64,000 nt of DNA from Flavobacterium crocinum (GTDB lineage: Bacteria; Bacteroidota; Bacteroidia; Flavobacteriales; Flavobacteriaceae): NCBI RefSeq assembly GCF_003122385.1, contig NZ_CP029255.1, positions 3,968,001 through 4,032,000 of the forward strand, in the 5' to 3' direction. The position numbers were made by a program, and so were the translations under genes. Within the stretch, counting starts at the first letter, position 1. Every line of letters begins with the position of its first letter. Below the pieces are notes generated by a model. It worked only from the letters and a program-made list of their open reading frames with translations. It did not search any database and had not been told where the DNA came from. Of this stretch, positions 1-64,000 are shown piece after piece.

Positions 1-346
1 CTTTGTTTTCGTAATTCACTACTTTTAAAATAATTGGCTGATTTTTTACTGTTTTTCCTTCAATAATATACAGTTTTCCTTTTTTGAAAGGAACATTGCT
101 TTGGTCAAAATCCACATCTCCGTAAGTTAAGGTATTTTTTACATCAGCAGTATCAACCCATTTTTCGCTTAGGGTTTGAACAGCTTTTTCTGAATATTGA
201 AAAGGTTTTGTTCGAAGATTATTTAAAACTCGGGCATTTGGGAAATAATTGCAACGGGTGTCTTTACCAATAAAAAATCCTGAAACAATAAAACAACCCA
301 TAATTAGGCCGATTAAGTAATATGCAAAACGGTGTACGAACTTCAT
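1..346 (-). CDS. DUF4258-like membrane-anchored protein, partial (C-terminus beyond window)
   Basis: The reverse strand is open from an ATG at 346 to the window edge (about 115 codons) and begins MKFVHRFAYYLIGLIMGCF. A hydrophobic N-terminal segment (about residues 8-26) suggests a membrane anchor or signal. A soluble part follows with the words RCNYFPNARVLNNLR, YGDVDF and YIIEGKTVKNQPIILKVVNYE. This pattern resembles the DUF4258 proteins that I recall beside alanine dehydrogenase genes in Flavobacteriaceae. The function is unknown. It lies about 37 bases beyond the ald stop on the same strand, so the two may be co-transcribed. The family name is from memory and not checked. Confidence 0.6.
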   Translation of the reverse strand, partial: MKFVHRFAYYLIGLIMGCFIVSGFFIGKDTRCNYFPNARVLNNLRTKPFQYSEKAVQTLSEKWVDTADVKNTLTYGDVDFDQSNVPFKKGKLYIIEGKTVKNQPIILKVVNYENK

Positions 347-382
347 GAAATAATTTTTTTGCAAAGGTACATTAAAGTTCCT

Positions 383-1582
383 TTAAAAAACAAGTAAATT
401 AATATCGTTATCAGGTAAATCGAACCAGTCGCCAATGGCTTTGTTTGTTAGGATTCCGTGATACAGATATATTCCATTTTTAAGTCCTTTGTTGCATCTT
501 ATAGCGCTTTCTAAACCACCATCTTCAGCTATCTGATGAAGGTAAGGTGTTAAAATGTTACTTATTGATAATGAAGCAGTTTTGGAATAACGTGATGGGA
601 TATTGGGTACACAATAATGTAAAACATTATTTTTTATAAAGGTTGGTTTTTCGTGAGTCGTAACTTCAGAAGTTTCAAAACAACCTCCTGTATCGATACT
701 CACATCAACAATTACAGCGCCTTTTTTCATGTGTTCCACCATAGTTTCGCTTACTACGATTGGGCATCTTTCTTTTCCGCGCATGGCACCAATTGCGACA
801 TCACAACGTCTTAAAGCTTTTAAAAGACCTTTTTGTTGTATGGTAGAAGTGAAAATTCGTTGACTTAAATTATTTTGAAGACGACGAAGTTTGGTAATTG
901 AATTGTCAAAAACTTTTACGTTTGCACCTAATCCTATTGCGGTTTTTGCTGCGAATTCGCCAACAGTTCCGGCTCCAAGAATTACAACTTCAGTAGGAGG
1001 GACGCCGGTTATATTTCCAAATAAAAGTCCTTTTCCGAATTCATTTGTAATCATTAATTCGGCTGCGATTAGAACAGAAGCAGTTCCTGCAATTTCGCTT
1101 AAAGATTTAACGGCAGGGTAAGAGCCATCTTCGTCTTTTATATATTCAAAAGCTAAAGCTGTGATTTTCTTTTTTGCTAATGCTTCAAAGTATTCTTTCT
1201 TTTTGGTTTTAAGCTGAATAGCCGAAATGATAGTCGTTTCGGGATTAATCATTTCAATTTCAGCTAATGTAGGCGGTTCTACTTTTAATAAAATAGGACA
1301 GCCAAAAACTCTTTTAGTATCTTTTGTGATTTCGGCACCTGCATCTGCATATTCCTTGTCAGTATAGCTTGAACTTTCTCCTGCTCCGGACTCGATCATT
1401 ACACGGTGTCCTGCATAAGTTAGAGAATTTACCGCGTCAGGAGTAAGACAGATACGACGTTCCTGATAACTGGTTTCCTTAGGAATTCCTATAAATAATT
1501 CTCTTTTAAAACGACCAACCTCAAGTTTTTCTTCTTGCGGTATTAATTGTTGTTTTGTAAACGGAGTTAAGGTAATTGACAT
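383..1582 (-). CDS. ald: alanine dehydrogenase
   Basis: This NAD-dependent enzyme interconverts L-alanine with pyruvate and ammonia in the cytoplasm. The 399-residue protein has the N-terminal AlaDh/PNT motif IGIPKE...ERRICLTPDAV (residues 31-51), the LLKVEPP loop (98-104) that holds the active-site lysine in this family, and a Rossmann nucleotide-binding loop GAGTVGE (203-209). It is about 28 residues longer at the N-terminus than typical 371-residue enzymes; the extra part (residues 1-28) looks unstructured. An internal start is possible, but this ATG follows AT-rich non-coding DNA and is plausible. It lies upstream of the DUF4258-like gene and is separated from tsaE by about 190 bases that contain repeat-like DNA. 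Confidence 0.93.
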   Translation of the reverse strand: MSITLTPFTKQQLIPQEEKLEVGRFKRELFIGIPKETSYQERRICLTPDAVNSLTYAGHRVMIESGAGESSSYTDKEYADAGAEITKDTKRVFGCPILLKVEPPTLAEIEMINPETTIISAIQLKTKKKEYFEALAKKKITALAFEYIKDEDGSYPAVKSLSEIAGTASVLIAAELMITNEFGKGLLFGNITGVPPTEVVILGAGTVGEFAAKTAIGLGANVKVFDNSITKLRRLQNNLSQRIFTSTIQQKGLLKALRRCDVAIGAMRGKERCPIVVSETMVEHMKKGAVIVDVSIDTGGCFETSEVTTHEKPTFIKNNVLHYCVPNIPSRYSKTASLSISNILTPYLHQIAEDGGLESAIRCNKGLKNGIYLYHGILTNKAIGDWFDLPDNDINLLVF

Positions 1583-1733
1583 GGATTGCGCAAAAAATTA
1601 AAGGTACAAATTACGTAAAAAGTTTTAAAATTAATGCAAAAATTCTGCTAATACTGTAAATGGGAATGTTAAGAAATTTTTTATACTTCTCAGGCGATAA
1701 ATTTTTTTTTATATATCGCTCTGTCGCTTTATT

Positions 1734-1776
1734 CCACAAAGATTCTCAGAGTTGACACAGAGATTCACAAAGATTT
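1734..1776. repeat. interspersed repeat fragment, CACAAAGATTC family
   Basis: The words CACAAAGATTCTCAGAG and CACAGAGATTCACAAAG lie here, directly after the tsaE stop. The same words, or their complements, form the inverted repeat between hisA and hisF (45535-45615). This looks like a degenerate or half copy of the same family. Confidence 0.5.
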
Positions 1777-2183
1777 TAACTTAGATTCAATTCTCTTTTT
1801 CCGTCAGAAAGTAATTTGATATTTATTGTAGAATGTTCTTCTGGAATTAAACTCGCAATTTTTTCTGACCATTCGATAAAACACCAGTTCCCAGAGTATA
1901 AGTAATCGTCAACTCCCATATCCAGAGCTTCGGTTTCTTTATTTAATCGGTAAAAATCAAAATGATACACAATTTGATTGTTGCTGGCAGAATACTCGTT
2001 AACTAAAGAAAATGTTGGACTGCTGGTTGCGTCCTGAACCCCTAAAGTTTTACATAATTGCTTGATTAATGTAGTTTTTCCAACTCCCATTTCTCCATTA
2101 AAGAGGATAATTTTTTTAGGATTTGAATCTATAATTTGCTGTGCAACTTCCTGAATTTGGTCTAATGAAAAAACGATGTTCAT
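1776..2183 (-). CDS. tsaE: tRNA threonylcarbamoyladenosine biosynthesis ATPase TsaE
   Basis: TsaE is the ATPase of the TsaB-TsaD-TsaE machinery that makes the t6A37 modification on ANN-decoding tRNAs. Starting at the ATG at 2183, the protein is 135 residues, close to the usual size, and has the P-loop GEMGVGKTT (residues 30-38). The family signature follows: SSPTFSLVNEY, then YHFDFYRL, and near the C-terminus CFIEWSEK. A longer frame begins at 2222, but those 13 extra codons are read from the arm of an inverted repeat (2199-2289), so I reject that start. It is followed on the same strand by ald and preceded by porX. Confidence 0.9.
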   Translation of the reverse strand: MNIVFSLDQIQEVAQQIIDSNPKKIILFNGEMGVGKTTLIKQLCKTLGVQDATSSPTFSLVNEYSASNNQIVYHFDFYRLNKETEALDMGVDDYLYSGNWCFIEWSEKIASLIPEEHSTINIKLLSDGKRELNLS

Positions 2184-2198
2184 TGTTGTTTTATTTTT

Positions 2199-2289
2199 GC
2201 CACGAATTTCACTAATTTTCACGAATTAAAACTTGTTTTCTTGACAAATTATCAAAATAAATTAGTGATAATTTGTGTAATTCGTGGCG
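2199..2289. repeat. inverted repeat, GCCACGAATT family
   Basis: The left arm begins GCCACGAATTTCAC at 2199 and the right arm ends with the complement GTGTAATTCGTGGC at about 2288, with partly matching inner segments. It fills the gap between porX and tsaE. A second, better preserved copy lies between hisC and hisB (42689-42747). Confidence 0.8.
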
Positions 2290-2298
2290 ATATACTTT

Positions 2299-3852
2299 TT
2301 ATTTCGGATTAAATACTAAAAACGGAATAATCATTTCTTCTAATGAAATTCCTCCGTGTTGGTACGTGTTTTTGTAATAACTTACATAATGATTGTAGTT
2401 GTTTACATAAGCCAGGAAAAAATCATTTTTAGCAAAAATAAACGAACTACTCATGTTTATTGCAGGAAGTCCAATTGTTTTTGGTTCTTTAACTACATAA
2501 ACATCTTTTTGCTCGTACGTCAAACTACGACCCGTTTTGTAACGCAAATTTAGACTTGTATTTTTATCTCCCACAACTTTCGACGGATTTTTTACATTAA
2601 TTGTTCCGTGGTCTGTGGTTAGGATCAATTTAAAGCCTAAAAGCTGTGCTTGTTGAATAATTTCTAATAAAGGAGAATTTTTAAACCAGCTTAAGGTTAA
2701 TGAGCGATACGCCTTGTCGTCTGAAGCTAATTCTTTTACAACTTCCATTTCGGTTTTAGCATGTGAAAGCATGTCGACGAAATTGTAAACTACCGTTACT
2801 AAGTCGTTTCCTTTTAAAGCTTTAAAGTTTTCGGCTAACTTTTTACCTCCTGAATAATTCGTAATTTTAAAATAATCCTCCTTAATGTTTAAGCCTAAAC
2901 GCTTTAATTGTGCTGAAAGAAATTCTGCTTCATAAAGATTTTTTCCTCCATCTTCCACATCATTTTTCCAATATTGAGGAAACTGCTTTTCCATTTCAAC
3001 AGGCATTAAACCTGAGAAAATGGAGTTTCTCGCATATTGTGTAGCGGTTGGAAGAATAGAATAATAAGGTACTTCTTTTTCTAATTTGTAATAATTGGCT
3101 ACAACAGATTCAAAGGCTTTCCATTGATCGTATCTAAGGTTGTCAATTACAACAAAAAGAATTGGTTTTTCCTTCTTTTTAAGTTCAGGGACAACCAGTT
3201 CCTTAAATAAGTTGTTAGACATAATAGGTTTGTCAGCCTTTGGCGCAAACCAGTCTTCGTAATTTCGTTCAATAAATTTTCCAAATTGCGAGTTAGCTTC
3301 TACTTTTTGAGATTCCAGAATTTCGATCATCGCTGTATCGTTGATGTCTTCCAATTTTAATTCCCAGAACAATAACTTTTTATACAATTCAACCCAATCT
3401 TCATAAGAATTGACCATTGCTAATTCCATTGCGATTTTTCTAAATTCTTTCTGGTAATCCAAAGTAGTTTTTTCTGTAATTAATCTCGAATCATCCAGAT
3501 TCTTTTTTAAGCTTAATAAAATCTGATTCGGATTAACCGGTTTGATTAAGTAGTCGGCGATTTTTGAACCAATGGCTTCTTCCATAATATATTCTTCTTC
3601 GCTTTTAGTAATCATAATCATTGGAATGGCAGATTTTTTTTCTTTCATTTCAGAAAGCGTTTCCAAGCCACTCATTCCAGGCATGTTTTCATCCAGAAAA
3701 ACAATATCGAAATTATCTTCTTCAAATAAAGCAATGGCATCGAGTCCATTATTACAAGTAGTAACTTCGTAGTTTTTCTTTTCCAGAAATAATATGTGGG
3801 GCTTTAAAAGATCGATTTCATCATCGACCCAAAGTATTTTGATCTTATCCAT
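2299..3852 (-). CDS. porX: PorX: receiver-PglZ regulator of type IX secretion
   Basis: PorX is the response regulator that, with the PorY kinase and the SigP sigma factor, controls type IX secretion genes in Porphyromonas; orthologues occur across T9SS-bearing Bacteroidota. From MDKIKILWVDDE the protein is 517 residues, nearly the length of the known PorX (518). Residues 1-120 are a CheY-like receiver with acidic D10/D11, phospho-acceptor D54, T82 and K104. After a helical linker comes a PglZ/alkaline-phosphatase-type domain with VIDNLRYDQW (235-244), a candidate nucleophile threonine in PTATQYARN (T271) and the metal-site motif TTDHGTINV. Eight further in-frame codons upstream (to 3876) are unlikely to be used. 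No kinase lies nearby; the two-component pair at 36.8 kb has an ordinary OmpR-type regulator. Confidence 0.9.
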   Translation of the reverse strand: MDKIKILWVDDEIDLLKPHILFLEKKNYEVTTCNNGLDAIALFEEDNFDIVFLDENMPGMSGLETLSEMKEKKSAIPMIMITKSEEEYIMEEAIGSKIADYLIKPVNPNQILLSLKKNLDDSRLITEKTTLDYQKEFRKIAMELAMVNSYEDWVELYKKLLFWELKLEDINDTAMIEILESQKVEANSQFGKFIERNYEDWFAPKADKPIMSNNLFKELVVPELKKKEKPILFVVIDNLRYDQWKAFESVVANYYKLEKEVPYYSILPTATQYARNSIFSGLMPVEMEKQFPQYWKNDVEDGGKNLYEAEFLSAQLKRLGLNIKEDYFKITNYSGGKKLAENFKALKGNDLVTVVYNFVDMLSHAKTEMEVVKELASDDKAYRSLTLSWFKNSPLLEIIQQAQLLGFKLILTTDHGTINVKNPSKVVGDKNTSLNLRYKTGRSLTYEQKDVYVVKEPKTIGLPAINMSSSFIFAKNDFFLAYVNNYNHYVSYYKNTYQHGGISLEEMIIPFLVFNPK

Positions 3853-4046
3853 AAAGTAAATTAATTTATACTGCAATTTAAAAGTAATAGAACTTAAAAA
3901 CTATTAAAAATAGTATAAAATTACCAAAGCTGAGCTATGAATTTATTTTAAAAATTAACATTTTTTAATCTATTTTATTGATAATCATTAGAATTTGGAC
4001 TTTCATTTTTAAATAAAAAACTCCAATCTCTTTATACTTATTTACT

Positions 4047-4054
4047 TATATTTG
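4047..4054 (+). promoter_or_regulatory. candidate -7 element TATATTTG for the HD gene
   Basis: TATATTTG matches the Bacteroidota -7 consensus TAnnTTTG and lies 23 bases before the GTG start at 4078. I do not see a convincing -33 TTTG at the usual 19-base spacing. Confidence 0.45.
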
Positions 4055-4077
4055 TTGACCTAAAAAATATCGCACTA

Positions 4078-5307
4078 GTGACTCATATCAACAAACTTAA
4101 AATATTCAACGATCCTATATATGGCTTTATAACGATTCCGAATGAGCTGGTTTACGATTTAATCCAGCATCCGTATTTTCAGCGTTTACGTAGAATCTCT
4201 CAAATGGGATTGTCGTATTTGGTGTATCCGGGAGCGAATCATACTCGTTTTCATCACGCTTTAGGATGTATGCATTTGATGAAAAAAGCAATTGATACGC
4301 TTCGTTTTAAAGATGTGGTAATATCTGAAGAAGAAGAAAATGCGCTGTTAATTGCGATTTTGCTTCACGATATTGGGCACGGACCATTTTCTCATGCAAT
4401 GGAAAGAAGTATTGTGGAAGATGTGCATCACGAGGCTATTTCATTATTATTTATGAATCAGCTGAATGACGAATTTGATGGGAGATTAAGTTTAGCAATT
4501 CAGGTATTTAAAGGAGAATATCATAGAAAATTCATGTTGCAGTTGATTTCCAGTCAATTGGATATGGATCGAATGGATTACTTAAAACGTGATAGTTTTT
4601 ATACAGGAGTTGCAGAAGGAAATGTGAATTCTGAACGTTTGATTCAGATGATGAATGTGGAAAACGATGTTTTGGTTATTGAAGAAAAAGGAATTTATTC
4701 TGTAGAAAAATTTCTGCTTTCAAGAAGATTAATGTACTGGCAGGCTTATTTGCATAAAACGAGTTTGGTTGCCGAATTAATTTTGATGAAAGTCCTAAAA
4801 AGAGCGAAAGAATTAACATTAAAAGGGGTTAAATTGCCTTGTAGTGAACCTCTTTCGTATTTTATGCATAATAAGGTTACACTTGAAGACTTTGATGCCG
4901 AAAATCTGGATTTGTTTTCTCAATTGGACGATTTTGATATTATAAGTGCCTTAAAAGCCTGGCAAAAACATACTGATTTTATACTTTCTACTTTAAGTAA
5001 AATGATCATTAACAGAGATTTGTTGAAAATTAAACTAAGTGCAGAAAAGATTCCGGTAGAAGAATCACAATCTTTGAAAGAAGAATTTGCCGAAGCACAT
5101 CATATTTCGGCAGTAGATGCGGGTTATTTTATTTTTAGAGGAAAAATTAAAAATCAGGCATACAGTAAAGAAGCGGAACCTATCCGAATTCTGAAAAAAG
5201 ATAAAACAATTGAGGATGTTGTGGAAGCTTCTGATCAGCTGAATTTGAAATCGTTATCAAAATTGGTAACAAAATATTATATCTGTTTCCCAAAACAACT
5301 TATCTAA
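4078..5307 (+). CDS. HD-domain phosphohydrolase (dNTPase-like)
   Basis: This 409-residue soluble protein begins NKLKIFNDPIYGFI and has an HD metal site: H59/H60 in TRFHHALG, then HDIGHGPFSH (97-106), then QLDMDRMDYLKRDSFYTG, a block shared with SAMHD1/dGTPase-like HD proteins. It probably hydrolyses a nucleotide or other phosphoester; the substrate cannot be told from sequence. The start is GTG; no ATG lies in frame nearby that would keep the conserved N-terminus. It lies 39 bases upstream of lpxD, so it may share transcription with the lipid A block. Confidence 0.85.
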   Translation: MTHINKLKIFNDPIYGFITIPNELVYDLIQHPYFQRLRRISQMGLSYLVYPGANHTRFHHALGCMHLMKKAIDTLRFKDVVISEEEENALLIAILLHDIGHGPFSHAMERSIVEDVHHEAISLLFMNQLNDEFDGRLSLAIQVFKGEYHRKFMLQLISSQLDMDRMDYLKRDSFYTGVAEGNVNSERLIQMMNVENDVLVIEEKGIYSVEKFLLSRRLMYWQAYLHKTSLVAELILMKVLKRAKELTLKGVKLPCSEPLSYFMHNKVTLEDFDAENLDLFSQLDDFDIISALKAWQKHTDFILSTLSKMIINRDLLKIKLSAEKIPVEESQSLKEEFAEAHHISAVDAGYFIFRGKIKNQAYSKEAEPIRILKKDKTIEDVVEASDQLNLKSLSKLVTKYYICFPKQLI

Positions 5308-5346
5308 AATTAACATTTAAAACCTATTTTTTATATTTTTGTCGCG

Positions 5347-6390
5347 ATGAAATTTACAGCAGAACAAATAGCAGGAATTTTAGAAGGAGAAGTTGTTGGG
5401 AATCCCAATGCAGAAGTTTCTAAACTTTCTAAAATAGAAGAAGGCGATGAGGGGTCGCTAACTTTTTTGGCTAATCCAAAGTATATCAAGTATATATATA
5501 CAACAAAAGCGACAGTAACAATTGTTAATGACAGCTTTGTTCCCGAACAGGAAATTATTACTACTTTAATAAAAGTAGAAGATGCTTATGCGGCGTTTTC
5601 TAAACTTTTACATTTTTATAATCAGGTAAAACTAAATAAAACAGGTATCGAACCTCAGTCTTTTATGTCTGAAGGAACTAAATATGGTGAAAATTTATAC
5701 CTGGGAAGTTTTAGTTATATAGGACAAAATGTAGTCTTGGGTGATAATGTTAAGATTTATCCAAACAGTTTTATTGGAGATAATGTGGTTATTGGTAATA
5801 ATGTTTTCATTTTTGCCGGAGCTAAAATTTATTCTGAAACTGTAATTGGCAACAATTGTACTGTTCACTCAGGAGTTATTATTGGTGCTGATGGTTTTGG
5901 TTTCGCACCAAATGAAAATGGAGAATATAGTAAAGTACCTCAGATTGGTAATGTTATAATAGAAGATAACGTAGATATTGGTGCAAATACAACGATCGAC
6001 AGAGCAACTCTTGGATCTACAGTAATCCGAAAAGGAGTTAAATTAGATAATCAGATTCAGATTGCACACAATGTTGAAATTGGAAAAAATACTGTGATTG
6101 CTGCTCAAAGTGGTGTAGCAGGTTCAACAAAAATCGGTGAAAACTGTATAATTGGTGGTCAGGTAGGTATCGCAGGTCATTTAACTATAGGGAATAATGT
6201 TAGGCTTCAGGCGCAGTCTGGAGTTGCCAGAAACATTAAAGATGATGAAGTTTTGCAAGGAACCCCATCGTTAGGATATAATGATTTTAATAAATCGTAT
6301 GTTCACTTTAAAAATCTTCCTAAGATAGTGGCCGAAGTTCAAGAATTAAAAAAACAAATAATAAACCCAAAAAATGGAAATAATGGTTAA
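5347..6390 (+). CDS. lpxD: UDP-3-O-(3-hydroxyacyl)glucosamine N-acyltransferase LpxD
   Basis: This enzyme adds the second hydroxy-fatty acid, to the 2-amino group of UDP-3-O-acyl-glucosamine, in lipid A synthesis. The 347-residue protein has an N-terminal uridine-binding region (residues 1-100, with LTFLANPKY) and then a left-handed beta-helix of hexapeptide repeats ([29 protein letters not shown]). The sequence [13 protein letters not shown] contains the conserved catalytic histidine region. The C-terminal helix ends in [13 protein letters not shown]. The stop overlaps the start of lpxC-fabZ, which indicates translational coupling. Confidence 0.95.
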
Positions 6391-7771
6391 ACAGAAGACC
6401 ATCAAAAATGAAATTTCACTAACAGGAGTTGGATTGCATACTGGAAAAGAAGTTACAATGACTTTTAAACCTGCTCCCGTTAATAATGGTTTCACTTTTG
6501 TAAGAGTAGATTTGCAAGGTCAACCAGTCATTGAGGCTGATGCTAATTATGTTGTTAATACTCAAAGAGGAACAAATCTTGAGAAATTAGGAGTAAAAAT
6601 TCAAACACCTGAACACGTTTTAGCTGCAGTAGTTGGCTGCGATTTGGATAATATTATTATTGAATTGAATGCCTCTGAACTTCCAATTATGGACGGTTCA
6701 TCAAAATATTTTGTTGAAGCTATTGAAAAAGCTGGTATTGAAGAACAAGATGCTCAGCGTAATGTTTATGTGGTAAAAGAAGTAATTTCTTTTACAGACG
6801 AAGCTACAGGAAGTGAAATCCTGGTTATGCCAAGTGACGAATATCAAGTAACTGCAATGGTTGATTTTGGTACTAAAGTTTTAGGAACTCAAAATGCAAC
6901 TTTAAAAAGTTTATCAGATTTTAAACAAGAAATTGCAAGTTCAAGAACTTTTAGTTTCTTACATGAGTTAGAATCTTTATTAGAACATGGTCTAATAAAA
7001 GGTGGAGATTTAAATAATGCAATCGTTTATGTAGATAAAGAAATCTCTGAATCTACAATGGAAAATCTTAAAAAAGCATTTGGTAAAGACGAAATTTCGG
7101 TTAAACCAAATGGTGTTTTAGATAACCTTACTTTACACTATCCAAACGAAGCTGCAAGACATAAATTACTTGATGTAATTGGGGATTTATCTTTGATTGG
7201 TGTTCGTATTCAGGGAAAAATTATTGCTAATAAACCAGGTCATTTTGTTAATACGCAATTTGCTAAAAAACTGGCTAAAATTATCAAAATAGAGCAAAGA
7301 AATCATGTTCCAACTTATGATTTACATCAGGAACCATTGATGGATATTCATAAAATTATGTCAATGCTGCCTCATAGACCTCCATTTTTGTTAATTGACA
7401 GAATTATAGAAATGTCGGATCGTCACGTAGTTGGATTGAAAAATGTGACTATGAACGAGAATTTCTTCGTAGGACACTTTCCGGAAGCTCCGGTTATGCC
7501 AGGTGTTTTAATTGTAGAAGCAATGGCACAAACAGGAGGAATCTTAGTTTTAAGTACAGTTCCGGATCCGGAAAACTATTTAACATACTTTATGAAAATT
7601 GACAACGTTAAATTTAAACATAAAGTACTGCCGGGAGATACGTTAATTTTCAAATGTGAATTGATTTCTCCAATCAGAAGAGGAATTTGTCATATGCAGG
7701 CAAACGCTTATGCAAATGGTAAATTAGTAACTGAGGCAGAATTAATGGCACAAATTGCAAGAAAACAATAA
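6383..7771 (+). CDS. lpxC-fabZ: bifunctional UDP-3-O-acyl-GlcNAc deacetylase / 3-hydroxyacyl-ACP dehydratase
   Basis: The gene fuses two enzymes. The N-terminal 300 residues are LpxC, the zinc deacetylase that commits precursors to lipid A, with [15 protein letters not shown] (zinc His) and [12 protein letters not shown] (zinc His and Asp). The C-terminal 150 residues are FabZ, the hydroxyacyl-ACP dehydratase of fatty acid synthesis, with [13 protein letters not shown] and [20 protein letters not shown] carrying the catalytic His and Glu. Such fusions are known in Bacteroidota. Two starts are possible (6374 or 6383); I prefer MVKQKT at 6383, which matches the usual N-terminus. Either way it overlaps the end of lpxD. 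Confidence 0.95.
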
Positions 7772-7842
7772 TAAATTATCAAATTTATTGTTTAGGTTTG
7801 TTGCCTCAATTAGACTATTTTAATTTAAAATATAAAACATAG

Positions 7843-8628
7843 ATGAATCAACCATTAGCATATGTTCATCCTGGCGCGAAAATCGCTAAAAACGTTGTAA
7901 TCGAACCATTTACAACAATTCACAATAATGTTGTTATTGGTGACGGTACGTGGATTGGTTCGAATGTGACCATCATGGAAGGCGCTCGAATTGGAAAAAA
8001 TTGTAATATTTTTCCGGGAGCAGTAATTTCAGCTGTGCCACAAGATTTAAAATTTGGAGGAGAAGATTCTCTTGCTATTATTGGAGATAATTGTACTATT
8101 AGAGAGTGCGTTACTATAAACAGAGGAACAATTGCTTCAGGACAAACAGTTATTGGAAATAATTGTTTAGTAATGGCTTATGCCCACATTGCACACGATT
8201 GCGAAATTGGAAATAATGCAATTATCGTTAATGGAGTCGCTTTGGCTGGTCACGTAGTTGTTGGTAATCATGCAGTTATTGGTGGTTTAGCAGCTATTCA
8301 CCAATTCATTCATATTGGAGATCACGCCATGATTTCTGGTGGATCTTTGGTTAGAAAAGATGTTCCTCCATACACAAAGGCAGCAAAAGAGCCATTGTCT
8401 TATGTTGGAATCAACTCTGTTGGTTTAAGAAGAAGAGGTTTCAGTACTGAAAAAATTAGAGAGATTCAAGAAATCTATAGAATTTTATACCAAAAGAATT
8501 ATAATACAACTCAAGCTTTAAGTATTATTGAAGCAGAAATGGAAGCGACTCCTGAAAGAGATGAAATTCTTGATTTTATCAGAAATTCTTCTCGAGGAAT
8601 TATGAAAGGTTATTCTGGGAACTATTAA
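7843..8628 (+). CDS. lpxA: acyl-[ACP]-UDP-N-acetylglucosamine O-acyltransferase LpxA
   Basis: LpxA catalyses the first step of lipid A synthesis, acylation of UDP-GlcNAc at O-3. The 261-residue length is typical. Hexapeptide repeats fill residues 1-190, with the family hallmark GGLAAIHQFIHIGDHAMISGGS and the active-site histidine in AYAHIAHDCEIGNN. The C-terminal helical part (KIREIQEIYRILYQ) is that of LpxA. It follows lpxC-fabZ after 71 bases, so lpxD, lpxC-fabZ and lpxA form the expected cluster. Confidence 0.95.
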   Translation: MNQPLAYVHPGAKIAKNVVIEPFTTIHNNVVIGDGTWIGSNVTIMEGARIGKNCNIFPGAVISAVPQDLKFGGEDSLAIIGDNCTIRECVTINRGTIASGQTVIGNNCLVMAYAHIAHDCEIGNNAIIVNGVALAGHVVVGNHAVIGGLAAIHQFIHIGDHAMISGGSLVRKDVPPYTKAAKEPLSYVGINSVGLRRRGFSTEKIREIQEIYRILYQKNYNTTQALSIIEAEMEATPERDEILDFIRNSSRGIMKGYSGNY

Positions 8629-8635
8629 TTGTTTT

Positions 8636-8760
8636 AGAGTTTAGATTTCTGATTTTAGATTTCTGAACTTTGAACTAAATTTGAATAAATATTAAAAAAT
8701 GAAGATTGGTTCTTTAGATAAGAATCTAAAATCAATATTCTAAAATCTAAAATAAAAAAA
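8636..8760. repeat. inverted repeat of the ATTTTAGATT family between lpxA and efp
   Basis: The left part holds GTTTAGATTTCTGATTTTAG and TTTCTGAAC; the right part holds the complement words AGAATCTAAAATC and ATTCTAAAATCTAAAAT. The same AATCTAAA word recurs in tandem before hisH (44074-44104), before hisA and before hisIE. Confidence 0.7.
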
Positions 8761-8765
8761 AACAA

Positions 8766-9332
8766 ATGGCATCTACATCAGATATTAGAAACGGATTGTG
8801 TATTAAATTTAATCACGATATCTATAAAATCATTGAATTTCTTCACGTAAAACCTGGGAAAGGACCAGCTTTCGTAAGAACAAAACTAAAAAGTTTAACT
8901 TCAGGTAAAGTATTAGATAATACTTTCTCTGCAGGTCACAAAATTGATGTTATCCGTGTTGAGACACATACGTTCCAGTATCTGTATCCAGAAGGTGATG
9001 AATTTCACTTTATGAATGCTGAAACGTTTGAACAAATTTCTTTAAACAAAAATATTTTGGATGCTCCGGATTTGTTAAAAGAAGGAACAAACGTAATGGT
9101 GCAAATCAATACAGAAACAGATTTACCATTATCAGTAGATATGCCTGCATCTGTAATTCTTGAAGTTACTTATGCTGAACCAGGTGTAAAAGGAAATACT
9201 GCTACAAATGCAACGAAAAACGCTACTGTAGAAACTGGTGCAAACATCAACGTTCCTTTGTTTATCAATGAAGGAGATAAAATCAAAATCGATACAGCTT
9301 CAGGTTCTTACATGGAGCGTGTAAAAGAATAA
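8766..9332 (+). CDS. efp: elongation factor P
   Basis: EF-P binds ribosomes stalled at polyproline and helps peptide-bond formation. The 188-residue protein shows the N-terminal KOW-like domain with HVKPGKGPAFVRTKLK; the lysine at the loop tip (K32) corresponds to the residue modified in other species. The central domain contains QYLYPEGDEFHFM, and the C-terminal OB domain has the signature GANINVPLFINEGDKIKIDT. No EpmA/EpmB modification genes are in the window. The position next to lipid A genes is probably conserved synteny rather than function. Confidence 0.97.
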   Translation: MASTSDIRNGLCIKFNHDIYKIIEFLHVKPGKGPAFVRTKLKSLTSGKVLDNTFSAGHKIDVIRVETHTFQYLYPEGDEFHFMNAETFEQISLNKNILDAPDLLKEGTNVMVQINTETDLPLSVDMPASVILEVTYAEPGVKGNTATNATKNATVETGANINVPLFINEGDKIKIDTASGSYMERVKE

Positions 9333-9333
9333 T

Positions 9334-9553
9334 TTTTTTTAATTAAGATAATTTGACAATGAGTCAGTTAGATAATTTGTGAATCGACATAATTTTGTAT
9401 ATTCATATTCTAATTGACTCATTTTCTAATTGACAGTTTTTTTAATTAAGATAATTTGACAATGAGACAATCAGATAATTTCCGAACTAACACAATTTTG
9501 TTTATTGATTTTCTAATTGACTCATTTTCTAATTGACAAATTTTCTAATTATA
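9334..9553. repeat. two tandem copies of an inverted-repeat unit downstream of efp
   Basis: Unit 1 (about 9334-9436) and unit 2 (about 9437-9553) each start TTTTTTTAATTAAGATAATT, continue TTGACAATGAG, and end TCTAATTGACTCATTTTCTA then ATTGACA. Within each unit the ends are mutually complementary (GACAATGAGTCA against TGACTCATTTTC). The middles have diverged. The copies fill the gap before the lpxD-like gene. Confidence 0.8.
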
Positions 9554-9557
9554 CTAT

Positions 9558-10487
9558 ATGAAATTTCAAAAGATTCATTCTTTACAAGAAATTGCAAATT
9601 TGCTTAACTGCAAATTTATTGGTGACAAAGACTTCCAGGTTTTAGGCATGAACGAGATACATGTGGTTGAACCAGGTGATATTGTTTTTGTTGACCATCC
9701 AAAATACTACGATAAAGCTTTACAATCTGCTGCTACAATTGTTTTGATTAACAAAGAAGTAGAATGCCCGGAAGGTAAAGCACTTCTAATTTCTGATGAT
9801 CCGTTTAGAGATTTCAATATTTTAACGAGACACTTTAAACCTTTTCAATTTGCAAATGTGGCGATTGCACCTACAGCAGAAATAGGAGAGGGAACTATCA
9901 TACAACCTAATACTTTTGTTGGTAACCACGTAAAAATTGGAAAGAATTGTTTAATTCATTCTAACGTTTCCATTTATGATTATACAGTCATTGGTGATAA
10001 CGTAATTATTCACGCAGGAACTATTTTGGGAGCTGATGCTTTTTATTATAAAAAGCGACCAGAAGGTTTTGATCAATTAGTTTCGGGTGGACGAGTAGTT
10101 ATTGAAGATAATGTTGGTATTGGCGCACTTTGTACAATTGACAAAGGAGTTACTGGAGATACCACTATTGGTGCAGGAACAAAACTAGATAACCAGGTGC
10201 ATGTTGGTCATGATACTGTTATTGGTAAAAAATGTTTGATAGCTTCGCAGACTGGTATTGCCGGCTGTGTAATTATTGAAGACGAAGTTACGATGTGGGG
10301 GCAAGTAGGAACGACAAGCGGTATTACTATTGGAACAAAAGCTGTCGTAATGGGACAAACCGGCGTTACGAAGTCAGTTGAAGGAGGAAAATCCTATTTT
10401 GGTACTCCAATTGAAGAATCCAGAGAAAAATTGAAACAATTAGCCAATATTAAGAAGATTCCTGAAATTTTAAGTAAATTGAAGTAA
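9558..10487 (+). CDS. second LpxD-like hexapeptide acyltransferase
   Basis: This 309-residue paralogue of LpxD has an N-terminal LpxD-type domain (residues 1-100, with VEPGDIVFVDHPKYYDKAL) and a beta-helix (IGKNCLIHSNVSIYDYTVIGDNV, ILGADAFYYKKR, DNVGIGALCTIDKGVTGDTT). The helix contains LDNQVHVGHDTVIGKKC, so the catalytic histidine region is kept. It lacks the extended C-terminal helix of the lpxD at 5347. Two LpxD-type genes per genome occur in Bacteroidota; the second may use another acyl-ACP or nucleotide sugar, but that is inference. It ends one base before the next gene. Confidence 0.85.
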   Translation: MKFQKIHSLQEIANLLNCKFIGDKDFQVLGMNEIHVVEPGDIVFVDHPKYYDKALQSAATIVLINKEVECPEGKALLISDDPFRDFNILTRHFKPFQFANVAIAPTAEIGEGTIIQPNTFVGNHVKIGKNCLIHSNVSIYDYTVIGDNVIIHAGTILGADAFYYKKRPEGFDQLVSGGRVVIEDNVGIGALCTIDKGVTGDTTIGAGTKLDNQVHVGHDTVIGKKCLIASQTGIAGCVIIEDEVTMWGQVGTTSGITIGTKAVVMGQTGVTKSVEGGKSYFGTPIEESREKLKQLANIKKIPEILSKLK

Positions 10488-10488
10488 T

Positions 10489-10851
10489 ATGTCTATCAAA
10501 GAGTTTGTTCAGAAATTTTATAAGTCAGATGCCTTAATTGATAGTGAAATTTTAAAAACATATCTGCATCCTGACGTTACACTGGAATGGAACAGCAGTA
10601 AAGGTTTCATTCAAATGGATTATGATTCTATAATAGAGATGGCAAATGATTTGAGCCGTGCTTATGTACGATCAAAGGTTAGAATTAGCCATATTATTAG
10701 TGAAGATGATTTAGTATCAGTACGTTACTCTCATTTTGTAAAAACAATAGAAAATCCGAGAGAGGAGATGCTTTTAGCGCATTTTTCAACAATTTGGCAG
10801 ATTAAAGATGATAAACTTTACAGAGGTTATCAAATGAGTCAATTTTCTTAA
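10489..10851 (+). CDS. NTF2-like (SnoaL-fold) family protein
   Basis: A 120-residue protein with the pattern of the NTF2/SnoaL fold: an N-terminal helix (FVQKFYKSDALID), YLHPDVTLEWNSSKGFI, then beta-strands with VRYSHFVKTI and LLAHFSTIWQIKDDKLYRGYQMSQ. Members bind small hydrophobic ligands or catalyse isomerase-type reactions; nothing here fixes a substrate. The start ATG follows the stop of the lpxD-like gene by one base, so translation is probably coupled. Confidence 0.7.
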   Translation: MSIKEFVQKFYKSDALIDSEILKTYLHPDVTLEWNSSKGFIQMDYDSIIEMANDLSRAYVRSKVRISHIISEDDLVSVRYSHFVKTIENPREEMLLAHFSTIWQIKDDKLYRGYQMSQFS

Positions 10852-10894
10852 TATTTTTTTGACAATAAAAGAGGCAAAATACATTACAAAACCT

Positions 10895-10902
10895 TATTTT
10901 TG
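10895..10902 (+). promoter_or_regulatory. candidate -7 element TATTTTTG for sucD
   Basis: TATTTTTG fits TAnnTTTG and lies 35 bases before the sucD ATG. No clear -33 TTTG is seen at normal spacing. Confidence 0.4.
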
Positions 10903-10937
10903 CAACACAAATTTAAAAACTACATAAAATATATATC

Positions 10938-11810
10938 ATGAGTGTTTTAGTTAATAAAGATTCCAAAATAATTGTTCAGGGATTTACAGGAAGCGAAGGA
11001 ACTTTCCACGCTTCTCAAATGATTGAGTACGGTACTAATGTTGTTGGAGGTGTTACTCCAGGAAAAGGTGGAACAAGCCACTTAGACCGTCCGGTTTTTA
11101 ATACAGTAAAAGATGCTGTTGATCAGGCTGGAGCAGATACTTCTATCATTTTCGTTCCGCCAGCTTTTGCTGCTGATGCAATTATGGAAGCTGCTGATGC
11201 TGGAATTAAAGTAATTATTGCTATTACAGAAGGAATTCCTGTAGCAGATATGATTAAAGCAAATAATTATGTTAAAGAAAGAAATTCAAGATTAATTGGT
11301 CCAAACTGTCCAGGTGTAATTACTCCGGGTGAAGCTAAAGTTGGTATTATGCCAGGTTTCGTTTTCAAAAAAGGAACAGTTGGTATCGTTTCTAAATCAG
11401 GAACTTTAACTTACGAAGCTGCTGACCAGGTTGTAAAACAAGGTTTAGGAATCACTACAGCTATTGGTATTGGTGGAGATCCAATCATTGGAACTACAAC
11501 TAAAGAAGCTGTTGAGTTATTAATGAACGATCCTGAAACTGAAGCTATCATTATGATTGGTGAAATCGGTGGTCAACTTGAAGCTGATGCTGCAAGATGG
11601 GTAAAAGCTGATGGTAACCGTAAACCAGTTATTGGATTTATCGCTGGAGAAACTGCTCCTGCTGGTAGAACAATGGGTCACGCAGGTGCTATTGTTGGAG
11701 GTTCTGATGATACAGCTGCTGCTAAAAAACAAATCATGAGAGACAACGGAATTCACGTTGTTGATTCACCAGCTGAAATTGGTAAAAAAGTAAAAGAAGT
11801 ACTTGGATAA
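10938..11810 (+). CDS. sucD: succinyl-CoA synthetase, alpha subunit
   Basis: With SucC this subunit makes succinate and a nucleoside triphosphate from succinyl-CoA in the TCA cycle. The 290-residue length is typical. The CoA-binding Rossmann domain is at the N-terminus ([33 protein letters not shown]). The phosphohistidine loop GHAGAIVGG is near residue 245, and [20 protein letters not shown] lies between. sucC is not adjacent, which is common in Flavobacteriia. A strong terminator follows, so it is probably transcribed alone. Confidence 0.97.
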
Positions 11811-11837
11811 TCTCCAAATTTCAAAATAATAAATTCC

Positions 11838-11871
11838 AAAAAAGTCTCAATATCTTGTTGAGACTTTTTTA
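11838..11871. terminator. intrinsic terminator after sucD
   Basis: The stem AAAAAAGTCTCAA / TTGAGACTTTTTT closes a 6-base loop and ends in a T-run, 27 bases after the sucD stop. Confidence 0.9.
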
Positions 11872-11949
11872 CATTTTAAAAACTGAGCAGTAAATAGAAA
11901 AAACTTAGCATCTTAGTTCCTCAGTATCTTAGAAGCAAGAAAAGAAAAT

Positions 11950-12378
11950 ATGAGTAAAGAATTAGAAAAATTTAAAGTAAGCAACAGTTTTACTTTTACA
12001 GTTGAAGATAGTTTAGAACAAGTTTGCAATGCTCCGGAAGGAAGTTCTGGAATCTTTATTGTTTATGCAGTTGAAGGTGATGCAAAAGAATTGATTATGG
12101 TAGGGTCTACTGGAACTGTTCAAAACGACGGAACACTAAAAAGCAAAAATGGCGGTTTGTATGATAAAATCGTAAACGGACATCAGTTTGCAAAAACAGG
12201 AAGAAAATATTCATGGCCGGCACAAATGAAATTAGAGAACATTTCTGAACTTGAAGTAGTTTGGTACGAAACTTTTACCGGAGATGTAAAAGCAATTCCA
12301 ACTGCTGTTGAGGGACAGGTTTTGCAGAATTTCTTAGATGAGAATACTAAATTACCTAGATGGAATGTAGCTTTTTAA
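11950..12378 (+). CDS. small protein with GIY-YIG-like sequence pattern
   Basis: A 142-residue soluble protein of unknown function. I see SGIFIVYAVEGDAKELIMVGSTG (residues 33-55), which resembles the GIY...YIG strands of GIY-YIG nuclease-fold proteins. It also has a later Arg/Trp stretch (KTGRKYSWPAQMK) and a C-terminal AVEGQVLQNFLDENTKLPRWN that could carry the family glutamate. The first motif is degenerate (GIF and MVG), so catalytic activity is uncertain. It is monocistronic, with a terminator before it (sucD) and one after it. Confidence 0.5.
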   Translation: MSKELEKFKVSNSFTFTVEDSLEQVCNAPEGSSGIFIVYAVEGDAKELIMVGSTGTVQNDGTLKSKNGGLYDKIVNGHQFAKTGRKYSWPAQMKLENISELEVVWYETFTGDVKAIPTAVEGQVLQNFLDENTKLPRWNVAF

Positions 12379-12404
12379 AAGCCATTTTCATTTCAAAGTA
12401 TATT

Positions 12405-12438
12405 AAAAGCCTTGCTGATTTATTAGTAAGGCTTTTTT
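12405..12438. terminator. intrinsic terminator
   Basis: AAAGCCTT (12406-12413) pairs with AAGGCTTT (12428-12435) and runs into T residues, about 30 bases after the preceding stop. Confidence 0.85.
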
Positions 12439-12502
12439 TATGAAACTATAGGTTTTGATTTGTTGTTTTTATATATTTAGAATCTAAAAACACCCCAAGT
12501 CT

Positions 12503-14797
12503 ATGATGAAAAACTACCTAATTTTATTGATTTTGTGCTTTTTTTCTTCACTAAATGCTCAAATCATAAATTTTCCTGATCCAAATTTTAAGCAAAGATT
12601 AGTGAGTATAGACCGCGCTAGTAATAAAGCTAAAGATAAATTTGGAAATTATACTGCAGTAGATTTAAATGGGAACCGTGAAATTGAAGTTTCAGAAGCT
12701 GAAAATTTAATATCATTAGATGTTTCTACCGGGAATATTCTTAATTACATAACGAGTCTAGAGGGTATATCAAATTTTAAAAATCTAGTGACCTTAAATT
12801 GTAGTATGAATAGTATTGCAAATTTGGATATAAGAAGTTTAACGGTGCTAATGAATTTAAATTGCTCTAATAACAAGATTACATCTTTAAATGTTTCTGG
12901 TTTACTTGCCCTTCAGGATATTGATTGCGCATATAATGAACTACAATATTTGGATGTTAGTAATTTAACCGGACTTAAAATATTGAGTTGTTATAAGAAT
13001 AAATTAAGTTCTATCAATTTGGATGGATGCAGTGAACTTTTCAATTTGAATGTAGAGCTAAATGAACTTACTGTCTTAGATTTAAGTACTATTACTAAAT
13101 TAGACAGACTTGAATGTGCTTCTAATGAATTATCTTCTTTAAATTTTGACAAATGTCCAAAACTTGGTTATTTGAGTTGTGAGAAAAATTTCTTGACTAC
13201 ATTAAATTTAAGTCATTTAAAAAGACTTATGAGTTTAAAATGCGATTATAATGATGCACTAGTAAGTATTTTTGTAAAAAATGGATATACAGGTGGGGGA
13301 AGTCTAACCTTTAATTATTGCCCAAATTTAGAATATATATGTATTGATGAAAATAGTATATCTAGAGTGCAGACTCTAATTAAACAGTATAATTACACAA
13401 AATGCAATGTAAATTCCTATTGTACATTTGTTCCAGGAGTTGAGTTTTATACAATTCAAGGTAATAATAAATTAGATTTGTATAATGATGGTTGTGATGC
13501 TTCAGATCCGTATATGTCTAGTTTAAAGTACAGTATTTCAAACGGTACTGTTACAGAAGATTTATTTCCAAATAATACAGGCAGTTATAATATTGCGGTT
13601 CAGGCAGGCACTTACATCATAACACCTGTTTTGGAAAATCCGGATTATTTCAAAGTTTCGCCTGCTTCTCTTAAATTTACTCTTTCAGCTACAAATAATC
13701 TGAATGTACAAGATTTTTGTGTTTCGTTAAAAAGTCCTAAACCAGATCTGGAAATTATCATACTACCTTTGGAGGTAGCTCGACCGGGTTTTGATGTATC
13801 TTATAAAATTATTTACAAGAACAAAGGGAATGTTATACAATCGGGTGATGTGATTTTTAGTTTTGATGATGCTATTTTAGACTTGTTGATTGCTAAACCT
13901 CAGGTTTACAGTAAAAAAGAAAACCTGTTGTCTTGGAATTTTGTTGATCTTAGGCCGTTAGAAACAAGAGAAATTTTTGTCAATTTAAATTTAAACTCAC
14001 CAACGGAAACACCACCAGTTGTAAACAATGATATAGTAAAAATTAATGTTTCTATTAATTCTTCACAAATTGATGCAACGCCAAAAGATAATTCTTTTAC
14101 TGTGAGTCAAACAGTAGTAGGTTCTTTTGATCCAAATGATAAAACCTGTTTAGAAGGGTCCGTTATAACACCTTTATTGATTGGTGATTATGTTCATTTT
14201 CTAATTCGTTTTGAAAATACGGGAACGTACTTTGCGGAAAATGTTGTCATAAAGGATTTGATTGATTTATCGCGATTAGATATTTCTACATTAGTTCCAA
14301 CTGGTGCAAGCCATGATTTTATAACCAAAATTTCAGATAAAAATAAAGTAGAATTTATTTTTGAGAATATAAATCTTCCTTTTGATGATGCTAATAATGA
14401 TGGTTATATTGCATTTAAAATTAAAACATTGCCTAATTTAAAAGTTGGTGATTCTTTTACGAATGAAGCAAACATTTATTTTGATTATAATTTTCCAATC
14501 CTCACTAATAAAACTTTATCTGTTTTTAAGACTACTTTAGGAACTCAGGATTTTACATTTGACGAGTATTTTAAAATTTATCCGAATCCTGTTAGGGATT
14601 TTCTAAATATAGAATCAAAAAATGATATGTTAAAAGAATCCGTCAATGTGTATAATGTTTTAGGTCAATTAGTTTTAGCAATTCCAATCGCTGGTAACAC
14701 CACAAAAATAGATGTCTCAAAATTTCAATCAGGTACTTATTTTTTACAGGTTAAAAGTTTAAAAGGAACTTCAGCTGTAAAGTTTGTGAAAATATAA
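12503..14797 (+). CDS. secreted leucine-rich-repeat protein with type IX sorting domain
   Basis: A 764-residue exported protein. The signal peptide is MMKNYLILLILCFFSSLNAQ. Residues about 60-300 hold leucine-rich repeats of a cysteine-containing type (LNCSNNKITSLNVSGL, LECASNELSSLNFDKC). The middle has DUF11/CARDB-like adhesion modules (PDLEIIILPLEVARPGFDVSYKIIYKNKG; GSFDPNDKTCLEGSVI; FLIRFENTGTYFAENVVIKD). The last 75 residues form a type A T9SS sorting domain (FKIYPNPVRDFLNIE ... YFLQVKSLKGTSAVKFVKI). It is therefore probably exported by the system that PorX regulates and attached to the surface or released. The ligand is unknown. The ATG at 12506 is an equally good start. Confidence 0.88.
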   Translation: MMKNYLILLILCFFSSLNAQIINFPDPNFKQRLVSIDRASNKAKDKFGNYTAVDLNGNREIEVSEAENLISLDVSTGNILNYITSLEGISNFKNLVTLNCSMNSIANLDIRSLTVLMNLNCSNNKITSLNVSGLLALQDIDCAYNELQYLDVSNLTGLKILSCYKNKLSSINLDGCSELFNLNVELNELTVLDLSTITKLDRLECASNELSSLNFDKCPKLGYLSCEKNFLTTLNLSHLKRLMSLKCDYNDALVSIFVKNGYTGGGSLTFNYCPNLEYICIDENSISRVQTLIKQYNYTKCNVNSYCTFVPGVEFYTIQGNNKLDLYNDGCDASDPYMSSLKYSISNGTVTEDLFPNNTGSYNIAVQAGTYIITPVLENPDYFKVSPASLKFTLSATNNLNVQDFCVSLKSPKPDLEIIILPLEVARPGFDVSYKIIYKNKGNVIQSGDVIFSFDDAILDLLIAKPQVYSKKENLLSWNFVDLRPLETREIFVNLNLNSPTETPPVVNNDIVKINVSINSSQIDATPKDNSFTVSQTVVGSFDPNDKTCLEGSVITPLLIGDYVHFLIRFENTGTYFAENVVIKDLIDLSRLDISTLVPTGASHDFITKISDKNKVEFIFENINLPFDDANNDGYIAFKIKTLPNLKVGDSFTNEANIYFDYNFPILTNKTLSVFKTTLGTQDFTFDEYFKIYPNPVRDFLNIESKNDMLKESVNVYNVLGQLVLAIPIAGNTTKIDVSKFQSGTYFLQVKSLKGTSAVKFVKI

Positions 14798-15322
14798 ATT
14801 TATAGTTTTATCTATTTGTTGAAAGCCTTACTTAAGTGAGTCTTTTTTTGTTGAAGTGATAATCTATTTTATTTATTCCTAAGTGAGATTCTAAAATTCC
14901 AAATTTCATTTAGTATATCAAATTTGTAGGAATTAATGAAAATGCCGCAATCGGTATTTTAAGAGATGAATACATAGAGCTGTTTAGTTAATTAAAATTT
15001 AACATATAGTAAATTTAAGATTAAGTAAAAAAAAGACCGCAATTACTGATGAATTTAGAAAAAGCCTTATTTTTTTTGTAATAATTGGGTTTTTATCATT
15101 TGCTTTTCTATATTTATCACACAAAAACAAAAAATAATGTTAAAATTTAGTTCATTTTGTATGAATTAGAGCTTCTGTTTGTGTAAAAATCTTGTTTAAT
15201 TTTTGTTAAAATAAGGTTTGAGAATTAAGAAGTCTTTTCTTAAAAAGAATTAAATAGAAAGTCAATTTTAATTAATGTAATTAATTCGTTTTGTTTTAAA
15301 AAGTTTTCCTTTTTTAAATAAT
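14798..15322. other. 525-base AT-rich gap with a possible coding remnant
   Basis: No intact gene is visible. A weak hairpin with a T-run (around 14822-14850) may end the LRR gene. At 14914-14991 a stop-bounded frame without a start codon reads FVGINENAAIGILRDEYIEL, ending FS and a stop; it looks more protein-like than its surroundings and may be the tail of a decayed gene. The last 250 bases are T/A-rich and probably hold the promoter of the sigma factor gene, but I find no match to TAnnTTTG. Confidence 0.4.
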
Positions 15323-15352
15323 TTGATTTTTACGCCTCAAAGTTTCTGCATT

Positions 15353-15958
15353 ATGAGCCACATTTTAAAAAACAAAGTGTTAGACGATTTTATTCTTTGG
15401 AATAATTTGAAAAATGGTGATGAAAGATCCTTCTCTTTACTTTTTGAAAAGTATTATAGAGATTTAATCAATTATGGAAATTCGCTTTGTCCATTTGCCG
15501 AAAAAGTTCAGGATTGTATTCAGGATGTCTTTGCAGATATCTGGCTTTATCGTGATTCATTGCAGGATAATGTAATAGTAAAAGCTTACCTTCTTTCTAG
15601 TGTCAGAAAGAGGATAGCCCGTTTACACGAAAGAGATTATGTATTTAAAAAAGCAACAACTACTGATGTTTTAGAGTTTTTATTTGATTTTTCTATAGAA
15701 AATGCTCTTGTTGAAGACGAAGTGACTGCAGAACGTGTTTTGCACTTAAATAAATTATTGAATGATTTACCAGGACGTCAGAAAGAGGCATTGTATCTTC
15801 GTTATCATCAAGGTTTAAGTGTTGATCAGATTGCAGAGCTTTTAGATGTCAATTATCAATCTGCAAATAACTTATTACACCGTGGTTTGTTAAGTCTTCG
15901 TAAAGAATGGAAGGGAAGTATACCGCTCTTAATCCTTATATCTGCAGGGGTTTTGTAG
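15353..15958 (+). CDS. ECF sigma factor, FecI-type
   Basis: A 201-residue sigma-70 family factor from MSHILKNK. Region 2 includes LWNNLKNGDERSFSLLFEKYYRDLINYGNSLC and VQDCIQDVFADIWLYR; region 4 includes LPGRQKEALYLRYHQGLSVDQIAELLDVNYQSANNLLHRGLLSLRKEW. A frame open to 15323 would add ten residues (MIFTPQSFCI), which I consider leader. It is followed by a FecR anti-sigma gene and a SusC with an STN domain, the standard arrangement for cell-surface signalling in which substrate binding at the outer membrane releases the sigma factor. It probably activates the locus down to 24.9 kb. Confidence 0.92.
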   Translation: MSHILKNKVLDDFILWNNLKNGDERSFSLLFEKYYRDLINYGNSLCPFAEKVQDCIQDVFADIWLYRDSLQDNVIVKAYLLSSVRKRIARLHERDYVFKKATTTDVLEFLFDFSIENALVEDEVTAERVLHLNKLLNDLPGRQKEALYLRYHQGLSVDQIAELLDVNYQSANNLLHRGLLSLRKEWKGSIPLLILISAGVL

Positions 15959-16048
15959 TTTTTTAAGAAAAAATCAAAAAAAAATCTTAAAATGGTGAGT
16001 ATATAATATAAAAACTGTCCTCTATGTTTTTGTAACCTTAATAATAAG

Positions 16049-17164
16049 ATGCAAAAACGTAACAATTATATCGAAATAGAAGACTTCTTAGCTAATGAAT
16101 CTTTTCAATTATGGATTTTATCTAAAGTTGATGAACAAGGCTGGGAAGAATGGACGTTAGAAAACCTCGAAAGGGCAAAATTAGTAGAAGATGCAAGACT
16201 TTTACTTTTAGCCATGCGAGTTCCTGATTCTAAATTATCTTCAAACCAGGTTCATGAAGCTTTACAGGAAACCTGGAGAAAAATTGAACAAAGAGAAGCA
16301 CTTTCTCAAAAAACTTCAAAAATTAAAAAACTAAGAACACAGCGATACTGGATAAGTGGTATTGCGGCAGCTGTTTTGGTTGGAATATTCTCTGTATGGT
16401 TTTTCAAAAACGATATTTTACCCAATGATAATGTGGTAACTTATAATGAACTGGTAGAAGAGAATAACGAAGGTTTGGTTGAACAAACTAATAATACCGA
16501 AAAATCTCAAATTGTCACTTTATCAGACGGTAGTTCTGTCTTATTACAGCCAAATAGTAAATTAAGTTATCCTAAAATCTTTACCGGAAACGAAAGAAAG
16601 GTGTATTTATCCGGCGAAGGTTTCTTTGAAATTAGTAAAAATCCTAAAAAGCCTTTTTTTGTTTACGCTAACGAAATTGTGACACGTGTTGTAGGGACTA
16701 GTTTTAGAATTAAAGCTTATCCGGACCAACAGAATGTTGAAGTTCTTGTTCGCACCGGTAAAGTAAGGGTAAAATCTAACGATCTGGCTCGTTCTGTTGA
16801 AAACGAAGAAATTGTATTGCTTCCAAATCAGGCAGTAAGATTCGCCCGTAAAGAGTTTATTTTTAATAAAATTACAAATATAACTGCAGATCCTGTTTTG
16901 GTAAACAGTGTTACAAATATTGAGCAGTTAAGTTTTGAGTTTACAGATATTCCGGTCGCTCAGATTCTTGAAACAATTGAACAGGCTTATTTAGTAGATA
17001 TCGATTTTCCTCACGATAAATTAAAAGACTGTCGATTAACCACTTCGTTAAGTGATCAGCCATTGGCAGAAAAGTTAAAAATTATTTGTAAAAGCATTGG
17101 TAATGAGACCAGCTATGAAATGAATGGAAATCAAATTGTAATTACTACTTCCGGCTGTAACTAG
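16049..17164 (+). CDS. FecR-type anti-sigma factor
   Basis: A 371-residue inner-membrane protein. The N-terminal cytoplasmic part (1-90) would hold the sigma factor. A single membrane segment YWISGIAAAVLVGIFSVWFF spans about residues 95-116. The periplasmic FecR domain follows (IVTLSDGSSVLLQPNSKLSYP ... VYLSGEGFFEISKNPKKPFFVYA ... VVGTSFRIKAYP), and the C-terminal STN-like module (SFEFTDIPVAQILETIEQAYLVDIDF) ends the protein. It receives the signal from the N-terminal domain of the SusC transducer at 17395 and relays it to the sigma factor at 15353. Confidence 0.93.
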   Translation: MQKRNNYIEIEDFLANESFQLWILSKVDEQGWEEWTLENLERAKLVEDARLLLLAMRVPDSKLSSNQVHEALQETWRKIEQREALSQKTSKIKKLRTQRYWISGIAAAVLVGIFSVWFFKNDILPNDNVVTYNELVEENNEGLVEQTNNTEKSQIVTLSDGSSVLLQPNSKLSYPKIFTGNERKVYLSGEGFFEISKNPKKPFFVYANEIVTRVVGTSFRIKAYPDQQNVEVLVRTGKVRVKSNDLARSVENEEIVLLPNQAVRFARKEFIFNKITNITADPVLVNSVTNIEQLSFEFTDIPVAQILETIEQAYLVDIDFPHDKLKDCRLTTSLSDQPLAEKLKIICKSIGNETSYEMNGNQIVITTSGCN

Positions 17165-17315
17165 AACTAGATAATTCAATTAAAAAATAAAATAAAAAAA
17201 CCAAAATTAAACCGATTGTCTAAAACTAAAAAAAAGAATTAAGTGCCTATGTAAAAAATGAATGCATAAAAAAAGTGCCGAAGATGCTGTAACATTATCG
17301 ACACTTAAATTTAGT

Positions 17316-17341
17316 AAATCACTCTCTGTAAAGAGTAATTT
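17316..17341. promoter_or_regulatory. stem-loop in the susC leader
   Basis: AAATCACTCT pairs with AGAGTAATTT (one mismatch) around a 6-base loop, 53 bases before the susC start. A looser hairpin (AAGTGCCGA ... TCGACACTT) lies just upstream (about 17272-17306). The role is unknown; it could be a leader hairpin affecting mRNA stability or a sigma-specific promoter surround. Confidence 0.4.
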
Positions 17342-17394
17342 ATGATGTTTCTTAAAATACACTCGAATAGTATTAATCAAAACAAACCAAAATT

Positions 17395-20300
17395 ATGAAA
17401 AAACCTGTTGTCAAGCAACGATTACTTCACCAAATCATGAAAATAACGCTGTTTCAATTTGTGTTAGCACTTATATTTTCAAGTGTCACTTTCGCAAATA
17501 ATGTAAATGGGCAGAAAAAACTAGATACTAAAGTTACAATTACAGTCGAAAATCTAACTTTAGACAATGCATTATCTAAAATTGAAAAATCTGCTCATGT
17601 AAAATTTTCTTACAATTCAAGACTTCCTCAGCTTACGCAAAAGGTTAGTATTGAAGCAAATCAGGAAACTTTATCAAGTATTCTAAGCAGAGTATTAGTA
17701 CCATTTAATATCACTTTTTCTGAAGTTAGCAATCAGATTGTGCTTCAAAAAAGTGCTGTTAATTCGTTTTCAAATACCAATAATCACGATTCTTTGTTTG
17801 AACTGCTAACTTTTGGACCAATCATCAAAGGTAAAGTTACAGATCAGACAGGAAGTCCTCTTCCAGGAGCCACAGTTATGGCAAAAGGAACGAAAACGGC
17901 AGTTTTGACCGATTTTGATGGAAATTTCGTGATCGAAATGCCAGCTAACGTAAACCGTTTAGTTATTTCTTACGTTGGTATGGAATCTAAAGAAATTGGT
18001 ATAGAAAACAATACACCAACTATCGTTTTAACAGAAGCGGGACAAAATCTTAAAGAGGTTGTTATCACAACTGGATATGAAAAAACTTCTAAAAGAACAT
18101 TTACCGGAGCAATCAGTAAAATTTCTGGTGCTGAATTAAAGGTTGATGGAGTAGTAGACGTAAGTAGAATGATCGAAGGAAAAGCAGCTGGGGTTACTGT
18201 ACAAAACGTAACAGGATCTTTTGGTTCTACTCCTAAAATTACAGTTCGTGGATCTTCTTCTATTTTTGGAGATACAAAGCCTTTATGGGTTATTGATGGT
18301 GTGGTTCAGGAAGATATCATCAACGTAACATTTGCAGATTTAGCTTCTGGTAACTCTGCAACATTATTAAGTTCTGCTGTAGCAGGATTAAATGCAAATG
18401 ATATTCAAAGTATTGAAATACTTAAAGATGCTTCGGCTACTTCTATCTATGGTTCAAGATCATTAAATGGAGTTGTGGTTGTAACAACTAAACAAGGGCG
18501 TAGAGATGCTCCTTTAAAAATTACTTACTCTCTTGAAAATACAGTGAGAGCTGTACCAAGTTATACACAGTATGATGTTTTGAACTCTCAGGAATCAATG
18601 AGTGTTTTCCAAGAGATGAGAGAAAAAGGATATTTAACCCAAAGCTCATCGCTAACATCTAGATTTAGTGGTGTTTATGGCATTTTAGCAAAACAGGTTA
18701 ATCTTTACGAATCTTCAAATGGTTTGTATGGCGTAAAAAACGATCAGCCTTATGTAAATGAATTCTTGAAAAAATACGAATTAGCCAATACAGATTGGTT
18801 CAAGGTATTATTCAGACCTGCTATCACTCAAAATCACTCATTAAGTTTTTCAGGTGGAGGAAAGAACAATACTTTTTATGGCTCTTTAGGATATTATACA
18901 GATCCAGGATGGACTATAGCGGATAATGTAAAACAATTATCATCAAACTTAAAAGGGACATTCTACATCAATGACAGATTGAATATTACTTTGTCAACAC
19001 TTGCTTCTGCTCGTGATCAGGAAGCTCCTGGTACTTATGAAAGTAAAAATGATGTTGTATTTGGAAAAGTTACCAGAGATTTTGATATCAATCCTTTCAA
19101 TTATGTTTTGAGTACAAGTAGAACATTGAGACCTTATGATGAAAATGGGAACTTAGAGTACTACCAAAACAACTGGGCTCCAATGAATATCATTAATGAG
19201 TTAAGAAATAATACTTTAGGTATTAAGGTTAAAGATATTCGTTTTCAGGGTGATTTAGAATATAAAATCAATAAAAATTTAACTTATAATTTTACAGGTT
19301 CAGCTCGTTATGCTACTACATCGAGAGAGCATAAAATTTATGAAGGTTCAAATGTTGTAGGAGCTTATAATGCTGGGGTGGGAGACAATCCAAATACACA
19401 GATTCAAACTGCTAACGTTTTCTTATATCAGAATCCAAATGACTTAACTGCTCCTAAAATTTCAGTATTACCAAATGGAGGATTCTTAAGAAAGTACACT
19501 AATGATATGACTTCATACAATGTTAGAAATAGTGTGAATTATAGAAATACATTTAATGATAAACATGAATTAGAAGGTTTCTTTGGAACAGAGTTTAGAT
19601 CTGTAGATAGAAACAATGACAATTTTACAGCAGCAGGTTTACAATACGAAAAAGGTCTTAGTGCTTTTATTGATCCTAAGTTGATTGAAAAAATGGTTAA
19701 CGAAGGAAATACATATTACGATTTTGGTGCAGAAAGAGAACGTACTGTTGGTTTCTTCGGAAAAGTGGGTTATACATACGATCGTCGTTATACAGCATCT
19801 GTTACAGGACGTTATGATGGTTCTAACAGACAAGGAGATACAGGTTCTTCAAGATGGTTGCCTACTTATACAGTGAGTGGGAAATGGAACATTAAAGAAG
19901 AGAAATTCATGAAAGATGTAGAATCTGTAAACAATTTAGCACTTAGAGCATCTTATGGTTTAACTGCAACTGCAGGTCCGGCAACTAACTCTTTAGCGAT
20001 TTATAAAAGTTATATTACAGATCGTTTCGCAACAACAGATAGAGAAAATGCAATACGTATTCAGGATTTACAAAACCAGGATTTGACTTGGGAAAAACAA
20101 TTTGAAACTAATATTGGTGTTGATTTAGGAATGTTTAGAAACAGAGTACAGTTTACAACTGATGTTTACAGACGTAAAGCTTTTGATTTGATTGATTATG
20201 TTATTACATCAGGAGTTGGAGGACAGGCTGTAAAAATGGGTAATAATGCTGATATGGAAACAAAAGGTATTGAGGTTGGTTTTACAACTCAAAATATCGT

Positions 20301-21108
20301 TACACCTGATTTTAAGTGGTCTACAACATTAAATTTCTCTATTTACGATCAAAAAATTACAAAACTAGCGAACAGACCTTCGGCATTCGATTTAATAGCG
20401 GGGAATGGAGGGAATACTGTTGGACATCCTAGAAACTCATTGTATTCATATCAGTTTACAGGTTTAAATAATCAAGGATTGCCAACGTTTAAATTACAAG
20501 ATGGTGCTGAAAGTAACATTACAGATGCTGACTTTCAGGATACTAATGATGTTACGAAATATTTAAAATATGAAGGATCGGTTGAGCCAAATAAATCAAT
20601 TGGTCTTGCTAATACTTTTACTTACAAAAGCTGGTCTCTTTATGTATTTATTGTAGGATCTGGAGGAAATAAAGTACGATTAAACCCAATATACAGTAAC
20701 AAATATACTGATCTGACTGTTTTTACAAAAGAATTTGCTAACAGATGGATAAATCCAGGTGATGAAAATTACACTAATGTTCCTGTTATTGCTGATCAAT
20801 TAATGAATAGAAATATTGGTGATAATAATCTACAGATTGCTTATAACACATACAATTTCTCTGATGTTAGAATTGCTAGTGGCGATTTTGTAAGATTAAA
20901 AAACATTTCTCTTGGTTGGGAGTTTCCAAGTGATTTTAAGAGAAAGTTAGGATTAAGTACTTTTAATTTAAAAGGTTCAGCGGTTAATCCATGGTTAATT
21001 TATTCAGATAAAAATTTACATGGTCAGGATCCTGAGTTCCGTAATACAGGAGGGGTAGCTTTCCCAATTACAGCACAATATACTTTTGCAATTAACCTTT
21101 CATTTTAA
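17395..21108 (+). CDS. SusC/RagA-family TonB-dependent transducer
   Basis: A 1237-residue outer-membrane transporter of the SusCD pedal-bin type. After a signal peptide comes an STN domain (about 50-110, VTITVENLTLDNALSKIEKSAHVKFSYNS), which contacts FecR. A carboxypeptidase-like domain follows (about 143-220, KGKVTDQTGSPLPGATVMAKGT ... FDGNFVIEM). The plug is at about 225-340 (NDIQSIEILKDASATSIYGSRSLNGVVVVTTKQG) and a long barrel ends with a C-terminal aromatic residue (FAINLSF). With SusD it imports an oligomeric nutrient using TonB energy. The associated HExxH lipoprotein suggests peptide or metal-linked rather than glycan substrates, but no degradative CAZyme is nearby to fix the ligand. 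Confidence 0.95.
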   Translation: MKKPVVKQRLLHQIMKITLFQFVLALIFSSVTFANNVNGQKKLDTKVTITVENLTLDNALSKIEKSAHVKFSYNSRLPQLTQKVSIEANQETLSSILSRVLVPFNITFSEVSNQIVLQKSAVNSFSNTNNHDSLFELLTFGPIIKGKVTDQTGSPLPGATVMAKGTKTAVLTDFDGNFVIEMPANVNRLVISYVGMESKEIGIENNTPTIVLTEAGQNLKEVVITTGYEKTSKRTFTGAISKISGAELKVDGVVDVSRMIEGKAAGVTVQNVTGSFGSTPKITVRGSSSIFGDTKPLWVIDGVVQEDIINVTFADLASGNSATLLSSAVAGLNANDIQSIEILKDASATSIYGSRSLNGVVVVTTKQGRRDAPLKITYSLENTVRAVPSYTQYDVLNSQESMSVFQEMREKGYLTQSSSLTSRFSGVYGILAKQVNLYESSNGLYGVKNDQPYVNEFLKKYELANTDWFKVLFRPAITQNHSLSFSGGGKNNTFYGSLGYYTDPGWTIADNVKQLSSNLKGTFYINDRLNITLSTLASARDQEAPGTYESKNDVVFGKVTRDFDINPFNYVLSTSRTLRPYDENGNLEYYQNNWAPMNIINELRNNTLGIKVKDIRFQGDLEYKINKNLTYNFTGSARYATTSREHKIYEGSNVVGAYNAGVGDNPNTQIQTANVFLYQNPNDLTAPKISVLPNGGFLRKYTNDMTSYNVRNSVNYRNTFNDKHELEGFFGTEFRSVDRNNDNFTAAGLQYEKGLSAFIDPKLIEKMVNEGNTYYDFGAERERTVGFFGKVGYTYDRRYTASVTGRYDGSNRQGDTGSSRWLPTYTVSGKWNIKEEKFMKDVESVNNLALRASYGLTATAGPATNSLAIYKSYITDRFATTDRENAIRIQDLQNQDLTWEKQFETNIGVDLGMFRNRVQFTTDVYRRKAFDLIDYVITSGVGGQAVKMGNNADMETKGIEVGFTTQNIVTPDFKWSTTLNFSIYDQKITKLANRPSAFDLIAGNGGNTVGHPRNSLYSYQFTGLNNQGLPTFKLQDGAESNITDADFQDTNDVTKYLKYEGSVEPNKSIGLANTFTYKSWSLYVFIVGSGGNKVRLNPIYSNKYTDLTVFTKEFANRWINPGDENYTNVPVIADQLMNRNIGDNNLQIAYNTYNFSDVRIASGDFVRLKNISLGWEFPSDFKRKLGLSTFNLKGSAVNPWLIYSDKNLHGQDPEFRNTGGVAFPITAQYTFAINLSF

Positions 21109-21122
21109 CAATAAAATTGACT

Positions 21123-22610
21123 ATGAAAAATATAAAAATAACACTATCATTATTATTACTTGTTAGTATTAGTAGTTGCGATGATTTTCTTTCAGAAATA
21201 CCAGATAACAGAACACAAATAGATACTCCTGAAAAAATTTCAGAATTATTGGTTACAGCTTATCCTATGACCACTTATTTTGAAATTGCAGAGACAATGT
21301 CAGATAATATTTTTGATACAGAAGTTAAAACAAATGCTAATATAAGTAATGAACAGAGTTTTAACTGGGAAATGCAGACTCAGATAGATAAAGATACTGA
21401 AAATGGATTTTGGACTGGTTCTTATGAGGCAATTGCTGCTGCAAATCAAGCCTTACTTTCAATTGAAAAGCTAGGAAACCCTTCTAGTTTAAATCCTCAA
21501 AAAGGGGAAGCATTAATTGCAAGAGCTTATAATCATTTTATGTTGGTTTCTTTCTTTTCAAATCGTTACAATCCCGCAACGGCCGCAACAGATCTAGGAG
21601 TACCTTATGTTACAGAACCTGAAACTGCATTGTTAGGACAATACAAGCGAAACACAGTAAAAGAAGTTTTTGATCTTGTAGAAAAAGATCTTCTGGAAGG
21701 ATTGAAATATGTTACGAATAATTATAAAGAACCTAAATATCATTTTAATGTAAATGCCTCTAAAGCTTTTGCATGTCGTTTTTATCTGATAAAAGGAGAT
21801 TGGGATAAGGTATTGGAGTATTCTGAAGGACTTGGTTCTAAAACAGATAAAATTAGAAATTATGTTGCTTTTAGTAGCGCTGTTTTTGCTCAGATGCCAA
21901 TAGAGTATTCTAAAGTAGAACAAGAAACTAATTTATTGGTAAGTTATCCTAATTCTACAGCAAGAAGAGCTGCATCATACAGGTTTGCTTTTCCATCACA
22001 AAAAGCGGATGAATTGTTGGGACCACAAACCAATATGTGGGGTAAGCAAAGTTTAATTAGAGCTGATGGTTATTACTATGGAGGTTCAAATGTTTTTATT
22101 CATAAACTTTATGAATATTTTAAAGTAACTAATGCTACGGCTGGTATTGGAGAAGCTTACACTTCAACAGTATTATTTAGTAATGATGAAATGTATCTAA
22201 ATCGTATTGAAGCACTTGTAATGAAAAATAGATTTGCAGAAGTAAACACTGAATTAGGATACTTTTTAGGTACCAGAACTTCCGGCTATAATCCTGCAAC
22301 AGACATTTTAGATCAAACAAGAGTGACTACAAAATATCCAGTTGTTGCTGATGAATTCACTCCTTTTTATCCACTAAGTGACCTTCAGACTTCTTACATT
22401 AAAGCAATTGCTGAAGCGAGAAGAAGAGATTTTATGAGAGAAGGGTTAAGATGGTTCGATATTAAACGTTTCAATCTTGTTGTAGAACATAATACTTTAG
22501 AATTTGGTAAAGTGGTTCGAAATAATGTTTTAGTAAAAGACGATAAACGTAGAGCATTACAAATTCCATTAAGAGCTTCAAGTAATGGTATTGAGAAAAA
22601 TCCTAGATAA
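21123..22610 (+). CDS. SusD/RagB-family nutrient-binding lipoprotein
   Basis: This protein caps the SusC channel at the cell surface. From the ATG at 21123 it begins MKNIKITLSLLLLVSISSCDDF, a lipoprotein signal with the lipid cysteine in SSC. SusD features follow: LSEIPDNRTQIDTPEKI, a TPR-like helical part with GEALIARAYNHFMLVSFF, and the C-terminal RRRDFMREGLRWFDIKRFNL block. It starts 14 bases after susC and is surely co-transcribed. A TTG two codons upstream (21117) is not needed. Confidence 0.95.
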   Translation: MKNIKITLSLLLLVSISSCDDFLSEIPDNRTQIDTPEKISELLVTAYPMTTYFEIAETMSDNIFDTEVKTNANISNEQSFNWEMQTQIDKDTENGFWTGSYEAIAAANQALLSIEKLGNPSSLNPQKGEALIARAYNHFMLVSFFSNRYNPATAATDLGVPYVTEPETALLGQYKRNTVKEVFDLVEKDLLEGLKYVTNNYKEPKYHFNVNASKAFACRFYLIKGDWDKVLEYSEGLGSKTDKIRNYVAFSSAVFAQMPIEYSKVEQETNLLVSYPNSTARRAASYRFAFPSQKADELLGPQTNMWGKQSLIRADGYYYGGSNVFIHKLYEYFKVTNATAGIGEAYTSTVLFSNDEMYLNRIEALVMKNRFAEVNTELGYFLGTRTSGYNPATDILDQTRVTTKYPVVADEFTPFYPLSDLQTSYIKAIAEARRRDFMREGLRWFDIKRFNLVVEHNTLEFGKVVRNNVLVKDDKRRALQIPLRASSNGIEKNPR

Positions 22611-22628
22611 TTTTAATTAGAAAGTATT

Positions 22629-23486
22629 ATGAAAATAGCAAAAATATATAAAGCGGCATTAATTTCAGGAGTATTACTTCTATCTTCTTGTGCCCATGAA
22701 GATCAGCCGAAAGAAAGCTGGTTAGATTTTTCAGTGCCAAATAAAACGGATTTAGATAAATGGCTGGATTCTAGTTTTTTAGATCCTTATAATATTCACG
22801 TTTATTATTTATGGAATCAGAATTTGGTAGATAATAATAGATATTTGTATCCACCACAAGGTAATAAAGTGCAGCCAGCTATGGAAGTGGTTAAGAAAAT
22901 CTGGATTGATAGTTATACTACTATTGGAGGAGCTGATTTTGTTAAAAAGATTGCCCCAAGAGAGTTTGTACTTGTTGGAGGGATAAACTTAAATACAAAT
23001 GGTACAGTAACATTAGGACTTGCTGAAGCAGGTCAGAAAATTACTCTTTTTCAGGTAGATAATCTTAATAAGAAAAACAGAGCAAACGTAACACAGTTTA
23101 TTCATACTATTCAGCATGAGTACGTTCATATTTTAAATCAAACAAAACCTTTTGATGAGCAGGCATGGGCAAAAATAACACCATCAGGTTATACAACTAG
23201 CTGGTATACTGCGGCAATTGCTACTTCCAGAAACTTAGGTTTCATAACAAGTTATGCCAGATTAAGTATCTATGAAGATTTTGCTGAAACGGCTGCTACA
23301 ATCCTAACAAGCTCAAAAGCAGAATATGATGCCATTTTAGCAGGTGTAACAGATGCTACAGCAAAAGCAAATCTAAAAGCAAAAGAAGCACTTGTAGTTA
23401 AATATTACAAAGATGCTTACAATATTGATTTTTATGCTTTAAGAGATGAAGCTCAAAAAAATACAGATTTTGTAATAAATAATTAA
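22629..23486 (+). CDS. substrate-import-associated zinc metallohydrolase lipoprotein
   Basis: A 285-residue lipoprotein with a lipobox ending at C21 (LLLSSC). It carries a zinc-type HEYVH motif at residues 163-167 within FIHTIQHEYVHILNQ, and a downstream YEDFAETAATIL that could give the third ligand. This fits the HExxH lipoprotein family that I know to be encoded beside SusCD pairs in Bacteroidota. It may trim or bind a peptide or protein ligand at the surface before uptake; the actual substrate is unproven. It lies 18 bases after susD in the same operon. Confidence 0.85.
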   Translation: MKIAKIYKAALISGVLLLSSCAHEDQPKESWLDFSVPNKTDLDKWLDSSFLDPYNIHVYYLWNQNLVDNNRYLYPPQGNKVQPAMEVVKKIWIDSYTTIGGADFVKKIAPREFVLVGGINLNTNGTVTLGLAEAGQKITLFQVDNLNKKNRANVTQFIHTIQHEYVHILNQTKPFDEQAWAKITPSGYTTSWYTAAIATSRNLGFITSYARLSIYEDFAETAATILTSSKAEYDAILAGVTDATAKANLKAKEALVVKYYKDAYNIDFYALRDEAQKNTDFVINN

Positions 23487-23515
23487 GAGTAATAATTTTT
23501 CTAAAAATAGATATT

Positions 23516-24877
23516 ATGAAAGTAAAAAAAATATACAAGTACTTAATGATTTCTTTTGGAGCTTTGCTTTTAGGATCATGTACAAGCACGGAGGTTGATG
23601 CGAAATTCGATGAAAACGCAACCGAAAGATTAAGCGGCCGCAAAAAAGAGTTGAATGATTTACTGCTTTCATCTGCGGATGGATGGAAAGCAGTTTACTA
23701 TACAGATAGTACACAATTAGGAGGATGGACTCATCTATTTAAATTTCTACCTAAAGGAGAAGTAGATATGGCATCAGATTTTACTAAGTCAGATGGAAAT
23801 ACAGATACAGGTATTTACAGAAGCCAGTACGAAATGCAGATGGGAAGTACAGTGAGTTTAGTTTTTACTACACAAAACAGAATACACCTTTTGTCTGATG
23901 CAGGAAATTCACCAACGGCAGCGCTTTTGGCAAAAGGATATTTAGGTGATTTCCAGTTTTACTATTATGGGCAAAAAAATGGAGAAATTATTTTTAGAAC
24001 AAATAGAAATGGACATTTTCTGCGTTTTGTAAAAGCTACTGCTCAGGATTGGACAGATTTAGCGAAGAATAAACCAATGATTAAGAGTTTAAATGGAGAT
24101 ATGTTTAGTCCTTTGTTTAGGTTAATGGAAACAAATGATGGAACCGCTACTCATAAATTTGAATTTGATTACAATACTAATGCTCGTTTTGGAACCGCAT
24201 ATTCTTTGGAGGCAGGTAGTCAGGAAGCGTATGATTTAGCATTTGCATTTACTCCTACAGGAATTGTTTCAAAGTTACCTGTTATTGTTAAAGGTCAGGA
24301 ACTTACAAATTTTATTTATGATAGTGCTACCAATAATTTTGTTGCAACTGGAACAAATGGGGTTAGCGCAACACTTAAATTTACTAATGCGCCACCAACA
24401 GTTACAGATGATTACAAACTGTTATTAAGTGGAAAAGGAAATCCTCAAATAGTAGTGGGGTATATTGCAGCTAACTTAGCTACAGCTCCGACAACTTCAG
24501 ATTATTTTAGATATTTAGTTAGTAGACTTAATGCAAGTTTAGCGGCTGGTCAATCTCTTTCCAGAATACAAATGTATTTCAATACTGCCGCTAACCAGAC
24601 ATACATTAATTATCAGTTTGTTGGCAAGACTGCTGTAAATCACATTGTGACATCATCAGAAGATCCAGTAAACAAAACTATCATTTTAACAAATCTTGGT
24701 TGGGCAACAGGAGCAACTGCTGCAGATGTAGCATTACTAAGAGAGATTGATAATGAATTAACAAACCCAAAAGGTTTATACATTAAAAAAGAGAGTTTTA
24801 GAATAACATACTCTAATCCTATTTATACTTTAGCAAGTGCTTCCAGCAGTTTCAGGATGACAACTTACCAATTATAA
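23516..24877 (+). CDS. DUF4302-like surface lipoprotein
   Basis: A 453-residue lipoprotein (lipobox LLLGSC, C22) with the opening DAKFDENATERLSGRKKELNDLLLSSADGWKAVYYTD. That opening is characteristic of DUF4302 lipoproteins found with SusCD and the HExxH lipoprotein. No catalytic motif is visible. A role as an accessory ligand-binding or surface protein of the uptake complex is inferred from position. The gene is the last of the operon: a clear terminator follows 30 bases later. Confidence 0.8.
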   Translation: MKVKKIYKYLMISFGALLLGSCTSTEVDAKFDENATERLSGRKKELNDLLLSSADGWKAVYYTDSTQLGGWTHLFKFLPKGEVDMASDFTKSDGNTDTGIYRSQYEMQMGSTVSLVFTTQNRIHLLSDAGNSPTAALLAKGYLGDFQFYYYGQKNGEIIFRTNRNGHFLRFVKATAQDWTDLAKNKPMIKSLNGDMFSPLFRLMETNDGTATHKFEFDYNTNARFGTAYSLEAGSQEAYDLAFAFTPTGIVSKLPVIVKGQELTNFIYDSATNNFVATGTNGVSATLKFTNAPPTVTDDYKLLLSGKGNPQIVVGYIAANLATAPTTSDYFRYLVSRLNASLAAGQSLSRIQMYFNTAANQTYINYQFVGKTAVNHIVTSSEDPVNKTIILTNLGWATGATAADVALLREIDNELTNPKGLYIKKESFRITYSNPIYTLASASSSFRMTTYQL

Positions 24878-24907
24878 AATTTTAGTTTTATTTTAATTTT
24901 GGTTAAA

Positions 24908-24939
24908 AGCAGTCCTGATTTACTGGACTGCTTTTTTTC
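24908..24939. terminator. intrinsic terminator of the SusCD operon
   Basis: AGCAGTCC (24908-24915) pairs with GGACTGCT (24925-24932), followed by a T-run. Confidence 0.92.
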
Positions 24940-24997
24940 AAAAGAATGTAATCACAAGAAAAAGTAGGTCTTATAATTTTTAAATATTTAGATTATT

Positions 24998-25270
24998 ATG
25001 AAAAAGTATATCACTGTGGTTAATATCGTATTTTTTTTATGAGGTATTGTTTATATTTTAATTTCTGTATTTTTTAGAGATTATGTTAGAGGGTATCTTT
25101 ATTTATCAATCGCAGTTGTAATTCCTTTTATGATTTGGGATTTGATGAAAAAAAGAAAAAAAGATAAGATTGAAGGAACAAAAGATTTATATAATTCAAT
25201 AAACAGAATGATGATTATGGCTGTAGTTCTTGTAATATTTTTTGTCATCACAAAGCAAAATCATCTATAA
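24998..25270 (+). pseudogene. small membrane protein gene interrupted by in-frame TGA
   Basis: An ATG at 24998 opens MKKYITVVNIVFFL, then a TGA at 25040-25042 (codon 15). The same frame continues uninterrupted for 75 codons to TAA at 25268: GIVYILISVFFRDYVRGYLY, LSIAVVIPFMIWDLMKKRKK, and a final hydrophobic segment MMIMAVVLVIFFVITKQNHL. Three hydrophobic stretches separated by a basic loop suggest a 90-residue three-helix membrane protein. A TGG-to-TGA change in the first helix (FFL-W-GIV) is the simplest explanation. Internal starts after the stop (the first ATG is at the FMIW codon) could still give a shorter product. A terminator follows, consistent with a once-functional gene. Confidence 0.7.
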
Positions 25271-25302
25271 GAATTTTAGTTTTATTTTTTTATTTTGGGA
25301 AA

Positions 25303-25331
25303 GACAGCTCATTTATTGAGCTGTTTTTTGT
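25303..25331. terminator. intrinsic terminator after the broken membrane gene
   Basis: ACAGCTC (25304-25310) pairs with GAGCTGT (25318-25324), followed by TTTTT. Confidence 0.88.
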
Positions 25332-25376
25332 ATTTATAAATAAACAGAAATTCTAAACCATTTTTTATACGACAAA

Positions 25377-25407
25377 TTTTATTAAACGCCCAAATACTCT
25401 ATATTTG
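25377..25407 (+). promoter_or_regulatory. promoter of fabG
   Basis: TATATTTG (25400-25407) fits the Bacteroidota -7 element and TTTT (25377-25380) stands 19 bases upstream in place of the -33 TTTG. The fabG ATG is 32 bases downstream. Confidence 0.6.
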
Positions 25408-25438
25408 TATTTCAAAAAATAAAAACGAATACCTTAAT

Positions 25439-26185
25439 ATGAAATTACTAGAAGGAAAAGTTGCAATTATTACTGGTGCAAGCCGTGGAATCGGAAAAGG
25501 AATTGCTGAAGTTTTTGCTAAACATGGAGCTAACGTGGCTTTTACATACAGTTCGTCTGCAGCTTCTGCAGAAGCACTGGAAGCAGAATTAAATGCTTTA
25601 GGAGTTAAAGCAAAAGGATATCAGTCAAATGCAGCAGATTTTAACGAAGCGCAAACTTTTGTAGATGCTGTTTTAGCAGATTTTGGAACTGTAGATATCT
25701 TAATCAACAATGCCGGAATTACAAAAGACAATTTGTTAATGCGTATGTCTGAAGCAGATTTCGACCAGGTAATTGATGTAAACTTGAAATCGGTTTTTAA
25801 TATGACAAAAGCGATTCAAAAAACATTCTTAAAACAAAGAGCAGGATCAATCATTAATATTAGTTCTGTAGTGGGAGTTTCTGGAAATGCAGGACAAACA
25901 AACTATGCAGCCTCTAAAGCTGGTGCAATCGGATTTACAAAATCTGTAGCATTAGAGTTAGGTTCTCGTAACATTCGTTGCAACGCAATCGCTCCAGGTT
26001 TTATTGAAACTGAAATGACTGCAAAATTATCTGAAGACGTAGTAAAAGGATGGAGAGAAGGTATTCCATTGAAACGTGGAGGAACTCCGGAAGATGTTGC
26101 AAATGCTTGTCTTTTCTTAGCTTCTGATATGAGTGCTTACGTTACCGGACAAGTTCTTAATGTTTGCGGAGGAATGCTTACTTAA
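25439..26185 (+). CDS. fabG: 3-oxoacyl-[ACP] reductase
   Basis: This NADPH-dependent enzyme performs the first reduction of fatty acid elongation. The 248-residue short-chain dehydrogenase has the cofactor loop TGASRGIGKGIA (residues 13-24), NNAGITKDNLLMRM, the catalytic serine in INISSVVG, YAASKAG (Tyr and Lys) and the C-terminal GQVLNVCGGM. The NNAGITKDNLLMRM block is typical of true FabG rather than general dehydrogenases. It has its own promoter and is separated from the following VWA gene by a repeat. Confidence 0.95.
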   Translation: MKLLEGKVAIITGASRGIGKGIAEVFAKHGANVAFTYSSSAASAEALEAELNALGVKAKGYQSNAADFNEAQTFVDAVLADFGTVDILINNAGITKDNLLMRMSEADFDQVIDVNLKSVFNMTKAIQKTFLKQRAGSIINISSVVGVSGNAGQTNYAASKAGAIGFTKSVALELGSRNIRCNAIAPGFIETEMTAKLSEDVVKGWREGIPLKRGGTPEDVANACLFLASDMSAYVTGQVLNVCGGMLT

Positions 26186-26194
26186 TAGTTTTCA

Positions 26195-26307
26195 GTGTTC
26201 AGATTTTAGTATTCAGTTTTTCTTTAATTCTTGAATAACTGAACACTTTAACAGTCGTAGTTACGGCTTTTTGAATCTGATCACTAAAAAACTGATTACT
26301 GAATACA
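26195..26307. repeat. inverted repeat between fabG and the VWA gene
   Basis: GTATTCAGTTTTT near the left end is complementary to AAAAACTGATTACTGAATAC at the right end, and CAGTGTTCAG to CTGAACACT inside. It belongs to the same style of gap-filling repeats seen elsewhere in the window. Confidence 0.65.
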
Positions 26308-26314
26308 AAAAAAT

Positions 26315-28342
26315 ATGACGACAAACACGATTCTTTTATTATTGCTTTCTTTAGTAATTGCTGGTGGTTTATCGTATTTTCAATATTTTTTCAAAGCCAA
26401 AAGTAAATCCAATGTGATTATACTTTTGGCTTTTTTACGTTTCTTAGCCATTTTCGGATTGTTGGTTTTATTGATTAATCCAATAATTTCGAAAAATTCA
26501 CTTGAAATTACTAAAACACCTTTAGCAATTGTTGTAGATAATTCGAGTTCGATTACGGCTTTAAAATCAGATAAAAAAGCGCTAGAAATATATCAAAAAC
26601 TGGTTTCAAAACCGGCCTTAAGAGAAAAATTCGAAATTCAATCCTATCAATTTGATAATGATTTTAAAACTTCAGATAAATTTGATTTTAAAGGGAATCA
26701 AACCAATTTAGACGAAGCGGCTAAAAATTTAAAGAGCATCAACAAAAATCTGATTTTCCCAACCGTTATTATTACAGATGGAAATCAGACTACAGGAAAC
26801 GACTATGTTTATAGATTCGATCCTGTCAATAAAGTTTATCCTTTGGTTGTGGGAGATACAACCACTTTTTTCGATTTAAAAATCAATCAGCTTAACGTAA
26901 ACAAATACGCTTTTCATAAAAATAAATTTCCTGTAGAAGTTTTTCTTCAGTATGCAGGTACAAAAGCTGTAAATGCTGACTTTACAATTACACAAGGAAA
27001 TTCTGTTGTGGCTAAAGAAAAAGTTTCTTTTTCGCCTTCAAAAAAAACAGCTTCTTTAAATTTGCTTTTGCCTGCAGATAAAGTAGGATTACAAATTTAT
27101 AAAGCAAATATTCAATCTGTTGCAAAAGAAAAAAACAGCTATAATAACATTAAGAATTTTGCAGTTGAAATAATCGATCAAAAGTCAACTATTGCAATTG
27201 TTTCTGCCATTAATCATCCTGATATTGCGGCATTAAAACGTTCCATAGAAGTTAATGCGCAACGTAAAGTAATATTATTTAAACCAAATCAAGTTAACGA
27301 TTTACAAGATATTTCGGTTTTGGTTTTGTATCAGCCTACAACGGCCTTTAAAGCTATTTTTGACAATAACAAATTAGCAGGAACAAATAAATTTATTATT
27401 ACAGGAAACAACACCGATTTTAATTTTCTGAATCAACAGCAAAATAATTTGATTTTTAAAATGAGTAATCAGCGAGAAGATTTTCTTTCTGAATTTCACC
27501 CCGATTTTAATCTTTTTGCGATTGATAATATTGGTTTTGAAAATTTCCCGCCTTTGCAGAATCCTTTTGGTACCATCAGTACTAATGGAAATGTATCCGT
27601 TTTACTTTCGTCAAAAATCAGAAATGTTGCTACAAATGCACCTTTATTGGCTTTCGCCGAAAATCAAGGAAAAAGAACTGCTTTTCTTTTAGGAGAAAAC
27701 AGTTGGAAATGGCGTTTGCAAAGTCATGTAGATAATCAGTCTTTTGAAAAATATGATGTTTTTATTGATAAAGTTGTACAATATTTAGCTTCATCGGATT
27801 CAAAAAAATCTTTGGTTGTAACACATGAAAGTTTTTATAATTCTGGTGAAGAAATTATTATCAATGCGCAGTATTTCAATAAAAACTATGAGTTTGACGA
27901 AAAAGCCAGACTTACTATAGGTGTTGTAAATGCTGAAACAAAGCAGACTAAGAATTACGATTTGTTAAAAGGTAGTAATTCGTTTTCAGCCAATTTAGAA
28001 GGACTTCCAGCGGGAAAATACAATTTTACTGTAAAAGAATTAAATTCAAATACTTCATACGCAAGTCATTTTGAGATTTTAGATTTTGATATTGAAAAAC
28101 AATTTGTAAATCCTGATGTTTTAAAATTACAACAATTGGCTTTGCAAACAAATGGAAAAGCTTTCTTTGAAGATCAAGCTGATAATTTGATAAACACACT
28201 TTTAGAAAACAAAGAATACAAATCGATTGAAAAAAATATTTCAACTAAAACTCCCATTATTGATTGGATTTGGTTATTAATTTTAATAGCTGTTTTATTG
28301 ACTACAGAATGGTTTGTTAGAAAGTATAATGGGTTGTTGTAG
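26315..28342 (+). CDS. membrane protein with VWA-type metal site
   Basis: A 675-residue protein with two N-terminal membrane helices (residues 4-24 and 33-58), a C-terminal helix (IDWIWLLILIAVLLTTEWFV) and a large extracytoplasmic part. LAIVVDNSSSITALKSD holds a DxSxS metal site (D75, S77, S79) as in von Willebrand A domains, with PTVIITDGNQTTGND as the later VWA strand. Such proteins are common in Bacteroidota; no function is established that I can name. It follows fabG on the same strand but a repeat separates them, so linkage may be positional only. Confidence 0.75.
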   Translation: MTTNTILLLLLSLVIAGGLSYFQYFFKAKSKSNVIILLAFLRFLAIFGLLVLLINPIISKNSLEITKTPLAIVVDNSSSITALKSDKKALEIYQKLVSKPALREKFEIQSYQFDNDFKTSDKFDFKGNQTNLDEAAKNLKSINKNLIFPTVIITDGNQTTGNDYVYRFDPVNKVYPLVVGDTTTFFDLKINQLNVNKYAFHKNKFPVEVFLQYAGTKAVNADFTITQGNSVVAKEKVSFSPSKKTASLNLLLPADKVGLQIYKANIQSVAKEKNSYNNIKNFAVEIIDQKSTIAIVSAINHPDIAALKRSIEVNAQRKVILFKPNQVNDLQDISVLVLYQPTTAFKAIFDNNKLAGTNKFIITGNNTDFNFLNQQQNNLIFKMSNQREDFLSEFHPDFNLFAIDNIGFENFPPLQNPFGTISTNGNVSVLLSSKIRNVATNAPLLAFAENQGKRTAFLLGENSWKWRLQSHVDNQSFEKYDVFIDKVVQYLASSDSKKSLVVTHESFYNSGEEIIINAQYFNKNYEFDEKARLTIGVVNAETKQTKNYDLLKGSNSFSANLEGLPAGKYNFTVKELNSNTSYASHFEILDFDIEKQFVNPDVLKLQQLALQTNGKAFFEDQADNLINTLLENKEYKSIEKNISTKTPIIDWIWLLILIAVLLTTEWFVRKYNGLL

Positions 28343-28407
28343 TTAGTCGCAAAGTTTCAAAGTTAAAAAGATACAAAGGTTTTCAAATTAAGTTAAGTCA
28401 TCGTGTC

Positions 28408-28812
28408 ATGAATGATATTCAAAATATTTTAGATAGTACATTTCCTTTTGTAGAGAGTTTATTAAAAGAATATGGTGAATTTTATCCATTAGCTTCTGCG
28501 ATAAATAGTGATGGTAAAGTAGAGCAGATTTTATTAGAAGAAGATGAAGAAATCGATTTTCCCGAATCAGTTTCTGTTTTAGGTGAATTAAAGAAAGAAC
28601 TACGCTGGAGAAAAAATGATTTTAAAGCTGTTGCAATTTTTTATGATGTTAATTTGAAAGAGAATAACACTTCCGCAATAGCTGTTTCTGTTGAACATGA
28701 AAGAGAAAAAGAAGCTTTTATATTTTATTATCCATACCAATTAATTGATGGTAATTTGGTTTATGGAGAATCATGGAAAGTAGTAGCAGAAATGCAGATT
28801 TTTGGTAACTAG
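28408..28812 (+). CDS. small acidic protein of unknown function
   Basis: A 134-residue acidic, soluble protein. Visible blocks are FPFVESLLKEYGEFYPLASAI, then VLGELKKELRWRKNDFKAVAIFYDV, then AIAVSVEHEREKEAFIFYYPYQLIDGNLVYGESW. Size, acidity and the alternating strand pattern resemble small immunity-type proteins of polymorphic toxin loci, but I see no toxin gene beside it. I do not recognise a family. The gap before it carries a degenerate GCAAAGTTTCAAAG-type repeat word. Confidence 0.6.
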   Translation: MNDIQNILDSTFPFVESLLKEYGEFYPLASAINSDGKVEQILLEEDEEIDFPESVSVLGELKKELRWRKNDFKAVAIFYDVNLKENNTSAIAVSVEHEREKEAFIFYYPYQLIDGNLVYGESWKVVAEMQIFGN

Positions 28813-28912
28813 TTTAAAAAAAATTACTGAATGATAGTTGGAAAATTTGGATAGCATACTCTATAATTTCTGTATACCTTATTTTAATTTCAAAAACCTA
28901 AGTTTGTTGAAT

Positions 28913-29698
28913 ATGTGCAATCCTTTTAAAAAGAATAAGAAAGAAGACGTTGTTTTAAATAAGTTTAAAAAGCAACTAGAAAGTAAAGGTTTATTAATTG
29001 ATTCTATTGATGAAGAAGGATTGATTCATATAAATGCAGAGGAATCCGATTTAAAAGTTAGTCTAGAAAATGTCAGACGAAATTATGAGAGAGACTCTGA
29101 TGATAGCCATATTACTGATTTAGTTGATGTAGTCATTTCACATTTATCAAAGAAAGAAGATTGGGGAAATATCAACGATAAAGTAATTATTCAATTTTTT
29201 CCGAATGATTTTGAGTTTGATAATATAGTGCATGAAAAAGTTACTAATGAATTTAGTAAGGTTTTTGCATTAAATCTCAATAATGGTTTTTCATTCATAA
29301 CTACAGATGATTTGTCAGACTGGAAAATAAATTTTGAAGAATTAAAAAAGCAAGCTGACGTCAATTTAGAAATCCTTCTGGATAAAGCAAAGATTGAATT
29401 TGAAGATATTGACAATCATAAATTAGGTATGATTAATATTGAAGAAATAGCGCTTAAAAGTTCATGTCTTTTTTCTCTGAAAATTAAAGATCTAGTTCAA
29501 AATACTATTGGTTTTCCCTTTTATGCGGTAATTCCAGTAAGAGACTTTTGTTATATTTTTGCTGAGGAAGATTTTGAATATTTCTCACAACGTCTTGGTT
29601 CTGTAGTTCTTGATGAGTATAATGGTTCAGGTTATCCAATTACAACTGAAATATTAAAATTTTCTGAAATGGGAGTTAAAGCTATTGGAAAATATTAA
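28913..29698 (+). CDS. unknown cytoplasmic protein, possibly DUF1444 (YtpQ)-like
   Basis: I place the start at the ATG at 28913 (MCNPFKKNKKED, 261 residues), because 25 codons upstream to a TTG look non-coding. The protein is acidic and soluble, with NVRRNYERDSDD, KVIIQFFPNDFEFDN and near the end FPFYAVIPVRDFCYIFAEED followed by LKFSEMGVKAIG. The arrangement (N-terminal DUF-like half, C-terminal PLYAVIPDRDF-type strand) reminds me of DUF1444/YtpQ proteins, whose function is unknown. This assignment is tentative. Confidence 0.5.
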   Translation: MCNPFKKNKKEDVVLNKFKKQLESKGLLIDSIDEEGLIHINAEESDLKVSLENVRRNYERDSDDSHITDLVDVVISHLSKKEDWGNINDKVIIQFFPNDFEFDNIVHEKVTNEFSKVFALNLNNGFSFITTDDLSDWKINFEELKKQADVNLEILLDKAKIEFEDIDNHKLGMINIEEIALKSSCLFSLKIKDLVQNTIGFPFYAVIPVRDFCYIFAEEDFEYFSQRLGSVVLDEYNGSGYPITTEILKFSEMGVKAIGKY

Positions 29699-29717
29699 AT
29701 AACAAATTTTTGCCTAA

Positions 29718-30278
29718 ATGAAAAAGCTACCTCTTTTACTATTTTTACTTTTAGCATCAATTAATAGCATTGGTCAAAATACTGAAAATGCAAGTTCGAA
29801 TTCAGTAAAAGTGAACCTAACACAATACAGGCAATTTTTTTGGGATAGTTTGCCTAGTCCAGTGGGATGGGTAAATGATTATGAAGGGATTTTTTCTGAT
29901 ACTGAGAAGTTTAAATTGAATAATCTTATAACCAAATTTGAAAAAGCAACTACAATTGAGTTTGGAATTGTAACTATAGATACTGTAAAAACTTCAAGAG
30001 ATAAATTTGAAGCACTATCGCTTCATATTGCTAAAAATTGGGGTGTTGGTAAGAAAGGAAAAGACAATGGAGTTTTGATTGGGCTTTCGAAAGGCTATAG
30101 GAAAATCCGAATTGAACTTGGAAATGGAATTGCTAAGAAATTTTCTGATCAGGAGACAAAAGAGATTATTGAACAGGATTTTATTCCAGAATTTAAAAAA
30201 GGAAATTACTACCAAGGAATGCTTAATGGGATTTCAAAATTGATGGAAGTTTTAAGAATAAGAATGAAAGAAGAGTAA
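29718..30278 (+). CDS. secreted TPM-domain protein
   Basis: A 186-residue protein with a signal peptide (MKKLPLLLFLLLASINSIGQ) and a TPM domain: PSPVGWVNDYEGIFSDTEKFKLNNLITKFEKATTIEFGIVTIDTV, then IAKNWGVGKKGKDNGVLIGLSKGYRKIRIELGNGIAKKFSD. TPM proteins are linked to photosystem repair in plants and to phosphatase-like activity; in bacteria the role is unclear. There is no C-terminal membrane helix or Gly-rich tail of the YgcG type, so it is probably a free periplasmic protein. Confidence 0.8.
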   Translation: MKKLPLLLFLLLASINSIGQNTENASSNSVKVNLTQYRQFFWDSLPSPVGWVNDYEGIFSDTEKFKLNNLITKFEKATTIEFGIVTIDTVKTSRDKFEALSLHIAKNWGVGKKGKDNGVLIGLSKGYRKIRIELGNGIAKKFSDQETKEIIEQDFIPEFKKGNYYQGMLNGISKLMEVLRIRMKEE

Positions 30279-30302
30279 ATTAAATACTCAAAAAACAAAA
30301 AA

Positions 30303-31199
30303 ATGGATTTTAGGCTAAAAGTATTTTACACTGTTGCGCTCCGCCTTAATTTTACTAAAGCGGCAACAGAATTGTATATTACACAGCCGGCAGTTTCCAA
30401 ACATATTCAGGAACTCGAAGAAACTTATAAAACCAAACTTTTTGAACGTAACGGTTCTAAAATTGCTTTAACTCCTGCTGGGAAGATTCTATTAAAATAT
30501 ACTAAGAGTATTTTTGATATTTACCGCGAAATAGATTTTGAAATGAGTTCTTTCAATAAAGAACGACAAGGTTTATTAAGATTAGGAGCTAGTACAACCA
30601 TTTCGCAATATGTTATTTCTCCAGTTTTGGCCAATTTTCATCAAAAGCAAAAAGATATAAAAGTCAATTTGTTAAACGGAAATACAGAACAAATTGAAAA
30701 TGCCCTAATCAATAAAGAAATCGAAATTGGAATTGTAGAAGGGCAGTCAAAAAATCAATCCATAAAATACATTCCGTTTTTAAAAGACGAACTGGTTTTG
30801 GTCTGCAACGGCAACAATGCTTTTGTAAAACAAAATGAAATTTCATTAAACGATTTAAAATCAATGAAATTCATAACCCGTGAACGCGGATCTGGAACAC
30901 TTGAAGTTATAGAATTTGCATTGAAAAAAGCAGGTTTGAAATTTTCAGATTTACAAATAGAAATGCAGTTAGGGAGTACTGAAAGTATAAAATCATACCT
31001 GTTAAATTCTGATTGTTTTGCTTTTATGTCTATTCATGCCGTTAGTAAAGAGTTGAAAAATAAAGAATTGATTGTTTTAGATGTGGAGAAACTGTCAATT
31101 GAAAGATTCTTTTATATTGCTACTTTAGTTGGAAAATCAGATTCACTATCAGAATTGTTTATTCAAAATTTAGCTAGTCACTATAACTTGAAGTTATAG
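30303..31199 (+). CDS. LysR-family transcriptional regulator
   Basis: A 298-residue regulator: winged helix at 1-60 (FTKAATELYITQPAVSKHIQELEETYKTKLFERNGSKIALTPAG) and a substrate-binding domain at about 90-295. Its position directly before a YeiH-type exporter on the same strand is a recurring pairing, in which the regulator responds to sulfur metabolites and controls the exporter. The effector here is inference. The start ATG at 30303 gives a complete helix-turn-helix. Confidence 0.88.
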   Translation: MDFRLKVFYTVALRLNFTKAATELYITQPAVSKHIQELEETYKTKLFERNGSKIALTPAGKILLKYTKSIFDIYREIDFEMSSFNKERQGLLRLGASTTISQYVISPVLANFHQKQKDIKVNLLNGNTEQIENALINKEIEIGIVEGQSKNQSIKYIPFLKDELVLVCNGNNAFVKQNEISLNDLKSMKFITRERGSGTLEVIEFALKKAGLKFSDLQIEMQLGSTESIKSYLLNSDCFAFMSIHAVSKELKNKELIVLDVEKLSIERFFYIATLVGKSDSLSELFIQNLASHYNLKL

Positions 31200-31273
31200 T
31201 CTATTGTAATTTACGATTGGCGTTTTCCGTTTAATCGACGGAACTTTGCAGGGTAATTATCAATTATCCTATT

Positions 31274-32239
31274 TTGAAAGCAAAACAACAAACATCGGCA
31301 CATTTATTTGAAATTAACCATTCATTGCAACAGGTACTTTTTGTTGTAGTAATTCTTTTATGTTTGTTTTCAATTATTTCGCCTCCAATAGCTTTACTGT
31401 TAGGAGTTTTACTGGTAAACATTTTCGGAAACCCATTTGTAGAATTCAATCATAAAGCGATTACTTTTCTTTTACAGTTTTCGGTAGTCGGTTTAGGATT
31501 TGGTATGAATGCTCATAGTGCAGTTTCAGCAGGAAAAGAAGGTTTTGTTCTTACTATAATGTCAATCTTCAGTACTTTAGTTTTTGGTTTTCTTCTTGGA
31601 AAATGGCTGCAAACAGAGAAAAAAACATCACATTTAATTTCTTGCGGAACAGCAATTTGTGGAGGAAGCGCCATTGCAGCTATTGCACCTGTAATTAAAT
31701 CAAATGAAAATCAAACTTCAATTGCTTTGGGAGTAATTTTTATATTGAATTCAATTGCTTTATTTGTTTTCCCTTTTATCGGGCATCAATTAGATTTATC
31801 TCAAAAAGATTTTGGCTTATGGTGCGCTATTGCGATTCATGACACTAGTTCTGTTGTAGGAGCAGCAAATAAATATGGGGCAGAAGCTTTACAAGTTGCC
31901 ACAACTGTAAAATTAGCAAGAGCTTTATGGATTATTCCTATTTCGCTTTTAACGGCTTTTGTTTTTAAAAGTAAGAATTCAAAAATAAAAATTCCTTATT
32001 TTATTGGATTATTTATCTTGGCAATGCTTTTAAATACTTATATTCCTTCATTAAATGTTTTTGCTGGACATATAGTTGGCATTGCTAAAATCGGATTGAC
32101 AATTACTTTATTTTTAATTGGTGCAACTTTAAATTTTGCAACTTTAAAAACGGTAGGAGTAAAGCCTTTGCTTCAAGGTGTGTTTTTATGGATATTTATC
32201 GCTGTTTTAGCTTTAGGATCAATTCTTTATTTGAGTTAA
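31274..32239 (+). CDS. YeiH/UPF0324-family membrane protein, putative sulfate/sulfite exporter
   Basis: A 321-residue integral membrane protein with about ten hydrophobic helices. Family blocks are FLLQFSVVGLGFGMN, SCGTAICGGSAIAAIAP and AIHDTSSVVGAANKYGAEALQVATTVKLARALWIIP. Homologues are annotated as putative sulfate exporters. The start appears to be TTG at 31274 (no earlier in-frame ATG that makes sense). It follows the LysR gene by 74 bases and ends two bases from the opposite-strand stop at 32241. Confidence 0.83.
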   Translation: MKAKQQTSAHLFEINHSLQQVLFVVVILLCLFSIISPPIALLLGVLLVNIFGNPFVEFNHKAITFLLQFSVVGLGFGMNAHSAVSAGKEGFVLTIMSIFSTLVFGFLLGKWLQTEKKTSHLISCGTAICGGSAIAAIAPVIKSNENQTSIALGVIFILNSIALFVFPFIGHQLDLSQKDFGLWCAIAIHDTSSVVGAANKYGAEALQVATTVKLARALWIIPISLLTAFVFKSKNSKIKIPYFIGLFILAMLLNTYIPSLNVFAGHIVGIAKIGLTITLFLIGATLNFATLKTVGVKPLLQGVFLWIFIAVLALGSILYLS

Positions 32240-32240
32240 A

Positions 32241-33191
32241 CTATTTTACATTTGAAAATTTGGCAACTGGTTTTCCAATCATTTGATATGATTTTCCTTT
32301 AAATGAATAACGTCTTTCAATTTCAAAATCAAATTTAGTTTTGGTTTTGGCCATTTCGGCTATCTCTTGAGGAATTGGTGCTTCAAATTCATCTTCTGCT
32401 TTTGCATCTTTATTAAAAGTGCCATTGGTGGTGATGATAATATCCCTAAAATGTTTTTTAGCCCCATCATCTACAACTTTGTAAGAGCCTGACCAATTAA
32501 TACTGGCAACATTAGTCAAGTGGTAAGAAGGGACTTCCATAATAATTTGATATTTTCCATCGAATCCAGCCACAAGGTAGAGATAACCTTCATAAGGTCC
32601 GCCAGCTCCACCATTAATATGTGATAATGTAAAAGCAAATTGATCTTCTCCAATTTCTACAATTTTTGGAGTTGGACATTGTGCAAATGCACCAAAAGCG
32701 GCAACTGCAGGCTGAAAAGATCTCATTTCCCAAATCTTTCCATTTTTAGCAAATTTAGCTATACCCAGCAAACCACCGGAAAAACGACCCGTTTGTAAAC
32801 CGTCTTCGTCATGAACAGAATGGTTAAAAGCGATGATTTTAAATTTATTTTCTTTGGAATCAGAATAATCGAGATTGGCTAGAAGTCTTGTGGCAACACC
32901 ATTCGTATAAGGAAACATTTGATCGCCTTCGACACCATTAACATCTAAAAAAGGAGCAGGTTTACATGTTTTACAAGTCCAGCTTACAAAAGTATTTTTA
33001 TTAGCAAGATGATATAATTTTCCTGGAAATAGTTTCTGCATTATTCTTTCTTCATTAAAAGGATCAGAAAACCTTAGCGCCCTTTTTGAATTTAGAATAG
33101 AGTCACTGACATTTTTGGGATTTATATCATTTTCCTGAGCAAAACAAATAGCTGACAGAAAGAAAATTACATTGAGAAAAGTAAAACGCAT
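32241..33191 (-). CDS. secreted protein of unknown function
   Basis: From the ATG at 33191 (MRFTFLNVIFFLSAICFAQ, a good signal peptide) the protein is 316 residues; the 46 further upstream codons to 33329 are read from AT-rich leader and are rejected. The mature part contains FVSWTCKTCKPAPFLDVNGVEG, YTNGVATRLLANLDY, GGLLGIAKFAKNG and SHINGGAGGPYEGYLYLVAG. I do not recognise a domain; the paired cysteines WTCKTCK could form a disulfide or metal knuckle. It is transcribed away from the nuclease gene at 33368. Confidence 0.7.
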   Translation of the reverse strand: MRFTFLNVIFFLSAICFAQENDINPKNVSDSILNSKRALRFSDPFNEERIMQKLFPGKLYHLANKNTFVSWTCKTCKPAPFLDVNGVEGDQMFPYTNGVATRLLANLDYSDSKENKFKIIAFNHSVHDEDGLQTGRFSGGLLGIAKFAKNGKIWEMRSFQPAVAAFGAFAQCPTPKIVEIGEDQFAFTLSHINGGAGGPYEGYLYLVAGFDGKYQIIMEVPSYHLTNVASINWSGSYKVVDDGAKKHFRDIIITTNGTFNKDAKAEDEFEAPIPQEIAEMAKTKTKFDFEIERRYSFKGKSYQMIGKPVAKFSNVK

Positions 33192-33367
33192 GTTTGTGAA
33201 ATTTAGTCCATTAACAAACTTACGAAAGAAAAATCTTTTTTTGTATGAATTTATGTTACTTAAATGCTTTAAAAACTTCAAAAAAAATAATTTTAATAAT
33301 CTTGAAAGGTTATTGTTTGAATTATCCATAAATAAGGTAAATTTGCCCCTCTAATAAAAAAACAAAA

Positions 33368-34366
33368 ATGAAAAACTTCAAATCTAATCCAAAACTAATT
33401 GCTATTGGTGGTCTAATTATTGGATTTTTTACTTTATCCTGGGGAATTGTCGGACATGAAAGAATTAATAAAGCTGCTGTAATGGCTTTGCCTTATCCGC
33501 TTCAGGAGTTCTTTTATAATCATATCGATTTTATTACACAAGAAGCTTCAGTACCGGATATTCGTAAATATGCTTTAAGTTATAAAGATGAAGGGCCAAG
33601 ACATTATTTTGATATGGAAAATTTTGGTTCTGCCGATAGTTTTCCACAAAATTTAGAAGAAGCTAAGAAAAAATACGATGCTAAATTCTTGAGCGATAAC
33701 GGAATTTTGCCTTGGTACATTGAAGATATGATGGCAAAGTTAACCAAAGCTTTTAAAGATAAAAACAGAGCAGAGATTTTATTTTTGGCTGCAGATTTAG
33801 GTCACTATATTGGTGATGCACACATGCCGTTGCATACTTCTGCTAATCATGATGGACAACTGACAGATCAAAAAGGAATCCATTCTCTTTGGGAAAGCAG
33901 ACTTCCGGAGTTATTTGCTAAAAATTACAAATTAAATGTTCCTTATGCTCATTATTATGATGACGTTCATAAAGCAATTTGGGATATGATTAATGATACA
34001 CACAGTTTAGCACAGCCTTTATTGGATATCGATAAAAAACTGAGAACCGCTACGCCGGAAAACCAAGTTTTTAAAATGGATGCTGACGGAAAAGTACTGA
34101 AAAGCAAGTATAATACAGCTGTTTTTTCTGACGAGTATGCAAAAAAGCTACACGATCAGTTAAACGGCATGGTAGAAAGTCAAATGAAAAAAGCAATCAC
34201 AGCAACAGCAAGTTTTTGGTATACGGCATGGGTAAATGCAGGAAAACCAGATTTAAGTACTTTAGATTCTCCCGAAGTAACAAAGAGAAATGCTAAAGCT
34301 TTAAAAGAAGATTGGGAACTTTTCCAAAAAGGAGATTTGTTTGGAGTGAAAAATCAGAATGATTAA
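33368..34366 (+). CDS. S1/P1-type zinc nuclease family protein
   Basis: A 332-residue exported protein with an N-terminal hydrophobic segment. The mature N-terminus WGIVGHERINKAA supplies the Trp and first His ligand typical of S1/P1 nucleases and zinc phospholipase C. Further ligands are suggested by SVPDIRKY, RHYFDMENF, LGHYIGDAHMPLHTSANHDGQLTDQKGIHSLWE and the helix with AKNY/HYYDD. It probably degrades single-stranded nucleic acid or nucleotides outside the inner membrane, in line with phosphate scavenging. A bidirectional terminator separates it from the convergent sulfatase gene. Confidence 0.85.
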   Translation: MKNFKSNPKLIAIGGLIIGFFTLSWGIVGHERINKAAVMALPYPLQEFFYNHIDFITQEASVPDIRKYALSYKDEGPRHYFDMENFGSADSFPQNLEEAKKKYDAKFLSDNGILPWYIEDMMAKLTKAFKDKNRAEILFLAADLGHYIGDAHMPLHTSANHDGQLTDQKGIHSLWESRLPELFAKNYKLNVPYAHYYDDVHKAIWDMINDTHSLAQPLLDIDKKLRTATPENQVFKMDADGKVLKSKYNTAVFSDEYAKKLHDQLNGMVESQMKKAITATASFWYTAWVNAGKPDLSTLDSPEVTKRNAKALKEDWELFQKGDLFGVKNQND

Positions 34367-34410
34367 TATTTTTGTTTCAAGTTTAAAGTTTTAGGTTAAA
34401 CTCAAACCTT

Positions 34411-34452
34411 AAAAAAACGCCTCAAGTTTATTGTACTTGAGGCGTTTTTTTC
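34411..34452. terminator. bidirectional terminator between convergent genes
   Basis: AAAAAACGCCTCAAGT pairs with ACTTGAGGCGTTTTTT around TTATTGT. A-run and T-run flank the stem, so it can end both the nuclease gene (+) and the LTA-synthase-like gene (-). Confidence 0.92.
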
Positions 34453-34496
34453 TTAGCGAACCTTTGCGTATAACTTAGCGCTCCTTGCGGTTAAAC
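34453..34496. repeat. ACCGCAAGG/CTTTGCG-family repeat inside the 3' end of the sulfatase gene
   Basis: CTTAGCGAACCTTTGCG, CTTAGCG and CCTTGCGGTTAA are the same words as in the inverted repeat between hisB and hisH (43956-44039) and in the gap hisG-hisD. Here they are read as the last codons of the minus-strand gene. Confidence 0.75.
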
Positions 34497-36594
34497 TTAA
34501 ATCCTTAAACTGATATTCTTTTTTCTTTAATACATAAGAAGCAGATTGATAAAAAGCAATCGTTTCATCAACTAAATCTTTATTTTCTGATTTTAAAGGA
34601 ATCTGATCGTAATAGATTTGAAATTCAGGTAAAACACTTTCTTTTTTATTCAATTTTAGTTGGAACTGTTTGATCTGTTGTTTTGGAGATAGAATAGTTA
34701 GAACATTATCTTTAATTAATCCCAAATCCTGATAAGTAGCAATAAGAGCTCTTGGCTGATAATCGGTTTTAAAAACGTCTTGTCCAAAGAATTTACTTTC
34801 GTAATCAAAATGCAGCAATCCGAATAAAGTTGGCATAATATCAATCTGTGACATTAATTGGTTGAATTTTTCAGGTTTAATGTCTGAAGAATAGATTAAA
34901 GCAGGAATTCTGTATTTGTCTAATGGAAGTTCCGTTTTTCCAGCGCTTGAAGCGCAGTGATCTGCCACAATTACAAAAACAGTATTTTTAAACCAAGGCT
35001 GTTTTTGGGCTTTAGCGAAAAACTGTTTAAGAGCGTAATCAGTATATTTTACACCACCGTCACGAGATTTAATATTTCCGGGAATATCAATTTTGTTGTT
35101 TGGATAAGTAAAAGGTCTGTGATTGCTAACTGTCATGATATGATTAAAGAAAGGCTTATTCTGCTTTGCTTCAGAATTCATGATTTTAATTGCCTTATTG
35201 TACATATCTTCATCGCAAACTCCCCATACATTCGAAAAAGTAATTTCGTTAGGTTCAAAACTCGATTTATCAATAATCTGATAGCCATTTCCAGAATAAA
35301 AATCCTGCATATTGTCAAAGAAAGCATCTCCACCGTACATGAATTTGACATTATAACCTTTTTTAAGAAAAACAGATCCTGTTGAGAATTTATTTTTATT
35401 GTCTTCTCTTTTCACTACACTTTCTCCGGCAGTTGGTGGCAAGCATAAAGTTACTGCTTCAAGACCACGAACAGTTCTGTTTCCTGCTGCGTAAGTATTG
35501 GTAAACAAAAGACTTTTTTGCGCTAAACTGTCTAAAAATGGCGTTATATTTTGTTTGTTTCCATACGCTTTCATGAAATCTGCACTTAGACTTTCAACTG
35601 TAATTAAAACTACATTTTTGTGCTTTTCTATTGAGTCATTGCTAACTTTTTGTAAAGTGTTTTGTCCTGAAATGGCTGGAATCTGCAATTTTAAAAGCGC
35701 AAAAGCTTTTTGATCCGGAATAGTTTTGTAGAATTTAAAATAATCCAGTTTATTATTCTGAAATGCCAGATAGAATTTATAAATTCCATTGGACTGCAGT
35801 TCATTAACAAAAATATTTTTTGAATTTTCTGTTTTGGCTAAACCCGGAACCGCAAACAGAGAGAAAACAAAAAATGTACAGTAAAGCGCAGTAATTTTTA
35901 GTTTTTGAGGAATGTTTGGTATTTCATCAATATAATTTCGTGAATATTTTATAATGAAGTAAGTAATCGTTCCAGTAATAATAAACAATACAGAAAATAT
36001 TGGAACAACAGGATAAGACTGCATAATGTTTCCTATTACTTCATTGGTATAGATCAGGTAATTAACAGCAATGAAATTGTATTTTACTCCAAATTCATTC
36101 CAAAAGAAAAACTCACTGATTGCATTTTGTAAAATCAATAAAACATATAAAAAAATCACAAAAGCAAAAAGCCAGAACCTAATTTTAGTTCTCTGTTTTG
36201 GCAGAAAAAGAAATAATGAAAATAAAAAAGTTTTAATAGAAACAAAAATTAATACGATTTTAGGTAAAGCACCACCATATTCATCAAAAATGCTTTTTCC
36301 AGACGCGATATAAATTAAAAGTGTAATAAAGCCTCCAAGAATAATATAACCATACGGCTTATTATATTTGGAATTAGAAATAAGAATAAGATATAGCCAC
36401 AAAAATGACGAAGCCAAAACAAATACAAAAAAATCTGAAATCAAACCTAAACTAAAGATTTTCAGACTTTCAGTAAATGTAAATGAACTTTGAGTAATAG
36501 GATGAAAAAGAAGTACTATTCTCAATACGAAACTTACAATAAAGTACAATAGGGCAAGATTGTAAAAAGGCGAAAGTTTTTTGTAAAAAGTCAT
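34453..36594 (-). CDS. LTA-synthase-like membrane sulfatase/phosphoethanolamine-transferase family protein
   Basis: A 713-residue protein with five or so N-terminal membrane helices (residues 15-225) and a large extracytoplasmic alkaline-phosphatase-fold domain: KNVVLITVESLSADFMKAYGN (metal site), NTYAAGNRTVRGLEAVTLC (nucleophile Thr), FNHIMTVSNHRPFTYP and VIVADHCAS (metal ligands). Gram-negative relatives transfer phospho-groups to glycans or lipids; a lipoteichoic acid role is not expected here. The final 14 residues (SLTARSAKLYAKVR) and stop are encoded by an interspersed repeat, so the native C-terminus has probably been replaced. Confidence 0.85.
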   Translation of the reverse strand: MTFYKKLSPFYNLALLYFIVSFVLRIVLLFHPITQSSFTFTESLKIFSLGLISDFFVFVLASSFLWLYLILISNSKYNKPYGYIILGGFITLLIYIASGKSIFDEYGGALPKIVLIFVSIKTFLFSLFLFLPKQRTKIRFWLFAFVIFLYVLLILQNAISEFFFWNEFGVKYNFIAVNYLIYTNEVIGNIMQSYPVVPIFSVLFIITGTITYFIIKYSRNYIDEIPNIPQKLKITALYCTFFVFSLFAVPGLAKTENSKNIFVNELQSNGIYKFYLAFQNNKLDYFKFYKTIPDQKAFALLKLQIPAISGQNTLQKVSNDSIEKHKNVVLITVESLSADFMKAYGNKQNITPFLDSLAQKSLLFTNTYAAGNRTVRGLEAVTLCLPPTAGESVVKREDNKNKFSTGSVFLKKGYNVKFMYGGDAFFDNMQDFYSGNGYQIIDKSSFEPNEITFSNVWGVCDEDMYNKAIKIMNSEAKQNKPFFNHIMTVSNHRPFTYPNNKIDIPGNIKSRDGGVKYTDYALKQFFAKAQKQPWFKNTVFVIVADHCASSAGKTELPLDKYRIPALIYSSDIKPEKFNQLMSQIDIMPTLFGLLHFDYESKFFGQDVFKTDYQPRALIATYQDLGLIKDNVLTILSPKQQIKQFQLKLNKKESVLPEFQIYYDQIPLKSENKDLVDETIAFYQSASYVLKKKEYQFKDLSLTARSAKLYAKVR

Positions 36595-36655
36595 TATAAA
36601 TATTTTTTTACAAAATTAGTTTCGATTCATTAACGTGAGATTAAGTTCGACTTTA

Positions 36656-36754
36656 ACCTTACTTAGCATTAACTTAAAGTTTGCTTAAGATATGAGTTTT
36701 CTTTATATCTTTATTCTAACAGTCTATCTGTGATTTTTAAAAAATATATCTTTG
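36656..36754 (+). promoter_or_regulatory. candidate promoter/operator region of the two-component operon
   Basis: TATCTTTG (36747-36754) fits the -7 element, 40 bases before the regulator ATG. Upstream, repeated TTAAG/CTTAA words (ATTAAGTTCGACTTTAA and TTAACTTAAAGTTTGCTTAAG, about 36650-36690) look like a possible binding array, for example for autoregulation. No clear -33 box is seen. Confidence 0.4.
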
Positions 36755-36794
36755 GTACATAAAAATGAATGCTAATCCTAATAAAATACGATAA

Positions 36795-37457
36795 ATGCAT
36801 ATTTTGATAGTTGAAGACGAACTAGGAATTGTTCAGTTTCTTAAGCAAGGTTTACAGGAAGAAGGTTACCAGGTAACTACAGCAAATGACGGATCTAAAG
36901 GTTTTGAACTAGTTCAGGAACAAAAATTTGATCTGATTTTATTAGACTGGATGCTTCCTAAAATAAACGGGCTTGATCTCTGTAAAGCAATTAGAGTTAA
37001 AGATCAAGCGACTCCAATCATTTTTTTAACCGCTAAAGACACTGTTCAGGAAACTATTGAAGGTCTGAAAGCAGGAGCAAATGATTATATAAAAAAGCCT
37101 TTTAGTTTTGAGGAATTGGTCGAACGTATAAAAGTTCATTTCAGAAACAAAAAACAAACTGAAATTTTAACGCTCGGAACCATTACTATTGATTTGTCAA
37201 AACATATTGTTTTAAAAGGAGAAGAGGAAATTTCGCTTACACAGAGAGAATTCGAATTGCTAACGTATTTGATTCAGCATAAAGGAAAAGTCTGCACACG
37301 AAATCAGATTTTAAGGGATGTTTGGGAGATAAACTTCGAATATGATACTGGTGTAATTGATGTTTTTATGAATGCTATTCGTAAAAAACTGAACCTTAAA
37401 ATCGAGGAAGATTATATTAAAACCATCCGTGGCATTGGATATATTGCCAATGATTAA
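36795..37457 (+). CDS. OmpR-family response regulator
   Basis: A 220-residue regulator: receiver with E7/D8, phospho-acceptor D51 (FDLILLDWMLPKINGL), T79 and K100/K101 (NDYIKKPFS), followed by an OmpR/PhoB winged-helix domain (ISLTQREFELLTYLIQHKGKVCTRNQILRDVWEINFEYDTGVIDVFMNAIRKKL). The C-terminus IKTIRGIGYIA is typical. It lies five bases before the kinase gene, so the two form a standard operon. Similar pairs in Bacteroidota often sense metals or envelope stress, but no target gene is adjacent to tell. Confidence 0.95.
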   Translation: MHILIVEDELGIVQFLKQGLQEEGYQVTTANDGSKGFELVQEQKFDLILLDWMLPKINGLDLCKAIRVKDQATPIIFLTAKDTVQETIEGLKAGANDYIKKPFSFEELVERIKVHFRNKKQTEILTLGTITIDLSKHIVLKGEEEISLTQREFELLTYLIQHKGKVCTRNQILRDVWEINFEYDTGVIDVFMNAIRKKLNLKIEEDYIKTIRGIGYIAND

Positions 37458-37462
37458 AAACA

Positions 37463-38863
37463 ATGACATCATTATCTTTTAAAAACAGAATTGCTCTAAA
37501 TTATATTCTAACAACCGGACTTTTGGTTTTGGTAGCTTTTTCGGCTATTTATTTTATTGTAAAGCTTACAGTCTACAACCATATTGATGAAAATTTAAAT
37601 ATCGAGATTCAGGATCATTTAAAGGAAATCAGGATGGAGAAGAAAAAAGTAATCTTTATGGATGTTGAAGAATGGGAGGAACGAGAGCATAATTCGGTTG
37701 ATGTGAATCCTGTTTTTGTTCAGTTTTTGGATTTGAACAAAAAAATAATTGAAAAATCTCCTAATTTGAAAAATGAAAAGCTGGTTTTTCATATTAAAAA
37801 GGAGGATTTTCATCCCTTTGATACTAAATTGTTAGGAAATAAAATTCGTCAGATTCAGGTTCCTCTTCATTTACAGGAGAAGAAAATTGGGTATTTGATT
37901 ATTGCTATGTCATTATCAGATTCTTCAAAAGTTTTGGAGAATTTGTTGGATACTTTAATGATAGCGTTTCCAATTATTTTATTGTTGCTGTTTTTTTTGG
38001 CTCGTTTTTTTGCCGGAAGAAGTATAAAACCAATAAATGAGATCATAAACACCTCAAAAATTATCACAAAAGATAACTTAAAAACAAGGATTGCGCTTCC
38101 AAAAACAAGAGATGAATTGTTTACACTTTCTAAAACAATCAATAATTTATTAAACCGAATTGAAGATGCCATAGAGCGTGAAAAACAATTCACTTCAGAC
38201 GCTTCTCATGAGTTGCGAACACCTTTAACCGTAATTAAAGGAACACTTGAAGTACTTATACGTAAACCAAGAGATAATAAGGAGTACGAGGAAAAAATAA
38301 ATTATTGTATTAATGAAGTGGATCATCTAAATTCTTTGGTCGATCAACTATTAATGATGGCTCGTTTTGAGAATCAAAAACAGAATATTCGTCAGGAAAA
38401 TGTTTATTTGAATGCGATCGTTTTGGATGTATTGACTTTGAATTCAGAGAAAATAAAAACCAAAAAACTAAATGTCATTTTAGATGCTACAGAAGAATTT
38501 AATATTTATTCTGATAATTATTTGATCGTTACTATTCTTCGAAATATTATTTCAAATGCAATAAAATATTCAAAAGACCAAACTGAAGTCAAGATTTCAT
38601 TGTCTAGAGAGAACAATAAAATTAATTGTGTTGTTTTAGATCAGGGAATTGGGATTGCAAAAGAGGATTTAGAATCTATTTTGAATCCGTTTTTTAGGTC
38701 AGATTCCTTAAATCATTCCGAAATAAAAGGAACAGGACTTGGATTGTTTATTGTAAAACGTATGACAGACTTGCTTCAGGTTAAATTTAAAATAGAAAGT
38801 GAAATAGGCAAAGGAACCAAAGTTTTACTGGTTTTTAATGAGTTTGATAATTCGTTAAAGTAA
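37463..38863 (+). CDS. HAMP-domain sensor histidine kinase
   Basis: A 466-residue kinase. Membrane helices are at about 13-34 and 165-182, enclosing a periplasmic sensor of about 130 residues that is rich in charged residues. HAMP follows (RSIKPINEIINTSKIIT), then the H-box FTSDASHELRTPLTVIKG with H249. N and G boxes are ISNAIKYSKD, DQGIGIAKED and GTGLGLFIVKRM. It is the partner of the regulator at 36795. The signal is unknown: the sensor region has no domain that I recognise. Confidence 0.94.
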   Translation: MTSLSFKNRIALNYILTTGLLVLVAFSAIYFIVKLTVYNHIDENLNIEIQDHLKEIRMEKKKVIFMDVEEWEEREHNSVDVNPVFVQFLDLNKKIIEKSPNLKNEKLVFHIKKEDFHPFDTKLLGNKIRQIQVPLHLQEKKIGYLIIAMSLSDSSKVLENLLDTLMIAFPIILLLLFFLARFFAGRSIKPINEIINTSKIITKDNLKTRIALPKTRDELFTLSKTINNLLNRIEDAIEREKQFTSDASHELRTPLTVIKGTLEVLIRKPRDNKEYEEKINYCINEVDHLNSLVDQLLMMARFENQKQNIRQENVYLNAIVLDVLTLNSEKIKTKKLNVILDATEEFNIYSDNYLIVTILRNIISNAIKYSKDQTEVKISLSRENNKINCVVLDQGIGIAKEDLESILNPFFRSDSLNHSEIKGTGLGLFIVKRMTDLLQVKFKIESEIGKGTKVLLVFNEFDNSLK

Positions 38864-38936
38864 TTTAAAAATTAGTAAGCATATAGCAGTCTGAAATGTT
38901 TTTTAACAATAAACTATCGTTAAGTTAAAATAAAAA

Positions 38937-38968
38937 TTGCTTTTTAATGAATTTATCTATTATATTTG
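38937..38968 (+). promoter_or_regulatory. promoter of the his operon
   Basis: TATATTTG (38961-38968) matches the -7 consensus and TTG (38937-38939) stands 21 bases upstream as a -33 element. Transcription would begin around 38974, giving a leader of about 200 bases that contains hisL and the attenuator before hisG. Confidence 0.75.
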
Positions 38969-39003
38969 CAACCGAATCAAAGAAGTAAAAAACAAAACAA
39001 ATC

Positions 39004-39063
39004 ATGATTTCAATTCAATTACATCATCATCATTTACATTATTGCTCTCAAGCGATGTGTTAA
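39004..39063 (+). CDS. hisL: his operon leader peptide
   Basis: A 19-codon frame starts at the ATG at 39004 and ends at TAA 39061-39063: MISIQLHHHHLHYCSQAMC. Five of 19 residues are histidine, with four consecutive CAT codons and a fifth two codons on. It lies between the his promoter and a strong terminator hairpin upstream of hisG. By analogy with enterobacterial his attenuation, a ribosome stalled at the His codons when charged tRNA-His is scarce would favour an alternative fold and read-through into the structural genes. ATTTACAT inside the frame (39032-39039) is complementary to ATGTAAAT just after it (39072-39079), a candidate competing stem. The function is inference from architecture. 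Confidence 0.9.
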   Translation: MISIQLHHHHLHYCSQAMC

Positions 39064-39091
39064 TGGTATGCATGTAAATCATCATATTTTA

Positions 39092-39124
39092 AAACCCGTT
39101 TGAGTACATCAAACGGGTTTTTTA
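39092..39124 (+). terminator. his attenuator terminator
   Basis: AAACCCGTTT (39092-39101) pairs perfectly with AAACGGGTTT (39111-39120) around a 9-base loop, followed by T residues. It is 28 bases after the hisL stop and 54 bases before hisG, where a constitutive terminator would make no sense; this supports attenuation. Confidence 0.9.
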
Positions 39125-39177
39125 ATTCTAACTCTCTTTGTACTCAAACTATAAACCCAAAACAAACAACTAAAAAA

Positions 39178-40035
39178 ATGAGTACTTTAAAAATTGCAAT
39201 TCAAAAATCAGGTCGTTTAAACGAAGACAGTATCCAAATCTTAAAAGACTGCGGAATCTCAATCAACAACGGAATTGACCAGTTAAAAGCAGAAGCTTCC
39301 AATTTTCCTCTTGAAGTTTTATATTTAAGAAATTCAGATATTCCGCAATATTTAATTGATGGAGTAGTAGATTTAGCTATTGTTGGCGACAATCTTTTAG
39401 TAGAAAAAGGAAAAGGAATTGAAGTAGTTCAAAAACTGGGCTTTTCTAAATGTAAGGTTTCGGTAGCAGTTCCTAAAACATTTGAATACAATTCTGTACA
39501 AGATTTAGCAGGTTTAAGAATTGCAACATCTTATCCGAATACAGTTAACGAATATTTTAGTAAATTCGGTTTAACTGTAGATATTCACCAAATTTCAGGT
39601 TCTGTGGAAATTGCACCAAATATTGGTCTTGCAGACGCGATTGTAGATATTGTTTCAAGTGGCAGTACTTTGTTTAAAAACAATTTAAAAGAAGTTGAAG
39701 TTATCTTAAAAAGTGAAGCGGTTTTAGCTGTTTCTCCAAAAGTTTCTCCGGAAATCCAAAAACACATTGATACTTTGAAATTCAGAATTCAGGCGGTTTT
39801 AAGAGCAAGAAATTCTAAATATATTTTGATGAACGTTCCTAATGATAAAATCGATGCAGTTGGAAAAATTCTTCCGGTTTTAAGAAGTTTAACGGTTCTT
39901 CCTTTGGCACAAGAAGGTTGGAGCAGTGTTCACTCTGTAATCGATAAAGATACCTTTTGGGATGTAATAGATCAATTGAAAGAAGTAGGAGCAGAAGGAA
40001 TTTTAGTTTGTCCAATTGAGAAAATGGTACTATAA
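39178..40035 (+). CDS. hisG: ATP phosphoribosyltransferase
   Basis: HisG joins ATP and PRPP in the first, committed step of histidine synthesis. The start is ATG 39178 (MSTLKIAIQKSGRLNEDS), giving 285 residues, the long HisG form with its own C-terminal regulatory (ACT-like) domain. Conserved parts are DLAIVGDNLLVEKG, GLRIATSYPNTVNEYF and GLADAIVDIVSSGSTLFKNNL; the C-terminal domain ends WDVIDQLKEVGAEGILVCPIEKMV. An in-frame start at 39100 falls inside the attenuator stem and is rejected. Being the long form, the enzyme is probably also feedback-inhibited by histidine, in addition to operon attenuation. Confidence 0.97.
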   Translation: MSTLKIAIQKSGRLNEDSIQILKDCGISINNGIDQLKAEASNFPLEVLYLRNSDIPQYLIDGVVDLAIVGDNLLVEKGKGIEVVQKLGFSKCKVSVAVPKTFEYNSVQDLAGLRIATSYPNTVNEYFSKFGLTVDIHQISGSVEIAPNIGLADAIVDIVSSGSTLFKNNLKEVEVILKSEAVLAVSPKVSPEIQKHIDTLKFRIQAVLRARNSKYILMNVPNDKIDAVGKILPVLRSLTVLPLAQEGWSSVHSVIDKDTFWDVIDQLKEVGAEGILVCPIEKMVL

Positions 40036-40042
40036 ACAAAAG

Positions 40043-40198
40043 AAATTCCAATTATAAAAATCCAAATTCCAAAATCAAATTTTAGGCAACAGCTTTGCGA
40101 ACTTTTTTAGACAAAGCAAATAAAAAAAACCTTGCGCACTTTGCGGTATAAATTTTAGGCAAAGAATTGGAATTTGAGATTTTAAAAAATTGGAATTT
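40043..40198. repeat. nested inverted repeats between hisG and hisD
   Basis: Outer arms: AATTCCAATT...TCCAAATTCC (from 40043) against GAATTGGAATTTG...AATTGGAATT (to 40198). Inserted inside is another element (about 40083-40160) with GCTTTGCGAAC and CCTTGCGCACTTTGCGG, the CTTTGCG family. One palindrome family therefore sits within another. Confidence 0.75.
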
Positions 40199-40211
40199 AA
40201 TATAAAATATT

Positions 40212-41510
40212 ATGAATAAAATCAACAATCCAAAACCAGAAACCTGGTCAGATATATTAAAAAGACCAACGCAGACCATTGACGATATTGAGGTTACGGT
40301 AAAAGAAATCTTCAGAGAAGTTCAGAAAAAAGGAGATGAAGCTGTAGCAAAATACACTTCAATTTTTGACGGAATTTCATTAGAGAATTACGAAGTAACT
40401 TCAGAAGAAATTTCAGAAGCAGTTAATTTGATTCCAAGTGAATTAAAAGAAGCAATTGAATTAGCTAAAAACAATATCTATAAATTTCACAAAGCTCAGA
40501 AAACCGATAGAGTTGAAGTTGAAACTATCGAAGGCGTAAATTGCTGGCAGGAAAAAAGACCAATTCAAAAAATTGGTTTATACATTCCAGGCGGAACAGC
40601 TCCTTTGTTTTCAACAGTTTTGATGCTGGCAGTTCCTGCAGAAATTGCAGGTTGTAAAGAAATCGTATTGTGTTCTCCTCCTGATAAAAAAGGAAAAATT
40701 AATCCTGCAATTCTATACGCTGCGAATTTATGCGGCGTTACTAAAATCCTAAAAGTAGGCGGAATTCAGGCTATTGCCGGAATGACGTTTGGAACGCAAT
40801 GCATTCCTAAAGTATATAAAATCTTTGGCCCAGGGAATCAGTTTGTGACTGTTGCAAAACAATTAGCAACTCAGTTTGGCGTTGCAATCGATATGCCGGC
40901 TGGACCATCAGAGTTGTTGATTGTGGCTGATGATACTGCAGTTCCAGCTTTTGTAGCTTCAGATTTATTATCTCAGGCAGAACACGGAACAGATAGTCAG
41001 GTAATATTAGTTTCGACTTCAAAAAAACTGATTGATGAAGTCGAAAAAGAAGTTCAATCACAGTTAGAAGTATTGCCTAGAAAAGCCATTGCTGAAAAAG
41101 CAATAGAGAATTCGAAATTAATTTATGTTGAAAACGATCAGACTGCTTTGGATTTAATCAATGAATACGGGCCAGAACACTTTATTATCTGTTCAGAATA
41201 CGATGATTTCTACTGCAATGGAATCGTAAATGCGGGCTCTGTTTTTATTGGAAATTACACGCCGGAAAGCGCTGGAGATTACGCTTCAGGAACCAATCAT
41301 ACGCTTCCAACAAACGGTTATGCTAAAAATTACAGTGGTGTAAATCTGGATAGTTTTATGAAATCGATGACATTCCAGAAAATATCGGAGAAAGGAATTC
41401 AAAATATTGGAAAAGCCATTGAAGCTATGGCTGAAGCCGAAGGATTACAAGCGCATAAAAACGCTGTGACATTACGCCTGCAGTCCTGCGAGGTTTCCAA
41501 AACCTCGTAG
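40212..41510 (+). CDS. hisD: histidinol dehydrogenase
   Basis: HisD carries out the last two oxidations, from histidinol to histidine. The 432-residue protein has the family blocks RPIQKIGLYIPGGTAPLFSTVLM, KVGGIQAIAGMTFGT, FGPGNQFVTVAKQ, DMPAGPSELLIVAD, SQAEHGTDSQVILV, GPEHFII and GNYTPESAGDYASGTNHTLPT; the zinc-site Gln and His residues are within them. The usual end is near KNAVTLRL. Here the last nine residues (QSCEVSKTS) and the stop are read from a palindromic repeat (41485-41511), a likely replaced C-terminus. Activity is probably intact, since all core motifs are present. Confidence 0.97.
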   Translation: MNKINNPKPETWSDILKRPTQTIDDIEVTVKEIFREVQKKGDEAVAKYTSIFDGISLENYEVTSEEISEAVNLIPSELKEAIELAKNNIYKFHKAQKTDRVEVETIEGVNCWQEKRPIQKIGLYIPGGTAPLFSTVLMLAVPAEIAGCKEIVLCSPPDKKGKINPAILYAANLCGVTKILKVGGIQAIAGMTFGTQCIPKVYKIFGPGNQFVTVAKQLATQFGVAIDMPAGPSELLIVADDTAVPAFVASDLLSQAEHGTDSQVILVSTSKKLIDEVEKEVQSQLEVLPRKAIAEKAIENSKLIYVENDQTALDLINEYGPEHFIICSEYDDFYCNGIVNAGSVFIGNYTPESAGDYASGTNHTLPTNGYAKNYSGVNLDSFMKSMTFQKISEKGIQNIGKAIEAMAEAEGLQAHKNAVTLRLQSCEVSKTS

Positions 41511-41577
41511 GTCTAAATAGATTTCCGATTTAGAAGCTTAATAAATAATGCCTACAAGGATTTAGAAACCTTGCAGG
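41485..41577. repeat. paired 27-base palindromes spanning the hisD stop and the hisD-hisC gap
   Basis: Palindrome 1 (41485-41511) begins CCTGCGAGGTTT and ends AAAACCTCGTAGG; the hisD stop TAG (41508-41510) is within it. Palindrome 2 (41551-41577) begins CCTACAAGGATTT and ends AAACCTTGCAGG and is the same family in the opposite sense. Between them TCTAAAT and ATTTAGA form a further inner stem. The whole could fold as a long hairpin. Confidence 0.85.
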
Positions 41578-41592
41578 AATAAAGAAAATAAA

Positions 41593-42642
41593 ATGAGTAC
41601 GTTCGATATAAATACAATAACAAGAGAAAACGTAAAATCCTTAAAACCTTATTCTTCCGCGAGAGATGAGTTTGAAGATTTTGATACAGCTGATATGATT
41701 TTTTTGGATGCCAATGAAAATCCGTATCAAAATGGGGTAAATCGCTATCCGGATCCACAGCAGAATTCGGTTAAAGCGATTTTAGCTAAAAATAATAACA
41801 CCAAACAAAGTCAGATTTTGTTAGGAAACGGAAGCGATGAAGTTTTAGATTTACTTTTCAGAGCTTTCTGTGAACCTAAAAAAGACAATATTATTTCGTT
41901 ACCGCCTACTTATGGAATGTATGGTGTTTTGGCGAATATCAATGCAGTAGAAAATAGAGAAATTCTTTTAACTACAGATTTCCAGCCACAAGTTGAAAAG
42001 ATTTTAGAAGCAGTTGATGAAAATACGAAAATCATTTTTTTGTGTTCTCCAAACAATCCAACAGGAAATTCATTTTCAGATGAAAGTGTGGTAAAATTAC
42101 TTCAAAACTTTAAAGGTTTGGTGGTAATTGATGAAGCTTATATTGACTTTTCAGATAAAGAAAGTTGGTTGACAGAAATTGATGAATATCCAAATTTAGT
42201 CATTACACAGACACTTTCAAAAGCCTATGGTTTGGCTGGAATTCGTTTAGGAATTTGTTATGCTTCTGAAGAAGTAATTTCAATTCTGAATAAAATTAAA
42301 CCGCCTTATAACGTAAACGAACTGACACAACAAAGGGCTAAAGAACGTTTAAAAGATTCGGATAAAATAAAACAGGAAATAGCTTCTATTATAAAACAAA
42401 GAGAAGATTTAATTAAAGTTTTACTTGACGTGAATTTTGTTGAGAAAATCTATCCGACAGAAGCCAATTTTGTTTTGGTAAAAGTAGATGATGCTAACAA
42501 AAGATACGATCAGTTAATCGAAAAAGGCATTGTAATTCGCAACAGAACCACACAGCCTTTATGCGAAAATTGTCTTCGTTTCACAATTGGAACAGAAGAA
42601 GAAAATGCTGTTTTAATAAAAGAATTGAAGTTGTTAAACTAA
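41593..42642 (+). CDS. hisC: histidinol-phosphate aminotransferase
   Basis: This PLP-dependent aminotransferase makes histidinol phosphate from imidazole-acetol phosphate and glutamate. The 349-residue protein has LKPYSSARDEFE and LDANENPY at the N-terminus, the phosphate-binding LGNGSDEVLDLLFRAF, CSPNNPTGN, VIDEAYIDFS and the PLP lysine in TLSKAYGLAGIRLG. Near the end, TQPLCENCLRFTIGTEEEN is typical of HisC. It follows hisD after a repeat-filled gap. Confidence 0.97.
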   Translation: MSTFDINTITRENVKSLKPYSSARDEFEDFDTADMIFLDANENPYQNGVNRYPDPQQNSVKAILAKNNNTKQSQILLGNGSDEVLDLLFRAFCEPKKDNIISLPPTYGMYGVLANINAVENREILLTTDFQPQVEKILEAVDENTKIIFLCSPNNPTGNSFSDESVVKLLQNFKGLVVIDEAYIDFSDKESWLTEIDEYPNLVITQTLSKAYGLAGIRLGICYASEEVISILNKIKPPYNVNELTQQRAKERLKDSDKIKQEIASIIKQREDLIKVLLDVNFVEKIYPTEANFVLVKVDDANKRYDQLIEKGIVIRNRTTQPLCENCLRFTIGTEEENAVLIKELKLLN

Positions 42643-42652
42643 AAAATATTTA

Positions 42653-42799
42653 GTCGCAGATTATACAGATTAAAATGATTTTTCTGTCGCCACGAATTTC
42701 ACAAATTAGCACGAATTAAATTAGTGGAAATTCGTGTAATTCGTGGCAAAGAATAAACTCAACAGAAGAAAATCCTTTAAATCTGAGTAATCTGTGGCA
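42653..42799. repeat. nested inverted repeats between hisC and hisB
   Basis: Outer arms: GTCGCAGATTATACAGATTA (from 42653) against TTTAAATCTGAGTAATCTGT then GGC (to about 42799). Inner element (42689-42747): GCCACGAATTTCAC... against ...GTGTAATTCGTGGC, the family also present at 2199-2289. The inner element looks inserted into the loop of the outer one. Confidence 0.85.
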
Positions 42800-42811
42800 A
42801 AAAAATAAATT

Positions 42812-43948
42812 ATGAAAAAAGTACTTTTTATCGATCGTGACGGAACGATTGTTTTAGAACCTGAAAATTATCAATTAGACAGCTTAGAAAAGCTGGAGTT
42901 TTATCCAAAAGCTTTTCAATATCTGGCTAAAATTGCCAATGAACTAGATTACGAACTAGCAATGGTAACGAATCAGGACGGATTAGGAACAGATAGTTTT
43001 CCTGAAAATACCTTTTGGCCAACGCAGAATTTTATTCTGAAAGCTTTTGAAAATGAAGGTGTTGTTTTTGATGAAATCTTTGTTGACAGATCTTTTCCGG
43101 AAGAAAATGCACCAACTCGTAAACCTAGAACGGGAATGTTGACAAAGTATTTGAACAATCCCGAATATGATCTAGAAAATTCTTTTGTTTTAGGAGATCG
43201 TTTAACTGATGTTGAACTGGCTAAAAATCTTGGTGCAAAAGCCATTTTTATGAATGATACTGATGGAGCAGGAAGCAATGAAATTTCAGCAAAACGTGAA
43301 GAATTAGACGAAACAATTGTTTTACAGTCAATGGATTGGAAAACGATTTATGAGTTTTTGAAATTAGAAGCGCGTTCAGCATCGATTACCCGTAAAACAA
43401 ATGAAACCGATATTTACATCAATCTAAACCTTGACGGAACAGGAAAAAGCAAAATCGATACCGGAATTGCCTTTTTTGACCACATGTTGGATCAAATCTC
43501 GCGTCACGGACAAATGGACCTGGAAATCCTTGTAAAAGGCGATTTAGAAGTTGATGAGCACCATACAATCGAAGATACAGCTATTGCTTTAGGAGAAGTT
43601 TTCGCGAAAGCGTTAGGAAATAAATTAGGAATTGAGCGCTACGGATTCTGTCTTCCAATGGATGATTGTTTGGCACAAGCTGCAATTGACTTCGGAGGAA
43701 GAAACTGGTTAATCTGGGAAACGGAATTCAAACGTGAAATGGTAGGAAAAATGCCAACAGAAATGTTCTATCATTTCTTTAAATCATTTACAGATGGAGC
43801 AAAAGCCAATTTAAATATCAAAGCAGAAGGAATCAACGAACATCACAAAATCGAAGCCATTTTTAAAGCTTTCGCGAAAGCCATAAAAGTAGCCGTAAAA
43901 AGAGATACTGAAAAAATGATTCTGCCAAGTACCAAAGGTATGTTGTAA
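42812..43948 (+). CDS. hisB: bifunctional histidinol-phosphatase / imidazoleglycerol-phosphate dehydratase
   Basis: The 378-residue protein fuses two pathway enzymes. Residues 1-165 are a HAD-type histidinol phosphatase ([13 protein letters not shown] with nucleophile Asp, [23 protein letters not shown]). Residues 180-378 are imidazoleglycerol-phosphate dehydratase with the metal-binding histidines in [29 protein letters not shown] and [17 protein letters not shown]. The same fusion is found in enterobacteria and many Bacteroidota. It performs two non-consecutive steps of histidine synthesis. Confidence 0.97.
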
Positions 43949-43955
43949 AAAAGTT

Positions 43956-44104
43956 TTACCGCAAAGTACGCAAAGATTTACGCAAAGCACACAAGTTTTT
44001 TGCGTTCTTAGCGTAAATCTTTGCGAACCTTGCGGTTAAGAAAAATAGTATTAATGATTTTACATTGAAGAGAAATCTAAAATCTAAAATCTAAAATCTA
44101 AAAT
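43956..44104. repeat. inverted repeat plus AATCTAA tandem between hisB and hisH
   Basis: TTACCGCAAAG (43956) with TACGCAAAGATTTACGC pairs with GCGTAAATCTTTGCG and CTTGCGGTTAA (to 44039). A short tandem array follows, with AATCTAA repeated about four times (44074-44104), ending six bases before hisH. Confidence 0.85.
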
Positions 44105-44109
44105 TAATT

Positions 44110-44700
44110 TTGAAAATAGTAATTATAAATTACGGAGCAGGAAATATTCAAAGCATTATGTTTGCTATTGAAAGATTGGGTTTTAAAGCTGTTTTGAGTA
44201 ATGATCCTGAAGAGATTAAATCGGCTGATAAAGTGATTTTTCCTGGTGTAGGCGAAGCAAGTTCTGCAATGAGTAAACTTCGTGAAAGCGGTTTGGATAG
44301 TTTAATTCCCGAATTGAAACAACCCGTTTTAGGAATCTGTCTTGGAATGCAGTTAATGTGTAACAAAACAGAGGAAGGAAATACAGAAGGGTTGGGAATT
44401 TTTGATGTTGATGTTTTAAAATTCTCCAACAAAGTAAAAGTTCCGCAAATGGGCTGGAATCAGATTTATGATTTAAAGTCAGATTTATTTAAAGAAATTT
44501 CAGAAAATGAATTTATGTATTTGGTTCATAGTTTTTATGCGCCAAATTGCGAAGAATCTATTGCTACAACAAATTATGATGTTGAATATGCATCGGCTTT
44601 GCAAAAGGATAATTTTTACGGAACTCAGTTTCACCCAGAAAAAAGTGGTGATGTTGGGGAAAAGATTTTGGGTAATTTTCTAAAGCTAAATTCCAATTAA
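44110..44700 (+). CDS. hisH: imidazole glycerol phosphate synthase, glutaminase subunit
   Basis: HisH releases ammonia from glutamine and passes it to HisF. The 196-residue class I glutaminase starts KIVIINYGAGNIQS; GVGEASSAM forms the oxyanion strand, LGICLGMQLMC holds the catalytic cysteine, and GTQFHPEKSG the catalytic His/Glu. The start codon is TTG at 44110: no ATG keeps the conserved N-terminus, so I accept it. A TTG start may lower expression relative to hisF. Confidence 0.96.
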   Translation: MKIVIINYGAGNIQSIMFAIERLGFKAVLSNDPEEIKSADKVIFPGVGEASSAMSKLRESGLDSLIPELKQPVLGICLGMQLMCNKTEEGNTEGLGIFDVDVLKFSNKVKVPQMGWNQIYDLKSDLFKEISENEFMYLVHSFYAPNCEESIATTNYDVEYASALQKDNFYGTQFHPEKSGDVGEKILGNFLKLNSN

Positions 44701-44797
44701 TAAAATTCCAAATTCCAATTTGAAATTTCAAAAATCAAAATATCAATTTCAGTTTTAGAATCTAAAATCTAAAATCTAAAATCTGAATTCTAAAATA
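44701..44797. repeat. repeat-filled gap between hisH and hisA
   Basis: AAATTCCAAATTCCAATTTG resembles the outer arm in the hisG-hisD gap, and the following tandem AGAATCTAAAATCTAAAATC resembles the arrays before hisH and hisIE. I see no gene or promoter here. Confidence 0.65.
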
Positions 44798-44804
44798 ACA
44801 AGAA

Positions 44805-45530
44805 ATGAGAATAATACCAGCCATAGATATCATTGAAGGAAAATGTGTTCGTTTGTCCAAAGGTGATTATGATACCAAAATAATTTACAATGAGAATCCG
44901 CTTGAAGTGGCGAAATCATTTGAAGCTCACGGAATTGAATATCTGCATTTAGTAGATTTAGATGGTGCGAAATCAAGTAAAATTGTTAATTATAAAATCT
45001 TAGAGCAAATTGCCACACAAACCAGTTTAAAAATTGATTTTGGGGGCGGCTTAAAATCGGATGATGATTTGAGAATTGCTTTTGAAAGCGGTGCAAATCA
45101 AATTACAGGTGGAAGTATTGCAGTAAAAAACAGAGCGATTTTCGAAAAATGGATTTCAGAATATGGATCAGATAAAATTATATTAGGAGCTGATGCAAAA
45201 GACGAAAAAATTGCGGTTTCTGGTTGGTTAGAAGAATCAAACGAAGATTTAGTGCCGTTTATTCAAGACTATCAGTCAAAAGGAATTCAGTACGTTATAT
45301 GTACTGATATTGCTAAAGACGGAATGCTTCAAGGCCCAAGTTTTGATTTATACAGCAAAATCTTAGCAGAAGCTAACGGAGTAAAACTAATTGCTTCAGG
45401 CGGAATTTCAAGTTTTGATGAACTACCAAAATTAGCTGAATTAGGTTGTGAAGGAACGATAATCGGAAAAGCGATTTACGAAGGAAGAATTACATTAAAG
45501 CAACTTGAAAATTATATTTTAAATAAATAG
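44805..45530 (+). CDS. hisA: phosphoribosylformimino-AICAR phosphate (ProFAR) isomerase
   Basis: HisA opens the ribose ring by an Amadori rearrangement. The 241-residue half-barrel-repeat protein starts [23 protein letters not shown] with the catalytic Asp (D8); the C-terminal catalytic Asp is in [19 protein letters not shown]. Phosphate-binding loops are [10 protein letters not shown] and [12 protein letters not shown]. It is about 100 bases after hisH, past a repeat-filled gap. Confidence 0.97.
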
Positions 45531-45534
45531 AAAT

Positions 45535-45615
45535 TTCGCAAAGATTCACAAAGCAAAATGCAAAGATTCACAAAATTTTGCGTAGCTCTGAGAATCTTTG
45601 CGAATCTCTGTGAAA
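45535..45615. repeat. inverted repeat between hisA and hisF
   Basis: TTCGCAAAGATTC (45535-45547) pairs perfectly with GAATCTTTGCGAA (45592-45604); CACAAAG words lie between and TCTCTGTGAA follows. A frame open from 45558 reads this DNA and would give HisF a false 23-residue extension. Confidence 0.85.
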
Positions 45616-45626
45616 CAACAAAAAAA

Positions 45627-46382
45627 ATGCTTGCAAAAAGAATTATACCTTGCTTAGATATAAAAAACGGAAGAACTGTAAAAGGTGTTAATTTCGTTGA
45701 CTTACGTGATGCCGGTGATCCGGTAGAATTAGCTGAAATTTATTCGGCAGAAGGCGCAGATGAATTAGTTTTTTTGGATATTTCAGCAACTGAAGAACGA
45801 CGCAAAACACTGGTAAATATGGTGCGAAGCGTTGCCGAGAAAATCAACATTCCGTTTACTGTTGGTGGTGGGATTTCATCTGTTGAAGACGTCGATGTTC
45901 TGTTGAATAACGGAGCTGATAAAGTTTCTATCAATTCATCGGCAGTAAAGAATCCGCAGTTGATAAACGATTTAGCACAGAAATTTGGAAGTCAGTGCGT
46001 TGTTGTGGCTATCGATGCCAAACAAATTGACGGACAATGGATAGTGCATTTGGTTGGTGGAAAAGTACCAACGGAACTGAATCTATTTGACTGGGCAGTT
46101 GAAGTTGCTGAACGGGGAGCAGGAGAAATTTTGTTCACTTCAATGGATAACGACGGAACCAAAAATGGTTTCGCCAACGAAGCTTTGGCTAAACTTTCCC
46201 AATTGGTAAATATTCCAATTATCGCTTCTGGTGGCGCTGGAAATATTCAGCATTTCGTAGATTCGTTTCAAAAAGGAAAAGCGGATGCGGCTTTGGCGGC
46301 AAGTGTTTTTCATTTTAAAGAAATTGAAATTAAAGCTTTGAAGCAAGAATTAAGAAATAATAATATAGAAGTTAGAATTTGA
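45627..46382 (+). CDS. hisF: imidazole glycerol phosphate synthase, cyclase subunit
   Basis: HisF uses ammonia from HisH to form imidazole glycerol phosphate and AICAR. From ATG 45627 ([32 protein letters not shown]) the protein is 251 residues, the normal length. The catalytic Asps are in CLDIKNG and in [14 protein letters not shown]; phosphate loops are [11 protein letters not shown] and IIASGGAGN. The upstream in-frame ATG at 45558 is in repeat DNA and is rejected. Confidence 0.97.
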
Positions 46383-46409
46383 GAAGAAATTCAAATTTTT
46401 AAAATCCAA

Positions 46410-46461
46410 GAATCTAAGTTTAGAAATTAATCTAAAATCTGAACTCTAAAATCTAAAATCA
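46410..46461. repeat. AATCTAAA-type repeat between hisF and hisIE
   Basis: GAATCTAAGTTTAGA forms a small inverted repeat, followed by TCTAAAATCTGAACTCTAAA and ATCTAAAATC, the same words as before hisH and hisA. Confidence 0.65.
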
Positions 46462-46464
46462 ACT

Positions 46465-47061
46465 ATGGATATCGATATCAAAAGCGCGCACGGATTGATT
46501 CCGGCTATCATTCAGGATTCAGAAACAAAAAATGTTCTGATGCTGGGTTATATGAACGAAGAATCGCTTCAAAAAACAATTGAAACGCAAAAAGTAACTT
46601 TTTTCAGTCGTTCCAAACAAAGACTTTGGACAAAAGGTGAGGAGAGTGGCAACTTTTTAAATTTAGTAAGTATCAAAAATGACTGCGATGGCGATACACT
46701 TTTGATTCAGGCAAAACCTGTTGGGCCAACTTGTCACACTGGTGCAGATACTTGCTGGCAGGAACCAAATGAGGCGAACTATGGTTTTATTTCTCAATTA
46801 GAAAACACGATCAAAACACGCAGAGAAAATGCTGATTCAGAGAAAAGTTATGTAGCTTCTCTATTCGAAAAAGGAATCAATAAAATAGCTCAAAAAGTAG
46901 GAGAAGAAGCTGTAGAAGTGGTTATTGAAGCAAAGGATGATAATGATGATTTATTCCTTAGCGAAAGCGCCGATTTACTGTTTCATTACTTGATTTTATT
47001 GCAGGCAAAAGGATTTCAATTAAATGATGTTATTGAAGTTTTGAAAAAACGTCAAAAGTAA
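46465..47061 (+). CDS. hisIE: bifunctional phosphoribosyl-AMP cyclohydrolase / phosphoribosyl-ATP pyrophosphatase
   Basis: This enzyme carries out steps 2 and 3 of histidine synthesis. The 198-residue fusion has HisI at 1-105 (MLGYMNEESLQKTIETQKVTFFSRSKQRLWTKGEESGN, then DCDGDTLLIQAKPVGPTCHTGADTCW with metal Asp and Cys residues) and HisE at 110-198 (YVASLFEKGINKIAQKVGEEAVEVVIEAKD, a MazG-like fold). It ends the his operon, completing the whole pathway from PRPP in one transcription unit. Confidence 0.97.
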   Translation: MDIDIKSAHGLIPAIIQDSETKNVLMLGYMNEESLQKTIETQKVTFFSRSKQRLWTKGEESGNFLNLVSIKNDCDGDTLLIQAKPVGPTCHTGADTCWQEPNEANYGFISQLENTIKTRRENADSEKSYVASLFEKGINKIAQKVGEEAVEVVIEAKDDNDDLFLSESADLLFHYLILLQAKGFQLNDVIEVLKKRQK

Positions 47062-47078
47062 TATTTAGAACAAGTCTT

Positions 47079-47181
47079 GTCATTTCTGACCGAAGGGAGA
47101 AATCGCACTAGAAACTCCGCAAAGTATATCTCCAATCTTTGTCGATTAACTGGTGTGATTTCTCCCTTCGATCGAAATGAC
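47079..47181. repeat. inverted repeat after hisIE, GTCATTTC...GAGAAATC family
   Basis: The left arm starts GTCATTTCTGACCGAAGGGA and continues GAAATCGCA; the right arm is its near-complement TGTGATTTCTCCCTTCGATC then GAAATGAC (47154-47181). The arms are about 29 bases with few mismatches and enclose about 45 bases. It may act as the his operon 3' hairpin, but there is no T-run. Confidence 0.88.
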
Positions 47182-47218
47182 AGAAAAATGTATTATTTTA
47201 GTATTAAATAATATTGAT

Positions 47219-47815
47219 ATGAGATTACTTGTATGCTTGCTTTTATTTTTAGTTTCGACTTTAAACTATGGTTTTAAGAAAAATGTTACCCCATATTCAA
47301 TAGTTATTTCTAAAGCTGTTTTAATAGTTGATGGAACTATCTCTAAGGTCTCAAAAAACGAATATCAATTTACAATAACTGAATTTGTTAAAGGAAAATC
47401 AAACTCAAAAATAAATGTCGTTATTTGGGAAGAATGGTTATGTGATCCTAGAATTAAAGAATTAAAAAAAGGACAGAGATTAATTTTGTTTTTAGAAAAA
47501 CTGCCAAATGGTATTTTTTATCCAGTTAATGAAAGTACTGGAGAATTATATGTAGATGATAATAGTTTACCAAATATATTTCTTCCTAAGGATTTTTCAA
47601 ATCCAACAGTTTTAAAGAAAGGTATTGCTATGTTTTTGGAAACCTATACATTTTATGGGAATTTTAATGATAGATTTTATCAAAATATAAATTTTGTACG
47701 CAATAAATCTATTTTTGAAGTTTATAAAATGGCAAAAAATAATACAGCTTTTAAGTTTTTAGTTGATAATGCAGAGTATTATAAGCCAAGTGAAGTACTG
47801 CAATTTTTCTACTAG
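47219..47815 (+). CDS. secreted or periplasmic protein of unknown function
   Basis: From ATG 47219 the protein is 198 residues with a signal peptide (MRLLVCLLLFLVSTLNYGF). An apparent start 14 codons earlier (47177) is in the repeat arm and is rejected. The mature part reads VISKAVLIVDGTISKVSKNEYQFTITEFVKGKSNSKINVVIWEEWLCDP, then KKGQRLILFLEK. This is the pattern of small secreted beta-barrel (OB-like) proteins, where FVKGK...V..W and G..LILFL recur, but I cannot name the family. It is convergent with the gene at 47825. Confidence 0.65.
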   Translation: MRLLVCLLLFLVSTLNYGFKKNVTPYSIVISKAVLIVDGTISKVSKNEYQFTITEFVKGKSNSKINVVIWEEWLCDPRIKELKKGQRLILFLEKLPNGIFYPVNESTGELYVDDNSLPNIFLPKDFSNPTVLKKGIAMFLETYTFYGNFNDRFYQNINFVRNKSIFEVYKMAKNNTAFKFLVDNAEYYKPSEVLQFFY

Positions 47816-47824
47816 ATAAGTTAA

Positions 47825-48523
47825 TTATTCCAAAAACTCAAAAACAGCAAATTCTTCCGGCTGATGAAAACCAAACTTTAAACTCTTATAAGGTTGTAAA
47901 GCTTGATATTCAATCGTTTTTCCATAATCAATTCTAAAGGCATTTGCTTTCCATTTTGTACCAATTTTAGGTTTTGTAAAGTTCGCATTTCTAATCTTTT
48001 CAAGACTTGCGAAGGGAATTTTAATTTCCACAGTATATCCATCTAAATTGATATTGCTAACAGTTTCCATTCCTTTAATGTTAAAGCCTGTTTCTGTTTT
48101 CCATCCTCCACATTCAGGGGAAATACATCTTAAAAGCAGATCATAATTTGTCGAAAAGGCATTTACTCCAATCTCAACATAATTTTGTCCGTCTCCGTCG
48201 GGATCTATAAAAATTTCCACCAAATCATCAGTATAAAATATTTGTGCATCTTTAGTTTGAGGTTTTCCGACTATATTAGAATCGGTACAATTGTAGGCGA
48301 TGTACAGATTTTCATCATTCCATAAAAAAGAAACATAAGTATTTTGCAAAGCTTTTTCTCCTGAATTGTGAATGACAAAAGGCCCTAAAAAAGGTTTATC
48401 CCAGTCAGATAAATTTCCATCAATTCTTATTGGATTATTGGTTTTATATACAGGAATGTTTTGTGAATTGATAACTATAGAAAACATTATTATTAAAAAG
48501 GAAATCAGTTTCTTTAATCTCAT
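47825..48523 (-). CDS. secreted carbohydrate-binding (CBM9-like) domain protein
   Basis: A 232-residue exported protein (signal MRLKKLISFLIIMFSIVINSQ). The rest is a CBM9-like/DOMON-type sandwich: IRIDGNLSDWDKPFLGPFVIHN, then VSFLWNDENLYIAYNCTDSNI, DDLVEIFIDPDGDGQNYVEIGVNAF and YTVEIKIPFASL. In this family the module binds sugars or haem; no catalytic domain is attached, so it may bind a surface ligand by itself. It is transcribed toward the gene at 47219 with nine bases between the stops. Confidence 0.8.
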   Translation of the reverse strand: MRLKKLISFLIIMFSIVINSQNIPVYKTNNPIRIDGNLSDWDKPFLGPFVIHNSGEKALQNTYVSFLWNDENLYIAYNCTDSNIVGKPQTKDAQIFYTDDLVEIFIDPDGDGQNYVEIGVNAFSTNYDLLLRCISPECGGWKTETGFNIKGMETVSNINLDGYTVEIKIPFASLEKIRNANFTKPKIGTKWKANAFRIDYGKTIEYQALQPYKSLKFGFHQPEEFAVFEFLE

Positions 48524-48691
48524 ACTTATGAAATCTAAAATTTTAAAAGCACTAAAATAGAGAAGAATAATGAATTTGAACGTTGTTTGTTTGTATTGAA
48601 ATGATAATTTTCTAAAAAACTTGATTCGAATGTTTACATTTGTTGAAGATTAAGCTGGTTTAATTGCCTTATTATTTCAAATTTATAAATA

Positions 48692-50347
48692 ATGAAAAAA
48701 TACTTCGGTGGCGTAGTTTTCGCCTTTTTGATTGGTTTTACCGCCAATGCTCAGGGACTTTTGAATAAGTCAGAAACTGTTTTTACACATCAGGATACTT
48801 TACGCGGAAGCATCACAAAAGAAAGAGCCTGGTGGGATTTAAAATACTATCATCTGAACGTAAAAGTAAATCCTTCTGAAAAATCAATTTCAGGTTCAAA
48901 CACGGTTCGTTATACTGTTTTAACAGAAAACAACAGAATGCAGATCGACTTGCAACAACCAATGAATATTAAAAAGGTAACTCAGAACGGAAAAGAGCTA
49001 AAGTTTGAAAGAGACGGTAATGCTTTCTTCGTTACTTTGAATGAAAAACAGAAAGTGGGCGACACAAAAGATATTATAATTTCATATAGCGGAAAACCAA
49101 AAGAAGCGGTAAGAGCGCCATGGGATGGAGGATTTTCATGGAAAAAAGATAAAAATGGAAAAGATTTTATCGCAACATCTTGTCAGGGTTTAGGCGCGAG
49201 TGTTTGGTGGCCGTGTAAAGATCATATGTATGATGAAGTGGAAAATATGTTAATCAGTGTAAATGTTCCAGGAGATTTAACTGAAGTTTCTAATGGAAGA
49301 TTGCAAAGTGTCAAAAAAGAAAAAGACGGAACTAAAACTTTTAATTGGTATGTTTCAAACCCAATTAATAATTATGGTGTAAATATTAATATTGGAGATT
49401 ATGTAAATTTCTCTGAAGTATTTAAAGGAGAAAAAGGGAACTTGGATTGTAATTATTATGTATTGAGAGATAATTTAGCTTTAGCTAAAGAGCATTTTAA
49501 AGATGCTCCGAAAATGCTGAAGGCTTTTGAAAACTGGTTTGGACCATATCCGTTTTATGAAGATAGCTATAAATTAGTGGAAGTGCCGTATTTAGGAATG
49601 GAACACCAAAGTTCAGTAACTTATGGAAACCAATACAAACAAGGTTATTTAGGAAAAGATTTAAGCGGAACTGGCTGGGGATTAAAATTTGATTTCATTA
49701 TTATTCATGAGTCTGGTCACGAATGGTTTGCAAATAATATTACGTATAAAGATATTGCTGATATGTGGATTCATGAGAGTTTTACAAACTACTCTGAAAG
49801 TCTTTTTGTGGAATATTATTATGGGAAAGATGCCGGTGCTGAGTATGTTATTGGCTGCAGACAAAATATCGAAAATGATAAACCAATCATCGGACATTAT
49901 GATGTAAATAATGAAGGTTCAGGTGATATGTATCCAAAAGGAGCAAATATGCTTCATACAATGCGTCAGATTATTAATGATGATGCAAAATGGAAATCTA
50001 TTCTGAGAGGTTTGAACAAAACATTTTACCATCAGACAGTTACTTCAAAACAAATTGAAGATTATATCAACGAGCAATCAGGAATTAACTTTAACAGAGT
50101 TTATGCTCAGTATTTAACCACTACTCAAATTCCGGTTTTTGAATATATGTTTAAAAACGGAACTTTAGGTTATCACTGGACCAATTGCGTTTCGAAATTT
50201 GATATGCCTGTAAAAGTTAAAATTAACGGAGTGGAAACCTTGTTGAAACCAACTACAGAATGGCAGTCTGTCAAAACAGAGAATGAAGACAGAAAACTGG
50301 AAGTAGATAAAAACTTCTATGTAACAACTTCTAATATTATAGAATAA
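48692..50347 (+). CDS. M1-family zinc metallopeptidase, exported
   Basis: A 551-residue secreted aminopeptidase-like protein. The signal peptide is residues 1-20 (MKKYFGGVVFAFLIGFTANA). The N-terminal saddle domain runs to about 240 and the thermolysin-like domain follows. Zinc site: H339-E-S-G-H343 with E362 eighteen residues after the second His's motif (MWIHESFTNYSE). The exopeptidase substrate loop normally GxMEN reads GMEHQ (302-306). It lacks the C-terminal ARM-repeat domain of larger M1 enzymes. It probably releases amino acids from peptides in the periplasm or outside. It stands 28 bases before the beta-lactamase-like gene. Confidence 0.9.
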   Translation: MKKYFGGVVFAFLIGFTANAQGLLNKSETVFTHQDTLRGSITKERAWWDLKYYHLNVKVNPSEKSISGSNTVRYTVLTENNRMQIDLQQPMNIKKVTQNGKELKFERDGNAFFVTLNEKQKVGDTKDIIISYSGKPKEAVRAPWDGGFSWKKDKNGKDFIATSCQGLGASVWWPCKDHMYDEVENMLISVNVPGDLTEVSNGRLQSVKKEKDGTKTFNWYVSNPINNYGVNINIGDYVNFSEVFKGEKGNLDCNYYVLRDNLALAKEHFKDAPKMLKAFENWFGPYPFYEDSYKLVEVPYLGMEHQSSVTYGNQYKQGYLGKDLSGTGWGLKFDFIIIHESGHEWFANNITYKDIADMWIHESFTNYSESLFVEYYYGKDAGAEYVIGCRQNIENDKPIIGHYDVNNEGSGDMYPKGANMLHTMRQIINDDAKWKSILRGLNKTFYHQTVTSKQIEDYINEQSGINFNRVYAQYLTTTQIPVFEYMFKNGTLGYHWTNCVSKFDMPVKVKINGVETLLKPTTEWQSVKTENEDRKLEVDKNFYVTTSNIIE

Positions 50348-50375
50348 ATTTAAATTCTTTAAAAAGTTCTGACGA

Positions 50376-51233
50376 ATGATTCGTAAATTATTTTTAGTAC
50401 TAATAAGCATATTTTTAATTTCTTGTATATCTAAAAGAAAAGAGACAAGTGATGTTGTATTAGAGAAAAAAGATTCAGTTGTTGTTCGTCAGGATTTAAA
50501 AAAATATTTTGATTCTTGTGGAGTTACTGGCTCAATTGTCATTTATGATAATGTAAAGCATAAATGGATTTTATCTGATAACGTTGATACGAATGTTGAG
50601 ACATTACCGGCTTCTACTTTTAAAATTGCGAATCTTCTCATTGCACTTGAGACAAAAACAATTAGCAGTGAAAATGATGTCGTAAAATGGGTAGGAACAA
50701 CAGATACTGTAAAATATGGTTACAGGCCTGAAATCTATCATGATATGACTGTAAAAGAAGCTTTTGAAGTTTCTGCGGGCTGGGTATTTATAGAATTGGC
50801 AAAGAAAATTGGCAGAAAAAATTACGAAAAGTATCTAAAGTTATGTCATTACGGAAATGTCAATCTCTCTCAAAAAGACAATGATTTTTGGAATTTTGGT
50901 GATTTTGGAATTTCTCCTGTTAATCAGGTTGAGTTTGTAAAAAAGCTATATGATGAAAAGCTGCCTTTTTCAAAGAGAAATATGCAGATTGTAAAAAACG
51001 TTATGCTTGGTGAAAAAGGTTCTGGTTATGAAATTCATTCCAAAACAGGATGGACCAGAGAAAAAGGATTTAATATTGGCTGGTGGGTAGGATACATTCA
51101 AAAAGAAAATGGAAGTTATTTTTTTGCTACCAGACTTTTACAGAACAGAAATAGTAATAGAGCTGATTTTGGCAGTTGCCGAAAGGATATTACAAAAAAA
51201 GTATTTAAGGATTTGAAAATTACGAGTTTTTAG
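50376..51233 (+). CDS. class D beta-lactamase-like (OXA-type) lipoprotein
   Basis: A 285-residue lipoprotein (lipobox LISC, C17) with the penicillin-recognising serine fold. Active-site motifs: S80-T-F-K83 (PASTFK), YGN at 159-161 (CHYGN), FW at 171-172 and KTG at 223-225 (HSKTGW). The second motif, usually S-x-V in class D enzymes, reads S133-A-G135. Chromosomal class D-like genes are common in environmental Bacteroidota, and some have weak hydrolysis or PBP-like or sensor roles. Whether it hydrolyses beta-lactams cannot be told from sequence. A strong terminator follows. Confidence 0.85.
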   Translation: MIRKLFLVLISIFLISCISKRKETSDVVLEKKDSVVVRQDLKKYFDSCGVTGSIVIYDNVKHKWILSDNVDTNVETLPASTFKIANLLIALETKTISSENDVVKWVGTTDTVKYGYRPEIYHDMTVKEAFEVSAGWVFIELAKKIGRKNYEKYLKLCHYGNVNLSQKDNDFWNFGDFGISPVNQVEFVKKLYDEKLPFSKRNMQIVKNVMLGEKGSGYEIHSKTGWTREKGFNIGWWVGYIQKENGSYFFATRLLQNRNSNRADFGSCRKDITKKVFKDLKITSF

Positions 51234-51254
51234 AAATTGTTCTTTAAAAATATA

Positions 51255-51297
51255 AAACCCGACAGGTTTTTTAAAAACCTGTCGGGTTTGTTTTTTT
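51255..51297. terminator. intrinsic terminator, also a CCCGACAGG repeat-family palindrome
   Basis: AAACCCGACAGGTTTTT (51255-51271) pairs perfectly with AAAAACCTGTCGGGTTT (51273-51289), followed by GTTTTTTT. It ends the beta-lactamase-like gene and, by symmetry, could act for the convergent gene at 51323. Confidence 0.93.
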
Positions 51298-51322
51298 ACA
51301 CAGAGTTTATTGTGATTTATAT

Positions 51323-52867
51323 CTAACGATTGTTCAGCTTCGCTTTTTCTTTAATTATATCAGCGATTTTTCGGTTTTCAATTTTGCTTTCGAGCCACGA
51401 AATGATATCTAAATATAAGAAAGCTCTTTTTTCGTAAGTATTCTTTTCAAGCTCAACAAAACGAGCGTGCATTTTTTTGAATTCTTTCTTGATATCAGCA
51501 GGATAAAAGTTATTTAAATTTCTTAGAAACTTAATGATTTCTTTTTGAACTTCATGTAAATCATTCATTTTTAGCAAGAACTTATAGGTACTTTTGAGAT
51601 GATTTTCTAAATAATAATCTTTTCCTAATTCATAATGTGCAATTAAAGACAACAATCTCGCAAAACACATTAAATCTTCACGCATCGTTAAGTTTTTGTT
51701 ATTGATTATTTTGTCTAAATAATTGATGCATTCGTTATATTTTTCAACACCAAAATAAATAGAAGCAATTTTATAGAAGAACACCATTTCGTGATGTTCA
51801 TCAAGATGTTCGCTATGAATTTTAATCTTACTTAAAATTTCAGGAATCAAATATTCGCTTTCTGCAAATGTACCTTCTAAAATATGCAGGTTTAATTTGT
51901 TATTATACACGTACAGAAAAGATAACGAGGCAAGATTATCATTCACGGGAAATTTAGGATCTGCAATGGTTTCTTCGAGAAGATTCAGGTATTTCTTGAA
52001 ATTCGATTTATACTTTAACATATAAAGCGATTCCAGGAAATAATGATTTCCTTTCAAGAAAAACACAGGATTTAGATAAATCATATTAGGATTATCATAA
52101 AAAAGCTGAACCCATTTATAAGCGAACTTATAACTGGCTAAGAAATCCTGAACCAGAAAGCTTCGCCAAAGATTAGCGTTATAAAACCAATATTTTTCGC
52201 GGAAACCAAATTTGCTTTCATCCAGTTTTGCAATATGTCTGTTGAAATAATCGTCTATATATTTATATTCGGCATCACTTTTTACGTATCCTGTTTTTAG
52301 CATTATTCCGTATAATTGAAGTGATAAATTGGAAAGCTTGCTTGAAATAGTGTTACGATAATTTAATTCTTTCGCCTGAACCACTAATTCATCAGCACGC
52401 CCCTGAATACTTCGGGTAATATATTGGGATTCGATTAATTTTTCAAATTCAACAATTTCATACGCCATATATTTTTCATCATTTTCAAGCGCCTGTTGTT
52501 TGGTCTTGTCTAAAATTTTCAAACTCTGTTTGTACAATCCTTTATTATAAAGAATAACAGCAAAATCCATCTGTTCACGAAGCTGATAACGAATATTCTG
52601 GCTCGGAATATTCAATCGGATACTAACTAAAATTTGTTTGTATAAGTATGATTTTAAGTTAGATAACTGAACTTTTTGGATAACGCCACTCTTAAGAATA
52701 AGTTTTTCATCATACACTTCAGATTTATCCAAAATATTGAATAATTCGATAAATTTTGTATTTGAACTCGTCTCTAATCGGCTTGCAAAAATTTTAAACT
52801 GCCTTTTTTCTGATTTCGAAAGTGATTTGATTAAAACAAATAAGAAATCTTTTTGATGGTTAGCCAT
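51323..52867 (-). CDS. large helical protein of unknown function
   Basis: A 514-residue soluble protein, all-helical by appearance, opening MANHQKDFLFVLIKSLSKSEKRQFKIFASRLET. Repeated Tyr/Leu/Asn-rich helical pairs (LYNKGLYKQSLKILDKTKQQALEN; YFGVEKYNECINYLDKIINNKNLT) suggest TPR-like repeats. I recall such proteins as conserved hypotheticals in Flavobacteriia. No catalytic motif is seen. It is divergent from leuA; the shared 150-base region contains a palindrome. Confidence 0.75.
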   Translation of the reverse strand: MANHQKDFLFVLIKSLSKSEKRQFKIFASRLETSSNTKFIELFNILDKSEVYDEKLILKSGVIQKVQLSNLKSYLYKQILVSIRLNIPSQNIRYQLREQMDFAVILYNKGLYKQSLKILDKTKQQALENDEKYMAYEIVEFEKLIESQYITRSIQGRADELVVQAKELNYRNTISSKLSNLSLQLYGIMLKTGYVKSDAEYKYIDDYFNRHIAKLDESKFGFREKYWFYNANLWRSFLVQDFLASYKFAYKWVQLFYDNPNMIYLNPVFFLKGNHYFLESLYMLKYKSNFKKYLNLLEETIADPKFPVNDNLASLSFLYVYNNKLNLHILEGTFAESEYLIPEILSKIKIHSEHLDEHHEMVFFYKIASIYFGVEKYNECINYLDKIINNKNLTMREDLMCFARLLSLIAHYELGKDYYLENHLKSTYKFLLKMNDLHEVQKEIIKFLRNLNNFYPADIKKEFKKMHARFVELEKNTYEKRAFLYLDIISWLESKIENRKIADIIKEKAKLNNR

Positions 52868-52932
52868 TGTAAAAAATAATAATGTAACTTATTGATAATA
52901 AGGTATTTAATAAGATATAAATCGTTTTATGA

Positions 52933-52967
52933 GCAGTATAATTTCATTAAAATGAATTTCATACTGC
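52933..52967. promoter_or_regulatory. 35-base palindrome between the divergent helical-protein gene and leuA
   Basis: GCAGTAT (52933-52939) pairs with ATACTGC (52961-52967), with imperfectly paired inner TTTCATT / AATGAA. It overlaps the expected -33 region of the leuA promoter, a position suited to an operator. Confidence 0.5.
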
Positions 52968-52987
52968 GATAGTACAATATATATTTG
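52957..52987 (+). promoter_or_regulatory. promoter of leuA
   Basis: TATATTTG (52980-52987) is a good -7 element and TTTC (52957-52960), 19 bases upstream, stands for TTTG. The leuA ATG at 53017 is 30 bases downstream; there is no room for a leader-peptide attenuator. Confidence 0.6.
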
Positions 52988-53001
52988 TTATCAAGATGTG
53001 A

Positions 53002-54198
<1,197 letters not shown>

Positions 54199-54252
54199 TT
54201 AAACAAGAATAGGAACAATATTAGGATTTAAATACATAAAGAACGAGACGTT

Positions 54253-55371
54253 ATGAATTTGAAAATTGCAGTTTTGCCGGGAGACGGAATTGGACCTGAG
54301 GTTCTTTTACAAGCAAAAAAAGCTTTATACGCTATTGCTGAAGTTTACAATCATGAATTTGTTTTTGAAGATGCGCTCATGGGAGCAGTTGCAATTGATA
54401 AAACAGGAAATCCTTTGCCGGAACAAACACTTAATCTGTGTTTAAATACAGATGCAGTTTTGCTTGGAGCAATTGGCGATCCAAAATATGATAACAATCC
54501 AAATGCAAAGGTTCGTCCGGAACAGGGATTATTAAAGCTTCGTAAAGAATTGGGTCTGTTTGCTAACATTCGTCCAATTAAACCTTACAAAGCGTTAATT
54601 GAAGCTTCTCCTTTAAAAAGAGAAATTATTGAAGGAGCTGATTTTACAATTTTCAGAGAATTAACTGGTGGTGCTTACTTTGGTGAAAAAACACTGAATG
54701 AAGCAGGAACACACGCCTCAGATTTATGTGAATATTCAGAAGAAGAAATTACCAGAATTGCACATTTAGCTTTTAAAGCGGCTCAAAAACGACGCAAAAA
54801 GCTAACAATGGTTGATAAAGCAAATGTTTTGGAAACTTCAAGATTGTGGAGAAAAGTAGTTCAGAAAGTGAGCGAGAGTTATCCGGATGTTAAACTTGAT
54901 TTCTTATTTGTTGACAATGCGGCAATGCAGTTAATTTTAAATCCAAAACAATTTGACGTGATTTTGACTGAAAACTTGTTTGGAGATATTTTATCTGATG
55001 AAGCAAGTGTAATTACAGGATCTATTGGTTTATTGCCATCAGTGTCTTTAGGAGAAAAGAATGCTTTGTTTGAACCAATTCACGGATCATATCCTCAGGC
55101 AAAGGGAAAAAACATTGCCAATCCGATTGCTTCTATTTTAGCAGCAGCCCTTTTGTTAGAGCATTTCGGGTTAACTAAAGAAGCTAATGTGGTTTATAAA
55201 GCAGTAGAAAAAGCAATTGAATACAAGGTAGTTACAGTTGATTTAAAACCAGACTCTAAATTCGGTACAAACGAAGTAGGGGAATTTGTTTCGAATTTTA
55301 TTTTCAGTAAAGATGATTTACTGTATTTTAATAATGATAATGTAAGTATTGGACAATCTACAATTGTTTAA
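54253..55371 (+). CDS. leuB: 3-isopropylmalate dehydrogenase
   Basis: LeuB oxidises and decarboxylates 3-isopropylmalate to 2-oxoisocaproate. The 372-residue protein has MNLKIAVLPGDGIGPEVLLQA, LLKLRKELGLFANIRP (substrate loop of LeuB), RELTGGAYFGEKT, the DKANVLETSRLWR active site, VDNAAMQLILNPKQFDVILTENLFGDILSDEAS and FEPIHGSYP. The LLKLRKELGLFAN block marks it as LeuB rather than isocitrate or tartrate dehydrogenase. leuC/leuD are not in the window. Confidence 0.96.
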   Translation: MNLKIAVLPGDGIGPEVLLQAKKALYAIAEVYNHEFVFEDALMGAVAIDKTGNPLPEQTLNLCLNTDAVLLGAIGDPKYDNNPNAKVRPEQGLLKLRKELGLFANIRPIKPYKALIEASPLKREIIEGADFTIFRELTGGAYFGEKTLNEAGTHASDLCEYSEEEITRIAHLAFKAAQKRRKKLTMVDKANVLETSRLWRKVVQKVSESYPDVKLDFLFVDNAAMQLILNPKQFDVILTENLFGDILSDEASVITGSIGLLPSVSLGEKNALFEPIHGSYPQAKGKNIANPIASILAAALLLEHFGLTKEANVVYKAVEKAIEYKVVTVDLKPDSKFGTNEVGEFVSNFIFSKDDLLYFNNDNVSIGQSTIV

Positions 55372-55430
55372 TATTTTTTGTTAAAAAGTGAAGATAATCA
55401 CAAGAAGTATTTGAAATGTTGAGATTATAT

Positions 55431-55461
55431 TTTTTTAGTTCCAAAGGTTTGTCTACCTTTG
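55431..55461 (+). promoter_or_regulatory. promoter of the ilv operon, overlapped by a small inverted repeat
   Basis: TACCTTTG (55454-55461) fits the -7 element; TTTT (55431-55434) is 19 bases upstream. CAAAGGT (55442-55448) and ACCTTTG (55455-55461) form a perfect 7-base inverted repeat covering the -7 element. Transcription would start about 15 bases before ilvL. Confidence 0.65.
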
Positions 55462-55481
55462 TGACACTAAAAAAGTAAATG

Positions 55482-55556
55482 ATGCAAATCTCAATTATTA
55501 TTATTTCTGTCGTTGTTGTCAATGTGATTCACACATCTGCATCGGGAATGTTATAA
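55482..55556 (+). CDS. ilvL: ilv operon leader peptide
   Basis: A 24-residue frame from ATG 55482 (or ATG 55479, one codon earlier) to TAA 55554-55556. It starts MQISIIIISVVVVNVIH and ends TSASGML. Ile is at positions 3, 5-8 and 16, and Val at 10-13 and 15, so 11 of 24 residues are products of the operon that follows. It is set between the ilv promoter and a terminator hairpin upstream of ilvD. The arrangement is that of multivalent ilv attenuation: shortage of charged tRNA-Ile or tRNA-Val would stall the ribosome and prevent termination. Leucine is nearly absent from the run (only the last residue), so leucine control would be weak. Function is inference. Confidence 0.9.
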   Translation: MQISIIIISVVVVNVIHTSASGML

Positions 55557-55580
55557 ATATAATTGAAAAACTATATTACA

Positions 55581-55610
55581 AACCTTCCAAATACTGGAAG
55601 GTTTTTTTTT
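55581..55610 (+). terminator. ilv attenuator terminator
   Basis: AACCTTCCA (55581-55589) pairs with TGGAAGGTT (55595-55603) around a 5-base loop, followed by a run of T to 55610. It lies 24 bases after ilvL and 31 bases before the ilvD start. Confidence 0.92.
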
Positions 55611-55641
55611 GAATAAAAAATTAAAAAAAAATAAAACTATA

Positions 55642-57315
55642 ATGGAATTAAATAAGTACAGCAAGACCATCACTCAAGATCAAACACAGCCTGCGGCGCA
55701 AGCGATGTTGTACGGAATTGGTTTAACTGAAGAAGATTTGAAAAAAGCACAAGTAGGTATTGTGAGCATGGGTTACGATGGTAACACTTGTAATATGCAC
55801 TTGAATGATTTAGCAAAAGATGTTAAAAAAGGTGTTTGGGATGCAGATCTTGTCGGACTTATTTTTAATACTATTGGAGTTAGTGACGGAATTTCTAACG
55901 GAACAGAAGGGATGCGTTATTCTTTGGTTTCTCGTGATGTAATTGCAGATTCTATTGAAACGGTTGCAGGAGCACAATGGTACGATGGTATTATTGCAAT
56001 TCCTGGCTGTGATAAAAATATGCCTGGAGCATTGATTGCGATGGGTAGATTAAACCGTCCGGCAATGATGGTTTATGGAGGATCTATTCACTCAGGAAAA
56101 TGGAAAGGAGAATCTTTAAATATCGTTTCTGCTTTTGAGGCTTTAGGAAAAAAAGTAAAAGGCGAAATTACTCCGGAAGATTTTAAAGGTGTTATTCAAA
56201 ATGCTTGCCCGGGTGCTGGGGCTTGTGGCGGTATGTATACTGCAAACACAATGTCTTCTGCAATTGAAGCATTAGGAATGAGTATGCCATACAGTTCTTC
56301 CAATCCGGCTTTAAGTCAGGAAAAAAGAGATGAATGCGTTGCTGCCGGAGCTGCAATGAGAGTTTTATTAGAAAAAGATATTAAGCCAAGAGATATCATG
56401 ACTCGCAAAGCTTTCGAAAATGCTATTACAATTGTAGCAGTGTTAGGAGGTTCTACAAATGCAGTTATGCACTTAATCGCAATGGCTCACTCTGTTGGTA
56501 TCACAATCACTTTGGACGATTTTCAGGCAATTAATGACAGAACTCCTGTTCTTGCTGATATGAAACCAAGTGGCAAATATATGATGGAAGATATTCATGA
56601 AGTTGGAGGTATTCCTTCGGTTATGAAATATTTATTAAAAGTAGGACTTATTCATGGTGATTGTTTAACTGTAACAGGAAAAACAGTGGCAGAGAATTTA
56701 GCATCTACTCCGGATTTACAAGATGGACAAGAAGTAATCCATGAAATTCAAAAAGCTTTAAAACCAACTGGAAATATTCAGGTATTATACGGGAATCTTG
56801 CTTCTGAAGGTGCTGTTGCAAAAATCAGTGGCAAAGAAGGGGAATATTTCGAAGGTCCAGCTGTAGTATTTGAAGGTGAATTTGAAGTAATTCCAGGTCT
56901 TCAGGCCGGAAAAATTAAACCAGGTAATGTAGTCGTCATCAGGTATTGCGGACCAAAAGGTGGTCCAGGGATGCCTGAAATGCTGAAACCTACATCTGCT
57001 ATTATTGGTGCCGGATTAGGAAGCAGTTGTGCTCTGATCACAGACGGTAGGTTCTCTGGAGGTTCGCATGGCTTCGTGGTAGGACACGTTACACCAGAGG
57101 CTTATGATGGTGGTGGTATTGCACTAGTACAAGATGGAGATATAATCGCTATCGATGCTGTAAAAAATACAATCGACCTGAAAATATCTGAAGAGGAATT
57201 TGCAGCTAGAAAAGCGGCTTGGGTTCAGCCGCCTTTAAAGGTGCAAAGAGGAGTTTTACTTAAATATGCAAGATCGGTTTCTAGTGCATCAACTGGCTGT
57301 GTAACCGATAATTAA
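55642..57315 (+). CDS. ilvD: dihydroxy-acid dehydratase
   Basis: This iron-sulfur enzyme makes the 2-keto acid precursors of isoleucine and valine. The start is ATG 55642 ([13 protein letters not shown]), 557 residues, normal for the family; a frame open from the T-run at 55609 is rejected. Cluster cysteines are within [21 protein letters not shown] and [17 protein letters not shown]. The C-terminal half has [22 protein letters not shown] and GHVTPEA. It is the first structural gene after the ilv attenuator. Confidence 0.97.
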
Positions 57316-57323
57316 TTTTAAAA

Positions 57324-57470
57324 TAACAATATCAAAAATCAATAGCAATGACAATATCAAAAAGCAATAGCAATAAAAAATAAAAATTTAAAAATCAATT
57401 TAAAGTTTAAGATTGAAATTGAATTTTATGATTACCATTGAATTTTGAAATTGAAATTTGACATTGAAAA
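57324..57470. repeat. repeat-filled gap between ilvD and ilvB
   Basis: Two direct copies of ACAATATCAAAAA-CAATAGCAAT (57326-57376) are followed by TTGAAATTGAATTTTATG and CATTGAATTTTGAAATTG then AAATTTGACATTG. The two halves are partly complementary (CAATAGCAATGACA against TACCATTG). An in-frame TTG in it is not the ilvB start. Confidence 0.6.
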
Positions 57471-57481
57471 AACAATATACT

Positions 57482-59170
57482 ATGAAAATATCAGGGGCAG
57501 AAGCCGTTATAAGATGTTTGTTAGAAGAAGGAGTAGATTTAATTTATGGTTACCCGGGTGGTGCTATAATGCCGGTTTACGACGAATTATATAAATTTCA
57601 GGATCAGTTACACCATGTTTTAGTTCGTCACGAACAAGGTGCAACACATGCAGCTCAGGGTTATGCAAGAGCTACAGGAAAAGTAGGGGTGGCAATTGCT
57701 ACTTCGGGACCAGGAGCAACTAATTTAGTTACAGGTATTGCCGATGCACAAATTGACTCAACTCCAATGGTGTGTATTACAGGTCAGGTTGGAAGACATT
57801 TATTAGGTTCTGATGCTTTTCAGGAGACTGATATTATTGGAATTTCAACTCCGGTTACAAAATGGAATTTTCAGGTAACTGAGGCATCTCAGATTCCAGA
57901 AATTATGGCGAAAGCCTTTTATATTGCACGTTCTGGACGTCCAGGTCCAGTATTAGTTGATATTACTAAAAATGCTCAGTTTGATGAGTTTGAATTTAGT
58001 TATGAAAAATGTACTGGAATTAGAAGTTATACTCCGGTTCCAAAATTGAATTTAGATAAAGTTGCTGAAGCGGCGGCTTTAATTAATAGTGCTAAAAAAC
58101 CGCTTATTGTTTTTGGTCAGGGAATTATCTTGGGTCAGGCCGAAGCAGAATTCAAAGCTGTAGTAGAGAAATCAGGAATTCCGGCTGCGTGGACCATTCT
58201 AGGTTTGTCAGCATTGCCAACAGATCATCCTTTAAATGTTGGAATGTTAGGAATGCATGGAAATTATGCGCCAAACTTAATGACAAATGAGTGCGATGTA
58301 TTAATTGCTTTCGGAATGCGTTTTGACGACCGTGTTACTGGAAATCTTAACACTTATGCAAAACAGGCAAAAGTAGTTCACTTTGAAATTGATCCGGCTG
58401 AAATTGATAAAAACGTTAAAACAGAAATCGCTGTTTTAGGTGATGTAAAAGAATCTTTAGCTGCTTTATTACCATTGATTGATGCTAAATCGCATGATTT
58501 ATGGCACAATGAATTCAAAGCTTTAAAAGAAGTTGAATTTAATTCTGTTATTAAAGAAGAATTAAATCCAACAAATGGCAAAGGAATTTCAATGGGTGAA
58601 ACTGTTGAAATGATTAACAAACATTCAAAAGGTGATGCGATTATTGTTACTGATGTTGGTCAGCACCAAATGTTTGCTTGTCGTTATGCAAAATTCAATT
58701 CAACAAAAAGTAATATTACTTCCGGCGGATTAGGAACAATGGGATTTGCTTTACCAGCTGCTATCGGAGCTAAAATGGGTAAACCGGAACGTGAAGTAGT
58801 AGCGATTATTGGCGATGGAGGCTTTCAAATGACAATTCAGGAATTGGGTACAATTTTCCAGACTCAGGTTCCGGTTAAGATTGTTATTTTAAATAATGAA
58901 TTTTTAGGAATGGTACGTCAATGGCAGGAATTGTTCTTTGACAATCGATATGCATCAACAAAAATGATCAATCCAAATTTTGTTGCTATTGCAGAAGGAT
59001 ACCATATTAAATCTAAAAAAGTAACACAACGTGAAGATTTAGACGAAGCAGTTGCAGAAATGCTGGCTTCAAAAGATTCTTACTTCTTAGAAGTCATGGT
59101 GGAAAAGGAAAACAATGTTTTCCCTATGATTCCAACAGGAGCATGTGTTTCAGAAATTAGATTAAGCTAA
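57482..59170 (+). CDS. ilvB: acetolactate synthase, large (catalytic) subunit
   Basis: This thiamine-diphosphate enzyme condenses pyruvate with pyruvate or 2-ketobutyrate. From ATG 57482 (MKISGAEAVIRCLLEEGVDLIYGYPGG) it is 562 residues. The ThDP glutamate is in HEQGATHAAQGYAR, the quinone/FAD-related region is PVKIVILNNEFLGMVRQWQELFF, and the ThDP motif GDGGFQMTIQELGT is present. FAD-binding blocks include GMLGMHG and FGMRFDDRVTGN. It needs the IvlN-type regulatory subunit encoded next. Confidence 0.97.
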   Translation: MKISGAEAVIRCLLEEGVDLIYGYPGGAIMPVYDELYKFQDQLHHVLVRHEQGATHAAQGYARATGKVGVAIATSGPGATNLVTGIADAQIDSTPMVCITGQVGRHLLGSDAFQETDIIGISTPVTKWNFQVTEASQIPEIMAKAFYIARSGRPGPVLVDITKNAQFDEFEFSYEKCTGIRSYTPVPKLNLDKVAEAAALINSAKKPLIVFGQGIILGQAEAEFKAVVEKSGIPAAWTILGLSALPTDHPLNVGMLGMHGNYAPNLMTNECDVLIAFGMRFDDRVTGNLNTYAKQAKVVHFEIDPAEIDKNVKTEIAVLGDVKESLAALLPLIDAKSHDLWHNEFKALKEVEFNSVIKEELNPTNGKGISMGETVEMINKHSKGDAIIVTDVGQHQMFACRYAKFNSTKSNITSGGLGTMGFALPAAIGAKMGKPEREVVAIIGDGGFQMTIQELGTIFQTQVPVKIVILNNEFLGMVRQWQELFFDNRYASTKMINPNFVAIAEGYHIKSKKVTQREDLDEAVAEMLASKDSYFLEVMVEKENNVFPMIPTGACVSEIRLS

Positions 59171-59175
59171 AAAAA

Positions 59176-59238
59176 GTTTCAAGTTTCAAGTTTCAGGTTT
59201 CACGTTCTCACCAGAACTTGAAACCTGGAACCTGAAAC
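59176..59238. repeat. inverted repeat between ilvB and ilvN
   Basis: GTTTCAAGTTTCAAGTTTCA, then GGTTTCACGTTCT, pairs with AGAACTTGAAACC, then TGGAACCTGAAAC. The arms enclose about four bases (CACC), so a long hairpin can form. There is no T-run. It lies inside the operon, so it is not expected to terminate. Confidence 0.8.
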
Positions 59239-59258
59239 AAATAAAACTAAAAAACAAA

Positions 59259-59780
59259 ATGGAAGATAAAACATTTACCATATCGGTATACTCAGAAAAT
59301 AACGTGGGATTGTTGAACAGAATATCGGGGATATTCTTAAAGCGTCACATTAACATATTAAGTCTAAATGTTTCTGAATCAGAAATAGAGAATGTTTCAA
59401 GATTTATCATTGTAGTAAATACAACAGAGAAATGGGTTCAGAATATTGTTGGACAAATTGAAAAACAAATTGAAGTTATAAAAGCATTTTATCATACAGA
59501 TGAAGAGACTATTTTCCTGGAAAATGCTTTATTTAAAATCGCTTCAAGTTTGTTGTTTGACGAGAAACAAATTCAGAATATCATCAAGGAGAGTCAGGCT
59601 ACGATTGTAACTGTTTCTCGTGATTTCTTCGTGATTTCGAAATCAGGAAGACGTTCTGAAATTGAAGAACTTTATGCAAAATTCAAACCATACGGAATTA
59701 TGCAGTTTGTACGTTCAGGAAGAATTTCGGTTTCTAAACAAAAAATGGAAATTTCAAGTTTGTTGGAATCGTTCAAATAA
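59259..59780 (+). CDS. ilvN: acetolactate synthase, small (regulatory) subunit
   Basis: The regulatory subunit with an N-terminal ACT domain (FTISVYSENNVGLLNRISGIFLKRHINILSLNVSES, residues 5-40) that binds valine in the family, and a C-terminal ACT-like half (VTVSRDFFVISKSGRRSEIEELYAKFKPYGIMQFVRSGRISV). The 173-residue length is close to the 160-170 of IlvH/IlvN. It gives feedback control on the enzyme in addition to attenuation of the operon. Confidence 0.95.
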   Translation: MEDKTFTISVYSENNVGLLNRISGIFLKRHINILSLNVSESEIENVSRFIIVVNTTEKWVQNIVGQIEKQIEVIKAFYHTDEETIFLENALFKIASSLLFDEKQIQNIIKESQATIVTVSRDFFVISKSGRRSEIEELYAKFKPYGIMQFVRSGRISVSKQKMEISSLLESFK

Positions 59781-59843
59781 AATTAGTATTAGCTATAAAT
59801 TAATCAATTATAAAATTTCATTTCATTAAATATTAAAACAAAA

Positions 59844-61313
59844 ATGGCAAATTATTTCAATACATTACCACTTAGATTACAATTAGAACAATTAGGGGTT
59901 TGCGAATTTATGGAGCAATCAGAATTTGCAGACGGAATTGCAGCATTAGCTGGAAAGAAAGTTGTGATCGTGGGTTGTGGAGCACAAGGTTTGAATCAAG
60001 GATTAAATATGAGAGATTCTGGTTTAGATATTTCTTATGCATTACGTGCAGATGCAATAGCTGAAAAAAGAGCTTCTTATAAAAATGCGACTGAAAATGG
60101 TTTCAATGTAGGAACTTATGAAGAATTGATTCCAACTGCAGACTTAGTTTGTAATCTTACACCAGACAAACAACATACAGCTGTGGTAACTGCTATTATG
60201 CCATTAATGAAAAAAGATTCTACTTTATCTTATTCTCATGGATTTAACATTGTAGAAGAAGGAATGCAGATTCGTAAAGACATCACTGTAATTATGTGTG
60301 CTCCTAAATGTCCAGGTTCTGAAGTACGTGAAGAGTACAAAAGAGGATTTGGAGTTCCAACTCTTATCGCAGTTCACCCGGAAAATGATCCAAACGGATT
60401 TGGTTTAGATCAGGCAAAAGCTTACGCTGTAGCAACTGGAGGTCACAGAGCGGGAGTTTTAAGATCATCTTTCGTAGCTGAAGTAAAATCAGATTTAATG
60501 GGAGAGCAAACTATTCTTTGTGGTTTATTGCAAACAGGATCTATTTTGTGTTTCGATAAAATGGTTGAAAAAGGAATCGATGCTGCTTACGCTTCAAAAT
60601 TAATTCAGTACGGATGGGAAACTATTACTGAAGCTTTGAAACACGGAGGTATCACAAACATGATGGATCGTTTAAACAATCCTTCAAAAATTGAAGCTTA
60701 CGAATTAGCTGAAGAATTAAAAGATATCATGCGTCCATTATTCCAAAAACACCAAGACGATATCATTTCTGGAGAATTCTCTAGAACTATGATGATTGAC
60801 TGGGCAAATGATGACGTTAACTTGTTAAAATGGAGAGCTGCAACAGGAGAGACTAACTTCGAAAAAACAGCTCCACAAGAAGCTCCAATCTCAGAGCAAG
60901 AATATTTTGACAATGGAGTATTAATGATTGCAATGGTAAAAGCTGGTGTAGAATTAGCTTTCGAAACAATGACAGAAGCTGGTATCATCGAAGAATCTGC
61001 TTACTACGAGTCATTACACGAATTGCCATTAATTGCTAACACAATTGCAAGAAAGAAATTATTCGAAATGAACCGCGTAATTTCTGATACAGCTGAATAC
61101 GGATGTTATTTATTTGATCATGCATGTAAGCCATTATTGACTGAATTCATGAAAAAAGTAGATACTAATATCATAGGAAAACCGTTTTCAACTTCAAATG
61201 CAGTTGATAATGCAGTATTAATTGCTGTAAATAGAGAAATTCGTCAACATCCTATCGAAGAAGTGGGAGCTTGGTTGAGAGAGTCTATGACAGCTATGAA
61301 GAAAATTGGATAA
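59844..61313 (+). CDS. ilvC: ketol-acid reductoisomerase, class II (long)
   Basis: IlvC isomerises and reduces acetolactate or acetohydroxybutyrate. The 489-residue length marks the class II (E. coli-like) form, with a duplicated knotted domain. Motifs: [29 protein letters not shown] (NADPH loop), [41 protein letters not shown] and [24 protein letters not shown] with metal Asp and Glu; later [14 protein letters not shown]. It is the last gene of the ilv block. Confidence 0.97.
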
Positions 61314-61613
61314 TTAAAAAATTGGGAATTCCCGCAAAATTGGATTTTGCGGGATTTGCACTGTATCAATGATTTGTAATATTTTGAATTAGTAAGCACT
61401 TATTAAAGAGAATAGATATAGATGCATATTGCATTCACTTAGCTTCCGCGAGTGTAAGTTAAGTGAAGCTGATCCCTTATATTGGGGTATATTTGAAAAA
61501 ATATACTTGTTGAAATTTCTGTTTTAATTAATAATGATGCTGCTATTTTCAAAGTAGAGAAAAGTATTGTAAAGCAGTTTACAAGATTAATTGTTATTGA
61601 AATTTGTTAAATT
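61314..61613. other. structured intergenic region after ilvC
   Basis: No gene is seen. CCCGCAAAA / TTTTGCGGG (61331-61352) form a hairpin 17 bases after ilvC, with a weak T-tail; it may end the operon or stabilise its 3' end. Further on, TTCACTTAGCTT and AAGTTAAGTGAA (about 61434-61467) form a second hairpin with GC-richer loop CCGCGAGTGT. GTATATTTGAAAAAATATAC (61488-61507) forms a third and also contains TATATTTG. A terminator at 61614 follows, so a short transcript (small RNA or lost gene) could be made here. Confidence 0.45.
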
Positions 61614-61650
61614 AAAAAAGGCATAATATCTATTTATTATGCCTTTTTTT
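61614..61650. terminator. bidirectional-looking intrinsic terminator
   Basis: AAAAAAGGCATAATA pairs with TATTATGCCTTTTTT (61635-61649), with a 6-base loop and A/T flanks. It is 300 bases beyond ilvC and 160 bases before acs. Confidence 0.9.
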
Positions 61651-61809
61651 GCCTTTCTATTTTGGTTTAAAAAATAAAATTTTAATTCAAATGCAAATAA
61701 TTGTCATATTTTATTAAAAAAATGCTTTTTTTTGGTAAAATTTATGAATTAAATTGTTTTAAGAATACATTCAGATTTAATACATTTATAAAAAAATTCA
61801 ACAACAAAG

Positions 61810-63720
61810 ATGAGCTATTACAAAATTGAAAATTTAGAACAATATTTCAAGCATTACAATAAGTCAATAAGAGAGCCAAGAAAATTTTGGGGAAAAATAG
61901 CCGAAGAAAATTTCACATGGTACCAGCAATGGGAAAAAGTAGTTGATTTTAATATGGCTGAAGCTGAAGTAAAATGGTTTACAGATGCTAAAGTTAACAT
62001 TACCAAAAACTGTATCGACAGACATTTAAGCAAAAGAGGAGACAAAACGGCAATTATTTTTGAGCCAAATGATCCTTCTGAAGAAGCTTTACATATAACG
62101 TATAACGAATTATACGAAAGAGTATCGAAAATGGCAAACGTTCTTCGCGAGCAAGGTGTTCGTAAAGGAGACAGAGTTTGTATTTATTTACCAATGATTC
62201 CTGAGTTAGCTGTTTCTGTTTTAGCCTGTGCCAGAATTGGAGCAATACATTCAGTTATTTTTGCAGGATTTTCTGCTTCTGCAGTTTCTGCCAGAATTAA
62301 TGATTGTGAATGTAAAATGGTTATCACATCAGATGGTGGTTATAGAGGAAATAAAACAATTGACTTAAAAGGAATTGTTGATGAAGCTCTTGAAACTTGT
62401 CCTTCTGTAACTAAAGTTTTAGTAGCTAAAAGAACTAAGACTGAAGTTAAAATGAAAGAAGGCCGTGATATTTGGTTACAGCCATTATTAAACGCAGCTC
62501 TTGACAATAGCGTTGCTGAAATTATGGATGCTGAAGATCCGTTGTTTATCTTGTATACATCAGGATCAACAGGAAAGCCAAAAGGAATGGTGCATACTAC
62601 AGCTGGTTACATGGTGTACACAGCTTATACTTTTAAAAATGTTTTCAGTTATGAAGAAAATGATATTTTCTGGTGTACAGCAGATATCGGATGGATTACA
62701 GGACATTCTTATATATTGTATGGACCATTATTAAATGGTGCGACTACTGTAATTTTTGAAGGAGTTCCATCTTATCCAGATTTCAGTCGTTTTTGGGATA
62801 TTATCGAAAAACATAAAATTACACAATTCTATACAGCGCCTACAGCAATCCGTTCATTAGCAAAAGAAAGTTTAGATTATATCCAAAAATATCCTCTAAA
62901 ATCGCTTAAAGTTATTGGATCTGTTGGAGAGCCAATTAACGAAGAAGCCTGGCACTGGTTCAATGACCACGTTGGTGATAAAAGATGTCCGGTTGTGGAT
63001 ACATGGTGGCAGACAGAAACAGGTGGAATTATGATTTCTCCAATTGCTTTTGTAACGCCAACAAAACCAACGTACGCAACATTGCCTTTACCTGGAATTC
63101 AGCCAGTATTGATGGATGAAAAACGTAACGAAATTGAAGGTAATCAGGTTGTTGGTAGTTTATGTATTAAATTTCCATGGCCTGGAATTGCCAGAACAAT
63201 TTGGGGTAATCATGAACGTTATAAAGAAACTTATTTCTCTGCTTTCCCTGGAAAATACTTTACAGGTGACGGAGCTTTAAGAGATGAAGTTGGTTATTAC
63301 AGAATTACCGGTAGAGTAGATGATGTCGTAATCGTTTCAGGACATAATTTAGGAACTGCTCCAATTGAGGATGCAATTAACGAACACCCTGCTGTAGCAG
63401 AATCTGCTATTGTAGGATTCCCTCATGATATTAAAGGAAATGCACTTTATGGTTATGTTATTCTGAAAGAAACCGGAGAGGTTAGAAACAAAGAGAATTT
63501 ATCTAAAGAGATTAACCAGTATATTGCGGATCACATTGGTCCAATTGCAAAATTAGATAAGATTCAATTCGTTTCAGGTTTGCCAAAAACGCGTTCGGGA
63601 AAAATTATGCGTAGAATTTTACGTAAAATAGCTGAAGGAGATTTTTCTAATTTCGGAGATACTTCGACTTTATTGAATCCTGAAGTTGTAGAACAAATTA
63701 TGAAAGACAGAATTTCTTAA
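61810..63720 (+). CDS. acs: acetyl-CoA synthetase (AMP-forming)
   Basis: Acs activates acetate to acetyl-CoA through acetyl-AMP. The 636-residue adenylate-forming enzyme begins with an ACS N-terminal domain (FKHYNKSIREPRKFWGKIAEENFTWYQQWEKV). The P-loop-like YTSGSTGKPKGMVHTT is near residue 250, followed by CTADIGWITGHSYILYGPL, VVDTWWQTETGG, the hinge YYRITGRVDDVVIVSGHNLGT, and the C-terminal lysine in PKTRSGKIMRRILRKIA, the site of acetylation control in the family. It has its own leader and terminator and is probably monocistronic. Confidence 0.97.
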   Translation: MSYYKIENLEQYFKHYNKSIREPRKFWGKIAEENFTWYQQWEKVVDFNMAEAEVKWFTDAKVNITKNCIDRHLSKRGDKTAIIFEPNDPSEEALHITYNELYERVSKMANVLREQGVRKGDRVCIYLPMIPELAVSVLACARIGAIHSVIFAGFSASAVSARINDCECKMVITSDGGYRGNKTIDLKGIVDEALETCPSVTKVLVAKRTKTEVKMKEGRDIWLQPLLNAALDNSVAEIMDAEDPLFILYTSGSTGKPKGMVHTTAGYMVYTAYTFKNVFSYEENDIFWCTADIGWITGHSYILYGPLLNGATTVIFEGVPSYPDFSRFWDIIEKHKITQFYTAPTAIRSLAKESLDYIQKYPLKSLKVIGSVGEPINEEAWHWFNDHVGDKRCPVVDTWWQTETGGIMISPIAFVTPTKPTYATLPLPGIQPVLMDEKRNEIEGNQVVGSLCIKFPWPGIARTIWGNHERYKETYFSAFPGKYFTGDGALRDEVGYYRITGRVDDVVIVSGHNLGTAPIEDAINEHPAVAESAIVGFPHDIKGNALYGYVILKETGEVRNKENLSKEINQYIADHIGPIAKLDKIQFVSGLPKTRSGKIMRRILRKIAEGDFSNFGDTSTLLNPEVVEQIMKDRIS

Positions 63721-63738
63721 TTGAATATAATACTAAAT

Positions 63739-63769
63739 AAAATGCCTCTTAATTTAAGAGGCATTTTAT
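63739..63769. terminator. intrinsic terminator between acs and the convergent partial gene
   Basis: AAAATGCCTCTT pairs with AAGAGGCATTTT around AATTT; A- and T-rich flanks allow use from both sides. Confidence 0.9.
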
Positions 63770-63808
63770 TTATATTTCAAAATTGATAATAGATTTAGCT
63801 TTCAGCTA

Positions 63809-64000
63809 TTATGGTATTTTTAAATTAACATCATTTACAAAAACAAGAGATTGATTATTGCTTAAGTTGATTAGTGATAAAATACCATTTTTATTTTCGT
63901 TTATTCCGTTTATTTTAAAACAAAATTCATTTCCGTCTTTGTCCCTTAAAGTTATAAATTCGGCTCTGTCATCAGAGTAGTTTTGGCAATTATGTGAAAT
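63809..64000 (-). CDS. C-terminal part of an unknown protein (start beyond window)
   Basis: The reverse strand is open from the window edge for 63 codons to a stop at 63811-63809. It reads ISHNCQNYSDDRAEFITLRD, then KDGNEFCFKINGINENKNGI, and ends VFVNDVNLKIP. It is convergent with acs, with a terminator between them, which supports a real gene. I do not recognise the family; the beta-rich C-terminus could belong to a secreted or lipoprotein domain. Confidence 0.6.
   Translation of the reverse strand: MSHNCQNYSDDRAEFITLRDKDGNEFCFKINGINENKNGILSLINLSNNQSLVFVNDVNLKIP

Follow-up and report, generated by a model that had tools for sequence, protein, structure and literature searches.

The ilv leader region

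The window analyzed here, the whole stretch of 64,000 nucleotides from the Flavobacterium crocinum contig NZ_CP029255.1, carries leuA and leuB followed by ilvD, ilvB, ilvN, and ilvC, with all six names backed by NCBIfam. A spacer of 270 nt separates the stop of leuB (55371) from the start of ilvD (55642), and it holds a promoter box, a short leader frame, and an intrinsic terminator (Table 1). The genes downstream of the leader (ilvD, ilvB, ilvN, and ilvC) make the amino acids that it would sense.

The promoter box fits TAnnTTTG, described as the flavobacterial promoter consensus (PMC9723704), and a generic sigma-70 scan gave no fitting plus-strand site between leuB and the leader frame. The frame has 24 or 25 codons, depending on whether the ATG at 55482 or that at 55479 is taken as the start, and the second ATG alone is kept in the leader frames of some relatives. 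Counted from 55482, its 24 codons include 11 for isoleucine or valine and one for leucine, the last. The density of these residues, 10 within a 12-residue stretch of the ATG frame, was matched in 1 of 20,000 single-base shuffles of positions 55431 to 55645. The terminator stem begins 23 nt past the leader stop, and ilvD starts 37 nt past the stem. The 1-kb region around the leader contains two terminator-like sites, where 0.2 would be expected. A preliminary description of this DNA had proposed a promoter ahead of a 24-codon frame with 11 isoleucine or valine residues and almost no leucine in the regulatory run, all of which is borne out here; the terminator stem and T-run that it placed before ilvD are likewise present, with a stem of 10 bp rather than 9.

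An Rfam search of the whole window returned no matches at the gathering threshold, T-box, riboswitch, and RF01692 models included. A perfect inverted repeat over the promoter (CAAAGGT-6-ACCTTTG, 55442-55461) is not kept in the relatives compared and was set aside as a chance occurrence.

Table 1. Features of the ilv leader and its neighboring genes (window coordinates)
Feature	Position	Strand	Basis or remark
leuB	54253..55371	+	TIGR00169 above cut-off; upstream neighbor, not behind the leader
Promoter -7 box TACCTTTG	55454..55461	+	Fits TAnnTTTG type
Leader ORF MMQISIIIISVVVVNVIHTSASGML*	55479..55556	+	Alternative start 55482; stop codon 55554-55556
P1 hairpin inside leader ORF (ATGTG-5-CACAT), possible pause hairpin	55522..55536	+	Covariation
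Predicted antiterminator 5' arm (region 2), over last leader codons and stop	55545..55564	+	Pairing and folding; same place in relatives
Predicted antiterminator 3' arm (region 3)	55569..55588	+	Shares 55580-55588 with terminator 5' arm
Intrinsic terminator hairpin AAACCTTCCA-5-TGGAAGGTTT	55580..55604	+	10 bp, loop 5
T-run of terminator	55602..55610	+	Sequence
ilvD, dihydroxy-acid dehydratase, putative first controlled gene	55642..57315	+	TIGR00110 above cut-off
ilvB, acetolactate synthase large subunit	57482..59170	+	TIGR00118 above cut-off (queried from 57485)
ilvN, acetolactate synthase small subunit	59259..59780	+	TIGR00119 above cut-off
ilvC, ketol-acid reductoisomerase	59844..61313	+	TIGR00465 and NF003557 above cut-off

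A predicted switch between two structures

Regions 2 and 3 of the leader are complementary over 20 nt (75%). As region 3 includes nine bases of the terminator 5' arm, the antiterminator formed by these regions and the terminator are predicted to be mutually exclusive. Folded alone, the antiterminator reaches -7.1 kcal/mol (z -1.72) and the terminator -12.4 kcal/mol; the antiterminator is thus the weaker of the two, but its strands are transcribed before those of the terminator. Considered singly, the window leader gives a weak short duplex (z -0.8) between region 2 and the terminator arm. The P1 hairpin does not overlap region 2.

Conservation within Flavobacterium

The genus search covered 150 genomes, of which 80 had an ilvD match, and 70 loci from 69 genomes were used after verification through the ilvD N-terminus. 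Paralogous ilvD matches (46% identity or less) were excluded, as were 11 partial, broken, or unfetched genomes (G003, G011, G014, G060, G073, G095, G105, G125, G146, G147, and G148). In 45 of the 70 loci, ilvD is immediately preceded by an Ile/Val-rich leader with a terminator, so that the frame, whose absence from relatives would have counted against the earlier proposal, is in fact kept together with its terminator. Four further loci carry a leader and terminator farther upstream: in three, the units precede an aminotransferase-like gene located upstream of ilvD, which we take to be ilvE, and in the fourth (L146, inside the named locus L047) the unit lies 995 nt upstream and was counted. The remaining 21 loci show no unit within the stretch searched. 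Of the 25 loci lacking a unit immediately ahead of ilvD, 20 were followed upstream (all except L120, L125, L146, L147, and L148), and 17 of these gave no credible unit in up to 9 kb; a non-ATG frame in L169, weak and 3.9 kb from ilvD, was not counted. A locus without a unit may reflect a leader situated farther upstream.

The promoter box TAnnTTTG lies no more than 60 nt from the leader ATG in 42 of the 45 leaders, against an expectation of 0.008 per leader taken from farther-upstream, largely coding sequence. Of the 45 leaders, 39 contain at most one leucine. Alignment of the 39 distinct leaders gives 97.4% of terminator cells paired, with double-sided changes in three of ten pairs, and 94.9% of P1 cells paired, with such changes in three of five pairs; the outermost P1 pair is open in 10 leaders. 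The joint covariation score of P1 and the terminator was reached by none of the 500 shuffles and by no slide.

In fixed columns, the two antiterminator helices retain 84.6% and 90.7% of their cells, and double changes are few. The terminator arms contain CCTTCC in 22 leaders and CTCCC in 17, and our reading of the folds suggests that a near-invariant GGGAA may pair with either by a one-base shift. Because of this shift, the fixed columns would understate how well the antiterminator is conserved. Exchange of arms within the genus hardly discriminates (-7.8 for own arms versus -7.47 for swapped arms) because region 2 is nearly invariant.

Conservation across Bacteroidota

A first phylum set comprised 80 loci from named genomes, Bacteroidota by title as far as could be told, with three exceptions. 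These three are labeled as other phyla (L012, L034, and L079, as Planktophila, Thalassovita, and Sulfuriflexus); their IlvD sequences are 66 to 76% identical to that of the window, and they are probably mis-binned contigs. A fixed rule, requiring a short ATG frame rich in isoleucine, leucine, or valine with a terminator 10 to 45 nt on, was applied to the 1.7 kb ahead of ilvD; it located a unit in 49 of the 80 loci and none in 31. The sequence ahead of ilvD (134 kb) gave 56 matches and the control sequence (941 kb) one, an enrichment of about 390-fold; the control came from these same loci, from their reverse strands and the parts downstream, and is mostly coding.

For the pairing analysis, 52 units were hand-picked from the 80 phylum loci and the genus loci L166 to L168, leaving out out-of-frame overlaps, doubtful frames, and most of the near-identical Flavobacterium leaders. 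In 49 of the 52, the best partner of the terminator 5' arm starts between -25 and +10 nt from the leader stop, and the arms themselves differ widely in sequence. Pairing with the own arm averages -11.06 kcal/mol versus -8.05 kcal/mol with swapped arms, and none of 10,000 permutations gave an average as low as that of the own arms. The own arm ranks among the best 10% of partners in 22 units and the best 25% in 37. Against base shuffles the median z of arm pairing is -1.9, with a few units near or above zero. From the last isoleucine or valine codon to the antiterminator arm the median distance is 13 nt (sd 3.9, 49 units), and a stalled ribosome would cover about 13 nt, the spacing seen between codon and arm. 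The position of the arm at the leader stop could in part be an effect of the G-poor isoleucine codons.

A second draw took 118 genomes across the phylum, 47 of them with a match; three already seen were dropped, and 45 loci with 2.2 kb upstream were analyzed. A unit is present in 18 of these loci and 27 show nothing, with no match to the rule on the reverse strand (102 kb). The antiterminator arm lies at the leader stop in all 21 units found, with a median spacing of 16 nt. None of the 21 peptides occurs among the 52 units of the first set, although species may overlap between the draws, and some of these leaders are rich in leucine rather than in isoleucine and valine. A leader with a terminator ahead of ilvD is thus common in the phylum, but not universal.

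Units in series

Two complete ilv units stand in series in 6 of the 80 loci of the first phylum set (Myroides, two Chryseobacterium, Tenacibaculum, a Cyclobacteriaceae, and Lutibacter). The same holds for 3 of the 45 second-draw loci and for three genus loci out of the 20 traced farther upstream; one of these three, L166, has three units, the last two near-identical. The loci with two or three serial units are L166, L167, L168, L013, L027, L037, L051, L056, L068, L233, L235, and L259.

Amino acid leaders elsewhere in the genome

The ilv leader has several counterparts in its own genome. Within the window, a histidine leader, MISIQLHHHHLHYCSQAMC, and its terminator (39004-39121) precede hisG (39178), hisD, and hisC, with a TATATTTG box 43 nt before the ATG and an antiterminator arm that is again near the stop. 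A tryptophan leader, MRTILNNTWWWSNLRQTS, precedes a gene that scores best against the trpE family, though under the cut-off of that family, and the trp locus of this genome matches, at the place of this leader, the Rfam Bacteroid-trp model RF01692 at 73.7 bits. A phenylalanine leader, MATNRFYFSNNFYFFFSRSEDCAMVI, lies ahead of the prephenate dehydratase gene pheA. In addition, two Met/Cys-rich units in series (L185:513-810), MNLTAKNMCCMMSEQSAE and MKNSTVNKMMMCCKMPMCIQSCCCQK, precede a gene of the O-acetylhomoserine sulfhydrylase subfamily; these units may be attenuators sensing methionine and cysteine. Such a tandem recurs in 15 of 30 genus loci judged by eye (L193-L222, 61 genomes searched), and the other 15 have one Met/Cys unit or an unclear second. 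Arm pairing is stronger for the phe (z -3.9) and his (z -1.9) leaders and weak for trp, the second Met/Cys unit, and a second Met pair (z -0.1 to -0.2).

Scanning of the same genome gave no leader ahead of a ThrA-like gene (3134415) or ilvE. Three frames were not counted, two for a doubtful hairpin (L185:4493 and L185:4566) and one, ahead of ilvE, for want of residue enrichment (L190:2696). The suggestion that this window contains two attenuators and that attenuation is a general strategy of the genome thus agrees with the His, Trp, Phe, and Met/Cys units found besides the Ile/Val leader; of the trp, thr, leu, phe, and met genes named as places to look, trp and phe have leaders and Met/Cys units were found, and leuA, leuC, and the ThrA-like gene have none.

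The locus with the Met/Cys units also holds two more short frames with terminators (L185:3994-4301), which are followed by a SAM riboswitch (RF00162, 4775-4883, plus strand), and a SAM-II riboswitch (RF01726) lies on the minus strand nearby (L185:336-230).

The leucine branch

Upstream of leuA (53017), a TATATTTG box at 52980-52987 leaves an untranslated region of roughly 25 nt and therefore no room for a leader, in line with the earlier remark that the upstream leu genes lack one. The leader scan of this genome likewise found none ahead of leuA or leuC. The window LeuA (53017-54198, 393 amino acids) matches only to about position 384 of a 516-position family and, judged from this alignment, seems to be without the C-terminal regulatory domain; a second LeuA of the genome, which has the regulatory domain, is encoded near leuC at 1.426 Mb. 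Among the 20 genus loci with a leaderless ilvD that were followed upstream, 15 have leuB (12 loci) or leuA (3 loci) ending 40 to 69 nt before ilvD, so that in those relatives ilv probably shares the leu transcript. Separate control of the leucine branch, as put forward in the preliminary description, is consequently only partly upheld: the lack of leaders ahead of leuA and leuC speaks for it, and the second LeuA near leuC and the adjoining genes of the 15 relatives speak against it.

Upstream of the leuA promoter there is an imperfect palindrome, GCAGTAT...ATACTGC (52933-52967), which may be an operator. By eye, its left half recurs in relatives and its right half does not.

Discussion

The combination of an alternative antiterminator, conservation, and covariation gives the initial proposal of leader peptide attenuation a firmer footing. 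We consider the ilv leader to be a ribosome-mediated transcription attenuator that senses charged tRNA-Ile and tRNA-Val, with a probability of roughly 0.9. The reading frame, promoter box, terminator, exclusive pairing, and conservation can be read from the sequence and from its comparison with relatives; what we infer from them is where transcription starts, that the frame is translated, that ribosomes stall on it, that transcription terminates there in the cell, and that the P1 hairpin serves in pausing. RNA polymerase would start just past the TAnnTTTG box, and a ribosome would begin the leader peptide without a Shine-Dalgarno sequence. With isoleucine and valine plentiful, this ribosome would reach the leader stop and cover region 2, leaving region 3 free to pair with region 4, so that the terminator would end transcription. 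With either amino acid short, the ribosome would stall on the isoleucine or valine codons, the emerging region 3 would pair with region 2, no terminator would form, and ilvD, ilvB, ilvN, and ilvC would be transcribed. The genes for isoleucine and valine are thus most likely switched on when these amino acids run short.

It is also conceivable, though unlikely, that the same sensor uses the classic four-region layout, in which the 5' half of the antiterminator would be held by isoleucine codons left untranslated, so that a lack of translation would lead to termination. The MFE structure of the whole leader does pair the isoleucine codons (55491-55504) with the strand after the stop (55553-55566), and the covariation score of this pairing lies above 500 shuffles and slides. 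However, only 77.6% of its cells pair among the 39 leaders, double changes affect more pairs and more cells in the slid controls, and one clade is without an isoleucine run at that place. As such, a 1:2 protector is not clearly supported.

Action in trans of the leader peptide or of the short terminated transcript, as a small protein or small RNA, is far less probable still. The peptide is well conserved among close relatives, as would suit such a role, but it diverges between clades while the Ile/Val density and the arm pairing persist, and its C-terminal residues track the RNA pairing, with the endings SGML, EKGLV, and GEMV all containing the arm. The least credible reading is that the hairpin merely ends the transcript of leuA and leuB and that the Ile/Val frame arose by chance in an AT-rich spacer. 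Although leuB ends 209 nt before the stem and a scan of 55000-56000 found no other plus-strand terminator, the TAnnTTTG box stands between leuB and the frame and recurs in 42 of the 45 genus leaders, the frame and terminator are kept together in relatives and also ahead of the aminotransferase-ilvD pair, and the control rate is a single match in 941 kb.

Attenuation by tRNA-sensing leader peptides, as we propose for ilv, is established for the trp, his, ilvGMEDA, ilvBN, leu, thr, and phe operons of enterobacteria. The window leader shares with these a leader frame of cognate codons, a terminator, an exclusive antiterminator, and a cognate operon. It differs in belonging to another phylum, in having no Shine-Dalgarno sequence, and in the position of its antiterminator arm, which lies at the stop codon of the leader. 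Leaders of the ilvGMEDA type contain all three branched-chain residues, with leucine codons in the regulatory run, whereas isoleucine and valine predominate here and leucine is almost absent.

Several elements of this kind have been described for Bacteroidota. The Rfam family RF01692, Bacteroid-trp, is a tryptophan leader RNA of the same phylum (PMC2864571); the ilv leader does not match it and concerns another amino acid and another operon. In Flavobacterium psychrophilum there are strong clues for leader peptide attenuation upstream of amino acid operons, and the elements ahead of pheA and hisG are conserved in the family and have no Rfam hits (PMC9723704); the main text of that study contains no mention of ilv, and neither an antiterminator model nor tandem units were found there. 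For Bacteroides thetaiotaomicron, long 5' untranslated regions with short frames "reminiscent of leader peptides" have been reported and attenuation suggested (PMC7366714), the example being a hypothetical gene and the main text being again without ilv. Leader peptide clues in Flavobacterium, leader-like frames in Bacteroides, and the Rfam trp leader are therefore already known, and it follows from these reports that the window ilv leader belongs to a known class of attenuators. Among the literature matches listed, which lay outside supplements and most subscription papers, there was no ilv leader and no tandem amino acid leader for Bacteroidota; likewise, neither a stop-centered antiterminator rule nor same-signal tandem arrays were found in the literature reachable. 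Tandem leader attenuators as such are known from Salmonella mgtCBR, in which two leader frames in one leader RNA sense two different signals, ATP and proline (PMC3641672), whereas in the ilv arrays of Bacteroidota it is the complete Ile(/Val) unit, terminator included, that is repeated.

Bacteroidota mRNAs lack Shine-Dalgarno sequences (PMC6847099), and it follows that the tight timing between ribosome and polymerase would have to work without initiation driven by such a sequence. The principle of attenuation is textbook knowledge, but many Bacteroidota share this layout, and in some it stands two or three times serially. What is unusual is found beyond the window, in the serial ilv units of some relatives and in the Met/Cys tandem of the genus. 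We lean toward the view that the phylum widely uses, and multiplies, one minimal attenuator plan with the antiterminator arm centered on the leader stop. Such multiplication would account for the two or three units for the same amino acid that stand in series before one ilv operon and for the recurrent Met/Cys tandem of Flavobacterium, and a leader sensing methionine codons would represent an unusual signal. The rule that the terminator arm complements the leader stop region offers a simple finder for such elements in unannotated genomes. Serial units would be expected to lower basal leak and steepen the response to starvation, and they are well suited to testing whether a stack of attenuators sharpens that response.
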